DNA from: Candidatus Woesearchaeota archaeon
Lineage (GTDB): Archaea; Nanobdellota; Nanobdellia; Woesearchaeales; DSVV01
Assembly: GCA_016214075.1 (NCBI GenBank)
Contig: JACRPI010000027.1
Span: forward strand, 1 to 57,570
DNA: 57,570 nucleotides
Direction: 5' to 3'
Position 1 is the stretch's first letter; each line of letters opens with the position of its first letter. Shown here in pieces: positions 1-57,570 of the stretch. A program made the position numbers and the translations under genes. Below the pieces are notes generated by a model. The model did not search any database and had not been told where the DNA came from. It was given only the letters and a program-made list of their open reading frames with translations.

Positions 1-2
1 CC

Positions 3-128
3 TCCGGTGAGGCGCATCACTTTACCACCAAAAAACAGAGAAATATTTCTCTAGAAAAACTTACCGCTATTCATCCCATACCTAAAGGACGTCCAGCTGC
101 TACGCAGCTGAACTTATGGGATTTCTAG
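3..128 (+). CDS. C-terminal end of an unknown protein with a PIP-box-like tail (partial)
   Basis: An open frame enters from the left edge and ends at a TAG. About 41 residues are visible and no start is in the window. The family is not recognised. The last residues read QLNLWDF, which fits the QxxLxxF form of a PCNA-interacting peptide placed at the extreme C-terminus, as is common for replication and repair proteins. The preceding residues are basic and proline containing (PIPKGRPAA). The DNA also contains an imperfect palindrome (TATGGGAT pairs with ATCCCATA, with an inner CAGCTG pair), so the frame could be fortuitous. The next gene is convergent, 16 bases away. A repair or replication role is inference only. 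Confidence 0.4.
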   Translation, partial: SGEAHHFTTKKQRNISLEKLTAIHPIPKGRPAATQLNLWDF

Positions 129-144
129 CGGATTTTCTTAAGGT

Positions 145-663
145 TTACTTCTTCTGAACAAACCAAGCAATCAATAAAGTGAGGAAAAATCCTTCAAACA
201 CAACACCGATAAAAGAGATGATCATCTGCATTTCTGTGCTAAAAACAACAGCCATAACTTCTTCTGCCGCAGTTATTTCTTCAGTCGTTGCGTTCATTTC
301 CACCAATCGTTCTCTTTCAAACGCGATCCCTTCTTCAACCCATTCGGGATGAATAACACTGTTGTACAAACCCATAAACAATGAAATAATGAGCGCGCTA
401 AGAAGAACCATCATCATGCCTGCTTTGACAAGTTGCCAATAGGTGATGGACAAATTCTCCATTCGTTTTGCGAACAAGCCAGAATACAAACCAAGAATAG
501 GGATGATGACAGAAAGATAACCAGTAAATTCTCCAATATCCTTTCTCGTTGTGTGAAAGCCGAGAAGAAATTCAACAAGCACCCAGAGAGAAACCCCTAA
601 ACCAATAATAAGACCATACCGAAGTTCTGGTTTCATCGTTTCAATAAATGTGGGAAGCTTCAT
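145..663 (-). CDS. DUF4199-like integral membrane protein
   Basis: 172 residues with four predicted membrane helices, near residues 15-35, 47-65, 80-102 and 145-168. A short acidic loop (residues 105-135) lies between helices three and four. The pattern of a first helix beginning RYGLIIGLG, a second beginning YLSVIIPILGLYSG, and a loop with an E-rich stretch before the last helix resembles the DUF4199 family, known mainly from Bacteroidetes. Function is unknown. It is followed by a convergent partial frame and preceded by a 120-base AT-rich spacer holding its promoter. The bacterial-type family suggests transfer, which is inference. Confidence 0.6.
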   Translation of the reverse strand: MKLPTFIETMKPELRYGLIIGLGVSLWVLVEFLLGFHTTRKDIGEFTGYLSVIIPILGLYSGLFAKRMENLSITYWQLVKAGMMMVLLSALIISLFMGLYNSVIHPEWVEEGIAFERERLVEMNATTEEITAAEEVMAVVFSTEMQMIISFIGVVFEGFFLTLLIAWFVQKK

Positions 664-786
664 AAGAAATTGTAATAGTGCAGAGTTTAAATTGTTTTGG
701 TTTATAGAGTATATTTTTTATGTTCATAGAATTGTATATGTCACACAAATATTTATTACTTTTGCTAATGTTATTCGAATAAGAAA

Positions 787-1629
787 CTACTTTATTTTGC
801 TAAGAATTGCACGTCCTAATTGTTCTGTTGCCGCGCAAACATAATCATATTTTCCATCAAAATCAAATGATCTTGCAGCATATGATTGTCCTTTACTATC
901 AACAACAAAACCACCTGCTTCTTGTATGAGTAAATATCCTGCGCCAAATTCATGTCCCTTGCCACCGCTGTTGACAAAAGCATCAATACACCCATTACTA
1001 ACTGCCGCAAAATGATATCCAGAAGAACCCGCGTCTTTTACCCACGCCGCTTCAACGAGTGCTGCAATAACTGCGGGTTGGTCTCGCATAGCATAAAGAT
1101 CCAAACGAACACCTGTTTTTCGCGTCAATGCTATTTCTCCTGAAGTAAAACAGCGTTGAAAATCTGACCACTCTCTTTTCTTAAAATAACATCCTTCTCC
1201 GCGAACAGCAAGCCATACATGTCCAGATGTATGTTCTTGCATCACTGCAACAAGCGCATTTCTAAAAAGAGGTTGTGGATTATCATAGACAAAAATAATT
1301 GTAGTATAAGGCATCACACTTTCACTTCGCCGCCAATTTTCTGTGCCATCAATGTCATCGAGACCTATAAGAAATTTTGGAGATGAAGAAAAATTCTGTC
1401 TTCCTAACTCCTCCGTGTACATGACCGCTGGAATTTGTGCGTTTCTGAAATGATCAACAAGTGCATGAGAAACCGCGACATCCGCAGAAGTGGCAGTATT
1501 GACCGCGTCACCATTATCCACTTCTTCTTTTCCTGCATCAGCAAGGTTCTTAATAGTACTATTAGCAATAACTAATCCCTGCAAACAAAGTTTCTTTATT
1601 CTTTCTGTTGTCCATTCATTTTTTGTCAT
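787..1629 (-). CDS. Inositol monophosphatase-like phosphatase
   Basis: 280 residues of the IMPase/FIG/CysQ fold, which hydrolyses phosphate monoesters such as inositol phosphate, fructose bisphosphate or PAP using Mg2+ bound by acidic residues. The metal-binding motif is visible as GLDDIDGTENW (near residue 92), matching DPIDGTxN with the Pro replaced by Asp. The C-terminal motif usually written WDxAAG is degenerate here (KGHEFGAGYLL near residue 225), so substrate preference may differ or activity may be altered. An ATG follows a GGTG ribosome binding site. It lies just downstream of spt5 on the same strand and may be read from the same transcript. Confidence 0.75.
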   Translation of the reverse strand: MTKNEWTTERIKKLCLQGLVIANSTIKNLADAGKEEVDNGDAVNTATSADVAVSHALVDHFRNAQIPAVMYTEELGRQNFSSSPKFLIGLDDIDGTENWRRSESVMPYTTIIFVYDNPQPLFRNALVAVMQEHTSGHVWLAVRGEGCYFKKREWSDFQRCFTSGEIALTRKTGVRLDLYAMRDQPAVIAALVEAAWVKDAGSSGYHFAAVSNGCIDAFVNSGGKGHEFGAGYLLIQEAGGFVVDSKGQSYAARSFDFDGKYDYVCAATEQLGRAILSKIK

Positions 1630-1676
1630 TTTTTCACACCAGGAACAAGAAAAAAAGAAAAGAAAAAAATCAAAAA

Positions 1677-2267
1677 CTAAAATCCTTCATCATCATCCAT
1701 CGCTTCAGCGCGTGCTTTCTCTGCGCCACCGCTCTGGTCTTCTGTGTCTCGTCTAATAACCTTAACAGCGTCCAATTTGACAGTGATTGGAATTGGAACA
1801 GCTGCTTCAAGCAATTCAACAACACATTCTTCTTTTGTTTTGTCGATTCGCGTAATTTTTGCTTTTTCACGTTTGAATGGACCGCTAATCAGTTCAACAA
1901 TGTCGCCTTTCTCAATATTGATGACTTGTTTGACAGATTCAAGCATGTGTTCAATTTCTTTGTATTGAATTTCACTTGGCAAAATGCCTCGCGCGTACGG
2001 AACGTTAAAGCACGCCTGTTCCGCGTCAGAGCGCGAAGCGGCTTCCATAAAAATGTAGCCGCGCATCCCGTGAGGACGAACAATAGAATACACATGCATT
2101 CCTTTTTTAGTTACATTGTTCGCGATGAAGTCCATAACTTGGTCTTCTCTGTTCGCAGTGGTTCGAAGTGCGAAAATGTGCACGCTTGCTTCTGGTTTTG
2201 CTGCTTCAGGAGCATCATTTTTTTCAACAACAACATCTTTATTTTCCATAACTTCCATTTTACTCAT
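1677..2267 (-). CDS. spt5: Transcription elongation factor Spt5 (NusG family)
   Basis: 196 residues. An N-terminal acidic/charged extension (1-28) is followed by an NGN domain (about 29-115, VHIFALRTTANREDQ through the LPSEIQYKEIEH region) and a KOW domain (about 120-175, GDIVELISGPFKREKAKI). Archaeal Spt5 binds RNA polymerase with Spt4 and promotes processive elongation. The C-terminal tail (EDQSGGAEKARAEAMDDDEGF) is acidic and longer than usual. The start follows AGGTG with good spacing. It follows secE and ftsZ1 on the same strand, reproducing the ftsZ-secE-spt5 order seen in many archaea, and is probably co-transcribed with them. Confidence 0.93.
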   Translation of the reverse strand: MSKMEVMENKDVVVEKNDAPEAAKPEASVHIFALRTTANREDQVMDFIANNVTKKGMHVYSIVRPHGMRGYIFMEAASRSDAEQACFNVPYARGILPSEIQYKEIEHMLESVKQVINIEKGDIVELISGPFKREKAKITRIDKTKEECVVELLEAAVPIPITVKLDAVKVIRRDTEDQSGGAEKARAEAMDDDEGF

Positions 2268-2299
2268 AGTATTTCACCTAAATATTTAATTTTTCACCA

Positions 2300-2524
2300 T
2301 CATTTGAAAAACATTAATTCAATCATTTGCACTGCGAAACCAAGGAGTCCGATAAGCAGGATTCCTAAGCCAGAGATTTTGACAACAGTAAGATATTCTT
2401 CTTTTGTTGGTTTTTTTGTGACAGTAAGTACACGCTTGTACTCTAAAATCCACATTTTTATTTTATGCGTCCAACCTGTGCTTGTGTGCGTTTGTGTTCC
2501 AACGCCATCTTGATTTTCTTCCAT
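2300..2524 (-). CDS. secE: Protein translocase subunit SecE/Sec61 gamma
   Basis: 74 residues with one C-terminal membrane helix (about 47-68) and the amphipathic segment before it (EYKRVLTVTKKPTKEEYL), the hallmark of archaeal SecE/Sss1. It clamps SecY in the membrane translocon. The N-terminal 20 residues are a polar extension. A GAGGTT ribosome binding site precedes the ATG. Gene order ftsZ1-secE-spt5 supports the call and suggests one operon. Confidence 0.92.
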   Translation of the reverse strand: MEENQDGVGTQTHTSTGWTHKIKMWILEYKRVLTVTKKPTKEEYLTVVKISGLGILLIGLLGFAVQMIELMFFK

Positions 2525-2555
2525 TGTTCAAACCTCATACAGTTATGATAATACC

Positions 2556-3821
2556 TTAATGGACAAACTCAATGCCCAAATCATTTTCCATTTCTTTGCG
2601 GCCTTTTTCTGCTGCTTTGTGTGTCTTCCCAAAAATCTGCGAAGACTTGACGCCGGTCACAATCAACATAGTTCGAATGATATTTTTCAGATCCTCTGAA
2701 ATTTGCGCGCCCCAGATAATGCGAGCGTCTGGATCGAGCTTTTCAGAGACCGTCTCAACAATCTTTCGTGCCTCTTCCAGCGTCATGTCTGGACCACCGG
2801 AAACATTGATCAATGCTCCATTTGCGCCAGAGATGTCCACGTCAAGCAAAGGATTGTGAATTGCTTTTTCGACAGCTTCAACAGCTCTATTATCGCTGTC
2901 ACTTTCGCCGACACCAATAAGCGCGACACCGCCGTTGCCCATGACCGTGCGGATGTCCGCAAAGTCAAGGTTGACCAGTCCTGCTTTGGTAACAAGTTCT
3001 GCGATCCCTTTGACCGCGTTGGTCAAAATTTCGTCAGCAACTTTGAACGCGGTGTGCAACGGCAAGTCAGGAGCAAGCTCAAGTAACTTTTCGTTGGGAA
3101 TAACGATTAATGTATCCACATTTTCTTCAAGTTTTTCAAGCCCGAGTAACGCGTTTTCATATCGTCGTTTTCCTTCCATTGCGAAAGGCATCGTGACAAT
3201 GCCAACAGTGAGGGCGCCTAATTTTTTCGCGATTTCCGCGACAACAGGAGCTGAACCAGTTCCTGTTCCACCGCCCAAACCGCAAGTGATGAACACCATA
3301 TCAGCGCCAGTAAGTTTTTCTTTGATTTCATGCTCGCTTTCAACTGCGGCTTCTTCGCCGACGCGAGGCATGGATCCTGCGCCAAGGCCTTTGGTAAGTT
3401 CCTTGCCGATGAGGATCTTTTTGTCAGCGGTTGTGTAGAGGAGGTCTTGCGCGTCTGTGTTGATCGCGATAGTTTCCGCGCCTTCAATACCAACCTCAGT
3501 GACTCTGTTGATCGTGTTATTGCCGCCACCGCCGCAGCCAATAACTTTAATGGTTGCGCGTTGTCTTGTGAGGAGCTCCTCAAGTTCAGCGTCAATGTTC
3601 ATGATTTCTTGTGATGAGGGTGATTTTGGTGTTCCCAATGTTTTTGGGTTGTACGTTGATTGCACGTGTGGAATAACAGACGCAGCGGGTTTTTGTGTCT
3701 GTGGAGCAACTGGCTGTGGTTGTTGTTGTGCAGGCTGTGCTGCTGGTTGTTGCGCAGGTTGCTGCGCCACGCTCTCCGTTGATGTAATCTGAAATGCTGT
3801 AGTTTCTGTTATCCCGTCCAT
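2556..3821 (-). CDS. ftsZ1: Cell division GTPase FtsZ, first paralogue (FtsZ1-like)
   Basis: 421 residues. The GTP-binding tubulin fold starts near residue 91 ([17 protein letters not shown]), with the tubulin signature [10 protein letters not shown] near 185 and the T7 catalytic loop [11 protein letters not shown]. FtsZ polymerises into a cytokinetic ring. The first ~75 residues are an unusual Gln/Pro/Ala-rich disordered extension. The C-terminus ends DLGIEFVH, nearly identical to the tail of the second FtsZ in this window (ELGIEIVH), which marks it as a shared conserved peptide likely to bind a membrane anchor such as SepF. The upstream leader of about 100 bases contains a TTGCTC/GAGCAA hairpin and a GAGGG ribosome binding site. 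Confidence 0.95.
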
Positions 3822-3929
3822 TGTTATCCCTCTTTTTTTGCCAAAGGCAAAGGTTTTTGCTCATTTTTGAGCAACTCTCTTTTTTTGCACCTTTGGACTA
3901 TAAAATATTTTCTTTGTTTTGGACTGTTT

Positions 3930-4610
3930 TTATTCTTTTTTCGCTTGATCTTGTTTCTTTTCGAGGTAGTGAATTTCCGCGAGTTCAGGAACGCATTCCT
4001 TGATTTTTTCAGTCATTTTTGCTGCGAGTTCATCTGGAAGCTTGAACATCAGCGTAATTGATGCGTTGTTGTCTTTGACATCAACAGTAGTAATCAATTG
4101 CGCTCCCAAAAGCATAGTCGCCATTGCTTGGACTTTTTGCTTAGTGTCTGTAACTGCTTTGGTAACTTTGACAGTATATTTTAGATTTTTTCCTGCGCAA
4201 GGATGGTTGAAATCAACAAGCGTTCGTCCACCAGTAACTGTCTTGATAAGTCCGATAGTATTATCGATGTTCACTTGTAATCCTGGAACAGGATTGACAC
4301 CATGCTTCTTGAATTTCTGTGTCGCGATAAGTTGAAGGAGGTCTGCTCGTTTTTTGCCAAACCCTTCTTCTGGAATAAGATCAACAGTGTATTCTTTTCC
4401 AAGTTCTTTGCCCACGAGGAATTTGTCAATGCCTTTGAGAACATGACCTTGCCCAATGCAAATAATCATTGGTTTGTATTCTGTCTTTGGATTGAAAATG
4501 CCAGCTGCTTTTGCGTCGCTTTGGCTTGTGGTATCGAAAACAATATTGCTGTCTGTGATTTTTCCAGTATATTCAATTTCAACAAAATCTTTTTCTTTGA
4601 TGGTCATCAT
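3930..4610 (-). CDS. FKBP-type peptidyl-prolyl isomerase (SlyD-like)
   Basis: 226 residues. An FKBP domain at the N-terminus (KEKDFVEIEYTGKI, then GQGHVLKGIDKFLVGKELG) is interrupted by an insert-in-flap region as in SlyD/archaeal FKBP, with the typical VDFNHPCAGKNLKYTVKV segment near residue 133. The C-terminal ~70 residues form an additional domain of unknown role found in long archaeal FKBPs. It catalyses proline isomerisation and acts as a chaperone in the cytoplasm. Start: ATGATG after GCGAGGG, so either Met is possible. It lies upstream of ftsZ1 on the same strand, separated by a leader. Confidence 0.9.
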   Translation of the reverse strand: MMTIKEKDFVEIEYTGKITDSNIVFDTTSQSDAKAAGIFNPKTEYKPMIICIGQGHVLKGIDKFLVGKELGKEYTVDLIPEEGFGKKRADLLQLIATQKFKKHGVNPVPGLQVNIDNTIGLIKTVTGGRTLVDFNHPCAGKNLKYTVKVTKAVTDTKQKVQAMATMLLGAQLITTVDVKDNNASITLMFKLPDELAAKMTEKIKECVPELAEIHYLEKKQDQAKKE

Positions 4611-4730
4611 AATCCCTCGCTATAATTTAAGCTCTCATACTTCGTCAAACTACCTCACGATGAGTTCCGTCGAAGAAGTAAAGAATAAGAGAAGTTATTT
4701 GGAGGATGTTTTTAAATGTTGTGGAAATTT

Positions 4731-5297
4731 TTACTTTTTCACAAACGCAATAACCTTCTCCGCAACTTCAGAAGGGCTCATCTTAGTTGTGTCAAGAACA
4801 AGATCATATTTCTTAAAGTCAAGATAATCTATCCCATATTTTTCTTTATAGCGCTCTCGCTCCAAAGTCTGACGTTTTTTGATATTTTCAATGGTTTTTT
4901 TGAGAGAAGGATTATCTTCAACGAGCCGTTGATCATTATAGATTCGTTCAGCGCGAACTTTAATGTCCGCGGACAAGAAAACCTTAATGCTGGAAGGAAT
5001 AAAATGAAACCCCAGACGAGAGTCAAGAACAAATCCTTCGTCTTTTTTTTTCTCTAATTTCTTCTGCCAGTCGTCGAGTTCCTTATCTATAGAAGGATCT
5101 GTTTCGCCAATTTTGTTGAGTTCAATAATCGTCACGCCGCGTGCAGCAGCCATCGTGCGCATGTAATCTCCTGTAGAATGTCGTTTCAGTTTTAGTTTGT
5201 TCGCGATAATGTCCGCGACAGTGCTTTTGCCAGAGCCAGCTTCGCCAGAGATAGTGATGCGAATAGGTTTTTGGTTGGTCGTATTTTTTGCAGCCAT
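4731..5297 (-). CDS. cmk: Archaeal (d)CMP kinase
   Basis: 188 residues. A P-loop GEAGSGKST near residue 18 is followed by the GDYMR motif, typical of archaeal cytidylate kinase and its AAA-kinase relatives. The lid segment is rich in Arg/Lys (LERERYKEKYGIDYLDFKKYD). It phosphorylates CMP/dCMP to the diphosphate for nucleotide supply. The N-terminal extension before the P-loop is about 10 residues. The gene lies 47 bases downstream of a small membrane protein and upstream of FKBP on the same strand. An AMP kinase-like specificity cannot be excluded from sequence alone. Confidence 0.88.
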   Translation of the reverse strand: MAAKNTTNQKPIRITISGEAGSGKSTVADIIANKLKLKRHSTGDYMRTMAAARGVTIIELNKIGETDPSIDKELDDWQKKLEKKKDEGFVLDSRLGFHFIPSSIKVFLSADIKVRAERIYNDQRLVEDNPSLKKTIENIKKRQTLERERYKEKYGIDYLDFKKYDLVLDTTKMSPSEVAEKVIAFVKK

Positions 5298-5343
5298 AGA
5301 GAATAAAAGAAGGAAGTTCTATATTAATGTTGCTCAAAACTGT

Positions 5344-5703
5344 TCAGAACATTCTCCAGGGCATCATGCTCATGAAGAAAGTAATGCCAAACAGTAATCC
5401 GATGAAAAACAACAGCAAATAAAACAACGCCATAAAAACAAACTGCAAGAGCCACGCGAGGAATGCTTTAAACCATTTCAGTCGGAAAACTTCGTGATAA
5501 ATCCAGAGCATGAGGATAAATGCGAGTATTCCGCCAAAGAAAGACCATGAACGTAAAACAGAATACAACACACCAGTGACCAAATTTACTAAAACAACGT
5601 TGAGGAATGATGTTTTGCCGCCAAGGAAGTCAACAGCAAAATACAAAGGAATCGCTGCAAGAATGAAGATAAGGATGTCGAAGAGGATATTGTTGAAGAA
5701 CAT
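5344..5703 (-). CDS. Small membrane protein, four predicted helices
   Basis: The frame continues upstream to 5883, but the ATG at 5703 is preferred: the residues before it read through a repeated non-coding palindrome (5764-5839) that also precedes purA. The resulting 119-residue protein is almost entirely hydrophobic, with helices near 5-22, 34-50, 55-75 and 82-110, and a short basic loop (RLKWFKAFLAW). No family is recognised. It may be co-transcribed with cmk. Confidence 0.6.
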   Translation of the reverse strand: MFFNNILFDILIFILAAIPLYFAVDFLGGKTSFLNVVLVNLVTGVLYSVLRSWSFFGGILAFILMLWIYHEVFRLKWFKAFLAWLLQFVFMALFYLLLFFIGLLFGITFFMSMMPWRMF

Positions 5704-5763
5704 AATATCAAGATCATAATTCTTTTGTTTAAATATTTTTAGATCATAAAATAAATAGAAGAA

Positions 5764-5839
5764 AAGAAGACACTCGACTAACGCTCGCGTCTCTGCACAC
5801 AAGGTCGAACAATTCTTGTGAGACCTTGTGTGTCTTCTT
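5764..5839. repeat. Dispersed palindromic element, family A, copy 1
   Basis: An imperfect double palindrome. Stem one is AGACAC/GCGTCT around CTCGACTAACGCTC. Stem two is ACACAAGGTC/GACCTTGTGT. An alternative outer pairing AAGAAGACAC/GTGTCTTCTT closes the whole unit. A second copy at 46419-46486 has the same order of parts, the shared motif GCTCGCGTCTC, and three base-pair changes in stem two that keep pairing. Both copies lie about 60 bases upstream of a minus-strand start codon and are followed at once by a family B palindrome. Confidence 0.7.
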
Positions 5840-5842
5840 AGA

Positions 5843-6085
5843 AACAAAAACAACAACATGGTCATCGTGAACTCCTTCAACAATAAAACAACAAAGGGAG
5901 TTTACGTATTATGGGAAGAAGTAACAGGATAATGAAGCATTTTAATCAAAACAGATTTCTTCCCATATAGACGGAGCAAAATTTGCGTCGCAAATTTTGT
6001 GAAGTAGGACAAGCTTTTTGGCACAGCGATTAGTCGAAAAGCCAAAAAGTTGACCGTCTGTGCCATTGTTGTTGTTGTTTTTGTT
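5843..6085. repeat. Dispersed palindromic element, family B, copy 1
   Basis: Outer arms AACAACAACATGG (5849 on) and CCATTGTTGTTGTTG (6063 on) enclose several hairpins: AACTCC/GGAGTT, TATGGGAAGAA/TTCTTCCCATA, and a branched core. In the core AGACGG/CCGTCT encloses CAAAATTTGCG/CGCAAATTTTG, the linker TGTGAAGTAGGAC, and AGCTTTTTGGC/GCCAAAAAGTT. The core motifs AGACGGAGC, TGTGAAGTAGG and GACCGTCTGTGCCA recur in reverse orientation at 20633-20768, and a shorter relative lies at 46497-46609. No protein-coding signal is seen in this 500-base intergenic region. Confidence 0.7.
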
Positions 6086-6217
6086 ATATCTAAAAAAAAC
6101 TATCCAAATTCCTTCTTTTGTACCTTCCAAGAAACAAATAAGATAATAAATAGAAACAATTATAAAGGTGTTTTTGTTTTTTGATGGAAACAAATACATT
6201 ATATGAGGAGTGATGAC

Positions 6218-6409
6218 ATGGGTAGAATTAAAACAATGCCGATTAAAAGAGCGACAAACCAGTTAGTGAAAGCGTATCCGACCGCGTTCAAGAAAAGTTT
6301 TGCGGAAAATAAGGAACTTGTTTCAAAATATTTGGACACAAAATCCAAAAAAATCAGAAACACTGTTGCGGGATATGTAACACGAATCATGCAAAAAAGC
6401 ACAGAGTAA
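6218..6409 (+). CDS. rps17e: Small ribosomal subunit protein eS17 (S17e)
   Basis: 63 residues beginning MGRIKTMPIKRATNQLVKAY, the conserved start of archaeal/eukaryotic S17e, followed by the basic three-helix body and TVAGYVTRIM. It binds the head of the small ribosomal subunit. The start at 6218 is chosen over an in-frame ATG at 6203 because the family begins MGRI/MGNI and GGAGTG sits upstream at normal spacing. It is transcribed away from the palindromic region on its left. Confidence 0.93.
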   Translation: MGRIKTMPIKRATNQLVKAYPTAFKKSFAENKELVSKYLDTKSKKIRNTVAGYVTRIMQKSTE

Positions 6410-6476
6410 ATAGAAGACTATTTTTTTGATTCCTTTCATTTTTCAACATTGACTGTTAAAAAAAGAGGTGGCGTAG

Positions 6477-6809
6477 ATGACAGGTGATAACTCTATTTTT
6501 ATAGGCAACAAGCCGTTTATGAATTATGTAACCAGTATCGTGATGCAGTTCACCACAAAGGAAGCTTCTGAAGTGATTGTCAAAGCACGAGGAAAATTCA
6601 TATCCCGAGCAGTGGATGTTTCTGAAGTCGCGACAAAACGTTTTCTCACAGACCAAATTGATGTCAAGGCAATTAACATTGGCAGTGAAGGCTTTGAAAA
6701 TGAAGAAGGGAAAAATATCAGAGTCTCGACAATAGAAATAGTGCTGACAAAAAGAGATGGTACAGAGGGAGATTCTCAAAATAGAGCTGAAGAAACACTT
6801 CAGGAATAG
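6477..6809 (+). CDS. albA: DNA/RNA-binding protein Alba
   Basis: 110 residues. The Alba fold is recognised from IFIGNKPFMNYVTSIV at the N-terminus, the central ARGKFISRAVDVSEVATKRF helix with basic DNA-binding loop, and the IRVSTIEIVLTKRD strand. It is an abundant chromatin and RNA-binding protein of archaea. The last 17 residues are a polar acidic tail. A GAGGTG ribosome binding site lies six bases before the ATG. It follows rps17e on the same strand by 67 bases and may share a transcript. Confidence 0.93.
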   Translation: MTGDNSIFIGNKPFMNYVTSIVMQFTTKEASEVIVKARGKFISRAVDVSEVATKRFLTDQIDVKAINIGSEGFENEEGKNIRVSTIEIVLTKRDGTEGDSQNRAEETLQE

Positions 6810-6905
6810 AATGATTTCTAAAATTTTATAAAGATCGAAGAAGTGACAATTCTGTGATAGAGTAAAATACTATACTATCGATATTGAAAACAGGAGGGAT
6901 TGAGT

Positions 6906-7442
6906 ATGAAAAAATTATTATTTGTGTTAGGTATATTGGTTGCCGCGCTTGTTATCGCGGGCTGTGGCAGTGAAACAACAGAAACTGCTGAAGGAGAAAC
7001 AACAGAAGAAACAGCGCCAGCAGAAGTTGTCGCAGAACAGCCTGCTGTTGAAGAGACTGGAGATGAAGCAGTTGTCGAAGAAGCAACTGAAAGCGCTGAG
7101 GAAGCAGCTGCTGAAGAAGAAGCGACCGAAACAGAAACAACAGAGGAAACTACAACAGAAGAAGTAGTAGCTGAAGAAACAACAGAAGCTGCGTATGAAG
7201 GCGCGTCACAAGCAGGCTGTACAGACAGTGATGGCGGTAAAAATTATGAACTTGCGGGAAACATAGTTGATGCACGAGGCGTCACAGACTTTGACCGATG
7301 CAGTGAAAATGAAAATTACCCTGGACGATTATATGAAAGCTACTGTGAAGAAGATGGAAGCCATGGAAGAGAAACGTATGACTGCCCATCAGACAAATGT
7401 TCCGCAGGAGCATGTGTCGCTGCTGAAGAAGCTACAGAATAA
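6906..7442 (+). CDS. Acidic Thr/Glu-rich lipoprotein
   Basis: 178 residues. A signal peptide ends in the lipobox-like VIAGC near residue 19, predicting a lipid-anchored surface protein. Residues 22-105 are low complexity, nearly all Glu, Thr, Ala and Val, suggesting an extended stalk. The C-terminal part (106-175) has six Cys residues in a compact pattern (AGCTDSDGG, RCSEN, SYCEED, YDCPSDKCSAGAC), probably a small disulfide-stabilised domain. The start is set by GGAGGG eight bases before ATG 6906. Function is unknown. Small Cys modules of this type recur in this window (see 37776-38795). Confidence 0.7.
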   Translation: MKKLLFVLGILVAALVIAGCGSETTETAEGETTEETAPAEVVAEQPAVEETGDEAVVEEATESAEEAAAEEEATETETTEETTTEEVVAEETTEAAYEGASQAGCTDSDGGKNYELAGNIVDARGVTDFDRCSENENYPGRLYESYCEEDGSHGRETYDCPSDKCSAGACVAAEEATE

Positions 7443-7542
7443 GCTATTTTATTTTTCTTTTTTACTTTTATTTTTTAGTTTTGTTTTCTTTCATTTGATT
7501 TTCTGAGCAAATATTTAAAAACAGACTCTAATTAACCACTGC

Positions 7543-8196
7543 ATGGTAGTTGTAGAATCGTTGAAAAGCACTATTGCTCGAGAAAGAATTGGTTCACTAA
7601 TACAAATAGATACGCTTGATAATGCAATAAGAGACCTTCTAGAAGCACCAAATTTTGAAGAAGGAAGATTTACATACAAAGGCAATTCTTTTTATTGGGA
7701 TTTTGAGTGGGAGTTTGATCGAAATGCAGTACTTCCAGAAGCACTACGTAATATTAATGAAAGACGCGCAAAAGTAAGAGAAGGAAATAGAGATGCGATG
7801 AAAGATCTTTCTGAAGAATATTTTAATGCGTATAATGAGACGAGGATCAGTGAATTCATTTTTGCGTATTTTGCAGAGAAAGAGAAAGCACCAAAATATG
7901 AAGCAATTGTAGAAGAAGCAGTGGTCAATGCAATTGAGCATGGTTCATTATACGGTGAGAATGGTCCTGTTAAGGTTCGTATGTATGGTGGTGAGAGAGG
8001 AATTCTCACTATTGTTGAGGATAAAGGAAACGGAACAATTCTAAGTAATCTCTCTCCAGAAGAAATTACCATTATGACTGGCAAAAAACAAGAATCAAGA
8101 GGTCATGGAAAAGCTCTTTATTCTATGAATAATACTTTTGTAGGGTCAGAACGGGTAAGAGATAGTTTTCAAGTGATCCTATTGTATTTAGTTTAG
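7543..8196 (+). CDS. GHKL-type ATPase (RsbW/anti-sigma kinase-like)
   Basis: 217 residues. The C-terminal half carries the GHKL ATP-binding boxes: N-box EEAVVNAIEHG (near 126), G1 box IVEDKGNG (near 158) and G2-like RGHGKALYSMNNT (near 186). There is no phospho-acceptor His domain, so it resembles stand-alone RsbW/SpoIIAB-type kinases more than a sensor kinase. The N-terminal 110 residues are helical and unassigned. A TATA-like ATTTAAAA about 27 bases before the ATG implies a leaderless message. Archaea lack sigma factors, so the target is unknown. A PP2C phosphatase elsewhere in the window (56721) makes an RsbW/PP2C-like switch conceivable, which is speculation. Confidence 0.72.
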   Translation: MVVVESLKSTIARERIGSLIQIDTLDNAIRDLLEAPNFEEGRFTYKGNSFYWDFEWEFDRNAVLPEALRNINERRAKVREGNRDAMKDLSEEYFNAYNETRISEFIFAYFAEKEKAPKYEAIVEEAVVNAIEHGSLYGENGPVKVRMYGGERGILTIVEDKGNGTILSNLSPEEITIMTGKKQESRGHGKALYSMNNTFVGSERVRDSFQVILLYLV

Positions 8197-8257
8197 CTCT
8201 TTTTGATCAGCGACAACAAAATATTAAAAGGAGCGTAGAGATCAAACAAATAGTATT

Positions 8258-8331
8258 GGGCCTGTAGCATAGCTTGGATAGTGCGGCCGGCTTCGGACCG
8301 GCTGACCGGGGTTCAAATCCTCGCAGGCTCA
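8258..8331 (+). tRNA. tRNA-Arg (anticodon TCG)
   Basis: The cloverleaf closes fully: acceptor GGGCCTG with CAGGCTC (one G-U), D-stem GCAT/GTGC, anticodon stem GCCGG/CCGGC with loop CTTCGGA giving anticodon TCG, T-stem CGGGG/CCTCG with loop TTCAAAT, discriminator A. No CCA is encoded. It decodes CGA and CGN arginine codons. The last 13 bases plus 8 following bases are repeated downstream (see 8319-8446). Confidence 0.95.
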
Positions 8332-8446
8332 TTTATTGTTATAAAAGAATAAGACAGAACTGTGCTGCTGAGCGTAAGCGAAGCGCACAGAGGTTGATAA
8401 GGAAAGCATTTCCTTATGTGAGAAGCCTCGCAGGCTCATTTATTGT
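8319..8446. mobile_element. 107-bp mini-insertion flanked by a duplicated tRNA-Arg 3' end
   Basis: A 21-bp direct repeat (CCTCGCAGGCTCATTTATTGT) occurs at 8319-8339, covering the tRNA 3' end, and again at 8426-8446. The DNA between them holds two hairpins, TGTGC/GCACA around TGCTGAGCGTAAGCGAAGC and ATAAGGAA/TTCCTTAT around a short AGCA loop. Duplication of a tRNA 3' end is the usual footprint of site-specific integration, so these look like attL/attR of a very small or decayed element. No integrase gene is inside it. Confidence 0.65.
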
Positions 8447-8596
8447 CACATACACTCTAACACGCACCAGCGCATCCATTAATCACTCCGCAAGACCTTG
8501 TCTGTCTACGCAATCTATTTTTTATTAAAATATAAAAAATATATGAAGAGTGATTTTGTGTTTGTTAAGCGATTATAAACTAAATTGGCGAATCAA

Positions 8597-9529
8597 ATGA
8601 AACTCAAAACACTCATAACAGCTCCTGCGTACTTTAACAAAGAAGCAGTGCAAGCATTTCAACAGTTCAGTGAAGTGACCGTCAAACAATATTCTTCTGA
8701 AGACCTCCTCAAACACATCGCAGAATATCATATTCTCGCAATCCGCGTCGATACAACAGTAGACAAGCATCTCTTAGACGCAGCGACAAATCTCAAAGTC
8801 ATCGCGACAGCAACAACAGGAACAGACCACATTGACATCGAATACGCGAAAAAGAAAGGAATTGAAGTCATTGCGTTGCAGGGCGCAAACACGATTGCGA
8901 CAGCGGAACACACCCTTGCGCTTCTTCTCACACTCATCAGAAAAATTCCAGCAGCGCACGCGTCATTACTCAGAGGAGAATGGAATCGGCCAGCGTACAT
9001 GGGCACAGAAATTTCTGGAAAAAAGCTTGGTGTTGTCGGCTTTGGCAGAATTGGACGAGACATCGCAGCACGAGCACGAGCGTTTGGCATGGAAATTCTC
9101 GCCTACGATCCATATCTGAAGCCAGAAGATTTCGTACAGCATCATGCAACACAAAAAGACATGAATACGTTATTGAAAGAAGCGGATGTCATCACGCTGC
9201 ACGTTCTGCTCACCCCAGAAACAAAAGGTATGATGAACAAAGAAAAACTTGCGCTGCTCAAACCAAACGCGATTCTACTCAACTGCTCACGAGGAGAAGT
9301 CGTTGTGGAAAAAGACCTTGTTGAAGCGTTGGAACAAAAAAAGATCGCGGGGACGGCGTTAGACGTTTTCCCTGAAGAACCACTCAAACAGACAAGCTTT
9401 CTCATAAGATACGCAAAAACGCATGACAATCTTATTATCACCCCACACATCGCGGGTTCAACACATGAAGCAATTCATCAAGCAGGATTGTACGCCGCAG
9501 CAAAAACAAAAGAGTTTCTGAAGGTATAA
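8597..9529 (+). CDS. D-2-hydroxyacid dehydrogenase (phosphoglycerate dehydrogenase-like)
   Basis: 310 residues. The N-terminal substrate-binding half contains ATATTGTDHIDIEYAKKKGI. The Rossmann domain has GVVGFGRIGRDIAARARAFG near residue 144, the catalytic Arg region LNCSRGEVV near 233, the acidic residue in ALDVFPEEP near 260, and the catalytic His in HIAGSTHEA near 284. The enzyme reduces or oxidises 2-hydroxyacids with NAD. Phosphoglycerate or glyoxylate/hydroxypyruvate are likely substrates, but specificity cannot be read. There is no C-terminal ACT domain, unlike long SerA. The ATG at 8597 is chosen over the TTG at 8585. It overlaps closely with the following methyltransferase gene (one base between). 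Confidence 0.88.
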   Translation: MKLKTLITAPAYFNKEAVQAFQQFSEVTVKQYSSEDLLKHIAEYHILAIRVDTTVDKHLLDAATNLKVIATATTGTDHIDIEYAKKKGIEVIALQGANTIATAEHTLALLLTLIRKIPAAHASLLRGEWNRPAYMGTEISGKKLGVVGFGRIGRDIAARARAFGMEILAYDPYLKPEDFVQHHATQKDMNTLLKEADVITLHVLLTPETKGMMNKEKLALLKPNAILLNCSRGEVVVEKDLVEALEQKKIAGTALDVFPEEPLKQTSFLIRYAKTHDNLIITPHIAGSTHEAIHQAGLYAAAKTKEFLKV

Positions 9530-9530
9530 A

Positions 9531-10010
9531 ATGGAAAAGCACCCCCTCGATAAAGGATCATTCTGGATAATTGTCGTTACTGCTGTTCTCTTTCTCAGCG
9601 CCTCGCTTTATGATTTTTATGTGCTCCACTGGACATTGTATGAAGCAAAAAAATGGTATTATGCAGGAGTTATTTTATTTATCGCGGGATATGCGCTGAG
9701 ATTGACCTCAAGAATACTGTTACATAAGCAATTCAGTGTTTTTGTCGCGCTGCAAAAAGAACACAAACTCATCACCACAGGAATCTACAAGTATGTCCGT
9801 CATCCAATTTACACTGCGGGGATTATTTCATTTGTCGGATTTATTCTCATCACAAACAGTTTTCTTGGACTCGTAACTGGACTTCTTCTGGTGTTTCCAG
9901 CATTATTGTATCGCATTCATGTCGAAGAACAAACACTCATTGCGCATTTTGGAGACGAATATGTGGAATACAAGAAAAAAGTAAAAGCGCTAATTCCGTG
10001 GATAATATAA
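9531..10010 (+). CDS. Isoprenylcysteine methyltransferase-family membrane protein
   Basis: 159 residues with about four membrane helices. The C-terminal half carries the ICMT/phospholipid methyltransferase signature: GIYKYVRHPIYTAGI near residue 84, then RIHVEEQTLIAHFGDEYVEYKKK near 124, where the RHP and EE residues bind SAM and substrate. Members methylate isoprenylated cysteine, lipids or other small membrane substrates; the substrate here is unknown. It starts one base after the dehydrogenase stop, so translation is probably coupled. Confidence 0.82.
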   Translation: MEKHPLDKGSFWIIVVTAVLFLSASLYDFYVLHWTLYEAKKWYYAGVILFIAGYALRLTSRILLHKQFSVFVALQKEHKLITTGIYKYVRHPIYTAGIISFVGFILITNSFLGLVTGLLLVFPALLYRIHVEEQTLIAHFGDEYVEYKKKVKALIPWII

Positions 10011-10020
10011 AGGGAAAACA

Positions 10021-10587
10021 ATGAAGTACATCATCGAACATCTGGATCCAGAAATTTACGAATGGTGCATGGTAGAATACACGCACATTTCTGAAATTGT
10101 TGGAAAAGAACAGCTGATCTTTACCAACATCAAAAAAGCAGAAGACAAAAAGAAGTTAGAACTGCTTGGAAACGTAGAAGAAAAATCTGTCAAAGAGCTT
10201 CATCTAAAAAAAGTCTGCATTCTCGATCCTGCTGCGTCAAAGACATTGGAATCAAAGGATAAGCAAACATTTGATTATTTAGTGTTTGGCGGCATTCTTG
10301 GCGACTGGCCACCGCAGCAAAGAACAAAGAAAGAGCTCAGCGAAAAGATGGACGCGGAGCGCAGAAATCTTGGCGAAGAGCAGATGAGCACCAATACCGC
10401 AGTGTACGTCGCAAAAAAGATCATGGATGGAAAGAAATTTTCAGAGTTTGAATTTATTGAAGAACTCGTTATTCCCATTGAAGAAGGAGAAGAGATTTCA
10501 TTGCCATTTAGATTTGTTGTAGAACAGGGAAAACCTGTGCTTGCGAAAGGATATGTTGAGTTTGTAAAGAATCAGGATGTGTTCTAA
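10021..10587 (+). CDS. SPOUT-type protein arginine methyltransferase, SFM1/DUF431-like
   Basis: 188 residues. The start MKYIIEHLDPEIYEWCMVEYTHIS and the motif VFGGILGDWPPQQRTKKEL (near 89) match the archaeal/eukaryotic SFM1 family (DUF431), a knotted SPOUT methyltransferase that in yeast modifies an arginine of ribosomal protein uS3. The archaeal target is presumably also ribosomal. It is third in a tight same-strand run with the dehydrogenase and ICMT genes. Its stop codon overlaps the stop of the convergent recombinase gene by three bases, so the recombinase region abuts it without spacer. Confidence 0.8.
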   Translation: MKYIIEHLDPEIYEWCMVEYTHISEIVGKEQLIFTNIKKAEDKKKLELLGNVEEKSVKELHLKKVCILDPAASKTLESKDKQTFDYLVFGGILGDWPPQQRTKKELSEKMDAERRNLGEEQMSTNTAVYVAKKIMDGKKFSEFEFIEELVIPIEEGEEISLPFRFVVEQGKPVLAKGYVEFVKNQDVF

Positions 10588-11411
10588 TAATCGATTGGAC
10601 TTTTTATTCCAGCTATATTTCTTTTTGAAACATGCGTGTAGATTTGTGTTGTCCGTAAACTGCTATGTCCGAGAAGGTCTTGAATGTAGCGAATATCAGT
10701 TCCTTGATCGAGCAAATGCGTCGCAAAGCTGTGGCGAAGCATGTGCGGGGTGACGTTCATGAGGATTTTCGCTTTTTGTGCTGCCTGAGCGACAATAAGT
10801 TGTGCGCTCTTTATGGTGAGTTTTCCATTTCTTCCGGTGAAAATGTATGTGGAATTATTTTGTTTGTCTAACACAAATTGGAAGAGTTCTTTTTTTGTTG
10901 TTTCCGCCAACAACGTGATTCTATCTTTTTTTCCTTTTCCCTGATTGACGCGAATGATGTTGTTGTCTAAATCAATGTCTTTCCATTGTAACGCGAGACA
11001 TTCGCTGATTCGTAATCCACCAGAATATAAGAACAGCAAAAGGAGTTTGTGTTTTTTATTGGTTGTTTGTTCGATCATTGCCATGACTTGTGGTTTTGAC
11101 AGGACTTTTGGCAATTTTTGTTCTCTTTTTGGTATTATGATGTTTGTTAAGTCTAATTCTCGTTTGAGGACGTGTTGAAAGAAGAAGAGAAGTGCAGCAC
11201 CATTGAGGCGAACAGTAGCGGTGTAATAGTTTTTGTTTATCAACGTGAGAAGATAGTTTTCGATGTCTGTTTTGGTGATAGATTCTGGTGTTTTATTGAC
11301 TGTTTTGAAGAATTGACTGATGAAGTAGGAGTAGACTTTGATAGTTTTAGGGCTGTATCCTTTCAGGGTGAGTTTGTCTGTGAGTTGTTGGGTGTAGTGT
11401 TGGTCGAGCAT
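10584..11411 (-). CDS. Tyrosine recombinase, proposed integron-type integrase
   Basis: 275 residues. The N-terminal SAM-like domain (about 1-90) binds DNA arms; the C-terminal catalytic domain has all the active residues: Arg134 in SGGLRISECL, Lys in GKGKKDR (157-163), His223/Arg226 in HMLRHSFATHL, His249 in LLGHSSLRTT and Tyr258 in IYTHVS. The C-terminus ends with IKSPIDY, like the KSPLD end of integron and Xer-type recombinases. It lacks the extra ~20-residue insertion before the HxxR box that defines bacterial IntI, and is shorter. It is transcribed away from a cassette array whose first recombination site lies 110 bases upstream of its ATG, exactly the integron layout. A TATTTAA box 23-29 bases before the ATG implies a leaderless mRNA. 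Confidence 0.9.
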   Translation of the reverse strand: MLDQHYTQQLTDKLTLKGYSPKTIKVYSYFISQFFKTVNKTPESITKTDIENYLLTLINKNYYTATVRLNGAALLFFFQHVLKRELDLTNIIIPKREQKLPKVLSKPQVMAMIEQTTNKKHKLLLLFLYSGGLRISECLALQWKDIDLDNNIIRVNQGKGKKDRITLLAETTKKELFQFVLDKQNNSTYIFTGRNGKLTIKSAQLIVAQAAQKAKILMNVTPHMLRHSFATHLLDQGTDIRYIQDLLGHSSLRTTQIYTHVSKRNIAGIKSPIDY

Positions 11412-11433
11412 AGTGCTGTTTTTGTTTTCATGA

Positions 11434-11472
11434 TATTTAAACCCAACTGCTTTTTTGTTTACAAAATGTAAA
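11434..11472 (-). promoter_or_regulatory. Recombinase promoter and palindromic operator candidate
   Basis: On the minus strand a TTAAATA box (plus-strand 11434-11440) lies at the right distance for transcription to start at the recombinase ATG. Just upstream is a perfect palindrome TTTACAAAATGTAAA (11458-11472), placed where an archaeal regulator could act. It sits between the recombinase promoter and the attI-like site. Confidence 0.45.
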
Positions 11473-11483
11473 GTATTTACTCA

Positions 11484-11529
11484 ATTAGATAAACTTTTCT
11501 TGTGAAAAGTTCATCTAATAGGTGTTAAA
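11484..11529 (+). other. attI-like primary recombination site
   Basis: A hairpin, ATTAGAT-A-AACTTTTC/GAAAAGTT-C-ATCTAAT, is followed by AGGT and the core GTTAAAC (11523-11529), which fits the integron R' consensus GTTRRRY. It is next to the 5' end of the recombinase gene. The bases from 11523 (GTTAAACGA) are complementary to the left arm of the first attC-like site (TCGTTTAAC, ending at 12088), as expected for a cassette inserted between 11523 and 11524. Confidence 0.6.
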
Positions 11530-11534
11530 CGAAA

Positions 11535-12021
11535 TAGAATTTTCACTTTAAAGAAAAAATTGGTAACCTTGAAAAAACAAACCTTTATTAAATCTGTTAA
11601 TTTAAATAACATTATGAAATGGCTTACAAGAAAAAATGGAATTATACTATGTGCAATTGGGATAGCAATCTTTCTACTTAACTTCCTAACCTATAGTTTA
11701 TGGGAAATTGATATTGATATTCTTGGTGCAATGATTTTTGTTCTTGGCGTAGTAATCGTAATAGCTTGCGGACCTACAATGAAAAATTCCTCTAAACTGT
11801 TAACAAGAAAAAACGGTGTAAGGTTATGCGTAATTACCATGATAATAACAGCATTACTCGCATATTCACCTATTCCATATCTTAACGGAGATATTACTGG
11901 TTTCTTAGGTTTAACAGTGTTTGTTTTAGGTCTAATTATTATAGCTGTAAGATGGAAATATTAAGGTTACCGACTCTTAAATATTGTTGCTTCGCAATTA
12001 TTGATAAAAGTGAAAATTCTA
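11535..12021. repeat. Inverted repeat pair inside cassette 1
   Basis: TAGAATTTTCACTTT at 11535-11549 is perfectly complementary to AAAGTGAAAATTCTA at 12007-12021. The pair brackets the single gene of cassette 1. The left arm starts 11 bases after the predicted strand-exchange point, the same offset (10-11) as in cassettes 2 and 3. Confidence 0.75.
11614..11964 (+). CDS. Cassette 1: small membrane protein with internal tandem duplication
   Basis: 117 residues, four predicted helices in two repeats. Both halves start LTRKNG, run through a first helix, an acidic loop (EIDIDILG, NGDITGFLG) and a second helix of the form FVLGVVIVIA or FVLGLIIIAV. An ancestral two-helix unit has therefore been duplicated. 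No function is recognised. The ATG at 11614 is chosen because TTTATTAAA lies about 30 bases upstream (leaderless); a TTG-initiated longer form from 11560 is possible. It is the only gene in the cassette delimited by 11524 and 12175, read in the same direction as the array. Confidence 0.65.
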   Translation: MKWLTRKNGIILCAIGIAIFLLNFLTYSLWEIDIDILGAMIFVLGVVIVIACGPTMKNSSKLLTRKNGVRLCVITMIITALLAYSPIPYLNGDITGFLGLTVFVLGLIIIAVRWKY

Positions 12022-12081
12022 CTCACTCCGCTTCGCTGCGTGCCACGCTGCGCTCTCGTTCCGCTACGCTCCACTCGGGTC

Positions 12082-12181
12082 GTTTAACAAGGGATATACG
12101 GTTCGGGGCTCGGCTCGCCCCTCACCCAAATTTTTCTTCCGCTACGCTACAGAAAAACTTCGTATATCCCTGACGTTATAT
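12082..12181 (+). other. attC-like site 1
   Basis: R''-like GTTTAAC, one spacer base (A), an 11-bp stem AGGGATATACG/CGTATATCCCT, spacer GAC, and R'-like GTTATAT. The loop is branched: GGGGC/GCCCC and TTTTTCT/AGAAAAA hairpins make a three-way junction. The layout AAC-N-stem...stem-NNN-GTT recurs in all sites of the array. Exchange is predicted between 12175 and 12176. Confidence 0.75.
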
Positions 12182-12318
12182 TCAATCGTCGTGTAGATTT
12201 ATTACGAGGGGGTTTCCGCCTTTAGTCCTATCGGACATTTAGCCTTTTTTTATGAAAAAGAAATTTAATGGGGGGATTTCCTAAGTCCTGCGGACATTTT
12301 GTCTCACTTCGTGAAAAA

Positions 12319-12600
12319 TTATATTACTCCGCCACCACTTTCAAATTTTTTGAATAACCATACAAAGAAAGCAATTAAACCAATAATTCCTGCAATACTG
12401 CCTGCAAGAAAATAACCATTTGTCAAAATGCTTATTGAATTTTCTGCACTTTCAAGTGTTTCTTTGGCTTGTTCATTTTGTCCTAATGGGCTTTCTTTCA
12501 GTTCACTGATAACTAAAAGAAGAACAATCACTACAAAAACAAGTACAATTGTTCCAATTATGCCTTTTACATCTAAAAGATTTTCAAGCGGGTTACTCAT
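12319..12600 (-). CDS. Cassette 2: small two-helix membrane protein
   Basis: 93 residues with membrane helices near 13-30 and 60-82, a charged middle segment (ELKESPLGQNEQAKETLES) and a Gly-rich end. No family is recognised. It is the last gene of the restriction-modification operon, directly after the nuclease stop. It could be an accessory or an unrelated passenger. Confidence 0.6.
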   Translation of the reverse strand: MSNPLENLLDVKGIIGTIVLVFVVIVLLLVISELKESPLGQNEQAKETLESAENSISILTNGYFLAGSIAGIIGLIAFFVWLFKKFESGGGVI

Positions 12601-13644
12601 TTAGCATCTCAACAATTTCTTAAAAATATAGTCTAAGAATTTTTCCCTCTTATCTTCATGTGTTAAAATCGCTGTCAAATTGTAATAGTGTTGAATAGTT
12701 TTATCGCTCTTTACCCTGCCTTCTACCTCAGAAGTTATACAGCTTGCTACAAAAATTGTAATAACCTTTGCATTATGTCTTAATGCTTCCTCAAATGACT
12801 TTTTGGCCGCACCATAACGCTCCAAAGCTCCAGCAGGATCAGTACCTCCCTTAACCTCGATAACTGCTATTGTAGAACCATCCTTATCCAATATTGAAAC
12901 ATCTGGCTCGCTGGAAAATAGAACAGAACGCTTGTTTTTCAAAGTAAAACCCTTAAACTCTCTGACTCTATCCAATTGTTCTTTTATCTTTCCATCATCA
13001 AATCGTTCAACTCCTGAATGATTGTCTCTAAGCAGAAAAGCTGTAAGTTGCGACCTATCAATCGCTTCTTTTATTAGTAATTTTTGCACTACTTTTTCTG
13101 CTTCATCGCCTATGGCATTTCTCCATGAACCATCTATTTGAGCACCAGTCGAAGCAAACAACAGCCCTTTAATATGGTCGTTGTTAAAACCTTCAAGCGC
13201 ACTCTCAATTATCAAAGAAATGTGCTCGTTGAATAATTTGGACAACTGAACAGCCTGAGTTTCTGTCAAATCATTCTTATCGCCATTCTCAAATCTTATC
13301 GGGTGCACTCCACTAAGATAACTTACCGATTTTTGAGACAATGCCGCAACATTTCTATAATAGGCTATTAAAAGAGGATGCTCTCTCAATAATCGAGGAT
13401 GAGCAAAAACCTGAATCAAACTTAAACCTGATTTATTAATCTGCTCAAAAGCTTCTTTTGTTATTCCCCATTCATTGTATTTTGCCCAGTCATAATCCTT
13501 TGAGATCGGTATAAGTTTTTGAATTGTTTCTGGAAATTCATAAGTATTATACTCGTTAAGCTTTCTATAAAAGAATGTTGATCGAAGCCGGTAATTAATC
13601 CTGTGTGCTTCAATCAATAATTGTTTTCTTTCATCTGTTGCCAT
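12601..13644 (-). CDS. Cassette 2: type II restriction endonuclease (XcyI/XamI-like)
   Basis: 347 residues. Near residue 245 the sequence PDVSILDKDGSTIAVIEVKGG gives the PD-(D/E)xK nuclease core (PD ... EVK). The following TDPAGALERYGAAKKSF is a conserved block that I associate with XcyI/XamI-type restriction enzymes (recall, not searched). It would cut unmodified DNA, with the adjacent methyltransferase protecting the host. The ATG at 13644 follows the methyltransferase stop by one base, a coupled arrangement; a longer start at 13668 is less likely. Codon use is AT-richer with few GCG codons compared with host genes, consistent with transfer. Confidence 0.75.
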   Translation of the reverse strand: MATDERKQLLIEAHRINYRLRSTFFYRKLNEYNTYEFPETIQKLIPISKDYDWAKYNEWGITKEAFEQINKSGLSLIQVFAHPRLLREHPLLIAYYRNVAALSQKSVSYLSGVHPIRFENGDKNDLTETQAVQLSKLFNEHISLIIESALEGFNNDHIKGLLFASTGAQIDGSWRNAIGDEAEKVVQKLLIKEAIDRSQLTAFLLRDNHSGVERFDDGKIKEQLDRVREFKGFTLKNKRSVLFSSEPDVSILDKDGSTIAVIEVKGGTDPAGALERYGAAKKSFEEALRHNAKVITIFVASCITSEVEGRVKSDKTIQHYYNLTAILTHEDKREKFLDYIFKKLLRC

Positions 13645-13645
13645 T

Positions 13646-15031
13646 TTATTTCTCCCAAACATAAACACATTTTCTTACTTCCTGTCTTCCATGTTTACCC
13701 ATTTGCTGACTGCTATTACCTTTACCGTTCTGGAGTTTATATATCTTGCCAACTTTTAGACCAAACTCTTTGGCAAATTCAGATAAGATTAAATCAACAG
13801 GGATGACCTCGCCAGCATATCTTACATTATCATTTACATAATATATTTTCCCACCTTTTTTCAATGCTCTGGCCATTTCCATAATAACAAATGCGTGCTC
13901 GTAAAAATAATTTTTTACCATTCTATATATACCGGGATTATTGAGTTTTTTTTCTTCTTTATGTTTTTCAAGAATTTCTAAAACTTCCTGCAATGCTTTG
14001 TTTTTATTAAATACCTTTTCTGCCTTTACAAAATCTAATCCCCTGTTATTCTGCTCGTAGATATTCTTTAAAAAATCAATCTTGTCTTTATTTTCAACTG
14101 TTGCAGATAACAAACTTTGCCTTAAATTTCTAATACCATCTTCACCAAGTCCAAGATAAACTAATTCTAAAGCATAAGTCCTTGTATAATCATACCTATT
14201 GCAATATGGTGGCGAAGAGATAACTAAACTAAAAGAATCATTATTTATTTTTGGCAATACTTCAAGACACGAGCCAGAGTGCAATTTAATCTCTGCATTA
14301 CTTCTATTTTTTGTATTGAAAGTTTTCATATTTCTTAGATCGCTCAGAATTTGATTGAGTTGAGCAAATAATGCTTCCTCAAAACCGAGAATCTTACCCT
14401 TATCAAAGCTTGTTTTTCCTTTTTTTGCTCGATAGTCCCATCTTAGATATTGGCCATCTTTTCTTGTATAACTTATTTTCTCTAATATACTAAAACAAGC
14501 GAAACTTAGAATCTGTTTTAGCTGAGCATCTTTTAGAGTTTGGAGGTAATTCAAGAATCCATTTAATTTCCTTTCAGTATTTTTTGGAAATGCTTTTTCA
14601 GTTATTCTAACGTGCTTAAATGAGTTTTCTGGATTAGTGGGGTATTTTTCAAAATCTATTTTTCTCAATTCTTTTATATCCTTTGAAAGCTTGTCAACAT
14701 CATAATTTTCTAATAGGAGTTTTGATTTTAAGATAAAGTCCCCCACAGGCATAATTTCAATTCCAACTGAATCAAAACCATTTTCTTTAGCACTCAATAA
14801 TGTGGTACAAGAACCAGCAAACGGATCAAAAATTTTCCCCCCTTTGATTTGTGATTCTTTGATAAAAAGTTTAATCATATCTGATGAGAATCCTTCCTTG
14901 AAGCTAAACCAATTGTAAATAGGAATTCTCTTATTTGCTTGAAAACTAACCAGTTGGCGATTTAGTGCTTGATTTACCTCTATTAAATTTGCATATTTGC
15001 TCTCTAATTCTAAACGATTTGAATTAGTCAT
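13646..15031 (-). CDS. Cassette 2: DNA methyltransferase (N4-cytosine/N6-adenine type)
   Basis: 461 residues. SAM-binding motif I is seen as DPFAGSCTT (69-77) and the catalytic motif IV as SPPY (near 275); motif I precedes motif IV. SPPY is typical of N4-cytosine methyltransferases but also occurs in N6-adenine enzymes. It modifies the site cut by the adjacent nuclease. The start at ATG 15031 overlaps the stop of the upstream ribbon-helix-helix gene, so translation is probably coupled; an upstream start at 15046 is in-frame. The order regulator-methyltransferase-nuclease is typical of controlled restriction-modification systems. Confidence 0.85.
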   Translation of the reverse strand: MTNSNRLELESKYANLIEVNQALNRQLVSFQANKRIPIYNWFSFKEGFSSDMIKLFIKESQIKGGKIFDPFAGSCTTLLSAKENGFDSVGIEIMPVGDFILKSKLLLENYDVDKLSKDIKELRKIDFEKYPTNPENSFKHVRITEKAFPKNTERKLNGFLNYLQTLKDAQLKQILSFACFSILEKISYTRKDGQYLRWDYRAKKGKTSFDKGKILGFEEALFAQLNQILSDLRNMKTFNTKNRSNAEIKLHSGSCLEVLPKINNDSFSLVISSPPYCNRYDYTRTYALELVYLGLGEDGIRNLRQSLLSATVENKDKIDFLKNIYEQNNRGLDFVKAEKVFNKNKALQEVLEILEKHKEEKKLNNPGIYRMVKNYFYEHAFVIMEMARALKKGGKIYYVNDNVRYAGEVIPVDLILSEFAKEFGLKVGKIYKLQNGKGNSSQQMGKHGRQEVRKCVYVWEK

Positions 15032-15173
15032 TTTCCTTATCACCATTTTCTAAATCTTTTTTCATAAAATCTTCAATTTTTCGTGATAAGACGACAAAGT
15101 TCTTTTTACAATATTCTTTGTATTTATCATAGATATCTTCATCAACACTTAAAGCAATAGTTTTTCTCCCCAT
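15024..15173 (-). CDS. Cassette 2: ribbon-helix-helix regulator, 49 residues
   Basis: A short frame reads MGRKTIALSVDEDIYDKYK, then a second helix ending FMKKDLENG. The strand TIALSVDEDIYDKY followed by two helices is a CopG/MetJ-like ribbon-helix-helix fold. Its stop overlaps the methyltransferase start by eight bases, so it is the first gene of the operon. Likely role: repressor or controller that times methyltransferase versus nuclease expression. Promoter: TATAAATA-like sequence in 15190-15200. Too short for automatic gene calling, but well supported by fold and position. Confidence 0.72.
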   Translation of the reverse strand: MGRKTIALSVDEDIYDKYKEYCKKNFVVLSRKIEDFMKKDLENGDKEND

Positions 15174-15398
15174 ATGATTTCATATAAACTCATATATTTA
15201 TAAATCTTACGCACACTTGTCCAGTGAAAACCTTCTTTTTGAAAAAGAAGCAAAATAACGGAAATCCCCCTATCTTCTTTTTTTAGAAAAAAGAAGCAAA
15301 AAACGGCGGCGGAAACCCCCATAAAAAACAATAGACACGACGACTTTGATTTTTTGCCTTCGGCATCGTTGCACTAAAAATCAATCCCTATCGGGAGA

Positions 15399-15486
15399 AT
15401 ATAACAGGCATTAACCGACTCCGAAACCTTGCAGGTTTCTTCGTCCAAATCGGCTTCGCCGACTTCGGTTAATGCCGATGTTAGTT
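15399..15486 (+). other. attC-like site 2
   Basis: Left box ATATAAC, spacer A, stem GGCATTAACCGA/TCGGTTAATGCC (12 bp), spacer GAT, right box GTTAGTT. Two inner hairpins, GAAACC/GGTTTC and TCGGC/GCCGA, give a three-way junction. The left arm GAATATAAC (ending 15405) is the exact complement of GTTATATTC at 12175-12183, the start of the same cassette, which is the circular-cassette rule of integrons. Confidence 0.8.
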
Positions 15487-15490
15487 TCAA

Positions 15491-15974
15491 TTGGCGAGCG
15501 AGCTAATATTAAGAGAAAAAGATTAAAATTAATTGGCAGGGTGTCTTTAGATTTTATCTACTTGCATATTCTTTGAGAACTTCAACTACTTGATCTCCAA
15601 CAACTGCTGGCGTGTCATTTTCCAAATCAACTCCACCGTAAATTTGTTTCTTATTATATCTAAAAAGTTTAGCTGTATCAGGTTTTGTCGGATCTTCAAA
15701 AACTAGAATTTCCATTCCCTCATCTTTTGTCCATTGATAAAAAAATGGTCTTGGACCTTTAATTAATGGACTCATACTTGTTGGTTCTCTTTCACTATGA
15801 GCAAAATTTGCTCCATCATACGCTAAGTGTTCTAAGTTTACTGTACTTCCGTTCATTCGATTCACCACACAAACGAGTAATAAGTCAATCTTTTTAAATC
15901 TTTCGGTAATTTACTATTTAACAATAGATACAAAGACCCCCTGCCTTGAAGATTTTTTAACGCTCGCTCGCCAA
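15491..15974. repeat. Inverted repeat pair inside cassette 3
   Basis: TTGGCGAGCGAGC (15491-15503) and GCTCGCTCGCCAA (15962-15974) are perfect complements and bracket the single gene of cassette 3. The left arm starts 10 bases after the predicted exchange point. Confidence 0.75.
15554..15856 (-). CDS. Cassette 3: unknown 100-residue protein
   Basis: Starts MNGSTVNLEHLAYDGANF after GGTGA at normal spacing; a GTG start at 15868 would add four residues. It is soluble, with mixed charge and strands predicted around MEILVFEDP and AKLFRYNKKQIYGG and a C-terminal helix QVVEVLKEYASR. No family is recognised. Opposite strand to the array direction, with its own TTTAAAAA promoter element. Passenger proteins of unknown function are typical integron cargo. 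Confidence 0.6.
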   Translation of the reverse strand: MNGSTVNLEHLAYDGANFAHSEREPTSMSPLIKGPRPFFYQWTKDEGMEILVFEDPTKPDTAKLFRYNKKQIYGGVDLENDTPAVVGDQVVEVLKEYASR

Positions 15975-16015
15975 CTTTTCGGACGAAATTTTCCCACACT
16001 ACGTATGGGAAAAGA

Positions 16016-16175
16016 AACTAACAGGAATTTAACGGTTCGCACGGTCGGCTTCGCCTAAAACGCCAAGCGTTTTCCCCTGCTCTCCCAAATTTATTTTTCG
16101 AGGTCGGAATTTTGTGGGTTGCCTCAAAATTCCTCCGCTCTGAAAAATAAACTTCGTTAAATTCCGATGTTTCGT
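16016..16175 (+). other. attC-like site 3
   Basis: Left box AACTAAC, spacer A, stem GGAATTTAACG/CGTTAAATTCC, spacer GAT, right box GTTTCGT. The 160-bp site has inner hairpins AAAACGC/GCGTTTT and TTTATTTTTC/GAAAAATAAA, the latter enclosing GGAATTTTG/CAAAATTCC. The left arm GAAACTAAC (16014-16022) is the exact complement of GTTAGTTTC at 15480-15488, the start of cassette 3. Confidence 0.8.
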
Positions 16176-16620
16176 TCAATTTTCCCTTTTGCCGGGCGTT
16201 ATTTGTTGGAAATACCCCGTTGCTTGCAACGGTTGGGTTACCGCTTTTTTATCATTAGGGGTATTTCCAACATTAAAAATCCCAACACTCGTCTCTCTTA
16301 ATACCCCGCCCCTTGGGGCGATTGGAATTTTTATTTTCTAAACGACGGGTTTCGTTTAACCACGCCAATGCGCAAAGGGTGCGCATAACGCGTTGGGTTA
16401 ACAATAATTGCAGTGCAATTATTGGAATTAATAATTTACAAATTATTAATATGTTTCGAATATACCACTGGTTTAGTAACCAGTGGACAAGTCCACCTTC
16501 GTTTTTTGAAGGTGCTATATTCGTAACATGCTCAAGAACCACCGAGATCATGCCACCGATCTATAGCGACCGAAGGGAGCGGTGATCGGTGGTTCTTGAC
16601 AAACGACATTTTGGCGGCGC
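16176..16620. repeat. Non-coding hairpin-dense tract at the distal end of the array
   Basis: About 440 bases with at least nine near-perfect palindromes: GTTGGAAATACCCC/GGGGTATTTCCAAC enclosing CGTTGC/GCAACG; CGCCCC/GGGGCG; TAAACGA/TCGTTTA; CAATAATTGCA/TGCAATTATTG; ATTAATAATTT/AAATTATTAAT; CGAATATA/TATATTCG enclosing CCACTGGTT/AACCAGTGG and CACCTTC/GAAGGTG; and TCAAGAACCACCGA/TCGGTGGTTCTTGA. Frames of 90 or so residues cross it on both strands but are made of these repeats and show no protein-like pattern. It could be a series of gene-less cassettes or decayed sites. Confidence 0.65.
16354..16403 (+). other. attC-like site 4 (compact, 50 bp)
   Basis: Left box GTTTAAC, spacer C, ACGC, a hairpin with ATGCGC/GCGCAT, GCGT, spacer TGG, right box GTTAACA. 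The spacing AAC-1-stem, stem-3-GTT matches the three larger sites. Its left arm TTTCGTTTAAC is complementary to GTTAAACGAAA at 11523-11533, the start of cassette 1, so it may be the original partner of the attI-proximal end or a rearranged site. It does not match the start of the preceding segment (GTTTCGTTC at 16169). Confidence 0.5.
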
Positions 16621-16632
16621 GAAGAATGAGAA

Positions 16633-16755
16633 TCACAAATTTCCGATTGCAGCTAATAATTTCTTATGTCCTTTAATGAGTTTTTCAAACTTTTGAATCT
16701 CATCAATAACAAATTGATATCGTTCTTTATCTTTTGAAGTCTTTAATTTCTCCAT
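16633..16755 (-). CDS. Small charged helical protein, 40 residues
   Basis: A short frame starts MEKLKTSKDKERYQ and ends AAIGNL. It is highly charged, and one amphipathic helix is predicted for most of its length. No recognised family. It is divergent from the HEPN/MNT-like pair across a spacer holding repeated operator-like sites, so it may be a partner or regulator of that module. Support is limited to codon pattern and position. Confidence 0.35.
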   Translation of the reverse strand: MEKLKTSKDKERYQFVIDEIQKFEKLIKGHKKLLAAIGNL

Positions 16756-16807
16756 GTTTCAACCACTCTTTGATTTCATCAATAGTATAAAAATTTTCTC
16801 GTATTCT

Positions 16808-16878
16808 GGTTTATTTTATACCAATTTTTGGTTTATTTTGTACCGAAAAATTTAAATAGTATTGGTATAAATAATACC
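16808..16878 (+). promoter_or_regulatory. Repeated operator-like sites and promoter of the HEPN/MNT pair
   Basis: GGTTTATTTTATACC (16808-16822) and GGTTTATTTTGTACC (16830-16844) are direct repeats with a 22-base period, two helical turns. TTTAAATA (TATA box, near 16852) follows, then the palindrome GGTATAAATAATACC (16864-16878), ending two bases before the ATG. The half-site GGTnnnnnnnnnACC is shared by all three. This is the arrangement of an autoregulated toxin-antitoxin promoter. Confidence 0.55.
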
Positions 16879-16880
16879 AA

Positions 16881-17312
16881 ATGGCAAGTATCGCATTACA
16901 TAAAAAGCACATAAAAGAACATATAGAAGAAATTAATGAAGCAATAGACAAAGGTATAGAAAAAAGACCCGCTACAATAGGTTTTCATACGAGTGCATGT
17001 TCTACTGAACTGCTTGAACTGTATCTTCATAAAAAGAATATAATTACAACTGGAAAGACCGTTAAGCATAATTGGTTCGAGCGTCCAAAAGCAGAACAAA
17101 AAATAAAGCCGCTTATTGAGAGAAAACTTGACGTTGATTTTCCTTCCAAGAAAGATATTTATGATCTTATCTACCGCATAGAAGAAAATAGGGATAATCT
17201 TATCTATGGAAATTCAAAAACTGAGCAAATAGAGCTCGTTCTCAAAACATTTATGCAATTAAAGGAACGCATGATCAAAGAGTTAAAGGAATTAGGTGAG
17301 GATATTGAGTAG
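16881..17312 (+). CDS. HEPN-like helical protein (toxin candidate)
   Basis: 143 residues, all-helical and strongly charged. A segment near residue 113, EENRDNLIYGNS, resembles the RxxxxxH/Y region of HEPN toxins paired with nucleotidyltransferases (archaeal forms often carry RDxLxYG), but the canonical His is absent. The preceding gene arrangement and the following MNT-type nucleotidyltransferase, which overlaps its stop, fit a HEPN-MNT toxin-antitoxin pair, where the MNT protein AMPylates and silences the HEPN RNase. The start codon is fixed by the TATA box and operator immediately upstream (leaderless or very short leader). Confidence 0.55.
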   Translation: MASIALHKKHIKEHIEEINEAIDKGIEKRPATIGFHTSACSTELLELYLHKKNIITTGKTVKHNWFERPKAEQKIKPLIERKLDVDFPSKKDIYDLIYRIEENRDNLIYGNSKTEQIELVLKTFMQLKERMIKELKELGEDIE

Positions 17313-17904
17313 ACAAGATCTCATTGCACTTTGCTATGTGTATGTTAGCTACCTCTTTAGAGAAAAGATAGAAGATAAAATAAGTGCAATCTATCTTTTT
17401 GGTTCAGTTGCGCGCGGGGATTTTGATAAAGACAGTGACATAGATATTTTTATTGATATAAAGAAAATGGATGAGGCAGCTATAAAAAGAGTAAGTGAGA
17501 GTGCTTTGAAAAAACTATATGCAATAGAAGGAAAAAAATGGGAATTGAAAGGCATTACTAATCCACTGAGAGTAAAAGTAGGTTCTCTTGATGAATGGGA
17601 CTTAAAGGAAAGCATTGAGCGAGAAGGACTTATTATTTTTGGTCAAAGTACGGGCAGTGGAATGAAAAAATATCTTCTTTTTTCTTTTGTTCCAAGTAAA
17701 GAACCAAAAAAGAGGGCTCGTGTTCTCAGAAAACTGTTTGGAAGAATAGAAAAAGAATACATTGACCAAGGAGTAGTCCAAAAACAGAATGGAAAGATTT
17801 TATCACCAAGAGTTTTTATTGTTCCTGCTCTTGCGCTCAAAGAAATAACACAATTTCTTGCAAACGAAAGAGTAGAATATAAATTTGAAGAAATATGGAA
17901 ATGA
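17296..17904 (+). CDS. MNT-family nucleotidyltransferase (antitoxin candidate)
   Basis: 202 residues. The polymerase-beta fold motif is clear: YLFGSVARGDFDKDSDIDIF near residue 32, with Gly-Ser and two catalytic Asp residues. The C-terminal half is an extra helical domain beginning KKYLLFSFVPSKEPKK. Family members transfer AMP to partner proteins. The gene starts with GTG inside the previous frame (16-base overlap), so translation is coupled. Alternative: a stand-alone DNA-binding nucleotidyltransferase unrelated to toxin control. Confidence 0.7.
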   Translation: MRILSRQDLIALCYVYVSYLFREKIEDKISAIYLFGSVARGDFDKDSDIDIFIDIKKMDEAAIKRVSESALKKLYAIEGKKWELKGITNPLRVKVGSLDEWDLKESIEREGLIIFGQSTGSGMKKYLLFSFVPSKEPKKRARVLRKLFGRIEKEYIDQGVVQKQNGKILSPRVFIVPALALKEITQFLANERVEYKFEEIWK

Positions 17905-17913
17905 CATAATTAC

Positions 17914-17931
17914 CCTCTTGAAAAAAAGAGG
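17914..17931. terminator. Short hairpin between convergent genes
   Basis: CCTCTT (17914-17919) pairs with AAGAGG (17926-17931) in the 35 bases between the nucleotidyltransferase and thyX stops. It may serve as a 3'-end structure for one or both convergent transcripts. No strong T-tract follows. Confidence 0.3.
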
Positions 17932-17939
17932 ATGTGTTC

Positions 17940-19613
17940 TTATTGATGCAGCGTCGTCTCCTCAGTTCGCATCCGAATAATATCCTTGAAAGGCGCGTCC
18001 TTGTATACGTCAAGTATATTCTTTCCAACAGGATATGTTTCATAGCCAAGAATCCAAGGATAGACTTTCGCAATCTCTTCACAAAGATGAAACACATCCC
18101 ATCGATACGATTCATGTCCTTCTGGAGTGGATCGCGTATAAATCATGTACTGCACTTGATCAAGATCCATGTTCATGCGCAAAGTCGTCAAGCAAGCCAT
18201 CGGAATAATGTACTGCGCTTGATAAGGAAATTTCTTTCTGATTTTCTTTTCCGCGTCATGGGTTCGTTCCATCGCGTCCTTGAACACCTGCAACGCGTCT
18301 GGCCCCATTTCCAAAACATCGTGCGGAATAGAATAACCCATATCAAGCGTGTAATTCATTTCGCAGCGTTGGTTTTTCTGGTGTCTGCGAAGATCGCGAA
18401 TAGCGCCAACGTCTGATGTCCATTCAACACAAACATTCACCATTTGGAATGCCGCGTCAACCCATTCATCATACCTCGTTCGTTTTGCGACAAGTCGCTT
18501 GAGCATCTCCATTTTCTCTTGCATTGTTTTATGCTGCAATAATTTTTGGGCGTCAGTAAACGCGATAGAGTTTGTATTCGAAAGAACGTGTGCAAGCACA
18601 AGTTCCAGCGCGCCAGGATGATGATAGAGCAGCTTCAATTGTTTTTTGCCAGGAAGCGTATGCGCGTCAGCGGAAAAAGAACCATGGTAACGATAATATT
18701 TATCTCCATAGTATGGATTATTATCTGTATGTTTCAACAGAGAAGGAAGTGTCTGCCCACCAGCGCTTTCAATCATCGCTGCGGCATTCCTTATTTCAGC
18801 AAGCGGATGTTCTTTCCATGCGGCAATGTCAAACTCAGTAGAGCGCGCGTCAAGAATCCACGCGAAATTCGTCGGCATTGCTTGTGGTAAACAATAACGC
18901 GCAAGATCAAACGCTTTTGCAGCGATTTCGCGGTCATATTTTCGCGCCAAAAACGCGTCGCTTTTTTGTTTATCGCTATCAGATTGTTTCTGTTTCCATG
19001 TATCAAAAGGAAATTTTCGTTTGTAATGCAATTTTCCATGCTCAATAAAATAATTATATGTCTTAATCAGCATCTCAATGGTTTCGCAATACAACTGGCT
19101 AAACGCAGAATTCATGATGTCCGGATCTTTGTACCATTGGCAGCTGTTGAAATCAACATAGCGAGTGGACATTTCAATAAAAAAAGCGAGTTGATCAAAC
19201 GCAAGCTGCCGCGCGACAAGCTGGCTTTGACCAATGCCAACATAGCCCTGCCAAACAACGTTTGCGATGCTTTTATGTCCGTATTTGCCATACCATCGAC
19301 TGAAAAAATCACGAGATTTCTCCATGCCTGATTTCAAGACCTGACTCGATGTTTTATAGTCAGAGTTCAAAAACACTTTCAGATTTTCTTCTCGTTGTTT
19401 GATCCGAACTTCTTCTGGGAGTTCTGGATCTTCTGTTAATGTTCCTTTAATAAAATCAAGAATATGATCACGAAAGTCTTTAGGGTTTCTGCTGAAATAA
19501 CTTCCCAACGCGCCAAACATTTCAGGAGGAATATCTTTGACAGCGTAAATAGGGGCGTCAACAGAAGTAACAAACCGTAAAAGTGCTTCTCGTTCTTCAG
19601 GAGTATATGCCAT
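17940..19613 (-). CDS. thyX: FAD-dependent thymidylate synthase, double-domain ThyX-like
   Basis: 557 residues, about twice the usual ThyX length, with two ThyX-like halves. The first has RQLAFDQLAFFIEMSTRY near residue 140 (degenerate RHRxxSxxExSxRY). The second has IRDLRRHQKNQRCEMNYTL near 410 and later LRMNMDLDQVQYMIYTRS. ThyX methylates dUMP using methylenetetrahydrofolate and FAD. Both halves keep only part of the canonical motif, so one may be structural or the enzyme may have a different nucleotide substrate. The ATG at 19613 is preferred to an upstream TTG; an ATTTAAAG box is near 19640. Confidence 0.82.
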   Translation of the reverse strand: MAYTPEEREALLRFVTSVDAPIYAVKDIPPEMFGALGSYFSRNPKDFRDHILDFIKGTLTEDPELPEEVRIKQREENLKVFLNSDYKTSSQVLKSGMEKSRDFFSRWYGKYGHKSIANVVWQGYVGIGQSQLVARQLAFDQLAFFIEMSTRYVDFNSCQWYKDPDIMNSAFSQLYCETIEMLIKTYNYFIEHGKLHYKRKFPFDTWKQKQSDSDKQKSDAFLARKYDREIAAKAFDLARYCLPQAMPTNFAWILDARSTEFDIAAWKEHPLAEIRNAAAMIESAGGQTLPSLLKHTDNNPYYGDKYYRYHGSFSADAHTLPGKKQLKLLYHHPGALELVLAHVLSNTNSIAFTDAQKLLQHKTMQEKMEMLKRLVAKRTRYDEWVDAAFQMVNVCVEWTSDVGAIRDLRRHQKNQRCEMNYTLDMGYSIPHDVLEMGPDALQVFKDAMERTHDAEKKIRKKFPYQAQYIIPMACLTTLRMNMDLDQVQYMIYTRSTPEGHESYRWDVFHLCEEIAKVYPWILGYETYPVGKNILDVYKDAPFKDIIRMRTEETTLHQ

Positions 19614-19658
19614 GAGAAAAAGCAATTTTGCCCGCTTTAAATGTTTAATTATTTACGC

Positions 19659-19943
19659 TCATTTCTTCTTTGGAATAGTGCACGCGATTTTACAACTGTT
19701 GCAATCCCCCGACCAAGCTCCTTTCATCGTTGAACAGCGATTTTGCATCTGTTGACAGGTTGCTTTTTGTGATGGCCCGCACACAGTCATTGCTTTGACA
19801 GCCTGCCCAATTAAGGACTCATCATCAAGAGAAACGCCTGTAAGCGACAGGTCATTGCCATGAAGAAAGAGCACCAGAAGTCCAAGTATTGCGACAAATC
19901 CGACAAAGGTCATCAAAAGAACATCTTTCTGCGCTTTCGTCAT
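19659..19943 (-). CDS. Single-pass small membrane protein with Cys tail (GQA family)
   Basis: 94 residues. One N-terminal helix (8-28) is followed by a short segment ending LIGQAV, then a tail with six Cys residues (VCGPSQKATC, NRCSTMKG, DCNSCKIACTIPKKK). The helix plus G-Q/E-A juxtamembrane motif recurs in five other short genes of this window. The tail would lie outside the cell if the N-terminus is cytoplasmic, where the Cys residues could form disulfides. Function unknown. Confidence 0.6.
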   Translation of the reverse strand: MTKAQKDVLLMTFVGFVAILGLLVLFLHGNDLSLTGVSLDDESLIGQAVKAMTVCGPSQKATCQQMQNRCSTMKGAWSGDCNSCKIACTIPKKK

Positions 19944-19992
19944 AATATGCTGTTTTTGCCGCTTGAAGTATATAATTCTTTGGTTTAGAATC

Positions 19993-20568
19993 TTATTCTC
20001 GATAACTCACTTCAACGCCATTCTCAAAGGGAAGATAACTGCTCTTATATTTCCCAGAATGCCGAACATGTTCTAAGTATGCAAGAATTTTATCATTTTT
20101 TTTATGTTCTTTGACAACCGCGTTATCAGCAACAATAATTGTTCCTTTAGTAACACATCCATTCTTTTCTAGAATCTGAAGTTGTTCAAGATAATGTTCT
20201 TTTCCGCCATCTAAGAAAACAAAATCAAAAGGCGCTTTCATATCTTTGAGAAGCGCGGCTGCGTCTCCTTGAAGAAGCGTTATGTTATTCAGTTTTGCTT
20301 GTGTAAAATGCTCTTGCGCGATTTTTGCGCGTTCTGCGTGAATTTCAATAGTCTTTACTTTGCCCCCATATTCCGCAGCGGCAGTTGCAAGCCAAATTGT
20401 CGAAAAACCAATCGAAGTACCTATTTCCAGAATGAATTTTGGTTTTGCGATAGAAACGAGAAGATGAAGAAATTGTCCTTCGTCAAAAGGAACACACCAG
20501 CATTTGTCATGATTTTTTTGCGCGTAGGAGTCGATGGATTTCAAGAGAGTGAGTATTTCCGGTTTCAT
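19993..20568 (-). CDS. O-methyltransferase (family 3, SAM-dependent)
   Basis: 191 residues. The SAM-binding motif is FILEIGTSIGFSTIWLA near residue 39; the acidic loop is TIEIHAERA. The metal-binding region FVFLDGGKEHYLEQL near 115 and IIVADNAVVKEH near 145 match the COMT-like family 3 O-methyltransferases with divalent metal. The substrate is unknown; family members methylate catechols and other hydroxyl groups. Stands alone, followed by a palindromic family B element on its 5' side. Confidence 0.85.
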   Translation of the reverse strand: MKPEILTLLKSIDSYAQKNHDKCWCVPFDEGQFLHLLVSIAKPKFILEIGTSIGFSTIWLATAAAEYGGKVKTIEIHAERAKIAQEHFTQAKLNNITLLQGDAAALLKDMKAPFDFVFLDGGKEHYLEQLQILEKNGCVTKGTIIVADNAVVKEHKKNDKILAYLEHVRHSGKYKSSYLPFENGVEVSYRE

Positions 20569-20632
20569 GAATGAAAGTTTTCTTTAGAGATTTATAATTG
20601 TATCTTTAGTTTTAGAAGAAATAAAATATAGC

Positions 20633-20768
20633 GCAGAAAACAACAACACTGGCACAGACGGTCGTGCTCACAAGTTCGCACGCCCTACTTCACAAACCAC
20701 AACCCTAGCCTTCACTTCGTTCAGGCATAGGAACGTGGTTCGCTCCGTCTGGCCATGTTGTTTTCTGC
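20633..20768. repeat. Dispersed palindromic element, family B, copy 2 (inverted)
   Basis: Outer arms GCAGAAAACAACA and TGTTGTTTTCTGC; core TGGCACAGACGGTC, hairpin CGTGC/GCACG, linker CCTACTTCACAAA, hairpin ACCAC/GTGGT enclosing CCTA/TAGG, then GCTCCGTCT. Read on the minus strand it has the same ordered motifs as 5956-6075 (AGACGGAGC, TGTGAAGTAGG, GACCGTCTGTGCCA) but different hairpin sequences. It fills most of a 320-base spacer without genes. Confidence 0.7.
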
Positions 20769-20892
20769 AACACGCACATTTATAGTAAAATAATCGCCTG
20801 ACAGTCCTTGAGAATCCCCAAATATTTTTGTTTATTTTTTAAAAATGAAATAAAAAAAACAGAAAGTATGTGGTGTGGCAATAAAAAGAGAA

Positions 20893-21618
20893 CTACGACA
20901 ATCCCTGATAATGCAAACCATCATTTCGTTCAATTTTCCCATCTGCGGTCTCATTCAGAACACGAACAATTTCCCATGTGCTATGCAATCGTCCACGAGG
21001 ATCAGTCATGATAAATGCCATTGGTTTATCGCCACCTGCGAGTTTTGAGTAGGTACTGCTTTCACTTCGCTTCTTCTCAAGTTCTTCGTTTTTCTGCGCA
21101 GCGCCATAATCATCTTGTTGATACGTTGCTTTATAGACATTTGATACCTGCACGCCAGCTTCATTTTGATACCGTGCAAGCCCTGTATAATTTCCTTGTG
21201 CTGCGGTGTATGCCTGTTGCATCATCTCGTTTGCGTATAAACGTTTGATGCGATCCGCAAGAGCGACAATCGCGTCCTTGCTTTCTTTTTTTGTTTCTGT
21301 TTCAGAATCACCAGTAATAGTTTCGAGGGTCTCTTCCCCATCCTTTCCTTGAGTACCCTCTTTCTTTTCTTTTTTCAGTGCATCAACGAGTAAAGATAAT
21401 AACGGAACAGAAACAGTAGGATCGTGCTGAAGAGAATTATGTTGCGGTTTGTCTTCTTTTTTAGCTTGGATTTCTTTTGCTTGGTCTTCTTTTGCAGTTT
21501 GCTCTTTTACTTCCAACTTTTTTTCAAGAAGCGCGGACTGCTGATTCATGACTTTTCTCGCTTCCTGGAGAAGACGTTCATTTTCTGCTTGTTGTTTAAG
21601 AAAGATACCCACAACCAT
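20893..21618 (-). CDS. Unknown coiled-coil/charged protein
   Basis: 241 residues. Residues 5-60 form a predicted coiled coil (QQAENERLLQEARKVM and following, Gln/Glu/Lys rich). A low-complexity charged stretch follows to about 120, then a more ordered C-terminal half with IVALADRIKRLYANEMMQQA and a strand-rich end (PMAFIMTDPRGRLHSTWE). No family is recognised. A CTATATAAACC promoter lies about 30 bases upstream, divergent from the proS promoter. Confidence 0.6.
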   Translation of the reverse strand: MVVGIFLKQQAENERLLQEARKVMNQQSALLEKKLEVKEQTAKEDQAKEIQAKKEDKPQHNSLQHDPTVSVPLLSLLVDALKKEKKEGTQGKDGEETLETITGDSETETKKESKDAIVALADRIKRLYANEMMQQAYTAAQGNYTGLARYQNEAGVQVSNVYKATYQQDDYGAAQKNEELEKKRSESSTYSKLAGGDKPMAFIMTDPRGRLHSTWEIVRVLNETADGKIERNDGLHYQGLS

Positions 21619-21675
21619 GTTTTTCAGGATACAAGCTTTTTCGAAGGTTTATATAGTTTGTGAACGAAGAGAACA

Positions 21676-21720
21676 AACTATTACAAAAGATGAACAGAAC
21701 TGTTACAAAATCTATATAAA
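21676..21720 (+). promoter_or_regulatory. proS promoter with direct repeats
   Basis: AACTATTACAAAA (21676-21688) and AACTGTTACAAAA (21698-21710) are direct repeats with a 22-base period, followed at once by CTATATAAAC (TATA box). The ATG is about 25 bases downstream, so the mRNA is leaderless or nearly so. The repeats occupy the BRE/upstream activator position. Confidence 0.55.
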
Positions 21721-21743
21721 CAACCTTACATTTATTCTTACTC

Positions 21744-23195
21744 ATGTCCAAACCTGAACAAAACAACAAAGGCATCACTGTCAAAAAAGAAGAAAATATG
21801 CCAGAATGGTATGAACAAGTCCTTCTCAAAAGCGAAATGGCGGAACATGCGCCAATAAAAGGATGCATGGTCATTAGACCAGGAGCCTACGCGATCTGGC
21901 AGGCGATCCAAGATTATTTCAATCCCGTGATGGCAAAGTACGGCGTCAAAAACGCGTACTTCCCAATGTTCATTCCAGAATCCTTTTTTCAGCGGGAAGC
22001 GACGCACGCGAAAGGATTCAAAGCAGAAGTCGCGTGGGTAGAAGCGAGAGGAGAAGACAAACAACGGTACGCGATCCGACCAACATCTGAAACAATTATG
22101 TACGATACATTTTCACACTGGATCAGAAGCTGGAGGGATCTTCCATTAAAAATAAACCAATGGTGTAATATCTGTAGATGGGAAGTGCAAGACTGCAAAC
22201 TCTTTTTGAGATCGAGAGAATTCCTATGGCAAGAAGGCCATTGTGTCTATGAAACAGAACAGGAATGCGATAAAGAAGCAAAAGAGTATCTCAATGAATA
22301 CAAAAAACTTTGCGAAGAACTCCTCGCAATCCCTGTTGTGACAGGAAGAAAAACAGAGAAAGAAAAATTCGCGGGCGCAAAGACAACCTATACTATTGAA
22401 ACACTCATGCCAGATGGCAAAGCGCTCCAATGCGGAACATCGCATAATTTAGGACAAGGGTTTGCGAAAGCGTTCAACATCAGTTTCAAGAATAAAGAAA
22501 TGAAAGACGAATTGCCATGGCAAGGATCATGGGGAATTTCTACACGCTTAATCGGCGCGATAGTGATGATGCACAGCGATGATAAAGGATTGGTGCTTCC
22601 CCCAAAGATCACGGCAACACAAGTAGTCATTGTTCCAATTCTTTTCGAAGACAGCAAAGAAAAAGTGTTGAAAGCAGCAGAAAAGATTGTTCATGATTTA
22701 GAAAAAGAAGGGATCAAAGTCAAACTAGATGACAGAACAGAATATTCTCCTGGTTGGAAATTCAATGAGTGGGAAATGAAAGGAGTTCCACTCCGAATTG
22801 AAATAGGGCCAAAAGATTTGGAAAAAAAGCACTGCATTGTCGCGCATAGACATACAGGAAAGAAAGAGATTGTTCAACTCACTGATATCAAGAAAGAAAT
22901 TCCAAAAGCGTTAGAAAACATGCAAGCGGAATTGTTTACAAAAGCAGAAAAGCATCTGAAAGAGAATACCGGCCACGCGACAAACTGGGATGAGTTTGTC
23001 AAAGCAATCAAAAACAAAAAATGGGTTAAAGTGTATTTCCATGAAGACGAACAAGCGGAATTAGAAATAAAAGAAAAAACATCCGGTGTCACGAGCAGAT
23101 GCATTCCATTAGACAGTCCTGTTCCAAAAGGGAAAAAATGTTTCTATTCGGGCAAAGACGCGACGATTGAAGTTCTTTTTGCGAGGAATTATTGA
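21744..23195 (+). CDS. proS: Prolyl-tRNA synthetase (archaeal/eukaryotic type)
   Basis: 483 residues, the usual length of the archaeal short form without the bacterial editing insertion. Class II motifs: motif 2 around INQWCNICRWEVQDCKLFLRSREF (near 133-157) and motif 3 GTSHNLGQGFAKAF plus GSWGISTRLIGAIVMMH. The anticodon-binding domain (VVIVPILFEDSKEKVLKAAE) and the C-terminal zinc-binding-like domain ending with Tyr (RNY) are typical. It charges tRNA-Pro. The residue after the catalytic core, REFLWQEGH, is the proline-binding TxE/WQEGH motif. Confidence 0.96.
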   Translation: MSKPEQNNKGITVKKEENMPEWYEQVLLKSEMAEHAPIKGCMVIRPGAYAIWQAIQDYFNPVMAKYGVKNAYFPMFIPESFFQREATHAKGFKAEVAWVEARGEDKQRYAIRPTSETIMYDTFSHWIRSWRDLPLKINQWCNICRWEVQDCKLFLRSREFLWQEGHCVYETEQECDKEAKEYLNEYKKLCEELLAIPVVTGRKTEKEKFAGAKTTYTIETLMPDGKALQCGTSHNLGQGFAKAFNISFKNKEMKDELPWQGSWGISTRLIGAIVMMHSDDKGLVLPPKITATQVVIVPILFEDSKEKVLKAAEKIVHDLEKEGIKVKLDDRTEYSPGWKFNEWEMKGVPLRIEIGPKDLEKKHCIVAHRHTGKKEIVQLTDIKKEIPKALENMQAELFTKAEKHLKENTGHATNWDEFVKAIKNKKWVKVYFHEDEQAELEIKEKTSGVTSRCIPLDSPVPKGKKCFYSGKDATIEVLFARNY

Positions 23196-23221
23196 ATTCT
23201 TTTTATTGAGAACGTTAAAAT

Positions 23222-23980
23222 TCATTTCCACATCTTGAGCGCGTCTTCTTCCATAAAGTGTAAATTCCCTGGCACAATCAAACAATGCATTTGCGCGCCA
23301 AAATCAGCTGAAAGAAGTTCTTGGCAAGTTCCTGCTTTCACTGTCGCGGTTTCTGAACCAGCGCGAGCAACACCAACACAGAGAGTTTCTTTTGTAAAAA
23401 TAGTTTCATGTCTTTTCTCTTCAATGGTCAAAAGAATCTGTAACGCTTCATTGATCGTCATAAATTTCTGTTGATCCCATTTAATATCGAGCAACACAAG
23501 GGTGTGCAATCCGTTTTTTTTGTTCTGAGAAATAACATCATACGCGGTTTCTGGTTGAAAGTTTTCTTCAGGATAAGGCACTGAGGTTGTTTTTCCAAAT
23601 TTATACAGCTGTAACCCCGTAATTCCAACAGCAGTGAGAATAGATGCGTTGTTGGTGATTGTTACTTTGATACCTTCTTGTTTCGCGCGCATCATTAAAT
23701 CCAAATGTGTTGTCGCGGAGAAGGGATCTCCAACAACGAGAAACGCGACATCGCCAATGCGAGCGTTCTGTAAGATTTCATTCTCATCTCCTTCAACAAG
23801 TTCTCTGTGCGCAAGATGAATTTGCTTGTTGTAAAATTTCGCAAGATCATGAAAGCTGCAGTTCAAACGAGAAGTATAGCACTCTAAGTACACAATGTCT
23901 GCTTTCTGCACCAATTCCATTCCTTTGATGGTGATGTCTTTTTCAGAATCTAAACCAATGCCGATGATGTGGAGAGTCAT
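23222..23980 (-). CDS. dphB: Diphthine synthase
   Basis: 252 residues. MTLHIIGIGLDSEKDITIKG opens a tetrapyrrole-methylase fold; VVGDPFSATTHLDLMMRA near residue 80 and the ITNNASILTAVGITGLQLYKFG block are diagnostic. It methylates the modified histidine of elongation factor 2 during diphthamide formation, which is restricted to archaea and eukaryotes. It abuts the PIN-like gene upstream by four bases, suggesting one transcript. Confidence 0.94.
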   Translation of the reverse strand: MTLHIIGIGLDSEKDITIKGMELVQKADIVYLECYTSRLNCSFHDLAKFYNKQIHLAHRELVEGDENEILQNARIGDVAFLVVGDPFSATTHLDLMMRAKQEGIKVTITNNASILTAVGITGLQLYKFGKTTSVPYPEENFQPETAYDVISQNKKNGLHTLVLLDIKWDQQKFMTINEALQILLTIEEKRHETIFTKETLCVGVARAGSETATVKAGTCQELLSADFGAQMHCLIVPGNLHFMEEDALKMWK

Positions 23981-23984
23981 TTTA

Positions 23985-24947
23985 TTATCCTCTTGAAGAA
24001 GCTGTATTTAAAGTAATAGACTGTCGTAAATAAATTAAATCAGCAATATCTCGATCAACGGAAAAAATACCGACACGCGAAGGGGCGTATCCCATTGCAG
24101 GAAGAAGACCATATGAAGCAAGAACAAGCTTTCGATCAGTAGCATTATGACCCTTATATTCTTTGTGAAATTTTTGTTTAATTTGTTCTTTTGTATAGCC
24201 CTCGCGAACCTTTCCTAAAAACCAAGGACAAATACTGCGTAAATATGAATCAACAATTCTCCCTTTCTCTGACAAAACGCGTCCACGAAGTGTTGTTCTA
24301 AAACGTGGCATATCAAGAGAACCAACATAGCGAAGATTAAGAACAGCAGTATCATAAGAAGACATAAATTCCAGTTTCAGATCTTTAACACATTGTTGTG
24401 CAGCTATAAATGCTGGAGAAGAATATTCACTTTGTGGCCGACCATCGATGATATGCTGTGTTATTATCTGAGATGTTCCTGGTCTATTTTTTACATTTGG
24501 TAGTTTTAAAGCAGCGTGTAATCCTGCAAACAAAATATCAAAATGGTGATCAACAAGCGTTTCAACAACACCCTTCCCAATTCCTTTAGAAAGTTCACGA
24601 AGAAGCGCGGATTCAGAAGAAAGAGGAGTCCCTGTTGTTTTTACATCCAAAACATGTCCGTGTTCTTGAAGAGAAACATAGACCGATGAAATAAAGCGAG
24701 AAGGACCTTTCGAAAGAACGGTATAAGCGAGAGTATGTTCAACTTCCTCAACAACACCTTGAATAGTAAATAAAGGAATACCACTTTGTTCAAAAAGTTC
24801 TAAGGCAGGAGCAAGTTCTTCTCGTAAAAGAACAGATGTATCAAGAACTAACGCATCTAACCCTTTAACATTCGTTCGTGAGTTACACAACTGTACAGCA
24901 CGAACAGTTCTATTAAAATCTAAACCTTCATAGTTAACAGTAATCAT
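23985..24947 (-). CDS. PIN-like domain protein
   Basis: 320 residues from the ATG at 24947; a longer frame to 25058 has no family-like sequence. Near residue 29 the strand DALVLDTSVLLRE carries the first Asp/Thr-Ser of PIN nucleases, EVEH (near 65) gives an acid, and the end contains GIFSVDRDIADLIYLRQ, the late Asp-x-D/D pattern. The middle (70-250) is a large insertion of unknown fold. A divergent PIN-family RNase or RNA-processing factor is likely, activity unproven. It follows the same strand as dphB. Confidence 0.55.
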   Translation of the reverse strand: MITVNYEGLDFNRTVRAVQLCNSRTNVKGLDALVLDTSVLLREELAPALELFEQSGIPLFTIQGVVEEVEHTLAYTVLSKGPSRFISSVYVSLQEHGHVLDVKTTGTPLSSESALLRELSKGIGKGVVETLVDHHFDILFAGLHAALKLPNVKNRPGTSQIITQHIIDGRPQSEYSSPAFIAAQQCVKDLKLEFMSSYDTAVLNLRYVGSLDMPRFRTTLRGRVLSEKGRIVDSYLRSICPWFLGKVREGYTKEQIKQKFHKEYKGHNATDRKLVLASYGLLPAMGYAPSRVGIFSVDRDIADLIYLRQSITLNTASSRG

Positions 24948-25123
24948 ATTCAGAGAAAAACAGAACTTCATTTTAAAAGATTGTGACGAAAATCTGGATA
25001 TTCTTTGTTTAGGGAGATAATAGAGAAAAGTAAAAATAATAATAGATTGCGTAGACAAACAAGGTTCTTCTAGTGCGTGTAAACGCCCCTACTCCTAGTA
25101 AGAATCGACAAGCAAAAGCCAAC

Positions 25124-25155
25124 TGTCAGGGGGACCCATTGCCGCGGCAATGGGG
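25124..25155. repeat. Dispersed hairpin repeat, family C, copy 1
   Basis: TGTCAGGGGGACCCATTGC followed by GCAATGGGGT with CCGC... pairing forms a near-perfect palindrome CCCATTGCCG/CGGCAATGGG. The same 19-base start occurs at 39884-39902 with a different loop (ACAGAAGT). Both copies lie in gene-free spacers next to GCAAA-rich sequence. Confidence 0.65.
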
Positions 25156-25171
25156 TATTATTGAATTGTAA

Positions 25172-25328
25172 AAAGAAACTGATTATAAAAAACCAAAGAG
25201 ATGGTAAAAAAACGAGAAAAAACAAACCCAATCCCCAAAGGGGAGGCCTTCATGAATTGTTAGTTGGGGGTGTAGGAACATGAAGGCCAGAATGTATCAC
25301 ACAGGGGTGTGATTTGGACTTCTGGTGC
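25172..25328 (-). terminator. Structured 3' region and terminator of ftsZ2
   Basis: Downstream of the ftsZ2 stop on the minus strand: GTGC/GCAC around the stop codon, CCAGAA...TTCTGG enclosing ATCACAC/GTGTGAT, a 10-bp stem GGCCTTCATG/CATGAAGGCC with a 24-base loop, then TCCCC/GGGGA followed by TTGGGTTTGTTTTTT. The last hairpin plus T-run looks like a transcript end. The ordered set of stems could also be a small structured RNA. Confidence 0.5.
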
Positions 25329-26396
25329 TTAATGCACAATTTCTATGCCGAGTTCGTCGTTAAACACAGGGTGTTCTCGCGGCGTTTCTTTCGCGCGTTG
25401 CGAAGATTTCCCAAGAACCCAAGGTGATTTAACTCCGGTCATGATCGTCATGACAGTAACTTTTCCTTTCATGTCATCAGTGATTCGTGTTCCCCAGATG
25501 CAGTTTGCGTTTTCATCCATGCTTTCTGTGACAAGCTCACCAACTTGATTGACTTCTTCTAATGTCAAGTCTGGACCGCCATGCACGTGGATTAACGCGC
25601 CTGTCGCTCCTTCGTAGCTTACTTCAAGCAATGGGTTGCTCAATGCGCCGCGAACAGCTTCTTCAACTCTGTTGTTTGTGTCAGACGCGCCAACACCGAT
25701 AACAGCGACGCCGCCATTGGTCATGATTGCTTTGACATCCGCAAAGTCAAGGTTGACAAGGGATGGTATTGAGATTGTTTCAACAATTCCTTTGATCATC
25801 ACTGCGATCAATTCATTCGCGACAGCGAACGCTTGTTGAATTGGCAAGTTTCCCGCGATCTGGACGAGTCTATTGTTGTCAATGACAATAACAGTGTCAG
25901 AAACTTCGCGGAGTTGTTGTAAACCAAATTCTGCTTTTTCAACACGAGCGCGTTCAATTTTAAATGGCATGGTCACTGTTCCAATAACAATCGCGCCAAG
26001 ATCTTTTGCGACCTTACCGACAATTGGTGCTGAACCTGTTCCTGTTCCACCGCCCATTCCCGCGCAGACAAAAACCATGTCTGCTCCGTTGAGGCATTCT
26101 TTGATTTCTTGAATAGATTCTTTCGCGGATTCTGCTCCTTTCTGAGGAAAGCCGCCGCAGCCAAGACCGCGAGTGATGTCTTTACCGATCAGAAATTTTT
26201 TGTCAGCAGAAGTAATCTGAAGATGTTGTACGTCAGTGTTGCACGCGAAAATTTCCGCGCCTTTGACTTGCTTTTTGTGCAGCCAGCTGACCATATTATT
26301 GCCTGCGCCACCGCAGCCAATTACTTTAATATTTGCAAAGCCTACAGTTTTTGCGGGCATTTGTTGTTCCAACGCGTTTTTTACCAAAAAGTCCAT
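25329..26396 (-). CDS. ftsZ2: Cell division GTPase FtsZ, second paralogue (FtsZ2-like)
   Basis: 355 residues. [20 protein letters not shown] opens the GTPase fold, [10 protein letters not shown] is the tubulin signature and [11 protein letters not shown] the T7 loop. It lacks the long N-terminal extension of the other copy and ends ELGIEIVH. Archaea commonly carry FtsZ1 and FtsZ2 with distinct roles in ring assembly and constriction. The start at 26396 is fixed by GAGGGG seven bases upstream; a further upstream frame to 26450 is untypical. The promoter TATATAAAC on the minus strand near 26498 gives a leader of about 75 bases. Confidence 0.95.
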
Positions 26397-26450
26397 GTTC
26401 AACCCCTCTTTTCCTCTTTTTTTTGTTTTCGCTGAAGCACCAGCAACCAC

Positions 26451-26788
26451 ACCTTTCGAAAAGTCAGCGCGATTGCGGAGTTGACACTATTTCGAAAAGT
26501 TTATATAGTACTTCAACTATTAATTTTCTTAGAACACGTTGATTGTTTGCGCCAACAAACAATTATTTTTCATAATTGCAAAATGCTTCGTTTGATTTTC
26601 GCCAAAAAGTCAAATGAAGACAAATCTTTTTTTCTAATGATCTCACAAAATAACTAAGTGGACTTATGATCAAACTTCTATATAAAGCTTTCGAATTTGA
26701 GGGAATTAGTGTAGGTAAAGTGTATACTGAGAGAGGGCTGGATGAGAATTAATTCTGGAATTGTGAAGAAATAAAAAAATAATTAATA
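26451..26788. promoter_or_regulatory. Gene-free spacer with ftsZ2 promoter and an orphan rightward promoter
   Basis: The ftsZ2 TATA box (TATATAAAC on minus) lies near 26498 and the hairpin TTGTTTG/CAAACAA near 26545. A rightward CTATATAAAGC box at 26681-26691 has no plus-strand gene below it, only a 10-codon frame (MRINSGIVKK, 26742 on), so it may drive a small RNA. No other features are seen. Confidence 0.35.
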
Positions 26789-27088
26789 TTAATAACCATC
26801 ACAGGTTTCTGTGGTAACACAACAATTGCACAGTGCACAAAATGGTCGATTAGGGTTATCGCAGGTTGGAGTTTCTGTTCCTTTCCCAACAGTTGCAGTT
26901 CCTGATACTTGCTGTCCAGATGATGTTTCAACAAGACCAGCGGCGTCATCCTTTGCTTTGAGTTTAATATACGCTTGCCCAGTCATATTTTCTGAGATCC
27001 CTGCACCCATCAACAACACTAAAATTCCCACTGCCGCGACAACACCAACAATCGCGACAATATACATACTTGCTTTTTTTTCATCCAT
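26789..27088 (-). CDS. Single-pass small membrane protein (GQA family)
   Basis: 99 residues. The N-terminus MDEKKASMYIVAIVGVVAAVG gives one helix (8-28), then NMTGQAYIKL, the family motif, and a Cys tail (CDNPNRPFCALCNCCVTTETC). GAGGTG ribosome binding site before the ATG. Next to a paralogue at 27112. Extracellular disulfide domain likely; function unknown. Confidence 0.65.
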   Translation of the reverse strand: MDEKKASMYIVAIVGVVAAVGILVLLMGAGISENMTGQAYIKLKAKDDAAGLVETSSGQQVSGTATVGKGTETPTCDNPNRPFCALCNCCVTTETCDGY

Positions 27089-27111
27089 TGTTTACACCTC
27101 TTTTTTTAAGA

Positions 27112-27381
27112 TTACGCACAACAAACAGGATTCCCCTTACTGTCACGGCAAGTACCAGTACAATCAGGCATATAAGAGTCTGTAGATTCAACGCTTCCCG
27201 AAGTTGTTGATTTTGCGGTAATATCGACACTTTTCATGTTCAATTTAATATACCCTTGTCCTGTCATATCACCTGACACCATATTTATGCCACTATTCAA
27301 AATTAAAACAACGATTCCGACAATTGCGACAATCGCAACAATTGCGAGCAAATACACATTTGTTTGTTCTGTTTTTACCAC
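27112..27381 (-). CDS. Single-pass small membrane protein (GQA family), GTG start
   Basis: 89 residues. Helix YLLAIVAIVAIVGIVVLIL followed by DMTGQGYIKLN and a short tail with four Cys (MPDCTGTCRDSKGNPVCCA). The start is GTG at 27381 preceded by GAGGTG. Tandem paralogue of 26789. The helix is nearly the same as that of the gene at 29731. Confidence 0.65.
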   Translation of the reverse strand: MVKTEQTNVYLLAIVAIVAIVGIVVLILNSGINMVSGDMTGQGYIKLNMKSVDITAKSTTSGSVESTDSYMPDCTGTCRDSKGNPVCCA

Positions 27382-27392
27382 AAGAGCACCTC

Positions 27393-28082
27393 TTATTCTT
27401 TCTTCCCAGTCAATTTTCCCCAGAGTGATTTTCCTTTTTCAACGCCTTTCGCGAGCAACTTATTTGTTCCTTCATCAACAGCCGCGATTGTTTCGCGAAC
27501 ATGTTTCTCGATAACAGGGGATGGTTCCGCGATAACAAGCGGGAATGTTCTGATTCTGTTTCCGTATCGTTCAATGTAGGAAAATGTTTCAAGAATGTAT
27601 TTTGGTGGCCGTGGCGGAATTTCGTCTGGATATCCCAGCGTAATAATAACTTCAGGTCGCGCGTATTCAGGAACACCGCAGATGGATTTCATCGCTTCTT
27701 CGTCAAACGCGCCGATCCAGCATGCGCCTAATCCAAAATGGTGCGCGGCGAGAAGCATGTTCATTGCGGCCGCTGCTGCGTGTTGGACAGAATATAATCG
27801 TTCACCGCGAATACCGTAGAATTGTTTTGATCGTTTGATATCCACGCAGATAACGATGTGTGTTGGCGCGGCTTCCATCCAGTATTGCTGCAAACACGCT
27901 TCCGCGATTTGCGCGCGTTTTCCTTTATCCTGCACAATAATGAAACGATAATCCTGAATGTTTCCCGCGGTTGGCGCAGCCATTCCCGCTTCAACAACTC
28001 GTCCTACTTTTTCAAACTCGACAGGAATATCCTGATATTTACGAATAGAACGACGAGTGTGAATACATTCCATGACATCCAT
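27393..28082 (-). CDS. Nitroreductase-family flavoprotein
   Basis: 229 residues. CIHTRRSIRKYQDIPVEFE (FMN-binding Arg and Ser) at the start, AGMAAPTAGNIQDYRFIIV near 33, AAAAAMNMLLAAHHFGLGACWIGAF near 103-127 and VIITLGYPDE near 146 mark the FMN-dependent nitroreductase fold. Substrates are unknown; the family includes NAD(P)H-dependent reductases and dehalogenases. A short C-terminal extension (180-229) is Lys/Glu rich. Its first codons and promoter are duplicated 1.4 kb to the right. Leaderless: TTATATAC lies about 25 bases before the ATG. Confidence 0.85.
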   Translation of the reverse strand: MDVMECIHTRRSIRKYQDIPVEFEKVGRVVEAGMAAPTAGNIQDYRFIIVQDKGKRAQIAEACLQQYWMEAAPTHIVICVDIKRSKQFYGIRGERLYSVQHAAAAAMNMLLAAHHFGLGACWIGAFDEEAMKSICGVPEYARPEVIITLGYPDEIPPRPPKYILETFSYIERYGNRIRTFPLVIAEPSPVIEKHVRETIAAVDEGTNKLLAKGVEKGKSLWGKLTGKKE

Positions 28083-28118
28083 GAAGAGTTTTTATGAGAA
28101 ATAAGTATATAAGCTTTG
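28044..28118. repeat. 75-bp direct repeat, intact copy (nitroreductase start and promoter)
   Basis: This segment covers the first 13 codons of the nitroreductase and its promoter. It recurs at 29498-29666, where it is split by a 94-base insertion. The two copies flank the AAA-ATPase gene. Confidence 0.85.
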
Positions 28119-28171
28119 TGATGGCATATTTACTATGATGGAGTTTTTCATATCACTTTTGTCTTCTTTGA

Positions 28172-28225
28172 ATACTAACTAGCAATGATAACATTTATAT
28201 AATAGTACTAACTGCTAGTTAGTAT
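28172..28225 (+). promoter_or_regulatory. Promoter with inverted-repeat operator of the ATPase gene
   Basis: ATACTAACTAGCA (28172-28184) is the perfect complement of TGCTAGTTAGTAT (28213-28225), which overlaps the ATG. The TATA box TTTATATAA sits between the arms. A further ACTAACT/AGTTAGT pairing lies next to the start codon. The unit ACTAACT occurs three times, suggesting an operator or a hairpin masking the start. Confidence 0.5.
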
Positions 28226-29480
28226 GATAAGCAAAGAGATATTACGGCAGGTTGTTGCAAAACAAAAAAAAGAAACATCTCCTAAACCAGGATCTATACG
28301 GAGGGAGCTATTGGATAAAATACTCCCTTATTTTAGTGATGAAAGGATAATTATCTTAACAGGAGTGCGGAGGTGTGGAAAATCAACGTTGCTTAAGCAG
28401 ATAATGGAAAGTAAAGCAAACTGGTGTTATGTCAATTTTGAAGATGAGCGGTTGTTAGATTTTAGAGCACAGGATTTTGAAATGCTCAATGAAGTGCTTA
28501 TAGAGATGTATGGTTCTTGCAAGACATATTTTTTTGATGAAGTACAGAATGTTGAGAAGTTTGAGACTTTTGTACGGCGGTTACAGGATGATGGTAAAAA
28601 AGTAATCATAACTGGATCCAATGCGTCGTTGTTGAGCAAAGAATTTGGCACCAGGCTCACCGGTCGATACAAGGCATTTGAAGTGTATCCTTTTTCATTT
28701 CATGAATTTTTAGATTTTAAGAATATCTCTGTTGATAAGAGTGCTTTTTATCATACAGAAAAAAAGGTTCAGCTCATTCGTCTTTTTGAAGAATATATGC
28801 TCTCTGGAGGACTTCCAGAATATCTTAAAAACAAAGATAAAGAATATGTACGAACTGTCTATGAGAATATCCTTTACAAAGATATTATAACGCGATATGC
28901 TATAAAAAGGGAAAAAATCCTCAAAGAGCTTGTGAATATTCTCGCAACAAATGCGGCGTCGCCGTTCACCTATAACTCTTTGAAAAAAACATTAGGTCTT
29001 TCAAACGCTATTACAGTAAAAGAATATATCTCTTATTTAAGCAATTCTTATCTTTTCTTTGAACTTTTAAAATCTTCTTACTCTGTAAAACAGCAGCTTG
29101 CGTCTCCGAGAAAGATATATATGATAGATTCTGCATTCAATAATGTGTGTGGGTTAAATTTTACGCCAAATAAAGGGCGTAATATGGAGAACGCGGTGTT
29201 TATTGCGTTAAAAAGAACAGGGGAAGATGTCTTTTATTATTCGGATAAAACAGAATGTGATTTTATAGTGAAGGAGGGGTCAAAAATAAGTATGGCAATA
29301 CAAGTCTGCTATGCGATTAATGACACAAATAAGGAGCGAGAAATACGTGGATTATTAGATGCGTTGCATGCATTTAGGTTAAAAGAAGGATTTATATTTA
29401 CCTTTGAGCAAAAAGACGAATTTGAAAGAGAAGGGAAGAAAATTAAGATTATTCCTGCATGTATGTGGATGCTGAACTAA
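28224..29480 (+). CDS. AAA-type ATPase with DUF4143-like C-terminal domain
   Basis: 418 residues. Walker A is GVRRCGKSTLLKQI near residue 46, Walker B KTYFFDEVQNVEKFETF near 100, and the sensor region VIITGSNASLLSKEFGTRLTGRY near 129. The C-terminal half (LSNSYLFFELLKSSYSVKQ ... ENAVFIALKR) with DVFYYSDKTECDFIV matches DUF4143, a PD-(D/E)xK-like domain. Such ATPases are abundant and patchily distributed in prokaryotes, often in mobile islands; function is unknown. It lies between direct repeats of the nitroreductase leader, indicating insertion. Confidence 0.88.
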   Translation: MISKEILRQVVAKQKKETSPKPGSIRRELLDKILPYFSDERIIILTGVRRCGKSTLLKQIMESKANWCYVNFEDERLLDFRAQDFEMLNEVLIEMYGSCKTYFFDEVQNVEKFETFVRRLQDDGKKVIITGSNASLLSKEFGTRLTGRYKAFEVYPFSFHEFLDFKNISVDKSAFYHTEKKVQLIRLFEEYMLSGGLPEYLKNKDKEYVRTVYENILYKDIITRYAIKREKILKELVNILATNAASPFTYNSLKKTLGLSNAITVKEYISYLSNSYLFFELLKSSYSVKQQLASPRKIYMIDSAFNNVCGLNFTPNKGRNMENAVFIALKRTGEDVFYYSDKTECDFIVKEGSKISMAIQVCYAINDTNKEREIRGLLDALHAFRLKEGFIFTFEQKDEFEREGKKIKIIPACMWMLN

Positions 29481-29497
29481 TTGTTTTTCTATTTCCT

Positions 29498-29666
29498 AAT
29501 AGAACGACGAGTGTGAATATAGTGAAAGACACAAATATTCAAACAAAGAATATGTCTTTCACTATTCAGCAAAAGTGGTTTCAAATGTTCGAAAATTAAC
29601 CACTTTTGCTATACATTCCATGACATCCATGAAGAGTTTTTATGAGAAATAAGTATATAAGCTTTG
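29498..29666 (-). pseudogene. Duplicated nitroreductase 5' end, interrupted
   Basis: A copy of the first nitroreductase codons and the promoter (75 bp, identical on inspection), broken after GAATA by a 94-base insertion (29520-29613). It has no downstream coding sequence and is non-functional as a gene. Confidence 0.8.
29520..29613. mobile_element. 94-bp two-hairpin mini-insertion
   Basis: Comparison with the uninterrupted copy at 28044-28118 defines the insertion exactly. It consists of hairpin one TAGTGAAAGACA/TGTCTTTCACTA (with an inner ATATTC/GAATAT), then TCA, then hairpin two GCAAAAGTGGTT/AACCACTTTTGC, and leaves an ATA duplication at the target. No coding capacity. It looks like a MITE or similar folded mobile DNA. 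Confidence 0.75.
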
Positions 29667-29730
29667 CTGAAAATGAAAAAAATGAAAGAAGGACATAGAA
29701 AGAAGAAAATAAGAAGAGTTATCTCTTCTG

Positions 29731-29970
29731 TTAATTATTGATTACTTTCATGCTCTGATAGGGCACACAGTTCCCCCCAAAGCAAGTTTCATCTATTTTG
29801 CATGCAGTTTTACACTTTTTATACGCTTCCCCAGTCAAATCCCCTGCATCATCACTATTTAACGAAACGCTTCCTGCTCCGCTGTTCAAAATCAACACGA
29901 CTATTCCTACAATCGCGACAATCGCAACGATGGATAATAAATACAAATTTGTTTTTTGTTCTTTAGCCAT
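29731..29970 (-). CDS. Single-pass small membrane protein (GQA/GEA family)
   Basis: 79 residues from the ATG after GAGGTG at 29970. Helix YLLSIVAIVAIVGIVVLIL, then DLTGEAYKKCK and a Cys-containing tail (CKTACKIDETCFGGNC). Close paralogue of 27112. A longer frame upstream has no such signals. Confidence 0.65.
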   Translation of the reverse strand: MAKEQKTNLYLLSIVAIVAIVGIVVLILNSGAGSVSLNSDDAGDLTGEAYKKCKTACKIDETCFGGNCVPYQSMKVINN

Positions 29971-29995
29971 TATGACACCTCTTTTTTTAAAATAT

Positions 29996-30247
29996 TCATT
30001 CTTGTGTCGGGCAAACAACTGCGCCAGTACCGCAGTATAAACTGCCATCATCACAAGCAGTGCAATCTTCAACATTCCACGACTTCAATCCTGAAGAACC
30101 AAGACTCACAGTCTTCGCGGAATACGCTTCTCCTGCTAAATCGCTGGAAGAACCTGCTGCGTTCATTATCAAAACAACAACAGCGACAAAGCCAACAATT
30201 CCTACTAACGCTAAAAGATATGTATTTGTTTTATCCTCTTTTCCCAT
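29996..30247 (-). CDS. Single-pass small membrane protein (GEA family)
   Basis: 83 residues. Helix YLLALVGIVGFVAVVVLIM, then DLAGEAYSAK and a tail with four Cys (EDCTACDDGSLYCGTGAVVC). GAGGTG precedes the ATG. It lies 25 bases upstream of the paralogue at 29731 and is probably co-transcribed from a TTTATATA promoter near 30297. Confidence 0.65.
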   Translation of the reverse strand: MGKEDKTNTYLLALVGIVGFVAVVVLIMNAAGSSSDLAGEAYSAKTVSLGSSGLKSWNVEDCTACDDGSLYCGTGAVVCPTQE

Positions 30248-30327
30248 AATAACACCTCATTTTGAAAATGACTTACATCTTTCCAGTCATTTTTCTATAT
30301 AAACCTTTGGGTTTTCGAAAGAAAATG

Positions 30328-30726
30328 TTATGAATACGCGCCTTCGCCAGGTTTAGCGGAATTTCCCGACGAACTACTCCCTGAACTGGAAGAACCCTCT
30401 GTTAAGTCATCAATAGTTCCTTCTAAAGATGTTACTTTAGACTCCAAATCCACAATGCGCTCTTCGAGCTTATTGATTTGAGATGCTGTTTTTAAAGAGT
30501 TAGAAGAAACTGTTGAAGTAAGCTCTTCTAAGGTGAGAGAACCTGAAGTTCCTGTTGTGCCTTTCTTAACGCTTAACGCCTGACCGATAAGTGTATCTTC
30601 TTTTCGAAGGGAAAGAATATCAGTATCATAAACAATCATGACAAAGATACCGAGAATAGCGACGATAATAACAAGAGTCATGAAAAATTTGTCTGGAGAG
30701 ACTGAAGAAACCTGTTTCTTTGCCAT
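30328..30726 (-). CDS. Single-pass membrane protein with coiled coil (GQA family)
   Basis: 132 residues. Helix FFMTLVIIVAILGIFVMIV (14-33), then TLIGQALSVKK, the family motif, a coiled coil (SQINKLEERIVDLESKVTSL) and a Ser-rich end. It has no Cys tail, unlike its relatives. Extracellular coiled-coil stalk likely. Confidence 0.6.
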   Translation of the reverse strand: MAKKQVSSVSPDKFFMTLVIIVAILGIFVMIVYDTDILSLRKEDTLIGQALSVKKGTTGTSGSLTLEELTSTVSSNSLKTASQINKLEERIVDLESKVTSLEGTIDDLTEGSSSSGSSSSGNSAKPGEGAYS

Positions 30727-30812
30727 CTTTTACTTTCTGAAGAGATTATTATTTAATCTTTTCTATTTTTTACAGCAAAATTTATATATTTAACAGTATT
30801 TAATAACGTTAA

Positions 30813-31310
30813 ATGAAGAAACTCCTGATTGATTCATGTAGTATTATCTTACTCGCAAAGGCGTCCGTACTTGAAAAATTGGCAGAAGTACATGAAGCAA
30901 CTATCACTTCCGCTGTGGCAGAAGAAGTGTTAGCGGGAAAAAAAAAGCTTTTTGCGGACGCTCTTTTGTTAGATCGCTTGTTGAATGAGAAGAAAATAAG
31001 AAATGTATTTCATCCAAAAGAGATAACAGAAAAGATAATGAATGATTATAACATGGGAAAAGGAGAAGCGTCAATAATTGCGGTTGGGTTAAAGGAAAAA
31101 GAAATTATTATTGTCACAGACAACCTTCAAGGAAGAAAAGTTGCAAAAGTGTTTGAGTTGCCATTAGTAGGAAGCATAGAATGCATTGTAAGTTTATATA
31201 AGAATAAGAAGATTACAAAAGAAAAAGCAAAAGAGAGCTTAGAAATCCTCAAGAAAGAAGGGTGGTTTCAAAGCTATCTTATTGAAGACGCGGAGGAGGA
31301 TCTCAAATGA
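30813..31310 (+). CDS. PIN-domain toxin-like nuclease (DUF3368-type)
   Basis: 165 residues. The PIN acidic residues are placed in LLIDSCSIILLAK (Asp7), the mid-sequence MGKGEASIIAVGLKEK (Glu near 92) and IIIVTDNLQGRKVAKVF (Asp near 109), a pattern of the DUF3368 PIN subgroup. Such proteins are sequence-specific RNases paired with antitoxins. Overlaps the next gene by four bases (ATGA). A TTTATATATTT promoter is just upstream. Confidence 0.8.
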   Translation: MKKLLIDSCSIILLAKASVLEKLAEVHEATITSAVAEEVLAGKKKLFADALLLDRLLNEKKIRNVFHPKEITEKIMNDYNMGKGEASIIAVGLKEKEIIIVTDNLQGRKVAKVFELPLVGSIECIVSLYKNKKITKEKAKESLEILKKEGWFQSYLIEDAEEDLK

Positions 31311-31612
31311 GTGAAGTTGAATTTTTAGGAGCACGACTTGAAAAAGAAATAATCAAAATGGTAGAGAAAACTGCAGAAGAAGAACGTGTAGACAAAACAA
31401 AAGCATTGAAAGAATTAATTCTCCTTGGAAGAAAACAATTATTATTAAACAAATACATGGAGTATTATAGAAAAGGTCTTTGTTCATTAGACAAGGCTGC
31501 GCAGGAAGTGGGAATAACTGTAGCGGAAATGATGCATGAAGCGGTAAAAGCAGGAATACAGTCAACGCAAACAAGAGAAGAGTATAGAAAAGGCATAAAA
31601 CTCCTTTCATAA
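31307..31612 (+). CDS. Antitoxin-like protein (UPF0175/RHH type)
   Basis: 101 residues. The N-terminal ARLEKEIIKMVEKTAEEERV segment followed by a helix LKELILLGRKQLL resembles a ribbon-helix-helix DNA-binding unit. The second half, MEYYRKGLCSLDKAAQEVGITVAEMM, is the UPF0175-type helix-turn-helix. It would neutralise the PIN protein and regulate the promoter. ATGA overlap with the toxin gene supports coupling. Confidence 0.72.
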   Translation: MSEVEFLGARLEKEIIKMVEKTAEEERVDKTKALKELILLGRKQLLLNKYMEYYRKGLCSLDKAAQEVGITVAEMMHEAVKAGIQSTQTREEYRKGIKLLS

Positions 31613-31669
31613 GCCTACCCATTTCTAGGTTGCGTAACATTTATAAGTAGTCAGAAGATCCAAAGAAGA

Positions 31670-32305
31670 ATGAAAGACCTCCCTATCCTCCTCTACATCG
31701 CAAACAAAGCAGGACTGCATGGAACCTTGACATCATCAACAGTGCTACTTGCGGCAGAGCTTGATATTTCGCAACAAACAGTCTCAAGAAAATTGCAAGA
31801 GCTCGATGAAGAAGGAAGCATCAAGAAACAAACAACACCCATTGGAGTAACATTAAGCCTCACAGAAAAAGGAAAAGGAAAATTACGAACATTGCATGGC
31901 GAGCTCCAACAAATTCTGAGTCAGCAAACAAATTTGACAGGAATAGTCAAAGACGGATTAGGAGAAGGAAAATTCTATATGAGTCAGGAGCAGTACAAGC
32001 AGCAGTTTCAAAGCTTATTAAATTTCACGCCATATCCAGGAACATTAAATCTTGCAGTGGACAAAAATACAGCAGCAGTATTTCTTGCGGCAAAGAAACA
32101 GCTCTACATCAGTGGTTTCCAAACAAAAGAACGAACGTTTGGTGGTCTCAAATGTTATCCTATCCTTATCGCGAAAAAAGTTGCGGGCGCGGTGATTGTT
32201 CCTGACAGAACAACGCACACGCTCGAAACAGTAGAAATTATCGCGGCAGCAAATTTACGATCAATATTGAAATTGGAGAATGGGAAGGAGATTAATGTAA
32301 GTTAA
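31670..32305 (+). CDS. ribK: CTP-dependent riboflavin kinase with N-terminal winged helix
   Basis: 211 residues. Residues 1-85 are a winged helix (DISQQTVSRKLQELDEEGSI). The C-terminal DUF120 domain has the archaeal riboflavin kinase signature: GEGKFYMSQEQY, FTPYPGTLNLAV (near 123), CYPILI and IVPDRTTHTLETVEIIAAANLR. It makes FMN from riboflavin with CTP. The fused HTH may regulate riboflavin genes. First of a run of flavin genes. TATA box TTTATAAG near 31640. Confidence 0.93.
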   Translation: MKDLPILLYIANKAGLHGTLTSSTVLLAAELDISQQTVSRKLQELDEEGSIKKQTTPIGVTLSLTEKGKGKLRTLHGELQQILSQQTNLTGIVKDGLGEGKFYMSQEQYKQQFQSLLNFTPYPGTLNLAVDKNTAAVFLAAKKQLYISGFQTKERTFGGLKCYPILIAKKVAGAVIVPDRTTHTLETVEIIAAANLRSILKLENGKEINVS

Positions 32306-32334
32306 AGAGAAAATAACAACAATAGGTGAAATAA

Positions 32335-32823
32335 ATGAATATAATCTGGAGAATCGGAGTCGCGGACACTACCTTTGCGCAAATGGATATGTACAAGGCA
32401 GTCGAGCAAGCATTCAACGATGCGCAGAAAGAAGACAAAGAATTGAAAATAGAAATTATCCGCTACACAGTCCCTGGAATCAAAGATCTTCCTGTCGCGT
32501 GCAAATCTTTGCTCACCAACAATAAGTGCGATATCGCAATCGCTCTCGGTATGCCTGGACCAATGCCTATTGACAAACAATGCGCACATGAAGCATCCAT
32601 TGGCATCCAACACGCAATGCTCATGACCAATAAACATATTCTTGAAGTATTCGCGCACGCGGATGAAGAAGCAGATCCAAAAAAGCTTGTTGCGCTTGCG
32701 CATGACCGCGCGTACAAGCACGCAAAGAACGCAATCGCATTACTGAAAGGAAGAACCACATTAACACCATTCGCGGGAAAAGGATTACGGCAAGGAAAAT
32801 CGCATGTCGGAAGTTTGGAGTGA
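32335..32823 (+). CDS. ribC: Riboflavin synthase, archaeal type
   Basis: 162 residues. IGVADTTFAQMDMYKAVEQA, VPGIKDLPVACKSLL, ALGMPGPMPIDKQCAHEASIG and GKGLRQGKSHVGSLE are blocks of archaeal riboflavin synthase, a relative of lumazine synthase and unrelated to bacterial RibE. It dismutates two molecules of ribityllumazine to riboflavin. It overlaps the next gene. Confidence 0.92.
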   Translation: MNIIWRIGVADTTFAQMDMYKAVEQAFNDAQKEDKELKIEIIRYTVPGIKDLPVACKSLLTNNKCDIAIALGMPGPMPIDKQCAHEASIGIQHAMLMTNKHILEVFAHADEEADPKKLVALAHDRAYKHAKNAIALLKGRTTLTPFAGKGLRQGKSHVGSLE

Positions 32824-32828
32824 GTACG

Positions 32829-33290
32829 ATGACCACAAACAAAAACACAATAATTCCAAATACAGAAGACAAGACGCGCATTTCAATCGCAATTGTCGTC
32901 GCGGATTTTAATGAAGAGATAACACGTGAGATGGTCAAAGTCGCGGAAAAACGCGCGAAAGAAAAAAACATCCACATTGCGCAAATCATCCATGTTCCAG
33001 GTGTGTTTGATATGCCGCTTGCGGTAAAGAAATTACTGCAGAAAGAAAACATCCAAGGAATTGTGACGCTTGGTGTAGTGATCAGTGGAGGAACAAGCCA
33101 TGACGCGCATGTCGCTGATAATGCGGCGCGGCAGATTAGCAATCTCACACTTGAATATGAAAAACCTGTTGCGTTGAGTATCATTGGACACAACGTCTCA
33201 AAGCAGCAAGCAATGGAACGCTATGAAAGTTACGCGAAGCATGGCGTTGACGCGGTTGTTGAGTTAATTCAAATGTTGAATAAAATATGA
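32829..33290 (+). CDS. ribH: 6,7-dimethyl-8-ribityllumazine synthase
   Basis: 153 residues. The family blocks AIVVADFNEEITREMV, HVPGVFDMPLAVKKLL, GVVISGGTSHDAHVADNAARQ and PVALSIIGHNVSKQQAMER are present, including the catalytic His in SHDAH. It condenses the pyrimidine precursor with dihydroxybutanone phosphate. A GTG start at 32820 overlapping the ribC stop is also possible; the ATG at 32829 is used here. Confidence 0.93.
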   Translation: MTTNKNTIIPNTEDKTRISIAIVVADFNEEITREMVKVAEKRAKEKNIHIAQIIHVPGVFDMPLAVKKLLQKENIQGIVTLGVVISGGTSHDAHVADNAARQISNLTLEYEKPVALSIIGHNVSKQQAMERYESYAKHGVDAVVELIQMLNKI

Positions 33291-33368
33291 TCGCTGTTTC
33301 ATTTGCTCTGTAATCGCTCAACAACAAAAACACGCGCCAGTAAAGTCCTACTGCACAATTCATCCTTT

Positions 33369-33449
33369 ATGGAAGTATTAAAAAAAGAGATGAATAATGA
33401 TCAAGCAGTGAAGCGATTCAAAAGCAATAGAAAGAATGTGAAAATATGA
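33369..33449 (+). CDS. Short upstream frame coupled to ribBA
   Basis: A 26-codon frame (starting MEVLKKEMNND) ends in a TGA that overlaps the ribBA ATG (ATGA). Very basic; no family. It may be a leader peptide or chance. The other 80 bases of the ribH-ribBA spacer show nothing. Confidence 0.2.
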   Translation: MEVLKKEMNNDQAVKRFKSNRKNVKI

Positions 33450-34732
33450 ATCAAACTGAAACAAAAAGAATACAAACAGCAATCACTTCCTTCCAATCAG
33501 GGAAACCTATAATCGTCACCGATGCAAACGATCGCGAGAACGAAGCAGATGTGATCTACCCTGCAGAAACAATCAAAGAGCAAGACATCGCGTTTATGCT
33601 CCAACACACATCTGGAATCATTTGCGTCCCCTGCGAAAAAAACATCCTAAAAAAACTCAAGATCCCATTAATGGTAGAAAACAACACTGCACGCCATGGA
33701 TGCGCGTTCACTGTCTCCATCGACGCAAAAGAAACAAAGACAGGAGTCAGCGCGGCAGAACGAGCGCAAACAATTCAAGCGCTTTGTGATCCAAAAACAA
33801 AGCCAGAAGATTTCACGCGACCAGGACACATCTTTCCACTCCAAGCAAAAGAAAGTATTCTTGAAAGACAAGGACATACAGAAGCGGCAGTAGAGCTCTG
33901 CAAGCTCGCAAAAAGAAAACCAATCGCAGTGCTCGCAGAATTGATGAATCCTGATGGAAGCATGATGCGGGAAGAACAACTCCAAACATTCGCGAGAAAA
34001 TATAATTTTCCAATCATTTCAATAGAAGAACTTGTTGCGTATATACAAGAAAACCAAGGAACACAAAAAAGAGAAGAAAATAAAAGTGACATAAACCAAG
34101 AAGAAAAAGAAGAGGAAAACAAAGAAAAAAGAGCAACACACTCGCTCATTCGCCATAACGCAATCCACCTTCCAAGCGAGTATGGAGATTTCACGGCAAT
34201 TCCATTTGAAGAAGAAAAAACAGGAATCACGCATCTTGCTATTCTCAAAGGAGATCCAACAAACAAACAAAATATTCTCACCAGAATTCATTCAGAATGT
34301 CTCACAGGAGACATTCTTGGATCACAGCGTTGTGATTGTGGTGACCAACTCAAAGCGGCAATGCTAAGAATAGAGAAAGAAGGGCTTGGAATTATTCTGT
34401 ACATGCGTCAGGAAGGAAGAGGAATTGGCTTGCTTCCAAAACTACAAGCATATCATCTGCAGGAAAAAGGATTTGATACTATTGAAGCGAATGAATTGCT
34501 TGGATTTAAACCAGACGAACGAGAGTACACAAGTGCAGTGGAAATTCTGAAAAATCTCAATATCACAACAATAAAACTGTTGACCAATAATCCTGAAAAA
34601 ATACAAGCGTTAAACAAAAGTGGAATTCATGTGGTGGACAGAATCTCTTTAGAAATTGAACCAACAATGCACAACAAAGAATATCTCACGACAAAGAAAG
34701 AAAAGATGGGACATTTATTAAATAATGTATGA
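33446..34732 (+). CDS. ribBA: Bifunctional DHBP synthase / GTP cyclohydrolase II
   Basis: 428 residues. The N-terminal RibB half has DANDRENEADVIYPAE (near 25), HTSGIICVP, FTVSIDAKETKTGVSAAERAQTI and RPGHIFPLQA. After an acidic linker (about 205-235, low-complexity Glu/Lys) the RibA half has RIHSECLTGDILGSQRCDCG (near 282) with the zinc-binding Cys residues, and MRQEGRGIGLL. It supplies both precursors for riboflavin. This is the bacterial fusion, whereas ribC and ribK nearby are archaeal. Confidence 0.95.
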   Translation: MNQTETKRIQTAITSFQSGKPIIVTDANDRENEADVIYPAETIKEQDIAFMLQHTSGIICVPCEKNILKKLKIPLMVENNTARHGCAFTVSIDAKETKTGVSAAERAQTIQALCDPKTKPEDFTRPGHIFPLQAKESILERQGHTEAAVELCKLAKRKPIAVLAELMNPDGSMMREEQLQTFARKYNFPIISIEELVAYIQENQGTQKREENKSDINQEEKEEENKEKRATHSLIRHNAIHLPSEYGDFTAIPFEEEKTGITHLAILKGDPTNKQNILTRIHSECLTGDILGSQRCDCGDQLKAAMLRIEKEGLGIILYMRQEGRGIGLLPKLQAYHLQEKGFDTIEANELLGFKPDEREYTSAVEILKNLNITTIKLLTNNPEKIQALNKSGIHVVDRISLEIEPTMHNKEYLTTKKEKMGHLLNNV

Positions 34733-34768
34733 GCAAAGAATTTGAAACATACAAAAGAGAAGAAGAAA

Positions 34769-35893
34769 ATGAAGAAGCAAGAAAAACAACTACCACAAAG
34801 CAAAAGCAAATTTCACGATGAGCATGAAGCTGATCTTTTCTACATGCAGCATGCACTCCTGATCGCGCAAAAAGCGTATCCTGCGCCAAATCCGCAGGTG
34901 GGAGCCGTTATTGTCAAAAACAATATGATTATTGGCGAAGGCTTTCACGAAAAAGCTGGAGCAGCCCACGCGGAAATTCAGGCGCTCAAAAGCGCGGAAC
35001 AAAAAAGAATTCTTCCCGACGGCGCAACAATGTATGTCACCTTAGAACCCTGCTGTCATTTTGGAAAAACACCTCCTTGTGTTGACGCGATAGTTGTCGC
35101 GGGAATCAAGCGAATCGTCATTGGCTGCAGAGACGAGAATGAACTGGTCAATGGAAACGGAATAACTGCGTTAATCCAAGCGGGAATAACAGTAAATGTA
35201 GGAATTTTAGGAAAAGAATGCGCGGCGTTATACAAAAAATTTTTTCACACACAAAAGAAGAAAAGACCATACGCAACACTCAAGACCGCGATGACCTTAG
35301 ACGGAAAAATTGCGCCCGCGCCTGCGACAAGAGCAACAATCTCATCACCTGAATCACACTACAAAGCGCATGAGTTGCGAAGAGATCATGACGCTATATT
35401 GACAGGAATTGGAACAATTCTCAGTGATGACCCTCTGCTCAACTGCAGAATTCCCTGCAAAAAGCAGCCAATTCCAGTTATTTTAGACAGCAAATTAAAA
35501 ATCCATTTGACAGCAAAAGTCCTTCAAAACAAAAGTGTAATTATTGCCACAACAAAAGCGAGAGATAAGAAAAAGCAGGAAGCGTTGGAGAAAAAAGGAG
35601 TACGATTCATTGTCACAGAAGGGGTTCATGTCGCGCTCAAAGAAGTCTTCAAAAAACTTCCTGAATTAGGCATTCTCTCTGTCCTTATAGAGGGTGGCGC
35701 GGAAGTAAACGCCGCATGTCTAGAACAAAAATTCATAGATAGAATCTGTTTTTTTATCGCGCCAAAGATATATGGAACAGGGGTGCCTGTGTTTGAAACA
35801 ACAAAGAAGTTGATGGAGAAGGAAATAAGGCTCACCAATGTCTACTACACGCAAGTAGGCAAAGATATCTGTGTCGAAGCGGATATAGAGTAA
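34769..35893 (+). CDS. ribD: Bifunctional deaminase/reductase for riboflavin synthesis
   Basis: 374 residues from ATG 34769; a TTG at 34742 would add nine. The deaminase half has PAPNPQVGAVIV, HAEIQALK and VTLEPCCHFGKTPPCVDAI with its zinc ligands. The reductase half contains RPYATLKTAMTLDGKIA (near 165), ILTGIGTILSDDPLLNCR and SVLIEGGAEVNAACLEQKF. It performs the second and third steps of riboflavin synthesis. Bacterial-type fusion. The start region has an out-of-frame ATG overlapping the ribBA stop (34730), so a start-site frameshift cannot be excluded. Confidence 0.92.
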   Translation: MKKQEKQLPQSKSKFHDEHEADLFYMQHALLIAQKAYPAPNPQVGAVIVKNNMIIGEGFHEKAGAAHAEIQALKSAEQKRILPDGATMYVTLEPCCHFGKTPPCVDAIVVAGIKRIVIGCRDENELVNGNGITALIQAGITVNVGILGKECAALYKKFFHTQKKKRPYATLKTAMTLDGKIAPAPATRATISSPESHYKAHELRRDHDAILTGIGTILSDDPLLNCRIPCKKQPIPVILDSKLKIHLTAKVLQNKSVIIATTKARDKKKQEALEKKGVRFIVTEGVHVALKEVFKKLPELGILSVLIEGGAEVNAACLEQKFIDRICFFIAPKIYGTGVPVFETTKKLMEKEIRLTNVYYTQVGKDICVEADIE

Positions 35894-35983
35894 GGCACGG
35901 TTTAATACAAGAAAATATATAAATGAACAGCAATTTTTTGAATCAATAAGACAATTATAAGCGTATCCTTGGAGGAGAAGATC

Positions 35984-36190
35984 ATGAAATACACACGATT
36001 TGAGAAGACACGAATCATTGGTGCTCGCGCGTTGCAGATTGCGATGGGTGCTCCGTTTAACATTGATCTTTCTGAGAAAGACCTTGAAGCTATCCGTTTT
36101 AATCCTATAGAAATCGCGAAGCTTGAATTCGAAAAAGGAGTTGTTCCTATTGACATCAAGCGAACTTCTGTAAAGCCTGCAAGCAAGTAA
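35984..36190 (+). CDS. rpoK: RNA polymerase subunit Rpo6/RpoK
   Basis: 68 residues. YTRFEKTRIIGARALQIAMGAP is the diagnostic Rpo6/omega block, followed by the archaeal end IEIAKLEFEKGVVPIDIKR. It anchors the largest subunit of RNA polymerase. GGAGGAG eight bases before ATG 35984 sets the start over a TTG at 35969. A TATATAAA box lies at about 35917, giving a leader of around 50 bases. Confidence 0.95.
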   Translation: MKYTRFEKTRIIGARALQIAMGAPFNIDLSEKDLEAIRFNPIEIAKLEFEKGVVPIDIKRTSVKPASK

Positions 36191-36254
36191 TTTCAAGCAG
36201 AGATCAATAACTTTATAATTTCTAAATTCTTTAGTATTGTCAGAGGTGTTTCCT

Positions 36255-36701
36255 ATGAAGAAAGTGTTGACGCGATTTTTGGACAGACTTGCAGGTGTTG
36301 AGGATAACGGAGCTTCTTATGGTCAGGCCTCCAATGCATCGAATTTTGAAGATGAGTATGTCACAGTTGATCTGAGTGAGCAGCAGATGAAGCAGCTTGA
36401 AGAAGGAAAGCATGGACAGCTGACAATAAAAGTGCACAAACTCAAATCAGACATGGAATATCAGATAATTCTTGATATGGTTCGAAACAACAGCATTGTT
36501 GTTCTGGATATATCGATGCTAAAGAACAGCGACTTTACTGGACTCAAAATGCTGAGCAATAAGCTGAAGCAAAAATGTGAAGAAATGCGCTGGGGTCTTG
36601 GCGCGCTCAGCAATGATTTGCTTATGGTCACGCCATCAACAGTAAAGTTTGAGAAGCGAAAACAGGAAGCGACTCCTGAAGCAGAAGTAAAGGGATTCTA
36701 A
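36255..36701 (+). CDS. sepF: Cell division protein SepF (archaeal)
   Basis: 148 residues. An N-terminal amphipathic membrane-targeting helix (MKKVLTRFLDRLAGVE) and an acidic linker precede the SepF core: LKSDMEYQIILDMVRNNSIVVLDISMLKNSD and the end GALSNDLLMVTPSTVKFEK. SepF tethers FtsZ to the membrane and is the archaeal alternative to FtsA. Both FtsZ proteins of this window share a C-terminal peptide it could bind. AGAGGTG precedes the ATG. Downstream of rpoK on the same strand. Confidence 0.93.
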   Translation: MKKVLTRFLDRLAGVEDNGASYGQASNASNFEDEYVTVDLSEQQMKQLEEGKHGQLTIKVHKLKSDMEYQIILDMVRNNSIVVLDISMLKNSDFTGLKMLSNKLKQKCEEMRWGLGALSNDLLMVTPSTVKFEKRKQEATPEAEVKGF

Positions 36702-36769
36702 ATTCAAAGAAAGAGTTTAGAAGTTATTTTTCTTCTTTCAAAATTTTACATTTTGTAAACCTAAAACAA

Positions 36770-37723
36770 TCAAACCCATTCTTTCCTTCTGAAATAATAA
36801 AGCATGCCAATAGTAAAAACAATCATAACGACCCATGCTGTAGGATAACTCCATTTCCAATGCAGTTCTGGCATAAACTCAAAATTCATCCCATACCACG
36901 TACCTATAACTGTCATCGGCATCGCGATAGTCGTGATAATAGTCAGGACTTTGATAATTTCGTTCATTTTGTTGGAAACCACAATGGTGTGGGTTTCAAC
37001 AATGTTCGCGACAATTTCGCGCTGTGTTTCAATAAACTCGGAAACTCGAATAACTTTATCATAAAGATCGCGGAAATAAACTTCAGAGCGAGGAGAAAGG
37101 AAAGGAACAGTTCTTTTTGCGAGAGAGCTCACCACTTCGCGATGATTTCCAGTATGTCGTTTCAAATCCATGACATGCTGTTTAAAGCGAAAAAGCCGCG
37201 CGAGCGTGTTCGCGTCTGCCTTATGAAAGATCTTTGTTTCAATGGAATCAATTTCTTCGTCAATCTTTTCAATCGCGGGAAAGAAAGACTCAACAAGCCT
37301 ATCCATAATGTACTGCACAATAAATTCTGGACCCTTGTTCAGCAATTTCTGAAGTGTTTTTGGATCATTTTGCAGCTGAATAATGGATTCAATGTCGTTC
37401 AGATGGTTTGTGATGACAAAATTTTTGCCGAGAATAAAGTCAACTTCTTGTATGTGAATGCCGCCTTTGCTGACATTGATACCATAAACAATAAGGAGTA
37501 GGTAATTGTCAAACACTTCCAATTTAATCCGTGTTTCTTTTTTGAGACAATCATCAACAGTAAGGGGATGTAGTTTGAAAAGATCTTTTATCGCGAGAAA
37601 GTCATCTCTGTTTTCGTGAATATCAATCCAGAGCGCTTCATCTTTTTTAGGAAGCCGCTTGATGACTTCTTTTATTTCACGAAGTGATTCTGTTTTTCGA
37701 TGAAAGAGATAGTTCTTTGCCAC
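36770..37723 (-). CDS. corA: CorA-family magnesium/divalent cation transporter
   Basis: 317 residues. A long cytoplasmic N-terminal part is rich in helices; two C-terminal membrane helices flank the pore motif, IGTWYGMNFEFMPELHWKWSYP, containing the diagnostic YGMNF. A basic tail RRKEWV ends it. Mg2+ or other divalent uptake as a pentamer. Single gene with its own promoter. Confidence 0.93.
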   Translation of the reverse strand: MAKNYLFHRKTESLREIKEVIKRLPKKDEALWIDIHENRDDFLAIKDLFKLHPLTVDDCLKKETRIKLEVFDNYLLLIVYGINVSKGGIHIQEVDFILGKNFVITNHLNDIESIIQLQNDPKTLQKLLNKGPEFIVQYIMDRLVESFFPAIEKIDEEIDSIETKIFHKADANTLARLFRFKQHVMDLKRHTGNHREVVSSLAKRTVPFLSPRSEVYFRDLYDKVIRVSEFIETQREIVANIVETHTIVVSNKMNEIIKVLTIITTIAMPMTVIGTWYGMNFEFMPELHWKWSYPTAWVVMIVFTIGMLYYFRRKEWV

Positions 37724-37775
37724 AGTATGGTTCCATAGAGAAAGAGATATTTATACCTTTGGAAAAGAAAAGGAT

Positions 37776-38795
37776 CTAATTATTCGCTTCAGGATAAATA
37801 ATGAAATAAGTCCCACTAGAAGTGTACGTAATTCCGGGATCTCCTGTTTTTATTGGAAGCGCCTGTAAGGCAGTCCAATCTTCTCCATCTTCTGTGCTGC
37901 TGAAATAGCCATTACCATAGAAGGAAATAGTTCCTTCAACATTGACCATGTTTCCAACCCACGCGAAATGTTCGTCTCTATTGCTGGAAGATGCTTCAAA
38001 AGTAAGTCCATCTGTGGAGACTGCGTCCATTGCTTTGCCATTTTGTTTTGCTAAAGGAGCAAGCATATACCATTTATCTTCAACGCGAACAACAGAACTA
38101 CCAACAACACTTTCATTTCCATAGACAAATCGCTGTCCTTCCTCAAAGGTGTAGTGTATGCCATCTTCAGAGAGCGCAGAACCATAATAGAACTGCACAT
38201 CCAAGCCAAGGACATGTGTAGTGAAAAAGAGACGATACATGCCATCTTCTGTTGTAGTTAATGTGGGGTCGTAAGGTGCCTGAAGATCGTCAGGAAAGTT
38301 TGTAAGGCAAATAATTTGCGGCTCTGACCATGTTGTGCCATTGTCTTGAGAAATTCGAACACCCACTTTGTTATATATTTGAGGATCATATACTTCAGGA
38401 AACCATTGAAACACAGCAACAAGCGTTCCATCTTCTCCAGTAGTAATGCTTGGAACACCGCCTCCTTCAATAAACACTTTGGGTTCTTCAAAGGTGATTC
38501 CATCATCACTTGTCGCAACGTAAAGAGTAATAGGCGTGCCATCTTTTGCAAGCTGTTCCGCTTCGTTTAGTGGAAAAATCTGGCTTGTTTGCGTGCATAA
38601 GTCTGCTTTATCTTCAGAAGACAGAGCCACACAATCTTCCGGACAGAGTGTTGCATCCTCTTGTTCAGCAGCATCGCAAGTGCCATCTCCACAAGGATCT
38701 TGACCCTGCTCAATTTGTTGAGCATCATCCTGCTCAGTGCAAGAAAGAAGAGAAAGAATGAAAACAAGAAACAACGTAAAAAGTATTTTTTTCAT
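37776..38795 (-). CDS. Secreted lipoprotein with sialidase-like beta-propeller repeats
   Basis: 339 residues. Signal peptide MKKILFTLFLVFILSLLSC with a lipobox Cys at 19. Residues 33-58 form a Cys module DPCGDGTCDAAEQED...CPEDC. The rest has repeated ISQDNGTTWSEP, ATSDDGITFEEP, ALSEDGIHYTFEE and VSTDGLTFEA units, the Asp-box (S/T-x-D-x-G-x-T/x-W) of BNR/sialidase propellers. Predicted surface-anchored carbohydrate-binding or glycosidase-like protein; catalytic residues cannot be assigned. Confidence 0.75.
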   Translation of the reverse strand: MKKILFTLFLVFILSLLSCTEQDDAQQIEQGQDPCGDGTCDAAEQEDATLCPEDCVALSSEDKADLCTQTSQIFPLNEAEQLAKDGTPITLYVATSDDGITFEEPKVFIEGGGVPSITTGEDGTLVAVFQWFPEVYDPQIYNKVGVRISQDNGTTWSEPQIICLTNFPDDLQAPYDPTLTTTEDGMYRLFFTTHVLGLDVQFYYGSALSEDGIHYTFEEGQRFVYGNESVVGSSVVRVEDKWYMLAPLAKQNGKAMDAVSTDGLTFEASSSNRDEHFAWVGNMVNVEGTISFYGNGYFSSTEDGEDWTALQALPIKTGDPGITYTSSGTYFIIYPEANN

Positions 38796-38881
38796 GCAAA
38801 CTCTTTTTAGAGAAATGTTATTTATGTAGTTTTTGGATTCAACTAAAAAAGTATATAAACGAAAAGGAGATATAAAATTTA

Positions 38882-39724
38882 ATGACCTTCAACAAACTTC
38901 TCTTTGGGACAAGCGGTATTCCATTAAGCACACCGCAAAAAGGAAGATCAACTGCAACAGGAATACAACAAGTCAACAATCTCAGTCTTGACGCGATGGA
39001 GTTAGAGTTTGTGCAATCAGTCAATATTAAACTTGAAAAAGCGCCAGAAATAAAAAAAGTCGCGGAAGAAAGTGAAGTCGCGCTCACTTGCCATGGACAA
39101 TATTTCATCAATCTCGCGTCATTAGAAAAAGAAAAAATTCCTGCGAGCATTCAACGAATTCTCAACGCTGCGACAGTCGCGAACGCGTGTGGAGGATATA
39201 GCGTGACGTTTCATGCCGCGTTTTATCAAAAGCAGGATCCGCAGAAAGTGTATAACATAGTGAAAAAACACATGACAGAAGTAATGCAGCAAGTCAAAGA
39301 CGCGGGACTAAAAATATGGGTTCGGCCAGAAACAACAGGCAAGCCAACGCAGTTTGGAGATTTGAAAGAATTGTGCAATCTCAGCGCAGAGTTTGACCAA
39401 GTACTTCCATGCATTGATTTCGCGCATTTGCACGCGAGAACTGGCGGAAAGTTAAATACAAAAGATGAGTTCCATGAAATGCTGAGTTTCTATGAAAAGA
39501 CGTTGGGAAAAACAGCGCTGAAGGAAATGCATATTCATCTTGCGGGCATTAATTATTCAGAAAAAGGAGAGAGAAACCATCTTCCACTAAAAGAATCAGA
39601 TATGAATTATAAAGATCTGCTGAAAACACTCAAAGAATTTAACTGTACAGGTGTTTTGATCTGCGAAAGTCCAAATATTGAGCAGGACGCGTTATTGTTG
39701 AAGAAATATTATAATAGCATTTAA
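38882..39724 (+). CDS. nfo: Endonuclease IV (AP endonuclease)
   Basis: 280 residues of the TIM-barrel AP endonuclease family. Metal ligands: CHGQYFINLAS (His near 77), TFHAAFYQ (His near 114), VRPETTGKP (Glu near 150), CIDFAHLHARTG (Asp/His near 185), and the C-terminal LICESPN (Glu). It nicks abasic sites in DNA. Leaderless: TATATAAAC is about 25-30 bases before the ATG. Confidence 0.92.
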   Translation: MTFNKLLFGTSGIPLSTPQKGRSTATGIQQVNNLSLDAMELEFVQSVNIKLEKAPEIKKVAEESEVALTCHGQYFINLASLEKEKIPASIQRILNAATVANACGGYSVTFHAAFYQKQDPQKVYNIVKKHMTEVMQQVKDAGLKIWVRPETTGKPTQFGDLKELCNLSAEFDQVLPCIDFAHLHARTGGKLNTKDEFHEMLSFYEKTLGKTALKEMHIHLAGINYSEKGERNHLPLKESDMNYKDLLKTLKEFNCTGVLICESPNIEQDALLLKKYYNSI

Positions 39725-39883
39725 CTTCTCGTTATTTTTCGATTCATTGTTTATATTCTCAATCCGTTATAAAAAATTAATAATAGCATAGGGATTCAAT
39801 AGGACTGCAAGGCGATTCATGGAGCAGCAAGGCAAGGAGGAGCTGAGCAGTAAAAAAATTACGCGCACCAGCAAAGCAAAAAA

Positions 39884-39920
39884 TGTCAGGGGGACCCATT
39901 GCACAGAAGTGCAATGGGGT
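39884..39920. repeat. Dispersed hairpin repeat, family C, copy 2
   Basis: TGTCAGGGGGACCCATTGC (39884-39902), loop, then GCAATGGGGT form the stem CCCATTGCAC/GTGCAATGGG. The first 19 bases are identical to 25124-25142. It lies in a 296-base spacer after nfo that otherwise holds no recognisable gene; the 90 bases before it are purine rich (GGAGCAGCAAGGCAAGGAGG). Confidence 0.65.
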
Positions 39921-40020
39921 TTTATAGAGATAAGAACAGATCAAGCAATAATAAAATAAACAAAGAAAGAGAATAACAAAAACAACAACCAATAAATAGA
40001 AGCAACACCTAAAGAATGCA

Positions 40021-40455
40021 ATGATCCCAAAACTCGAAGAGCTGCAAACAACCCTGCATCTTCCAGGAAAAAAGTACTTCTCCGTAGAACAGGCGAATCT
40101 TCTTCTTCCACAAATTGAAGAGCATATTCTGGAAGTGCACCGATTGCTCGACGCGCTACGACTCCTGCTAAGCATTGAACTGGAATTCAATGATGAATTT
40201 CTGTCGCACGCAAAAAACATCCGCTACACGAAGGAATATCACAAACTCTACCTCACTATTTACAGTCATCTCGATGCAATCATCTCGCATGGCTGTTATG
40301 TCAAAGACATAGAACAAGGGCTTGTTGATTTTTACAGCAAGACAAAAGAAGGAAAAGAAATATTCCTCTGCTGGAAAATAGGAGAGAAAAGTATCCAACA
40401 TTGGCATTCGTTAGAAACAGGATTTTCTGAGAGAAAAGGGATCGAAGAGTTGTAA
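40021..40455 (+). CDS. DUF2203-family protein
   Basis: 144 residues. YFSVEQANLLLPQIEEHI at the start and the C-terminal EIFLCWKIGEKSIQHWHSLETGFSER are the two conserved blocks of DUF2203, a soluble helical family of unknown function in bacteria and archaea. An extra ~20-residue N-terminal part precedes the domain. It lies upstream of pepA, 52 bases away on the same strand. Confidence 0.85.
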   Translation: MIPKLEELQTTLHLPGKKYFSVEQANLLLPQIEEHILEVHRLLDALRLLLSIELEFNDEFLSHAKNIRYTKEYHKLYLTIYSHLDAIISHGCYVKDIEQGLVDFYSKTKEGKEIFLCWKIGEKSIQHWHSLETGFSERKGIEEL

Positions 40456-40507
40456 AAAAATCTTATTTTCTCAACCTTTAAATAGTTGAACAGATTGTCA
40501 TTTTCTC

Positions 40508-42073
40508 ATGAAATGGTTTACTTCTGAAGCAGGTGAGCAGAGCATGGATGTCAGCATAAAAACAGGACCAGTTGAGCATATAGAAACAGGAACACTTGTT
40601 ATTCCGCTATTCAAAAATATCGCGAACAAAACAGAAGCATACACAAAAGTGGACACCCTTTTCAACGACGCGTTAACAAAAATAGTCCACGATGATGATG
40701 AGTTTCACGTCAACAACAAAACATGTACCACATTAACATTAGGGAAAATTCACGCAAAGCGAATCATTCTCGCAAGTCTTGGTGATCCTGAAAAAGTAAC
40801 GTTAGAATCCTTAAGAAAACTCGCGGGAAAGATGGTCAAAGGATTGCAGCAATACAAAGAAAAAGATTTCACGATTATGAGTCCGTGTTATGGACTGAAA
40901 AACATCACTCCTGAACAAGCATACGCTGCGTTGACAGAAGGAGCAGTCTTAAGTTCGTATCTTTATGATACATACAAAACACAGGAAAAAGCAAAGAACA
41001 AAAAACCAACAAAACTTTTCTTTTATCTTGACGCAGATGAAAATCCAAGTGCAATCACCAAAGCAATAGAGCGCGCTGCGATCATCGCAGAACATGCAAA
41101 CGCAGTCAAAGATCTTGCGAATGGTCCGTCAAATCTGGTCACGCCAACGTATCTCGCGGAAACAGCGAGAAAGTACGCGAAAAAGTGTGGGATGAAATGC
41201 ACAATTCTTGATGAAGCGGATATGCGCAGACAAGGCATGAATTGCATTCTTGCGGTCAGCCAAGGAAGCAGCCAAAAACCTGCGTTAATTGTCGTAGAGT
41301 ATAGAGGGTCAAAAGCAAAAGCGCCAATCGCATTGGTCGGAAAAGGAGTGACTTTTGATTCAGGGGGAATAAACCTCAAACCAACAGGTTCCATTGAAAC
41401 AATGAAACATGACATGACTGGTGGCGCGATTATGCTTAATGTCATTAAAACTGCGGCAGAATTAAAATTACCAATAAATCTCGTTGCGATTGTTCCAACA
41501 GTGGAAAACATGCCGTCTGGAACAGCGGTAAAGCCAGGAGACGTCGTTAAAGCATCCAATGGAAAAACAGTAGAGATCATGAATACAGACGCGGAAGGAA
41601 GATTAATTCTATCTGACGCGCTGCATTTTGCGACAAAGTTCAAACCAGAAGAAATTATTGACATCGCGACGTTGACAGGCGCGGCGTTTGTCGCGTTGGG
41701 AAAATCAGTCACCGCGATTATGGGCAATGAACAAAACATGGTTGATCGCATGATCATTGCGGGAAATGAAACATTTGAACGCTGCTGGCAACTTCCATTA
41801 TTTGATGATTTCAGTGAAAGTATCAAAGGCGATGTCGCGGATATCAAAAATATTGGTGGACCAAAAGGAGAGGCAGGCACGATTGCTGGCGCGGTGTTCT
41901 TGAAGGAGTTTATCGGAGACAGCAAGTGGCTGCATCTTGATATTGGCGGCACATCCTGGGCAGATGGAGATAATGATTATGTGCAAAAAGGTTCAACAGG
42001 AGTTGGATTGCGATTGCTTGTACAATATTTGGAAAACAGTACAAAGAAAGAAACAGTAGAAGAAAAGAAATGA
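40508..42073 (+). CDS. pepA: Leucyl aminopeptidase (M17)
   Basis: 521 residues. The C-terminal catalytic domain holds the two-zinc site: LVGKGVTFDSGGINLKP (Lys and Asp) near 277, HDMTGGAIML near 303, and NTDAEGRLILSDAL near 358 (Asp, Glu, Arg). It removes N-terminal amino acids from peptides in the cytosol. The N-terminal domain is complete. TTTAAATAG promoter about 30 bases upstream. Bacterial-type family. Confidence 0.95.
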   Translation: MKWFTSEAGEQSMDVSIKTGPVEHIETGTLVIPLFKNIANKTEAYTKVDTLFNDALTKIVHDDDEFHVNNKTCTTLTLGKIHAKRIILASLGDPEKVTLESLRKLAGKMVKGLQQYKEKDFTIMSPCYGLKNITPEQAYAALTEGAVLSSYLYDTYKTQEKAKNKKPTKLFFYLDADENPSAITKAIERAAIIAEHANAVKDLANGPSNLVTPTYLAETARKYAKKCGMKCTILDEADMRRQGMNCILAVSQGSSQKPALIVVEYRGSKAKAPIALVGKGVTFDSGGINLKPTGSIETMKHDMTGGAIMLNVIKTAAELKLPINLVAIVPTVENMPSGTAVKPGDVVKASNGKTVEIMNTDAEGRLILSDALHFATKFKPEEIIDIATLTGAAFVALGKSVTAIMGNEQNMVDRMIIAGNETFERCWQLPLFDDFSESIKGDVADIKNIGGPKGEAGTIAGAVFLKEFIGDSKWLHLDIGGTSWADGDNDYVQKGSTGVGLRLLVQYLENSTKKETVEEKK

Positions 42074-42212
42074 AGTATCATTCCTCTGGAAAAGAAAGAA
42101 CCCCACAAGACAAAACTTGTGTCTCGTGCGGTTATTCTCAGTAAAGCAGTGCCACTCCCCACACTAGACACGCCAGCGTGAAGTATATAAAGTTGGAAAA
42201 TAATCTTATTTT

Positions 42213-43058
42213 ATGGCTGATGAAAACAAACACTTAGTAGTATTTCAAGATAAAAAAATAAGAAGAATATGGTATAATGAGGAATGGTATTTTTCTGTTG
42301 TTGATGTTGTTGAAGCTCTTACTGAAAGCAATAATCCACGAAACTATTGGTCAATGCTTAAAACAAGGGAAGCTGAACAAGGAATTGAACTGTCCACAAA
42401 TTGTGTACAGTTGAAACTTCCTGCTGAAGATGGAAAATTACGAGAGACAGATTGTGCCAATACACGGACATTATTCCGTATCATTCAATCAATTCCATCA
42501 AAGAAAGCAGAACCTTTCAAACAGTGGTTAGCGCAAGTAGGGTATGAACGAATTCAAGAGATAGAAAACCCTGAACTGGCACAAGACCGAGTAAAAGAAT
42601 ACTACGAACTCAAAGGATATCCCAAAGATTGGATTGATAAAAGACTCAGAGGCATAGCAATACGGCAAGAACTGACAGAAGAATGGAAAGGAAGGGGTAT
42701 AACAGAAGAAACAGACTTTGCAATCTTAACAAATGAGATTACAAAAGCAACGTTTGGAAAGACAGTACAAGAATACAAAGATTTCAAAGGAATAAGTAAG
42801 AAAAATCAAAACTTACGAGATCATATGAGTGATTGGGAGCTCATTTTTACTATGTTTGGAGAGAAAGCGACAACAGATATAACAAAAACAAGAGATGCAC
42901 AAGGATTTTATGAGAATAAACAAGCTGCGCAAAGAGGAGGGCAAATAGCACAGAACGCGAGAAAGGAACTAGAGCAGGAAACTGGAGAAAATGTCGTTTC
43001 CAAAAACAATTTTTTGAACTTAACGGAAAAGAAAAAGCTTGAAAATAAGAAGATATAA
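42213..43058 (+). CDS. BRO-N domain, DinD-like protein
   Basis: 281 residues. The BRO-N domain is visible as KIRRIWYNEEWYFSVVDVVEAL near residue 14 with NPRNYWSMLK and the end KAEPFKQWLAQVGYERIQEI. The C-terminal half (DFAILTNEITKATFGKTVQEYK and the final helical region) resembles DinD/phage antirepressor-like proteins. DNA-binding; often of phage or mobile origin. Its codon use is AT-rich compared with neighbours, and a TATATAAAG promoter makes it leaderless. Likely a recent acquisition. Confidence 0.85.
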   Translation: MADENKHLVVFQDKKIRRIWYNEEWYFSVVDVVEALTESNNPRNYWSMLKTREAEQGIELSTNCVQLKLPAEDGKLRETDCANTRTLFRIIQSIPSKKAEPFKQWLAQVGYERIQEIENPELAQDRVKEYYELKGYPKDWIDKRLRGIAIRQELTEEWKGRGITEETDFAILTNEITKATFGKTVQEYKDFKGISKKNQNLRDHMSDWELIFTMFGEKATTDITKTRDAQGFYENKQAAQRGGQIAQNARKELEQETGENVVSKNNFLNLTEKKKLENKKI

Positions 43059-43144
43059 AAAATGAGGGTATTTTTTCTTCAATTCACAAACTATAAAAAC
43101 TGCGCCTTCTTCATTTTGGCATTAAGAAATAAGGAGTGATAACA

Positions 43145-44251
43145 ATGGTAACATTCGATAACTTTGGTCCGGAAAAGATTCTTGAAGTATATAATCCAAA
43201 AATAGGCGTGCATGGATTTGTCGTCATCGACAACACCGCGCTTGGTCCTGGAAAAGGCGGCATTCGTATGACTCCAACAGTTTCTATTACAGAAGTATCA
43301 CGATTAGCGCGAGCAATGACCTGGAAAAACGCGCTTGCGGATCTCCCCTTTGGCGGCGCGAAAGCAGGCATTATCGCGGATGACAGAAAAATATCACAGG
43401 AAAAGAAAGACGAACTCGTCGCTGCGTTTTCCGAAGCGCTAAAAGCAGTCTGTCCATCTTTATATGTCGCAGGACCTGACATGAACATGGCAGAGCATGA
43501 AATGGAAGTCTTCGCGAAAGCAAATGGCTCGATGAAAGCGTGCACGGGAAAACCAAAAACAATTGGCGGAATTCCGCATGAACTCGGCAGTACAGGATTT
43601 GGGTGTTTCCATTCCATGCTTGTCGCGTTAAAGCACATGAAAAAAGATGTCAAAGGAATTCGTGTCGCGATTGAAGGATTTGGAAATGTTGGCTGGTTTG
43701 TCGCAAAGTTCGTGACAGAAGCAGGAGGCAAAGTGGTCGCGGTTTCTGATTCAAAAGGACTTATCGTCAATCAAAAAGGATTTGACTTTGAAAAACTCGC
43801 GAAAACAAAAGCTGAGAAAAAAACAGTCACGTTGTATGGCGAAGGAACAGTGCATCCTGCTGAAGAAGTGATTGCGGTGGATTGCGACGTCCTCGTGACT
43901 GCGGCGATTCCAGATTTACTTAAAGACAGCGATGTTTCAAAAGTGAAAGCAAAATTGATTGTTGAAGGAAGTAATATTCCGATGAGTGTCAACGCGGAGA
44001 AAATGTTGCACGAAAAAGGAATTCTTGTCGTGCCTGACTTTGTCGCGAACGCGGGCGGCGTTATTTCTTCGTGGGTAGAACATATTGGTAAAGATGAAAA
44101 ATATATGTTCAAAGTCGTCGAAGAAAAGATTGTGCGGAATACAGAAGAAGTCTTAACCCGCGCAGCGAAAGAGAAGAAGATGCCACGTATGGTCGCAGAA
44201 CAGATCGCGCAGGAACGCGTGCTCAAGAAGTGTACGACGTGTAAGGTTTGA
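43145..44251 (+). CDS. Glu/Leu/Phe/Val dehydrogenase
   Basis: 368 residues, shorter than typical hexameric GDH (~420). GPGKGGIRMTP, ARAMTWKNALADLPFGGAKAG (catalytic Lys), AGPDMNM and the Rossmann motif VAIEGFGNVGWFVAKFV near 183 are present, then DFVANAGGVISSWVE. It oxidatively deaminates glutamate or a branched-chain amino acid. Start set by GGAGTG before ATG 43145. A C-terminal CTTC pair is seen (KKCTTCKV). Confidence 0.9.
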   Translation: MVTFDNFGPEKILEVYNPKIGVHGFVVIDNTALGPGKGGIRMTPTVSITEVSRLARAMTWKNALADLPFGGAKAGIIADDRKISQEKKDELVAAFSEALKAVCPSLYVAGPDMNMAEHEMEVFAKANGSMKACTGKPKTIGGIPHELGSTGFGCFHSMLVALKHMKKDVKGIRVAIEGFGNVGWFVAKFVTEAGGKVVAVSDSKGLIVNQKGFDFEKLAKTKAEKKTVTLYGEGTVHPAEEVIAVDCDVLVTAAIPDLLKDSDVSKVKAKLIVEGSNIPMSVNAEKMLHEKGILVVPDFVANAGGVISSWVEHIGKDEKYMFKVVEEKIVRNTEEVLTRAAKEKKMPRMVAEQIAQERVLKKCTTCKV

Positions 44252-44255
44252 GAAT

Positions 44256-44879
44256 ATGGATGTTCGATTGATTGGAATTATATTAATTATACTCAACTTT
44301 ATCCTTGTAATCGGCTCTCTGGTAATACTATTATTGTATGTATTGAGAATTAGACCATTCAAAAAAAGAAAAAAAGGACAAATAGATTTATCAAAAAGTG
44401 ATAAACAAATACATAATAAAATCACAATAAGGAACAGCATTTACTTTGTAATCATCACATCCATCATTTCTTTTTTACTATGGTTTATTGAACCAATAAT
44501 GATAGCATTATTCAATCTTAAAGAATATAGTAGCGGTATTGAGTTAGGTTATACTTTCTTTGTGATTGGAGTAAATTTGACTGTTTATTATTTTGTCCTA
44601 AAAGAAACGTTAAAAAGAATAGATAAGAAAGCAATAGAGTTTGATAAAAACAGGATATGCATATGGTTCTTTTTTGTGACGGGAATAGTCAATTTTATGG
44701 CAGAATTACTTATAGGGGCAACATTTTCTATCATCACCAAAGTACCTTTAAGTGAAGCAGAATTTTCTCAGCCATTTGGATTGCTACCTGCTATAGTAGC
44801 AATTTATCTTTCAAGTAAGTATAAACGAAAGAAAAACAACGAAAAGACAGAAATACTCACCAAAACAACAAAATATTAA
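44256..44879 (+). CDS. Integral membrane protein, five helices
   Basis: 207 residues with helices near 5-28, 65-82, 92-112, 130-150 and 160-183 and a basic loop after the first helix (RIRPFKKRKKGQ). No family recognised. Codon use is AT-rich with almost no GCG, unlike gdh and other housekeeping genes beside it, so it may be newly acquired. It starts four bases after the dehydrogenase stop. Confidence 0.65.
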   Translation: MDVRLIGIILIILNFILVIGSLVILLLYVLRIRPFKKRKKGQIDLSKSDKQIHNKITIRNSIYFVIITSIISFLLWFIEPIMIALFNLKEYSSGIELGYTFFVIGVNLTVYYFVLKETLKRIDKKAIEFDKNRICIWFFFVTGIVNFMAELLIGATFSIITKVPLSEAEFSQPFGLLPAIVAIYLSSKYKRKKNNEKTEILTKTTKY

Positions 44880-44903
44880 TACTCTTCTTGCCATAAAACC
44901 AGC

Positions 44904-45014
44904 ATGCAAATCCCCCAACAAGTAGGATGTTCCTTTTGTGGCAATGAGCTCGAGGAAAAGGCAACGTACTGCGACGAATGTGGAATGGATATTGAGAAAG
45001 AAGAGAAAGAATAA
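44904..45014 (+). CDS. Zinc-ribbon mini-protein, 36 residues
   Basis: A short frame reads VGCSFCGNELEEKATYCDECGMDIEK... with two CxxC pairs (9/12 and 23/26), a rubredoxin-like zinc knuckle. The stop TAA abuts the purA stop on the other strand with no spacer. Too short for automatic calling but strongly patterned. Role unknown; such mini-ribbons may act in transcription or as adaptors. Confidence 0.7.
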   Translation: MQIPQQVGCSFCGNELEEKATYCDECGMDIEKEEKE

Positions 45015-46352
45015 TTACTCAACAAAAATCGTCTGTTCCCGTTCAGGTCCGACAGAAATCACTGAAATAGGGTTTCCTATTGCTTCTTCTAGTTTCTTAA
45101 TGTATGCTTGACAGTTGTCAGGAAGCTGGTCAATAGAAGTGCAAGAAGTAATATCTGTATTCCAGCCAAGAACAGAAACATACACGGGTTTCACACGAGA
45201 CAAAATCTCGGCATTACTTGGAAATACATCAAGCGGCTTCCCATTGTACTCATATCCAACACAAATCTTAATCTCCTCAAATGAGCTCAACACATCGAGC
45301 TTTGTAAGAATAATCCCCGTCATGCCATTCACCAGAATAGAATGTTTCGCAAGCACTGCGTCAAACCACCCACAGCGTCGCGGTCGTTTGGTTGTTGCGC
45401 CATATTCATGCCCAATTGCGCGAAGTTTCTCTCCAACAGCATCCTGCAATTCAGTCGGAAATGGTCCTTCTCCCACACGAGTCGTGTACGCCTTAAAGAT
45501 ACCATACACATTGCCAATGTAACGGGGCGCAATACCAGAACCTGTGCAAGCGCCACCAGCTGTCGTACTGGAAGAGGTCACAAAAGGATACGTCCCATGA
45601 TCAACATCGAGGAATGTTCCCTGCGCGCCTTCCAAGACAACCTTTTCATGACTAATAATCGCATTATGAAGAAGGACAGGAGTATTGCAAATCGAAGACA
45701 ATAAAGGAGTCAAGATCGCGGTATATTCCACAAGAATCTGATGTTTATCAAGCCAATGTTCAAGAGAAAAATAACGAGTAATATCGACCTCAGCATACTT
45801 CATGTCGCGAAGCATTTCCTGCACATCATAAACAGAAGTGCAATGTTGTTGTAGGGAATACACAGCTGCGTCATATTGCGCGTTGAATTTTTCCGCAAAG
45901 AGATGAGGAGTCAAGAAATCGCCAAAGCGAATGCCAACACGGTTAATTTTGTCCGCGTACGCTGGACCAATGCCACGACCTGTTGTTCCGAGGCGTCCTT
46001 TATGATGAAGCCCATCAAGAAGGCGATGCCACGGAAAAAGAATGTGCGCCTGATCGCTGAGAAATAATCTGCCAGAAACAGAAATTCCCGCTTCATGAAG
46101 AACATCAAGTTCTTCTTTGAGCGCGAGAAGATCAACAACAACACCATTGCCAATCACATTTTTCGTGTGCGGATAGAGAATACCGGATGGCACTAAATGA
46201 AGAATTGTTTCTTTGCCGTTGACGTTGAGGGTGTGTCCTGCGTTTGCGCCTCCTTGATAGCGAACAATGTACGCTGCGTCTTTCGCGAAAACATCGACAA
46301 GTTTGCCTTTGCCTTCATCGCCAAATTGCCCGCCAATAATTACAGAAACCAT
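45015..46352 (-). CDS. purA: Adenylosuccinate synthetase
   Basis: 445 residues from ATG 46352. GGQFGDEGKGKLVDVFA is the P-loop and catalytic Asp; GGANAGHTL, GTTGRGIGPAYADKINR and VLEGAQGTFLDVDHGTYPFVTSS follow in order. It joins aspartate to IMP in AMP synthesis. An upstream frame to 46592 passes through palindromic repeats and is rejected. AATATAAAC on the minus strand near 46375 is the promoter. Confidence 0.95.
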   Translation of the reverse strand: MVSVIIGGQFGDEGKGKLVDVFAKDAAYIVRYQGGANAGHTLNVNGKETILHLVPSGILYPHTKNVIGNGVVVDLLALKEELDVLHEAGISVSGRLFLSDQAHILFPWHRLLDGLHHKGRLGTTGRGIGPAYADKINRVGIRFGDFLTPHLFAEKFNAQYDAAVYSLQQHCTSVYDVQEMLRDMKYAEVDITRYFSLEHWLDKHQILVEYTAILTPLLSSICNTPVLLHNAIISHEKVVLEGAQGTFLDVDHGTYPFVTSSSTTAGGACTGSGIAPRYIGNVYGIFKAYTTRVGEGPFPTELQDAVGEKLRAIGHEYGATTKRPRRCGWFDAVLAKHSILVNGMTGIILTKLDVLSSFEEIKICVGYEYNGKPLDVFPSNAEILSRVKPVYVSVLGWNTDITSCTSIDQLPDNCQAYIKKLEEAIGNPISVISVGPEREQTIFVE

Positions 46353-46418
46353 AATATCAGTGAGAGTTGCTGAGTTTATATTGTTTATCGTTTGGGAATA
46401 GAATTCAAAAATGAAAAT

Positions 46419-46486
46419 GAGACGCTCGACAAATGCTCGCGTCTCAGCACATAGGCTCTCGCATGAAACGCTCGAGCCTATGTGCT
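46419..46486. repeat. Dispersed palindromic element, family A, copy 2
   Basis: GAGACGC/GCGTCTC and AGCACATAGGCTC/GAGCCTATGTGCT (13-bp perfect stem). It matches 5764-5839 in order and spacing, shares GCTCGCGTCTC, and differs at three base pairs that co-vary to keep pairing. About 60 bases upstream of purA. Confidence 0.75.
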
Positions 46487-46496
46487 TTAATACGGT

Positions 46497-46609
46497 AAAA
46501 AAATAACAACAATGGCGCCGACGCGACGGGGGATGACCCCTTGGGGTGTCGCGTAGGACAAAATTCAGAGAATTTTGTCCGTAGGCCGCCATTATTGTTG
46601 TTATTTTTT
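46497..46609. repeat. Dispersed palindromic element, family B-like, copy 3
   Basis: Outer arms AATAACAACAATGGCG/CGCCATTATTGTTGTTATT enclose ACGCGAC/GTCGCGT and GGACAAAATTC/GAATTTTGTCC with GTAGGAC between, a three-way junction. It directly follows a family A unit, as at 5764-6085. The 340-base region between purA and the next gene is otherwise empty. Confidence 0.7.
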
Positions 46610-46694
46610 CCTGATTTTCGTTTAGTAAAAGAAGATCATGTCATACACTCCAAAAAAACAAAATATTAAATAAAGTACAAAATAAAGAGATAAC

Positions 46695-47333
46695 ATGTTC
46701 GGCTTAAATCAAGATGAAATAAATCTATTCAGAAAATACGATACACCACAAAAAATCCAAGATCTTATAGACACCATTCCCATTAACTTTGAAGCGTCAG
46801 GAGAAGATACATTTTTTTCTCCGCGGGAAGTACTCAAACAAAATCGCGCGCATTGCATAGAGGCGGCGTGTCTTGCAGCGGCAATCCTCCAATTTCACGG
46901 ACAACCTCCATTAATTGTCGATCTCACTGCGGTAAAGAGTGATGAAGATCATGTCATAGCAGTGTTTAAGCAGCATGGACATTGGGGCGCTATTTCAAAA
47001 ACAAATCATGCGGTCTTAAGATATAGAGAGCCTGTCTATAAAACAATTCGAGAATTAGTCATGTCATACTTTCATGAGTATATCAAAAATGAAACAAAAA
47101 AGAAAACATTGCGTTCATACACAAACCCCATAAACCTAAAACAATTTAATGCAAAGAACTGGATAACAGACGAAGAATACATAGGTTATATTGTGGATAA
47201 GATTGATGCGACAAAGCATTTTCCTATTCTTTCAAGAAAGCAGATCGCGACATTGCGAAGAGCGGATGACATAGAAATCAAGAGCGGAAAAATACATGAG
47301 TGGAGAGGAAAACATCATCCAAAGAAGATATAG
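46695..47333 (+). CDS. Transglutaminase-like cysteine protein
   Basis: 212 residues. The Cys-His-Asp/Asn pattern of transglutaminase-like folds is seen as QNRAHCIEAACLAAAIL (Cys near 57), DEDHVIAVFKQHGHWGAISKTNH (His near 77, further polar residue near 95). The C-terminal half is basic (EIKSGKIHEWRGKHHPKKI). Function is likely a peptidase or ligase-like activity; substrate unknown. Monocistronic, TTAAATAAAG promoter. Confidence 0.6.
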   Translation: MFGLNQDEINLFRKYDTPQKIQDLIDTIPINFEASGEDTFFSPREVLKQNRAHCIEAACLAAAILQFHGQPPLIVDLTAVKSDEDHVIAVFKQHGHWGAISKTNHAVLRYREPVYKTIRELVMSYFHEYIKNETKKKTLRSYTNPINLKQFNAKNWITDEEYIGYIVDKIDATKHFPILSRKQIATLRRADDIEIKSGKIHEWRGKHHPKKI

Positions 47334-47357
47334 TTGAAGTGTCAATATTTCGAACAT

Positions 47358-47693
47358 TTATCCTAACTCATTCAAGAAATCATCAATATCGCCATTTGCA
47401 GAAGAATCTGTCTTAGATGACGAAGAACTTGTTTTAGGGGTCGTTGTTTTTGTCGTCGTAGTCTTCGACGTATTCGTCTTATTCGCGGAAGTATTTGAAA
47501 CACTCACTTTTACCGCAGCCTGTTCTTGCACAGCTTTCTCATCAGCAATAGCCTGTTCTTGTCCCTCAAGCAAGCTATCCACTTCTGCGTCAGAAGTATC
47601 AACTGCGCGAAGTTTTGAAAGACCCATCACTACCGCGACAATGAGCGCGATAAAAACCAAAATAAACAAACCATTGATGAGGAGTTTTTTCAT
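47358..47693 (-). CDS. Single-pass membrane protein with Ser/Thr/Lys-rich tail
   Basis: 111 residues. Helix LFILVFIALIVAVVMGL (9-25), then a charged stretch and low-complexity Thr/Ser/Lys tail (TSANKTNTSKTTTTKTTT region). Acidic end DIDDFLNELG. Surface-exposed linker likely. Last gene of an operon with two other secreted acidic proteins. Confidence 0.6.
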   Translation of the reverse strand: MKKLLINGLFILVFIALIVAVVMGLSKLRAVDTSDAEVDSLLEGQEQAIADEKAVQEQAAVKVSVSNTSANKTNTSKTTTTKTTTPKTSSSSSKTDSSANGDIDDFLNELG

Positions 47694-47697
47694 GGAT

Positions 47698-47892
47698 CTA
47701 CCAGCTCATATCATCAAGATCTTCTGTCAACTGATCAACGACCTCAGGATCATATGCAGTTGCGGATTCTTCTGTTGTTTCAGTTTCATCAGTTGTTTCT
47801 TCTGTTTCAGCTGCTTCTTTGTCTGCGCAACCGATAACAGACAAAAATAAAACAACCAAAACAAAAATAAGGAATACATGTTTGTAGTTCAT
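47698..47892 (-). CDS. Small acidic lipoprotein
   Basis: 64 residues. Signal peptide with lipobox LSVIGC (Cys near 22), then Glu/Thr-rich linker (ETEETTDETETTEE) and DPEVVDQLTEDLDDMSW. It ends like its operon neighbours with Asp/Leu-rich residues. Function unknown. Confidence 0.6.
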   Translation of the reverse strand: MNYKHVFLIFVLVVLFLSVIGCADKEAAETEETTDETETTEESATAYDPEVVDQLTEDLDDMSW

Positions 47893-47900
47893 AGTCTCAC

Positions 47901-49583
47901 CTATAATGCGTCAATATCATCTTGAATATCAGCGATTTCTGCTTCCATATCTTCAATGTAATCCGCGACTTCGTCTTCAAGATCATCAAGCAGATCATCT
48001 GCCTCGCTTTCATCGCCAAGGTCAATCTTTGTGTCAATATCATCCATGTCATCAGCGTATCCTTGGTTTGCTTCCTGCACTTCATCAAGAAGATCGTCTA
48101 TTGCACTATCAACATCCTTATAATCATCGCTTGTGGAACTTTCTCCGCTCTGCGAAAGCTCGTTGTAAAGCGCAGTCACATCATCTTCAAGATCATCAAG
48201 ATCATCTTCAAGTGTTTCCAAGCGATCGCGCAATGCTTCTTCGTCATCGCCTTCCTGCAATGCGGCTTCTTCTTCAGCTTCAGAGTAGCAATCAAGACGT
48301 TCATCTTCAGCGTTTGCGGCAGCAAGGCAGTCAGCGATTTCTGTTTGGGTATCGCCGTCAATACCATAATCATCGTAACATGCGGTACGCTGGTAGGAAT
48401 AGCTTGCGCTTTCCATGCAATCAACAAATGCCTGATAATCTGCAGTTGCGGATCCACCGGAGGAACTTCCAGAACCAGCCTTATAATATTCACTATTTAA
48501 TCCGCGTTGAGCGGTTTGCTGCGCGTTGAGAAGTTTGGAAATTGCGCCAACCCCTTTCTTCGTCAGGACAAGTTCTTCAGCGTCTTCAAGATACGCTTCA
48601 GCTTGTGCAAGAACAACTTCTGCTTTAGAAGTATCATAATCATCACCCTGTTGTTCCTCAATGTATTCAACAAGGGTTTCAATCGCGTCTTGCGCGTCTT
48701 CATAATAACTGTCAAGGTCATAATCGTTGAGAAGCGTATCAAGATCCTGTTCTTCTTCAACTTCTTCTTCAGGTTCTTCCTCTACTTCTTCATCTTCAGT
48801 TTCCTCAGCGTCATCATCTTCGTCAGCGTCGTCATCTTCAATGACAACTTCCGCGCAAAGAGTGCCCCCTTTCGCGGTTAACGCGTCGCGCGCTGTCGTA
48901 AGAGAAGTTTGCGAAGATTTCAACGCTTCTTGCGCGCTTTTAATTGTTGCAACAACATCAGTAAGGTCTCCACCTGAATTTAAGAGATCTTCCGCCGCGT
49001 CAATTTGTTCATCTGCTTTTGCGATGTCTGCAGAAAATGTAGTATATGCGTCGTCAAGCGCGGTGCTGCTTGTGGATAATTCTCCAATGCCGCATGCTAA
49101 TTTCGCGTCAATAATTTCTCCTTTGTCCACAAGCGCGTCCACTGCAGCGAAAAGATCCTCTACAGTTTTTTGTTTGAGATCATCTGCAATAGATTTCCAT
49201 GCTGTTTTCACCGCAGCAAGGACATCATCATATTCTTCTTTTGAATCCGCGTATTGGAGGTCGTCAAGCGCCTGTTCAAGTTCTTCCTGCGCGTCAGCAT
49301 TTGTTGCGTCATTGACGTAATACACATACGCGAGCATAAGGTTGATTGTATCTTTCGCGTAAGGAAGCGCCGCGTCAAGAAGCTCATCTTCTATGTCTTC
49401 GCAGCCATCATCAAGAAGCTGACATTCTTTAAGTTCGTCTTTAAGATCAAGAAATTTTTCCTGCGATTTCTCGTAAGAGGAAAGAAGAGAAGAAACAGAA
49501 TCTGCTGCCGCGAATGGCATGACCAAAAGCGCGAGAAGGAGCGCAATAAGCTTCAATGAAACAGTTTTGACGGAATTATTCAT
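47901..49583 (-). CDS. Large secreted acidic helical-repeat protein
   Basis: 560 residues from ATG 49583 after GAGGTG. Signal peptide (SLKLIALLLALLVMPFAAA) then helical Ala/Asp/Leu repeats (KELKECQLLDDGCEDIEDEL; DAALPYAKDTINLMLAYVYY; and similar), a Glu/Asp/Val-rich linker near 240-275 (EDDDADEDDDAEETEDEE), a second helical part with Cys pairs (VDCMESASYSYQRTACYDD, EIADCLAAANAEDERLDC), and an Asp/Leu-rich coiled-coil end. Very acidic throughout. Probably a surface or periplasmic structural protein. First gene of an operon with 47698 and 47358. Confidence 0.65.
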   Translation of the reverse strand: MNNSVKTVSLKLIALLLALLVMPFAAADSVSSLLSSYEKSQEKFLDLKDELKECQLLDDGCEDIEDELLDAALPYAKDTINLMLAYVYYVNDATNADAQEELEQALDDLQYADSKEEYDDVLAAVKTAWKSIADDLKQKTVEDLFAAVDALVDKGEIIDAKLACGIGELSTSSTALDDAYTTFSADIAKADEQIDAAEDLLNSGGDLTDVVATIKSAQEALKSSQTSLTTARDALTAKGGTLCAEVVIEDDDADEDDDAEETEDEEVEEEPEEEVEEEQDLDTLLNDYDLDSYYEDAQDAIETLVEYIEEQQGDDYDTSKAEVVLAQAEAYLEDAEELVLTKKGVGAISKLLNAQQTAQRGLNSEYYKAGSGSSSGGSATADYQAFVDCMESASYSYQRTACYDDYGIDGDTQTEIADCLAAANAEDERLDCYSEAEEEAALQEGDDEEALRDRLETLEDDLDDLEDDVTALYNELSQSGESSTSDDYKDVDSAIDDLLDEVQEANQGYADDMDDIDTKIDLGDESEADDLLDDLEDEVADYIEDMEAEIADIQDDIDAL

Positions 49584-49773
49584 GAAAAACACCTCAGTAT
49601 CGACGATAATAGGAAATGTGAAAGTGGTTATCCTATTTAAACATTGCTGTTCAGAAGAAAAGAAAGAAGAGAAAGCCAAAAATGAGTCAAATGTGACACA
49701 ACATTTTTAAGAGGAGGGGATTTACAAGATAAAATAAGACTATAAGAGAGTAGTAACAAAAGCACGATACCGT

Positions 49774-50415
49774 ATGACCAATAGCTATACAATAGAAATT
49801 GTTGATGAAAGAGCAGAAGAAATAGAGCGTTCTTTAGAAACACGACTGCATGAAATTACAACAGACAGAGTAACGACAACTGCAGAAGTATGTACTGCGT
49901 TGGAAATTCTTAGCAATCTTATGAGCACATTGCCTCGATTATATATGCGAACATTAGAAGAAGAAAACACTGGCGGAGAACTTTATGGAGAAGATATAGA
50001 AAGAGCGGCAAGCTATGAAGAAGAGATAGGAGAGTACTACAAAAGAATAATTATAGAAGATGATGGGAATGCGGCAAACATTCAGAAATATTCTGAAAGA
50101 GCGAAGTATCTCGCAATTCCAAAAGGAGCATTAATGCAGATACAGCGAGTTCTTGGGCTTGCGGTAAACAAGATGGACAGAGAAAAAGGGAGAGAAAATA
50201 ATTTTTACCAAAGAATAAAAGAAGAAGCGGAAAGAGAAGAAATACCATTTACAGAAACTGTGCTTCGGGAGTTTGTACAGATGGATATTGGAAGAAGAAA
50301 TGAAGGGGATACAATTTTCCTCGGACTTACAGACCCAGGATACGTGATTATAGAGAGTTTCCATTACATCGTAAAAAAGTATTGTGAAGAACAGAGCCAA
50401 ACACAACCCATTTAA
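49774..50415 (+). CDS. Unknown helical protein
   Basis: 213 residues, charged and mostly helical (IVDERAEEIERSLETRLHEI; AKYLAIPKGALMQIQRVLGLAV). No motif recognised. It lies 24 bases upstream of mutS on the same strand and may be co-transcribed, though a repair role is only a guess from position. Confidence 0.55.
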   Translation: MTNSYTIEIVDERAEEIERSLETRLHEITTDRVTTTAEVCTALEILSNLMSTLPRLYMRTLEEENTGGELYGEDIERAASYEEEIGEYYKRIIIEDDGNAANIQKYSERAKYLAIPKGALMQIQRVLGLAVNKMDREKGRENNFYQRIKEEAEREEIPFTETVLREFVQMDIGRRNEGDTIFLGLTDPGYVIIESFHYIVKKYCEEQSQTQPI

Positions 50416-50439
50416 AGAAAATAAGAACCTCTTTTTTCT

Positions 50440-52980
50440 ATGACAACCCCTGCAATGAAGCAGTTTCATGAAACAAAAATACTCTACCCTGATTGCCTCA
50501 TTTTATTCCGGATGGGCGACTTTTATGAAACATTCTACGAAGACGCGATCAAAGCGGCGCAGGTTCTCGAAATCACACTCACAAAACGGGGAAAAGAAAA
50601 AGATGGGCATCCAATTCCGCTTGCGGGAATTCCGTATCATGCTTTGGAGCAATATCTCGCAAAACTTGTCCGCGCGAATGTTAAAGTCGCGATCTGTGAA
50701 CAGCTGGAAGATCCAAAGCAGGCAAAGGGAGTCGTCAAGCGCGGCGTTGTCCGAATTGTCACCCCAGGCACAATTATAGAACAAACACTTCTGACAGACA
50801 AAAGCAATAATTATATTATGGCAATTGCCGCTGAAACAACAGAAGCGTATGAAAGTAAAATAAGTGGAACAAAAGGAACAAGCGCGGCAGGAGGAAAGAA
50901 AGTAGGCATCGCGGTTGCGGATCTTTCCACAAGCGAGTTTTTCTGCGCAGAAGTTCCCATAAATGAAATTCTTAATGAAATTGTCCGCTATAATCCAAGT
51001 GAAATAGTCATAGAAGAAAGCAAAAAAAAGCAAACACCTACACCAACATTTCTTGAAGCGTGCAAAAAGAAAAATAAATTCATTAATCATATCCAGGATT
51101 TTTTCTTTCAATACAACAATGCCTACGCGACAATCACGCGGCATTTCAAGACCCATTCGTTGGAAGGTTTTGGCATTGAAGAAAAGAGAGCAGCGACCTG
51201 CGCGGCAGGAGCGTTGTTATTTCACCTCAAAGAAACACAGAAATCCAATGTTTCTTCGATACAAAAAATAAAATATATCTCTAATGAACAGTATATGCTT
51301 CTCGATGAAACAACGCTCAATAATCTTGAAGTGATGAGAAGTCTTCATGACGCGTCCGCGAAACACACGCTTCTCAGCGCCATTGATCAGACAAGAACAC
51401 CGATGGGCGGCAGAATGCTCAAGAAATGGCTCATGCAACCCCTCCTCCAAAAAGAAGCGATAGAAAACAGGCTTGACGCGGTGGATGAACTCCGAAAAAA
51501 AATAGTGATGAAAGAAGAGATTGCGGAGCATCTTGATAAAATCTATGACATTGAACGGATTGTTTCGCGATTGAATCTCGGCTGCGGAAACGGCCGTGAT
51601 GTGCTTGCGCTGAAAAATTCGCTTGCGTGGATTCCGCAGATAAAAAACATCCTTCAATTGGTGGAGAGCAGTATGCTCAAAGAACTTTCTTCCATTGAAA
51701 CATGTCAAGATGTAGTCAAACTCTGTGAGACTGCGATTGCAGAGGATGCGCCAGTCTCAATACGAGAAGGAAATATAATAAAGAATGGATTTAGCAAAGA
51801 GCTTGATGAACTTCATGATATTTGCAAAAATGGGAAAACGTACATTCGACAAATGGAACAAAAAGAGCAAGAGCGCACAGGAATTAAAACACTGAAAATT
51901 GGATTTAACAGAGTATTTGGTTACTTTATTGAAATCACCGCGAAAAATATTCCTTTGGTTCCAAAAGAATATACCCGCAAGCAAACAACAGCGAATGGAG
52001 AGCGATATATTACAGAAGAACTCAAAGTCATGGAAGAGAAGATTCTCAGCGCGGAAGAAAAAATAAATCTTTTGGAATATGAATTATTTCAGGAGCTTGT
52101 TAAGCAGATAACAAGCCAGACAGAAAAATTGCAAAATGCGGGGCAGAGCATTGGCATGCTAGATGTGCTCCATAGTTTCGCGGAAACTGCGAGACAGAAA
52201 AATTATTGCAAACCAGAAATAACAGAAGAATTCGCAATTGAAATAAAAGAAGGCAGGCATCCTGTGATTGAACAGATTGAGCAGCAGTATATTCCCAATG
52301 ACATTGTCATAACAAAAGAAAATAGAACAATGATTATTACTGGACCAAACATGGCGGGAAAATCAACAGTGTTGAGGCAGGTTGCGTTGATCACCTTGCT
52401 AAGCCAGATGGGCAGTTTTGTTCCTGCGACAGAAGCGAAAATAAGCATTGTGGACAGAATTTTCTGCAGAGTAGGCGCGCACGATGATCTCACGCATGGT
52501 CAGAGCACGTTTATGGTCGAGATGAACGAAACCGCTTCTATTTTGAACAACGCGACAAATAAATCATTGATTATCATGGACGAAATTGGTAGAGGAACAT
52601 CAACATTTGATGGCGTGAGTATTGCGTGGAGTGTCGCGGAATATATCAACAATAAAATAGAAGCAAAAACAATGTTTGCGACGCACTATCACGCGCTCAC
52701 GAATTTAGAAAAGTATGAAGGAGTAAAGAATTATAATATTGCAGTTAAGGAAGAGCGAGACAACATTATTTTTCTGCGAAAACTTGTGCAGGGCGGCACA
52801 GATAAAAGCTATGGGATTCATGTCGCGAAGCTTGCGGGCATGCCTAAAGAAGTGATTGACCGCGCGAAAGAAATTCAGGCAAAGCTTGAGAATGAAAGCG
52901 AGATGGAAAACAAACTCCAGACAAAGCAGGGATTTATTGTGAATGAAAAAGCAGTGCAGAAGTCGTTGTTTGAATTGTAA
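50440..52980 (+). CDS. mutS: DNA mismatch repair protein MutS (MutS1)
   Basis: 846 residues. FRMGDFYETFYEDA near 24 is the mismatch-reading Phe-x-Glu motif; the clamp and connector domains follow; the ATPase has GPNMAGKSTVLRQVALI near 625, IIMDEIGRGTSTFDGVSIAW near 700 and ATHYHAL. The C-terminus ends QKSLFEL, a clamp-binding-like QxxLF peptide. Recognises mispairs and starts repair. MutS1 is patchy in archaea and usually bacterial in origin; no mutL is in the window. Confidence 0.96.
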   Translation: MTTPAMKQFHETKILYPDCLILFRMGDFYETFYEDAIKAAQVLEITLTKRGKEKDGHPIPLAGIPYHALEQYLAKLVRANVKVAICEQLEDPKQAKGVVKRGVVRIVTPGTIIEQTLLTDKSNNYIMAIAAETTEAYESKISGTKGTSAAGGKKVGIAVADLSTSEFFCAEVPINEILNEIVRYNPSEIVIEESKKKQTPTPTFLEACKKKNKFINHIQDFFFQYNNAYATITRHFKTHSLEGFGIEEKRAATCAAGALLFHLKETQKSNVSSIQKIKYISNEQYMLLDETTLNNLEVMRSLHDASAKHTLLSAIDQTRTPMGGRMLKKWLMQPLLQKEAIENRLDAVDELRKKIVMKEEIAEHLDKIYDIERIVSRLNLGCGNGRDVLALKNSLAWIPQIKNILQLVESSMLKELSSIETCQDVVKLCETAIAEDAPVSIREGNIIKNGFSKELDELHDICKNGKTYIRQMEQKEQERTGIKTLKIGFNRVFGYFIEITAKNIPLVPKEYTRKQTTANGERYITEELKVMEEKILSAEEKINLLEYELFQELVKQITSQTEKLQNAGQSIGMLDVLHSFAETARQKNYCKPEITEEFAIEIKEGRHPVIEQIEQQYIPNDIVITKENRTMIITGPNMAGKSTVLRQVALITLLSQMGSFVPATEAKISIVDRIFCRVGAHDDLTHGQSTFMVEMNETASILNNATNKSLIIMDEIGRGTSTFDGVSIAWSVAEYINNKIEAKTMFATHYHALTNLEKYEGVKNYNIAVKEERDNIIFLRKLVQGGTDKSYGIHVAKLAGMPKEVIDRAKEIQAKLENESEMENKLQTKQGFIVNEKAVQKSLFEL

Positions 52981-52994
52981 AGATTATAAGAGGG

Positions 52995-53984
52995 CTATAT
53001 ATATTTCTCTAACTTTCTCAAGACATCAGCAAAAGATTGATACCTCTTTTGAGGGAGCGGATGCGCTGCACGGAGAATGACGTCTCGTAGATCAGCAAGA
53101 ACCTCAAGTTCACCAAGAACGTGCAACATCTCTTGATGATAGACATCACTAACTAAATATGCAAGGTGAAGACATTGTGCTCGATCAGGATCTTTTTTGT
53201 GATTATCAAATATCCTTTCTCCTGGAAATGATCCAAGGAGAAGCGCATAAAGTGTTATGCCATAAGAAAACATATCATGAGTTGTTGGATTTTGTAGTGT
53301 TTTTCTTTTGTCTGTAAAGAATTCAGGAGGATAAAAGCCACAAGTCCCAAAAGCAACATTAGAATCTTTCATCAATCGCGTGTACTCTGGGTAAGAAACT
53401 GCCCACTCAAAATCACCTAAGCGAAGTGCTGATGCCCCATCTCTTTGAACAACAAAAATGTTGTTTGGTTTCACATCACCATGCACAAGCTGCGCTTTTT
53501 CAAACGCGTAAAGAACTTCTGCGATGCGATACGCGACAGCGGCAAATGCTGTTGTAGATTCTAAACTCAATTCATCAACATCTATAATATCTGAAAGAGA
53601 TCCTTCTGCTTGTTCAAACGCAAGTTCCACTGTTCGATCTAACGAAGATGCGGAGTGAAGGCGAAGACCTATGGAATCTGAAAAACGTTGGCTAAACACA
53701 ACTTCTCGTTCTCCAAGAAGTGTGCGAGGAACATACTTTGCGACAAACGTATTTGGAGGAGTATCTGGAAAAGGAAGAACAGCAACATCGAGGCGTGCGG
53801 TGCTAATTGCATAAACAGTTGGATAAGAAATACCATCTGCTTCAACTTTCACATTCAGTGGACGAGAAGCGCCATTATATCTTTTCTGAACAAGCCCTGA
53901 AATATGACGAAGCCAGCGAACCTGACGGTCAAGAGAAATATTTCTCCATTGTTCCACTGCTGCTATAGGATCATATGCAGGCAT
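52995..53984 (-). CDS. Ser/Thr protein kinase-like protein (A)
   Basis: 329 residues. The N-lobe is weakly conserved (AVLPFPDTPPNTFVAKYVPR with the VAIK-type Lys). The catalytic loop is LVHGDVKPNNIFVVQ (HRD written HGD, Asp kept), the metal loop RLGDFEWAVS (DFG written DFE), then FGTCGFYPPEFF and DMFSYGITLYALLLG. The DFE change may alter Mg2+ binding, so activity is uncertain. Its ATG overlaps the stop of the second kinase gene (TAATG), so the two are translationally coupled. Confidence 0.82.
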   Translation of the reverse strand: MPAYDPIAAVEQWRNISLDRQVRWLRHISGLVQKRYNGASRPLNVKVEADGISYPTVYAISTARLDVAVLPFPDTPPNTFVAKYVPRTLLGEREVVFSQRFSDSIGLRLHSASSLDRTVELAFEQAEGSLSDIIDVDELSLESTTAFAAVAYRIAEVLYAFEKAQLVHGDVKPNNIFVVQRDGASALRLGDFEWAVSYPEYTRLMKDSNVAFGTCGFYPPEFFTDKRKTLQNPTTHDMFSYGITLYALLLGSFPGERIFDNHKKDPDRAQCLHLAYLVSDVYHQEMLHVLGELEVLADLRDVILRAAHPLPQKRYQSFADVLRKLEKYI

Positions 53985-54910
53985 TAAGGGTCACCTAAAA
54001 TGCAGAGAATGTCTCCAAAAGACTCCGGACGCGCGCGAGGGTCAGGATGCGTGCAGGAATAAATAATTTCAGAAATTTCCGGAGTTGCGTCACTAAAGAG
54101 AAAATGCAGGAGATCCATTCTATACGCGCCAGAAAGCATTCGTTCTTTAAGTTGATCGGGATCAATGTCTCTTGCCAAATTTTTTCTTTGAAGCAAGTGG
54201 GAGAGAAGAACGCCATACGCAAAAATGTCTGCGCGAGAACAGGGAGACGTTTCAGAAGAAGTATAAAGAATATCCAACTCCTCTGGATCATCTCGATATG
54301 CTTCAGGAGGAATATATCCTGGTGTGCCTATTGGAAGACCAAGATGGTGTTCTTCAAATCTGCGAATGGGCATTGTAACACCAAAATCAGCAAGGCGAAG
54401 AATTTCTCTATCTCTATTTTGCATATAACAAAGAACGTTATCTGCTTTAAGATCATAATGCCCTAAACCGCGAAGCTCAAGTTCATAACAGAGAAATGCA
54501 AGATCGCGCGCGAGTGCGAGAAGGTGATCCGAATCTTCAATAAGAAGTTTTGAGAGAGGCATATCTGCTTGTTCCATAACCATCTCAACACCACGTTCAA
54601 GAACAGAAACATCGAGTAATCGTGGCCCAAGTTCTCCTGAGAAAACACGAGTGTAATGAAGTTCGCTATGCCCGAATTTAGTGAGCGGAAGATATTTGAC
54701 AACAAGCGAACCAGGAGGAGAAGAAATAGAGAAGACTGTCCTTTTAGCATTGAGTGGTTGAACGTTGCCAGAGAAAGGGTTACGATCAGAAAGAACCGCT
54801 ACCCAATTCGTTGCGCAAAAGAGTTGACGATATAAAGCATCGTGAGCAGAGCTATAATGTTCAAAAGGATCGTCAACGACAGCGTCAATAGATTGGGAAT
54901 CTCTTATCAT
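53984..54910 (-). CDS. Ser/Thr protein kinase-like protein (B)
   Basis: 308 residues from ATG 54910, which lies 10 or so bases after the start site predicted from TATATAAAC near 54945. SLVVKYLPLTKFGHSE holds the ATP-site Lys; LGHYDLKADNVLCYMQ is the catalytic loop (HYD, Lys and Asn present), RLADFGVTMPIRR the DFG motif, and GTPGYIPPEAYRDD the P+1 loop. This copy keeps all catalytic motifs, in contrast with A. Possibly the active partner of a kinase/pseudokinase pair. Confidence 0.84.
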   Translation of the reverse strand: MIRDSQSIDAVVDDPFEHYSSAHDALYRQLFCATNWVAVLSDRNPFSGNVQPLNAKRTVFSISSPPGSLVVKYLPLTKFGHSELHYTRVFSGELGPRLLDVSVLERGVEMVMEQADMPLSKLLIEDSDHLLALARDLAFLCYELELRGLGHYDLKADNVLCYMQNRDREILRLADFGVTMPIRRFEEHHLGLPIGTPGYIPPEAYRDDPEELDILYTSSETSPCSRADIFAYGVLLSHLLQRKNLARDIDPDQLKERMLSGAYRMDLLHFLFSDATPEISEIIYSCTHPDPRARPESFGDILCILGDP

Positions 54911-55098
54911 AAACAGAAGAAAACAACCCATTCTTTTTAAAGTTTATATAAAATATAAGCCAACAAATACGTCAAAAGAGGACCAAATAAAACAGATTTT
55001 TCGAAAAAGCATCATTTTTGTCATAAGGATTAAATAAAAAAGCCTCCTACAAGGTAAAAAGAAACAGTAGGTGTGAAAACTCTATACAGGTGTAAACA

Positions 55099-55323
55099 AT
55101 GCTCGATGCGTATATTATTGATTGGAGAAAAAGAGAAGAAGAAAGAAGAAGAGAACAAATTGACGATCGACAACCACGCACAGAGGTTTATGTCCCAGTT
55201 GATCCATGGGCTGAACAACGAAGAGAATATGAGAGAAGTAAACTTCCACCAGATAGAGGAGTTATAATAGTAGATTTAAATTTAAGACCAGCATACCAAT
55301 CAAATCTCGAGGGTCGCTTATAG
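55099..55323 (+). CDS. Small charged protein
   Basis: 74 residues. Very basic/acidic first third (DWRKREEERRREQIDDRQPR), then VYVPVDPWAEQRREYERSKLPP and RGVIIVDLNLRP. No family. It is followed two bases later by the next gene on the same strand, suggesting a two-gene operon. Confidence 0.5.
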   Translation: MLDAYIIDWRKREEERRREQIDDRQPRTEVYVPVDPWAEQRREYERSKLPPDRGVIIVDLNLRPAYQSNLEGRL

Positions 55324-55325
55324 AT

Positions 55326-55916
55326 ATGGTAGGACAACAATCTCTTAACGATATTGTTGCAAATCGCAAACTAATTCTCGAAGACATACTTTCTTTGTGG
55401 GCTGAAGGAACAAACGAACAAAAAGCTGCTGCAATAGATGGCTTCGCAAAACTAGAAAAGCCAAAATACAGAGCAATGATGGAAACGCTGGAGAGACAAT
55501 GTGACAAGTATGAGAAAGTTGTAGGAAAAGAATTCCTTGAGCCATATGAACTACCGCCAAAAGATCCAACACAACTGCGCAGATATTTTATTGTTCTAAA
55601 TTATATTCGTCAAATTTCAGACGGAAATGATGCCTCAAGAAGTTTAGTTGCAAAAAGAATCGCAACGATGAAGCCAGAAGAATACTCATATGCAATACAG
55701 GCATTGAAAAGTGCAAATGAACATCCTAATGGTGGTGATGAAGCAAGAGAATTATTATGGGATACGGGAAGATTAGGATTCATTCCAGTTCAAAGTGCCG
55801 GACAGCAAGCAAGAGTATATGAAGAAAGAAGATCGTATGACCCTGCTGCAGCAGAACGAGCAAGAAGAGGACGAGAAGAAGCATTCAACTTATTGCATTA
55901 TGATGGAAATAAATAA
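55326..55916 (+). CDS. Unknown soluble helical protein
   Basis: 196 residues. Helical, with DIVANRKLILEDILSLWAEG, MMETLERQCDKYEKVVGKEF and a Arg/Glu/Ala-rich C-terminus (ERARRGREEAFNLLHYDGNK). No motif recognised. Co-directional with the gene at 55099 and convergent with 55929. Confidence 0.5.
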   Translation: MVGQQSLNDIVANRKLILEDILSLWAEGTNEQKAAAIDGFAKLEKPKYRAMMETLERQCDKYEKVVGKEFLEPYELPPKDPTQLRRYFIVLNYIRQISDGNDASRSLVAKRIATMKPEEYSYAIQALKSANEHPNGGDEARELLWDTGRLGFIPVQSAGQQARVYEERRSYDPAAAERARRGREEAFNLLHYDGNK

Positions 55917-55928
55917 GAAGAATAGAAA

Positions 55929-56570
55929 TTATCTCTTCGGCATCAAACCAAGAACAGCTTTATGCGCGCGGACAAGATCATCGCTTTTCACGTAAATGAG
56001 CATTTCTGGAACTGCGCTGATTAATTCATAGATAGAAACACCATGCAATGCAATTTCATGGCTTAATCGTGCATAGACACCAACAGTTTCTGCCGCCTTG
56101 CTGTTCATGGTAATTCGAATTTCCGCGAGATCTGGGGTGACAGAAAGAACATTTTCTTTGTTGAAAAGGCAAACTTTTTTGTCGAGATCTTTCTGGTTCA
56201 AAAATAATTTAATGATTTCTTTGCTCTTCACCATTCTGAAATTTTCCTTTAAGACATTTTTACCAACAAAGTCCTGACTAATGGTTTTATACTCCACTTC
56301 TTTCATGGTAATGCAGGAAACGTAATTTTTTGTTGTGACCACAGAAGATTGTAATACCGCATCGATATCTTTTGTGTTGTCTTCAAAGACATTTTCTGTT
56401 TCATAGCGGCGGATTGCGCTAATAACTGCGTCCATAGAAGCGTCAAGATGATATTTGTCAATAAGAAAGCGAGCAAGTCCTCTGATATTGATAAGTCCAC
56501 GTTGAAGGTCTTTCTGAATACTCACGTCATCTGCGATGTAACGCCAAACCAAAGTATTGATACTTGCCAT
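55929..56570 (-). CDS. ACT-like domain protein
   Basis: 213 residues from ATG 56570 (a longer frame starts upstream of the TATATAAAT box near 56595). The N-terminal half is helical (LVWRYIADDVSIQKDL); the C-terminal half has VLSVTPDLAEIRITMNSKAAETVGVYARLSHEIALHG, an ACT-like beta-alpha-beta pattern seen in amino-acid sensing domains. Ligand unknown. Likely regulator. Confidence 0.55.
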   Translation of the reverse strand: MASINTLVWRYIADDVSIQKDLQRGLINIRGLARFLIDKYHLDASMDAVISAIRRYETENVFEDNTKDIDAVLQSSVVTTKNYVSCITMKEVEYKTISQDFVGKNVLKENFRMVKSKEIIKLFLNQKDLDKKVCLFNKENVLSVTPDLAEIRITMNSKAAETVGVYARLSHEIALHGVSIYELISAVPEMLIYVKSDDLVRAHKAVLGLMPKR

Positions 56571-56720
56571 AATTGACACAAATGAGTATGGATTTATATA
56601 CCTATCTGTCACGAAATTTGTAAAAATCGACCAAAATTTAATGAAGATGACTAAATTATAATGAGCTTGACTTTTTTATAAGGATAAAATTATAAGAGGA
56701 AATAGGGTTTCTAAAAAAAG

Positions 56721-57467
56721 ATGACCAATAGAATGCAAAGAAATGGAACGCAGTATGCATATCTGCTCCGAAATTATGCTCTTTACGTGGGCGCGCATAC
56801 AATAAAGGGGTCGATGAGAGGCTATAACAACGATATCATCGTCGCGGACAGAAATGTTTTTGCTGTCGCGGATGGCGCAGGAACCCAGGAAGAAAGAGGA
56901 ATTCCGAGTGTGATTGTGGGGAGAGAAATACGACGAGACGGAACAATGCACTGGGGAGCAACGCCGGCATTCCCGCTTGAAGGAATTATCAGAAGCAGTC
57001 ATAAAAAAATCCAGCGCTGGAAAAAAGAAGAAGGAACCTATGGAGGAACAACAGCAAGTGTGGTAAGAATTTATGAAAATGGAAGAGTCAACGCGGAGCT
57101 TGCGCATGTGGGAGACTCACGAATCTACAAAGGAAATGTGCGCACAGAAGCGCCCCTTATACAGCTCACAGAAGACCAAAATGAAGTGAAAAAACTTCTC
57201 GAAGCAGGAGTGGCGTGGAATAGTTTGGATGTTCAACAGGCAAGAAAAAGACCAAAACTTGTTGGTTTAGATGGAGACATAACTGTTGCCGGGAGAGAAT
57301 ATCCTGTTGAAGAGGGGGATTTTTTTCTGTTGTGCACGGATGGATTGACAAAAGCGTTGAGTAATGACATATTAAGCAGTGAAGTGTATGAGCTTTGGAG
57401 AGGGCGGAAAGAAATAACAGTTGCGAGAAAACTTAGAGCCTATCCCATTAGATTGACCTCCATGTAA
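56721..57467 (+). pseudogene. PP2C-type Ser/Thr phosphatase, C-terminus truncated by an IS element
   Basis: 248 residues before a stop. Metal motifs RGYNNDIIVADRN (near 33), VFAVADGAGTQEE, GGTTASVV (near 109), LAHVGDSRIY (near 128) and FFLLCTDGLTKAL (near 203) are intact. The last metal motif (DNxT) of PP2C is missing: after LRAYPI the frame runs into the end of a transposon (RLTSM then stop). It would remove phosphate from kinase substrates. Function may be lost or altered. The final codons overlap the transposase end. Confidence 0.85.
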
Positions 57468-57570
57468 TTATTCCACATGCGAGATGCAATAATCCTATGT
57501 AAGCATCTGGTCTTTTAGACCAACGAATCAATAACCCTCTAAATCGGTTGAACCAACTATGTGTACGTTC
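57448..57570 (-). mobile_element. IS5-family transposase, C-terminal end (partial)
   Basis: On the minus strand the frame reads ERTHSWFNRFRGLLIRWSKR, then GLLHLACGIITWRSI and a stop, the typical C-terminus of IS5-group DDE transposases (the R..HSWF..R motif and the LHLAC segment). The element end probably lies at the GAGCCTATCCCATTAGA sequence near 57436, inside the PP2C gene. The rest is beyond the window. Confidence 0.85.

Follow-up and report, generated by a model that had tools for sequence, protein, structure and literature searches.

A predicted integron-type cassette array adjoining an XerA-like recombinase gene in an archaeal genome

Integrons, Xer systems and the archaeal locus

In integrons, e.g., those with the class 1 IntI1 or the Vibrio IntIA, the tyrosine recombinase gene diverges from the cassette array and has the attI site at its 5' end, the cassettes end in palindromes of the form R''-L''-L'-R' (attC sites) with the crossover at G|TT, and the complementarity between R'' and R' is complete only in the circular cassette. 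The stretch of archaeal DNA analyzed here (57,570 bases, hereinafter the window) shares these features, with the crossover at G|TT being predicted. It differs from integrons in that the recombinase lacks the I2 insertion and lies outside the IntI clade (100% support), the attI-like site contains an inverted arm pair, the attC-like sites mostly combine a 1-nt/3-nt spacer with an L stem free of interruptions, which would not offer the extrahelical bases on which I2 docks, and a conserved AAT occurs nine bases into the cassettes from their 5' ends. Genes bounded by Xer-type recombination sites are also found in Xer-dif (pdif) plasmid modules; these modules are not known to include a hairpin attC, an attI or a recombinase dedicated to the array. 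The archaeal XerA is equal in length to the window recombinase and has the same domains; however, XerA resolves chromosome dimers at a single dif site, whereas the window recombinase is accessory and tied to a cassette array.

According to a published study, cassette capture requires the I2 helix, which confers single-strand recombination and is unique to IntI; the same authors point out that direct proof of its causal role is missing because the deletion of I2 inactivates IntI1 (PMC7790495). In archaea, Ghaly et al. (2022) reported attC arrays in 75 of the 6718 genomes (about 1%), including members of the GTDB phylum Nanoarchaeota, mostly as clusters without an integrase, along with six archaeal IntIs, all of which contain the IntI-specific domain that the method requires; exchange between archaea and bacteria was proposed (PMC9668308). 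Archaeal integrons with a true IntI are already published. In a search of the literature (mostly open-access papers, bioRxiv preprints excluded), integrons of DPANN archaea or CPR bacteria that do without IntI, like the type described here, were not encountered.

The attI-like site and the cassettes

The host is an archaeon, in agreement with the earlier note: its genome encodes ribosomal protein S8e, otherwise present in the archaeal controls only. This archaeon is small and of the symbiont type. The accepted array (11485–16177, from attI to attC3) consists of one attI-like and three attC-like sites. The attI-like site (11485–11526, + strand) includes the inverted arms TTAGATAAACTTTTC and GAAAAGTTCATCTAA followed by TAGGTGTT; in related loci, the same palindrome ..TAATAGGT|GTT also adjoins the recombinase gene. 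The start of cassette 1, placed by complementarity to attC1, coincides exactly with this palindrome, as the first-cassette start does in most loci that have both a recombinase and an array, and the attI crossover is predicted to lie between G11524 and T11525 (GTT 11524–11526).

Three cassettes follow on the + strand. Cassette 1 (11525–12175, 651 bp) is bounded by attC1 (12080–12183; R'' TCGTTTAAC, L stem of 11–12 bp, R' GTTATATTC, the latter being part of cassette 2), cassette 2 (12176–15480, 3305 bp) by attC2 (15397–15488; R'' GAATATAAC, L stem of 12 bp, R' GTTAGTTTC), and cassette 3 (15481–16169, 689 bp) by attC3 (16014–16177; R'' GAAACTAAC, L stem of 11 bp, a long loop, R' GTTTCGTTC). The covariance model R1, built from ten sites including all three of these, matches them with 74.8 bits (E 1.9e-15), 87.1 bits (E 2.1e-18) and 39.4 bits (E 4.1e-6), respectively. 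A search of both strands of the 57,570 bases for the strict form AAC-A-12 bp stem ... stem-3 nt-GTT gives exactly three matches (12086–12177, 15403–15482 and 16020–16171), and none of 200 dinucleotide shuffles contains this form. Thus, of the four palindromic sites that the earlier note had placed at 12082, 15399, 16016 and 16354, the first three have the strict form and match R1. The fourth (16350–16405, + strand, TCGTTTAACCACGCC...GGGTTAACAAT) was rejected as an array member: it lacks the 1 nt/3 nt perfect-stem form, its left arm is complementary to the start of the preceding cassette, GTTTCGTTC, at 0 of 6 bases, and an R1 scan with filters off gives no match to it up to E=10. The array is therefore taken to end at attC3, and the fourth palindrome might be a decayed or foreign attC; apart from this site, what the note observed (recombinase, three sites, boundary rule, no IntI insertion) holds. 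An Rfam scan of the window yields a tRNA as the sole match.

The cassettes of the window carry defense and accessory genes. Cassette 2 encodes a type II restriction-modification system on the - strand, namely an XcyI-like restriction endonuclease (12601–13668; PF09571, 2e-20) and a methyltransferase (13646–15046; PF01555; PADLOC MTase_II, 9e-151), as well as a 93-aa membrane protein (12319–12600). The ORF of cassette 1 (11560–11964, + strand, ATG at 11614) encodes a small predicted membrane protein and that of cassette 3 (15554–15868, - strand) a 104-aa protein; neither protein matches a Pfam family. Whereas the ORFs of classic integron arrays are co-oriented, the cassette ORFs of the present system face both ways, 29 along the array and 20 in the opposite direction.

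The boundaries between the cassettes follow a simple rule. Each of the cassettes in the window begins with bases that pair exactly with the left end of the cassette's own site (3/3, with 6/6 variable bases), as the earlier note had read them: GTT-AAACGA of attI pairs with TCGTTT-AAC, GTT-ATATTC with GAATAT-AAC, and GTT-AGTTTC with GAAACT-AAC. In the discovery loci, all 14 adjacent pairs are complementary at 5 or more of the 6 bases, compared to 7.6% of the cross-locus pairs, a comparison biased by the stem search through which these sites had been found. In independent loci, which lie outside the building set of R1 but were found with the model trained on the discovery sites, 41 of the 59 adjacent cassettes keep the rule, compared to 26 of the 221 non-adjacent pairs from the same loci (P=7e-18). 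About 30% of the adjacent pairs in these loci break the rule, some due to an undetected intermediate site and some perhaps through decay. The rule also holds in 25 of the 36 cases in CPR loci. The sites of an array share one strand in each locus (20/20 archaeal and 24/24 further loci), and the paired positions of the L stem covary, with double changes in 9 of the 16 pairs and in 0 of 500 shuffles. The L stem is uninterrupted over at least 11 bp in 42 of the 74 independent sites, and the attC ends fit RYYYAAC/GTTRRRY with a covarying stem, with the variable bases of R' deviating from strict RRRY.

The complementarity of the first ~9 nt of a cassette to its own R'' suits a folded circular cassette, and a double-strand site needs none. 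One could nevertheless envisage a double-strand system of the Xer/dif type, in which dif-like sites recombine as duplexes (cf. the pdif modules) and the hairpins stay unfolded during the reaction, given that XerA is the closest characterized family, that the attI arms look dif-like, and that I2, the helix credited with single-strand recombination, is absent. This explanation seems improbable, however, because a duplex site gains nothing from a cassette 5' end complementary to its own 3' arm, covarying 12-bp L stems are useless to it, and the attC lack two dif-like core arms.

An XerA-like recombinase without I2

The recombinase gene (10584–11411, - strand, 275 aa) faces away from the attI palindrome, i.e., is transcribed leftward from the GTT site, as originally described. 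The protein matches PF00589 (1.7e-40) and PF13495, and scores 245.5 bits with the NCBIfam model recomb_XerA_Arch (NF040815), above the cut-off of 220, and 221 with the integron integrase model TIGR02249, under the cut-off of 265. The residues R134, K159, H223, R226, H249 and Y258 are invariant in alignment A1. The alignment bears out the claim that the IntI-specific insertion is absent, with the residues corresponding to IntI1 190–211 missing; the match to VchIntI (2a3v) is split in two, and the structure model lacks the extra helix. The closest solved relatives, by both sequence and fold, are XerA of Pyrococcus abyssi (4a8e, E 1.3e-45) and of Thermoplasma (5hxy, 1.1e-42). In the phylogenetic tree, the recombinase groups with att-associated paralogues in a 62-row clade (support 90) that does not include the DPANN XerA-like genes lacking att sites. 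Grouping with chromosomal XerA, which the earlier note considered to be counter-evidence, is accordingly seen in the fit to the NCBIfam model and not in the tree. The only other PF00589 protein in the window's genome, encoded on contig C8, is of a different, 270-aa type.

The XerA call above the cut-off and the failure to find a second XerA-type gene in this genome are what would be expected if the gene served as the housekeeping xerA, with the palindromes being dispersed repeats or terminators that have nothing to do with it. Such a combination is extremely unlikely. The recombinase is not a conserved single-copy housekeeping gene: searches of the same-genus genomes G001 and G002 (MAGs 82% and 89% complete) give no match. 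In G001, the genes that flank the locus are both retained, and the space between them holds two unrelated genes and neither recombinase nor array; this empty-locus comparison rests on G001, the G002 contigs being broken on both sides of the locus. In addition, genome G021 holds an array-associated copy along with a separate XerA-like copy, the att-less DPANN genes are outside the clade of the window recombinase, and the boundary rule has no counterpart among random palindromes.

Among phages and plasmids, the best relatives of the recombinase are encoded by IntI1- or IntI2-bearing plasmids and by a Persicobacter replicon (42% identity), in which a site scan beside the recombinase gene detects no attC array. 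The Bacteroidota XerA-like genes, which are close in sequence, likewise have no att array by the site grammar.

Distribution, cassette exchange and possible mechanism

Arrays recognized by R1 are present in 89 of the 242 genomes (37%) of the host's archaeal order and in 31 of the 287 Patescibacteria, about a tenth of the sampled CPR, compared to 2 of the 148 control genomes from the phylum of a Flavobacteriales genome (G255), each with a single model match. In contrast to the archaeal integrons of Ghaly et al., attC sites occur here in 37% of the sampled genomes of one order, and a recombinase that lies with an array is of another type. The difference between the published ~1% and this 37% suggests that integrase-based surveys may overlook most integrons of these lineages. 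An alternative is that the array is a CALIN remnant, in which a canonical IntI acting elsewhere mobilized the cassettes, with the XerA-like neighbor present by coincidence. Among the forms reported from archaea, CALINs are the most frequent (PMC9668308), and genome G029 has attC sites located apart from its recombinase. Yet, none of the 242 genomes of the order encodes an IntI above the TIGR02249 cut-off, the other PF00589 protein in the window's genome is of a different type, and wherever recombinase and array occur together (14/14 archaeal and 6/6 CPR loci, window included), the gene lies at the attI end and points away from the array, which makes a coincidental neighbor very improbable.

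Gain or loss of cassettes at G|TT in related genomes, proposed as a check in the earlier note, is indeed detected. Loci L055 and L056 differ by a cassette exactly at the predicted G|TT, and homology stops at GTT in the species pairs L052/L059 and L038/L040, with breaks between species pairs falling at the attI-like site as well; the cassette gain between species is seen in a related clade with short sites, which is not the subtype of the window. The initial reading of an integron-like array with a possibly distinct recombinase lineage is thus supported by the attI/attC anatomy, the orientation and the boundary rule in independent loci, and also by these gains and losses, the empty G001 locus and the position outside the IntI clade.

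Taken together, these observations make it highly likely, as judged from sequence, that the locus is a complete integron-type platform for cassette capture that does not use IntI. The recombinase would bind the attI arm beside TAATAGGTGTT and, on an attC formed by the folding of a single DNA strand, the R and L boxes; strand exchange at G|TT would then insert circular cassettes at attI and excise them between attCs. We infer that recombination is carried out by the array enzyme, which would be active without I2. Given that this enzyme has no I2 helix and that the L stem seems for the most part free of extrahelical bases, the strand is probably selected through the asymmetry of the central spacer, which has A on one side and GAT/GAC on the opposite one. 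A widespread system with folded-looking attC arrays and no I2 makes the question of I2 function testable. More tentatively, and with the balance leaning somewhat against it, capture of folded single-strand attC might exist without I2 and predate it, in which case IntI would represent a single lineage that acquired I2 afterwards within a broader set of XerA-like cassette recombinases; this set would be common to DPANN archaea and CPR bacteria, which would swap cassettes across domains via a common attC type.

Arrays of this kind offer a concrete route for reduced, host-dependent archaea and CPR bacteria to acquire restriction-modification, transport and other genes. The route might also cross domains, considering that the junction at 12175 is chimeric: attC1 and CPR attCs share 83–86% identity as far as the crossover GTT, beyond which the DNA has its matches in other genomes of the host's order.

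The array in the window and its cassette borders

The window contains a complete tyrosine recombinase gene (positions 10584-11411, minus strand, 275 aa), with its stop codon right at the end of an SFM1-like methyltransferase gene (10021-10587). The 5' end of the recombinase gene faces an inverted repeat, the putative attI, at 11485-11526 (TTAGATAAACTTTTC-TTGT-GAAAAGTTCATCTAA-TAGGTGTT). The form AAC-A-stem...stem-3 nt-GTT then appears three times, at 12086-12177, 15403-15482 and 16020-16171, always on the plus strand. It occurs nowhere else in the window and in 0 of 200 dinucleotide shuffles. The segments delimited by G|TT, the predicted crossover, span 651, 3305 and 689 bp and encode a small membrane protein, an XcyI-like restriction enzyme with its methyltransferase, and a 104-aa protein, respectively. 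Several nested palindromes at the distal end of the array (16400-16605), including GTTTCGAATATA...TATATTCGTAAC, are possibly decayed cassettes. Beside the array, the 16881-17904 region encodes a 143-aa protein that belongs to no known family and, after it, a 202-aa nucleotidyltransferase (NTP_transf_2) with a weak match to the MntA antitoxin model, a possible toxin-antitoxin pair.

An integrated attC site is a hybrid, with the left arm R'' derived from one cassette and the right arm R' from the next. If a cassette was once a circle with a folding attC, complementarity is required between its own R'' and the bases it starts with. This complementarity, claimed earlier for the three cassettes in the window, holds for 3 of 3 at 6 of 6 bases each. 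Among the discovery loci, 14 of 14 adjacent pairs are complementary at 5 or 6 of 6 bases, compared to 7.6% of random cross-locus combinations and 2 of 36 when R'' and R' are taken from a single integrated site. In 20 independent loci that had no part in building the attC covariance model R1, 41 of 59 adjacent pairs reach this level, vs 26 of 221 non-adjacent pairs from these loci (Fisher P=7e-18). The pattern GTTA-nnnnn-AAT marks the cassette 5' end with almost no exceptions.

Architecture of attC and affiliation of the recombinase

In ten aligned attC sites, 99.4% of the cells are paired, a value inflated because stems were what was searched for, and 9 of 16 pairs show double-sided changes; the covariation score, less affected by this bias, is not matched in 500 shuffles. 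The commonest geometry among independent sites is an unbroken L stem flanked by A (1 nt) on its left side and by GAT (3 nt) on its right, and in 42 of 74 sites the L stem runs uninterrupted for 11 bp or more. Thus, most sites appear to lack a bulged base of the kind that is docked by the I2 helix of IntI, the canonical integron integrase. At locus L186 (G029:C3 102096-103467), GTT/AAC is replaced by GAT/ATC consistently in attI and two attCs, as though the crossover bases changed together across the array.

A profile search assigns the window recombinase to archaeal XerA (245.5 bits, cut-off 220), with the integron-integrase score below cut-off. An alignment that includes IntI1, IntI2 and 12 other IntIs shows that the insertion near IntI1 residues 190-211 is missing from the window recombinase and from every att-associated DPANN and CPR homolog examined in that alignment; when the window protein is matched to the Vibrio IntI structure 2a3v, the match breaks in two at this position, and an AlphaFold model (mean pLDDT 83) predicts no extra helix there. 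All three agree with the earlier claim that the IntI-specific insertion is missing. The phylogenetic tree, with SH-aLRT supports only and the deep branching order not resolved, recovers IntI as a single clade (support 100) and places the window recombinase outside it, within a DPANN clade (97) that comprises 17 att-associated recombinases, in line with the suggested distinct lineage. CPR recombinases form a separate clade (99), and two more DPANN clades have att sites. The alternative, grouping with chromosomal XerA, is favored by the profile score but not by the tree, in which IntI, CPR and att-associated DPANN recombinases belong to a 62-row clade (90) and att-less DPANN XerA-like genes fall outside. 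Among the 242 sampled genomes of the window's order, none encodes an IntI over the curated cut-off; sub-threshold IntI-profile matches occur in 129, nearly all of those shown covering only the profile parts that flank the insertion.

Distribution and linkage of recombinase and array

The covariance-model scan proposed earlier (R1, E<=1e-4, the model E-values being rough) detects sites in 89 of 242 genomes sampled from the window's order (15 per genome at most), in 31 of 287 genomes of CPR/Patescibacteria (the phylum to which a Gracilibacteria genome belongs) and in 2 of 148 control genomes (the phylum of a Flavobacteriales genome, G255), one each; the genomes surveyed are mostly draft assemblies in many contigs. 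Homologs point to the window's order being a DPANN order near Woesearchaeota, and S8e to its being archaeal. The control phylum includes a lone good match, L269 (G547:C2 2845860-2845952, E 7e-10; R'' GCACATAAC, R' GTTGAACGC). The window's own genome carries a second array of four sites on a 5.4-kb contig (G000:C42), with cassettes encoding a P-type ATPase, a DUF7736 protein and a BsaWI-like restriction enzyme with its methyltransferase.

In every locus where recombinase and array share a stretch (14 archaeal and 6 CPR loci), the recombinase gene lies at the attI end and points away from the array. A search in each locus for GTT, then the complement of the R'' of the first attC and AAT, lands on the attI palindrome next to the recombinase in almost every locus; no such GTT was found in L222, and in L226 an undetected first site intervenes. 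CPR bacteria possess the same platform type (L249 on the 984-kb contig G383:C1, L250, L252, L256, L257 and L258); their recombinases make up a separate clade, and those checked have no I2. In the near-finished 3-contig genome G029, attC sites distant from the recombinase (G029:C2 34567-35434 and G029:C1 122014) are dispersed cassettes.

Mobility, cargo and relation to integrons

Comparison of cassette content at G|TT in related genomes, as recommended earlier, reveals gain and loss. In L055 and L056, which come from different species within one genus, the sequences of the recombinase side and of attI are near-identical up to the crossover and then diverge; the DNA following attI in one locus lies 1.2 kb further along in the other, beyond additional cassettes, and there too begins with GTT. 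In L052/L059 and L038/L040, homology likewise breaks at the attI GTT. The L055/L056 attCs, located upstream of the recombinase, are of a short form, R''-ACC-R' with a 9-nt R'', and follow the boundary rule along the array (GTTAGTCTC...GAGACTAAC, GTTATGCTG...CAGCATAAC, ATTAAGTCC...GGACTTAAC). These loci (L056, G006:C12; L055, G009:C151) represent a second subtype with very short attC and mini-cassettes of ~170 bp, in which the cassette start GTTATGCTG... is present twice. In the window, the sequence left of 12175, within attC1, is 83-86% identical to CPR bacterial attCs, ending at 12175, where matches to other genomes of the order (L221, L052) begin. In the same-genus genome G001, the SFM1-like and ThyX flanks are on one contig, separated by two unrelated genes and neither recombinase nor array; judging from these retained flanks, the window element is accessory.

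Integrons in archaea, mentioned in the earlier note, were indeed described in 2022 (PMC9668308); the integrases were of the IntI type, and most of the arrays had no integrase. The detection method used there needs an IntI-specific profile, so window-type recombinases could not be called, and some of these integrase-less arrays may belong to the present type. No report of IntI-free integrons was found in the literature searched. The window system appears to work like an integron but lacks one defining feature, IntI with I2. Beyond what is observed, namely the anatomy, the borders of the cassettes, their gain and loss at G|TT and the link to one recombinase family, we propose that the window-type recombinase itself would carry out the exchange. 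The attC would act as a folded single strand, given the R''/R' and L-stem complementarity, and the asymmetric spacer might stand in for extrahelical bases as the strand signal.

Among 51 cassette proteins scanned, comprising two extra ORFs besides the longest ORF from most of the tested cassettes, the families are diverse with few repeats and include restriction-modification (types II, IIG and III), Fic, methyltransferases, nucleotidyltransferases and hydrolases. Cassettes range from 196 to 7658 bp, with a median of 928 bp, and 29 ORFs are directed with the array vs 20 against it. Different cassettes of L056, L063 and L184 (115-195) begin, just past the border, with the same leader (approximately TTTTAGTGGCACGAACnGATnGGGG), which may be a shared expression module.
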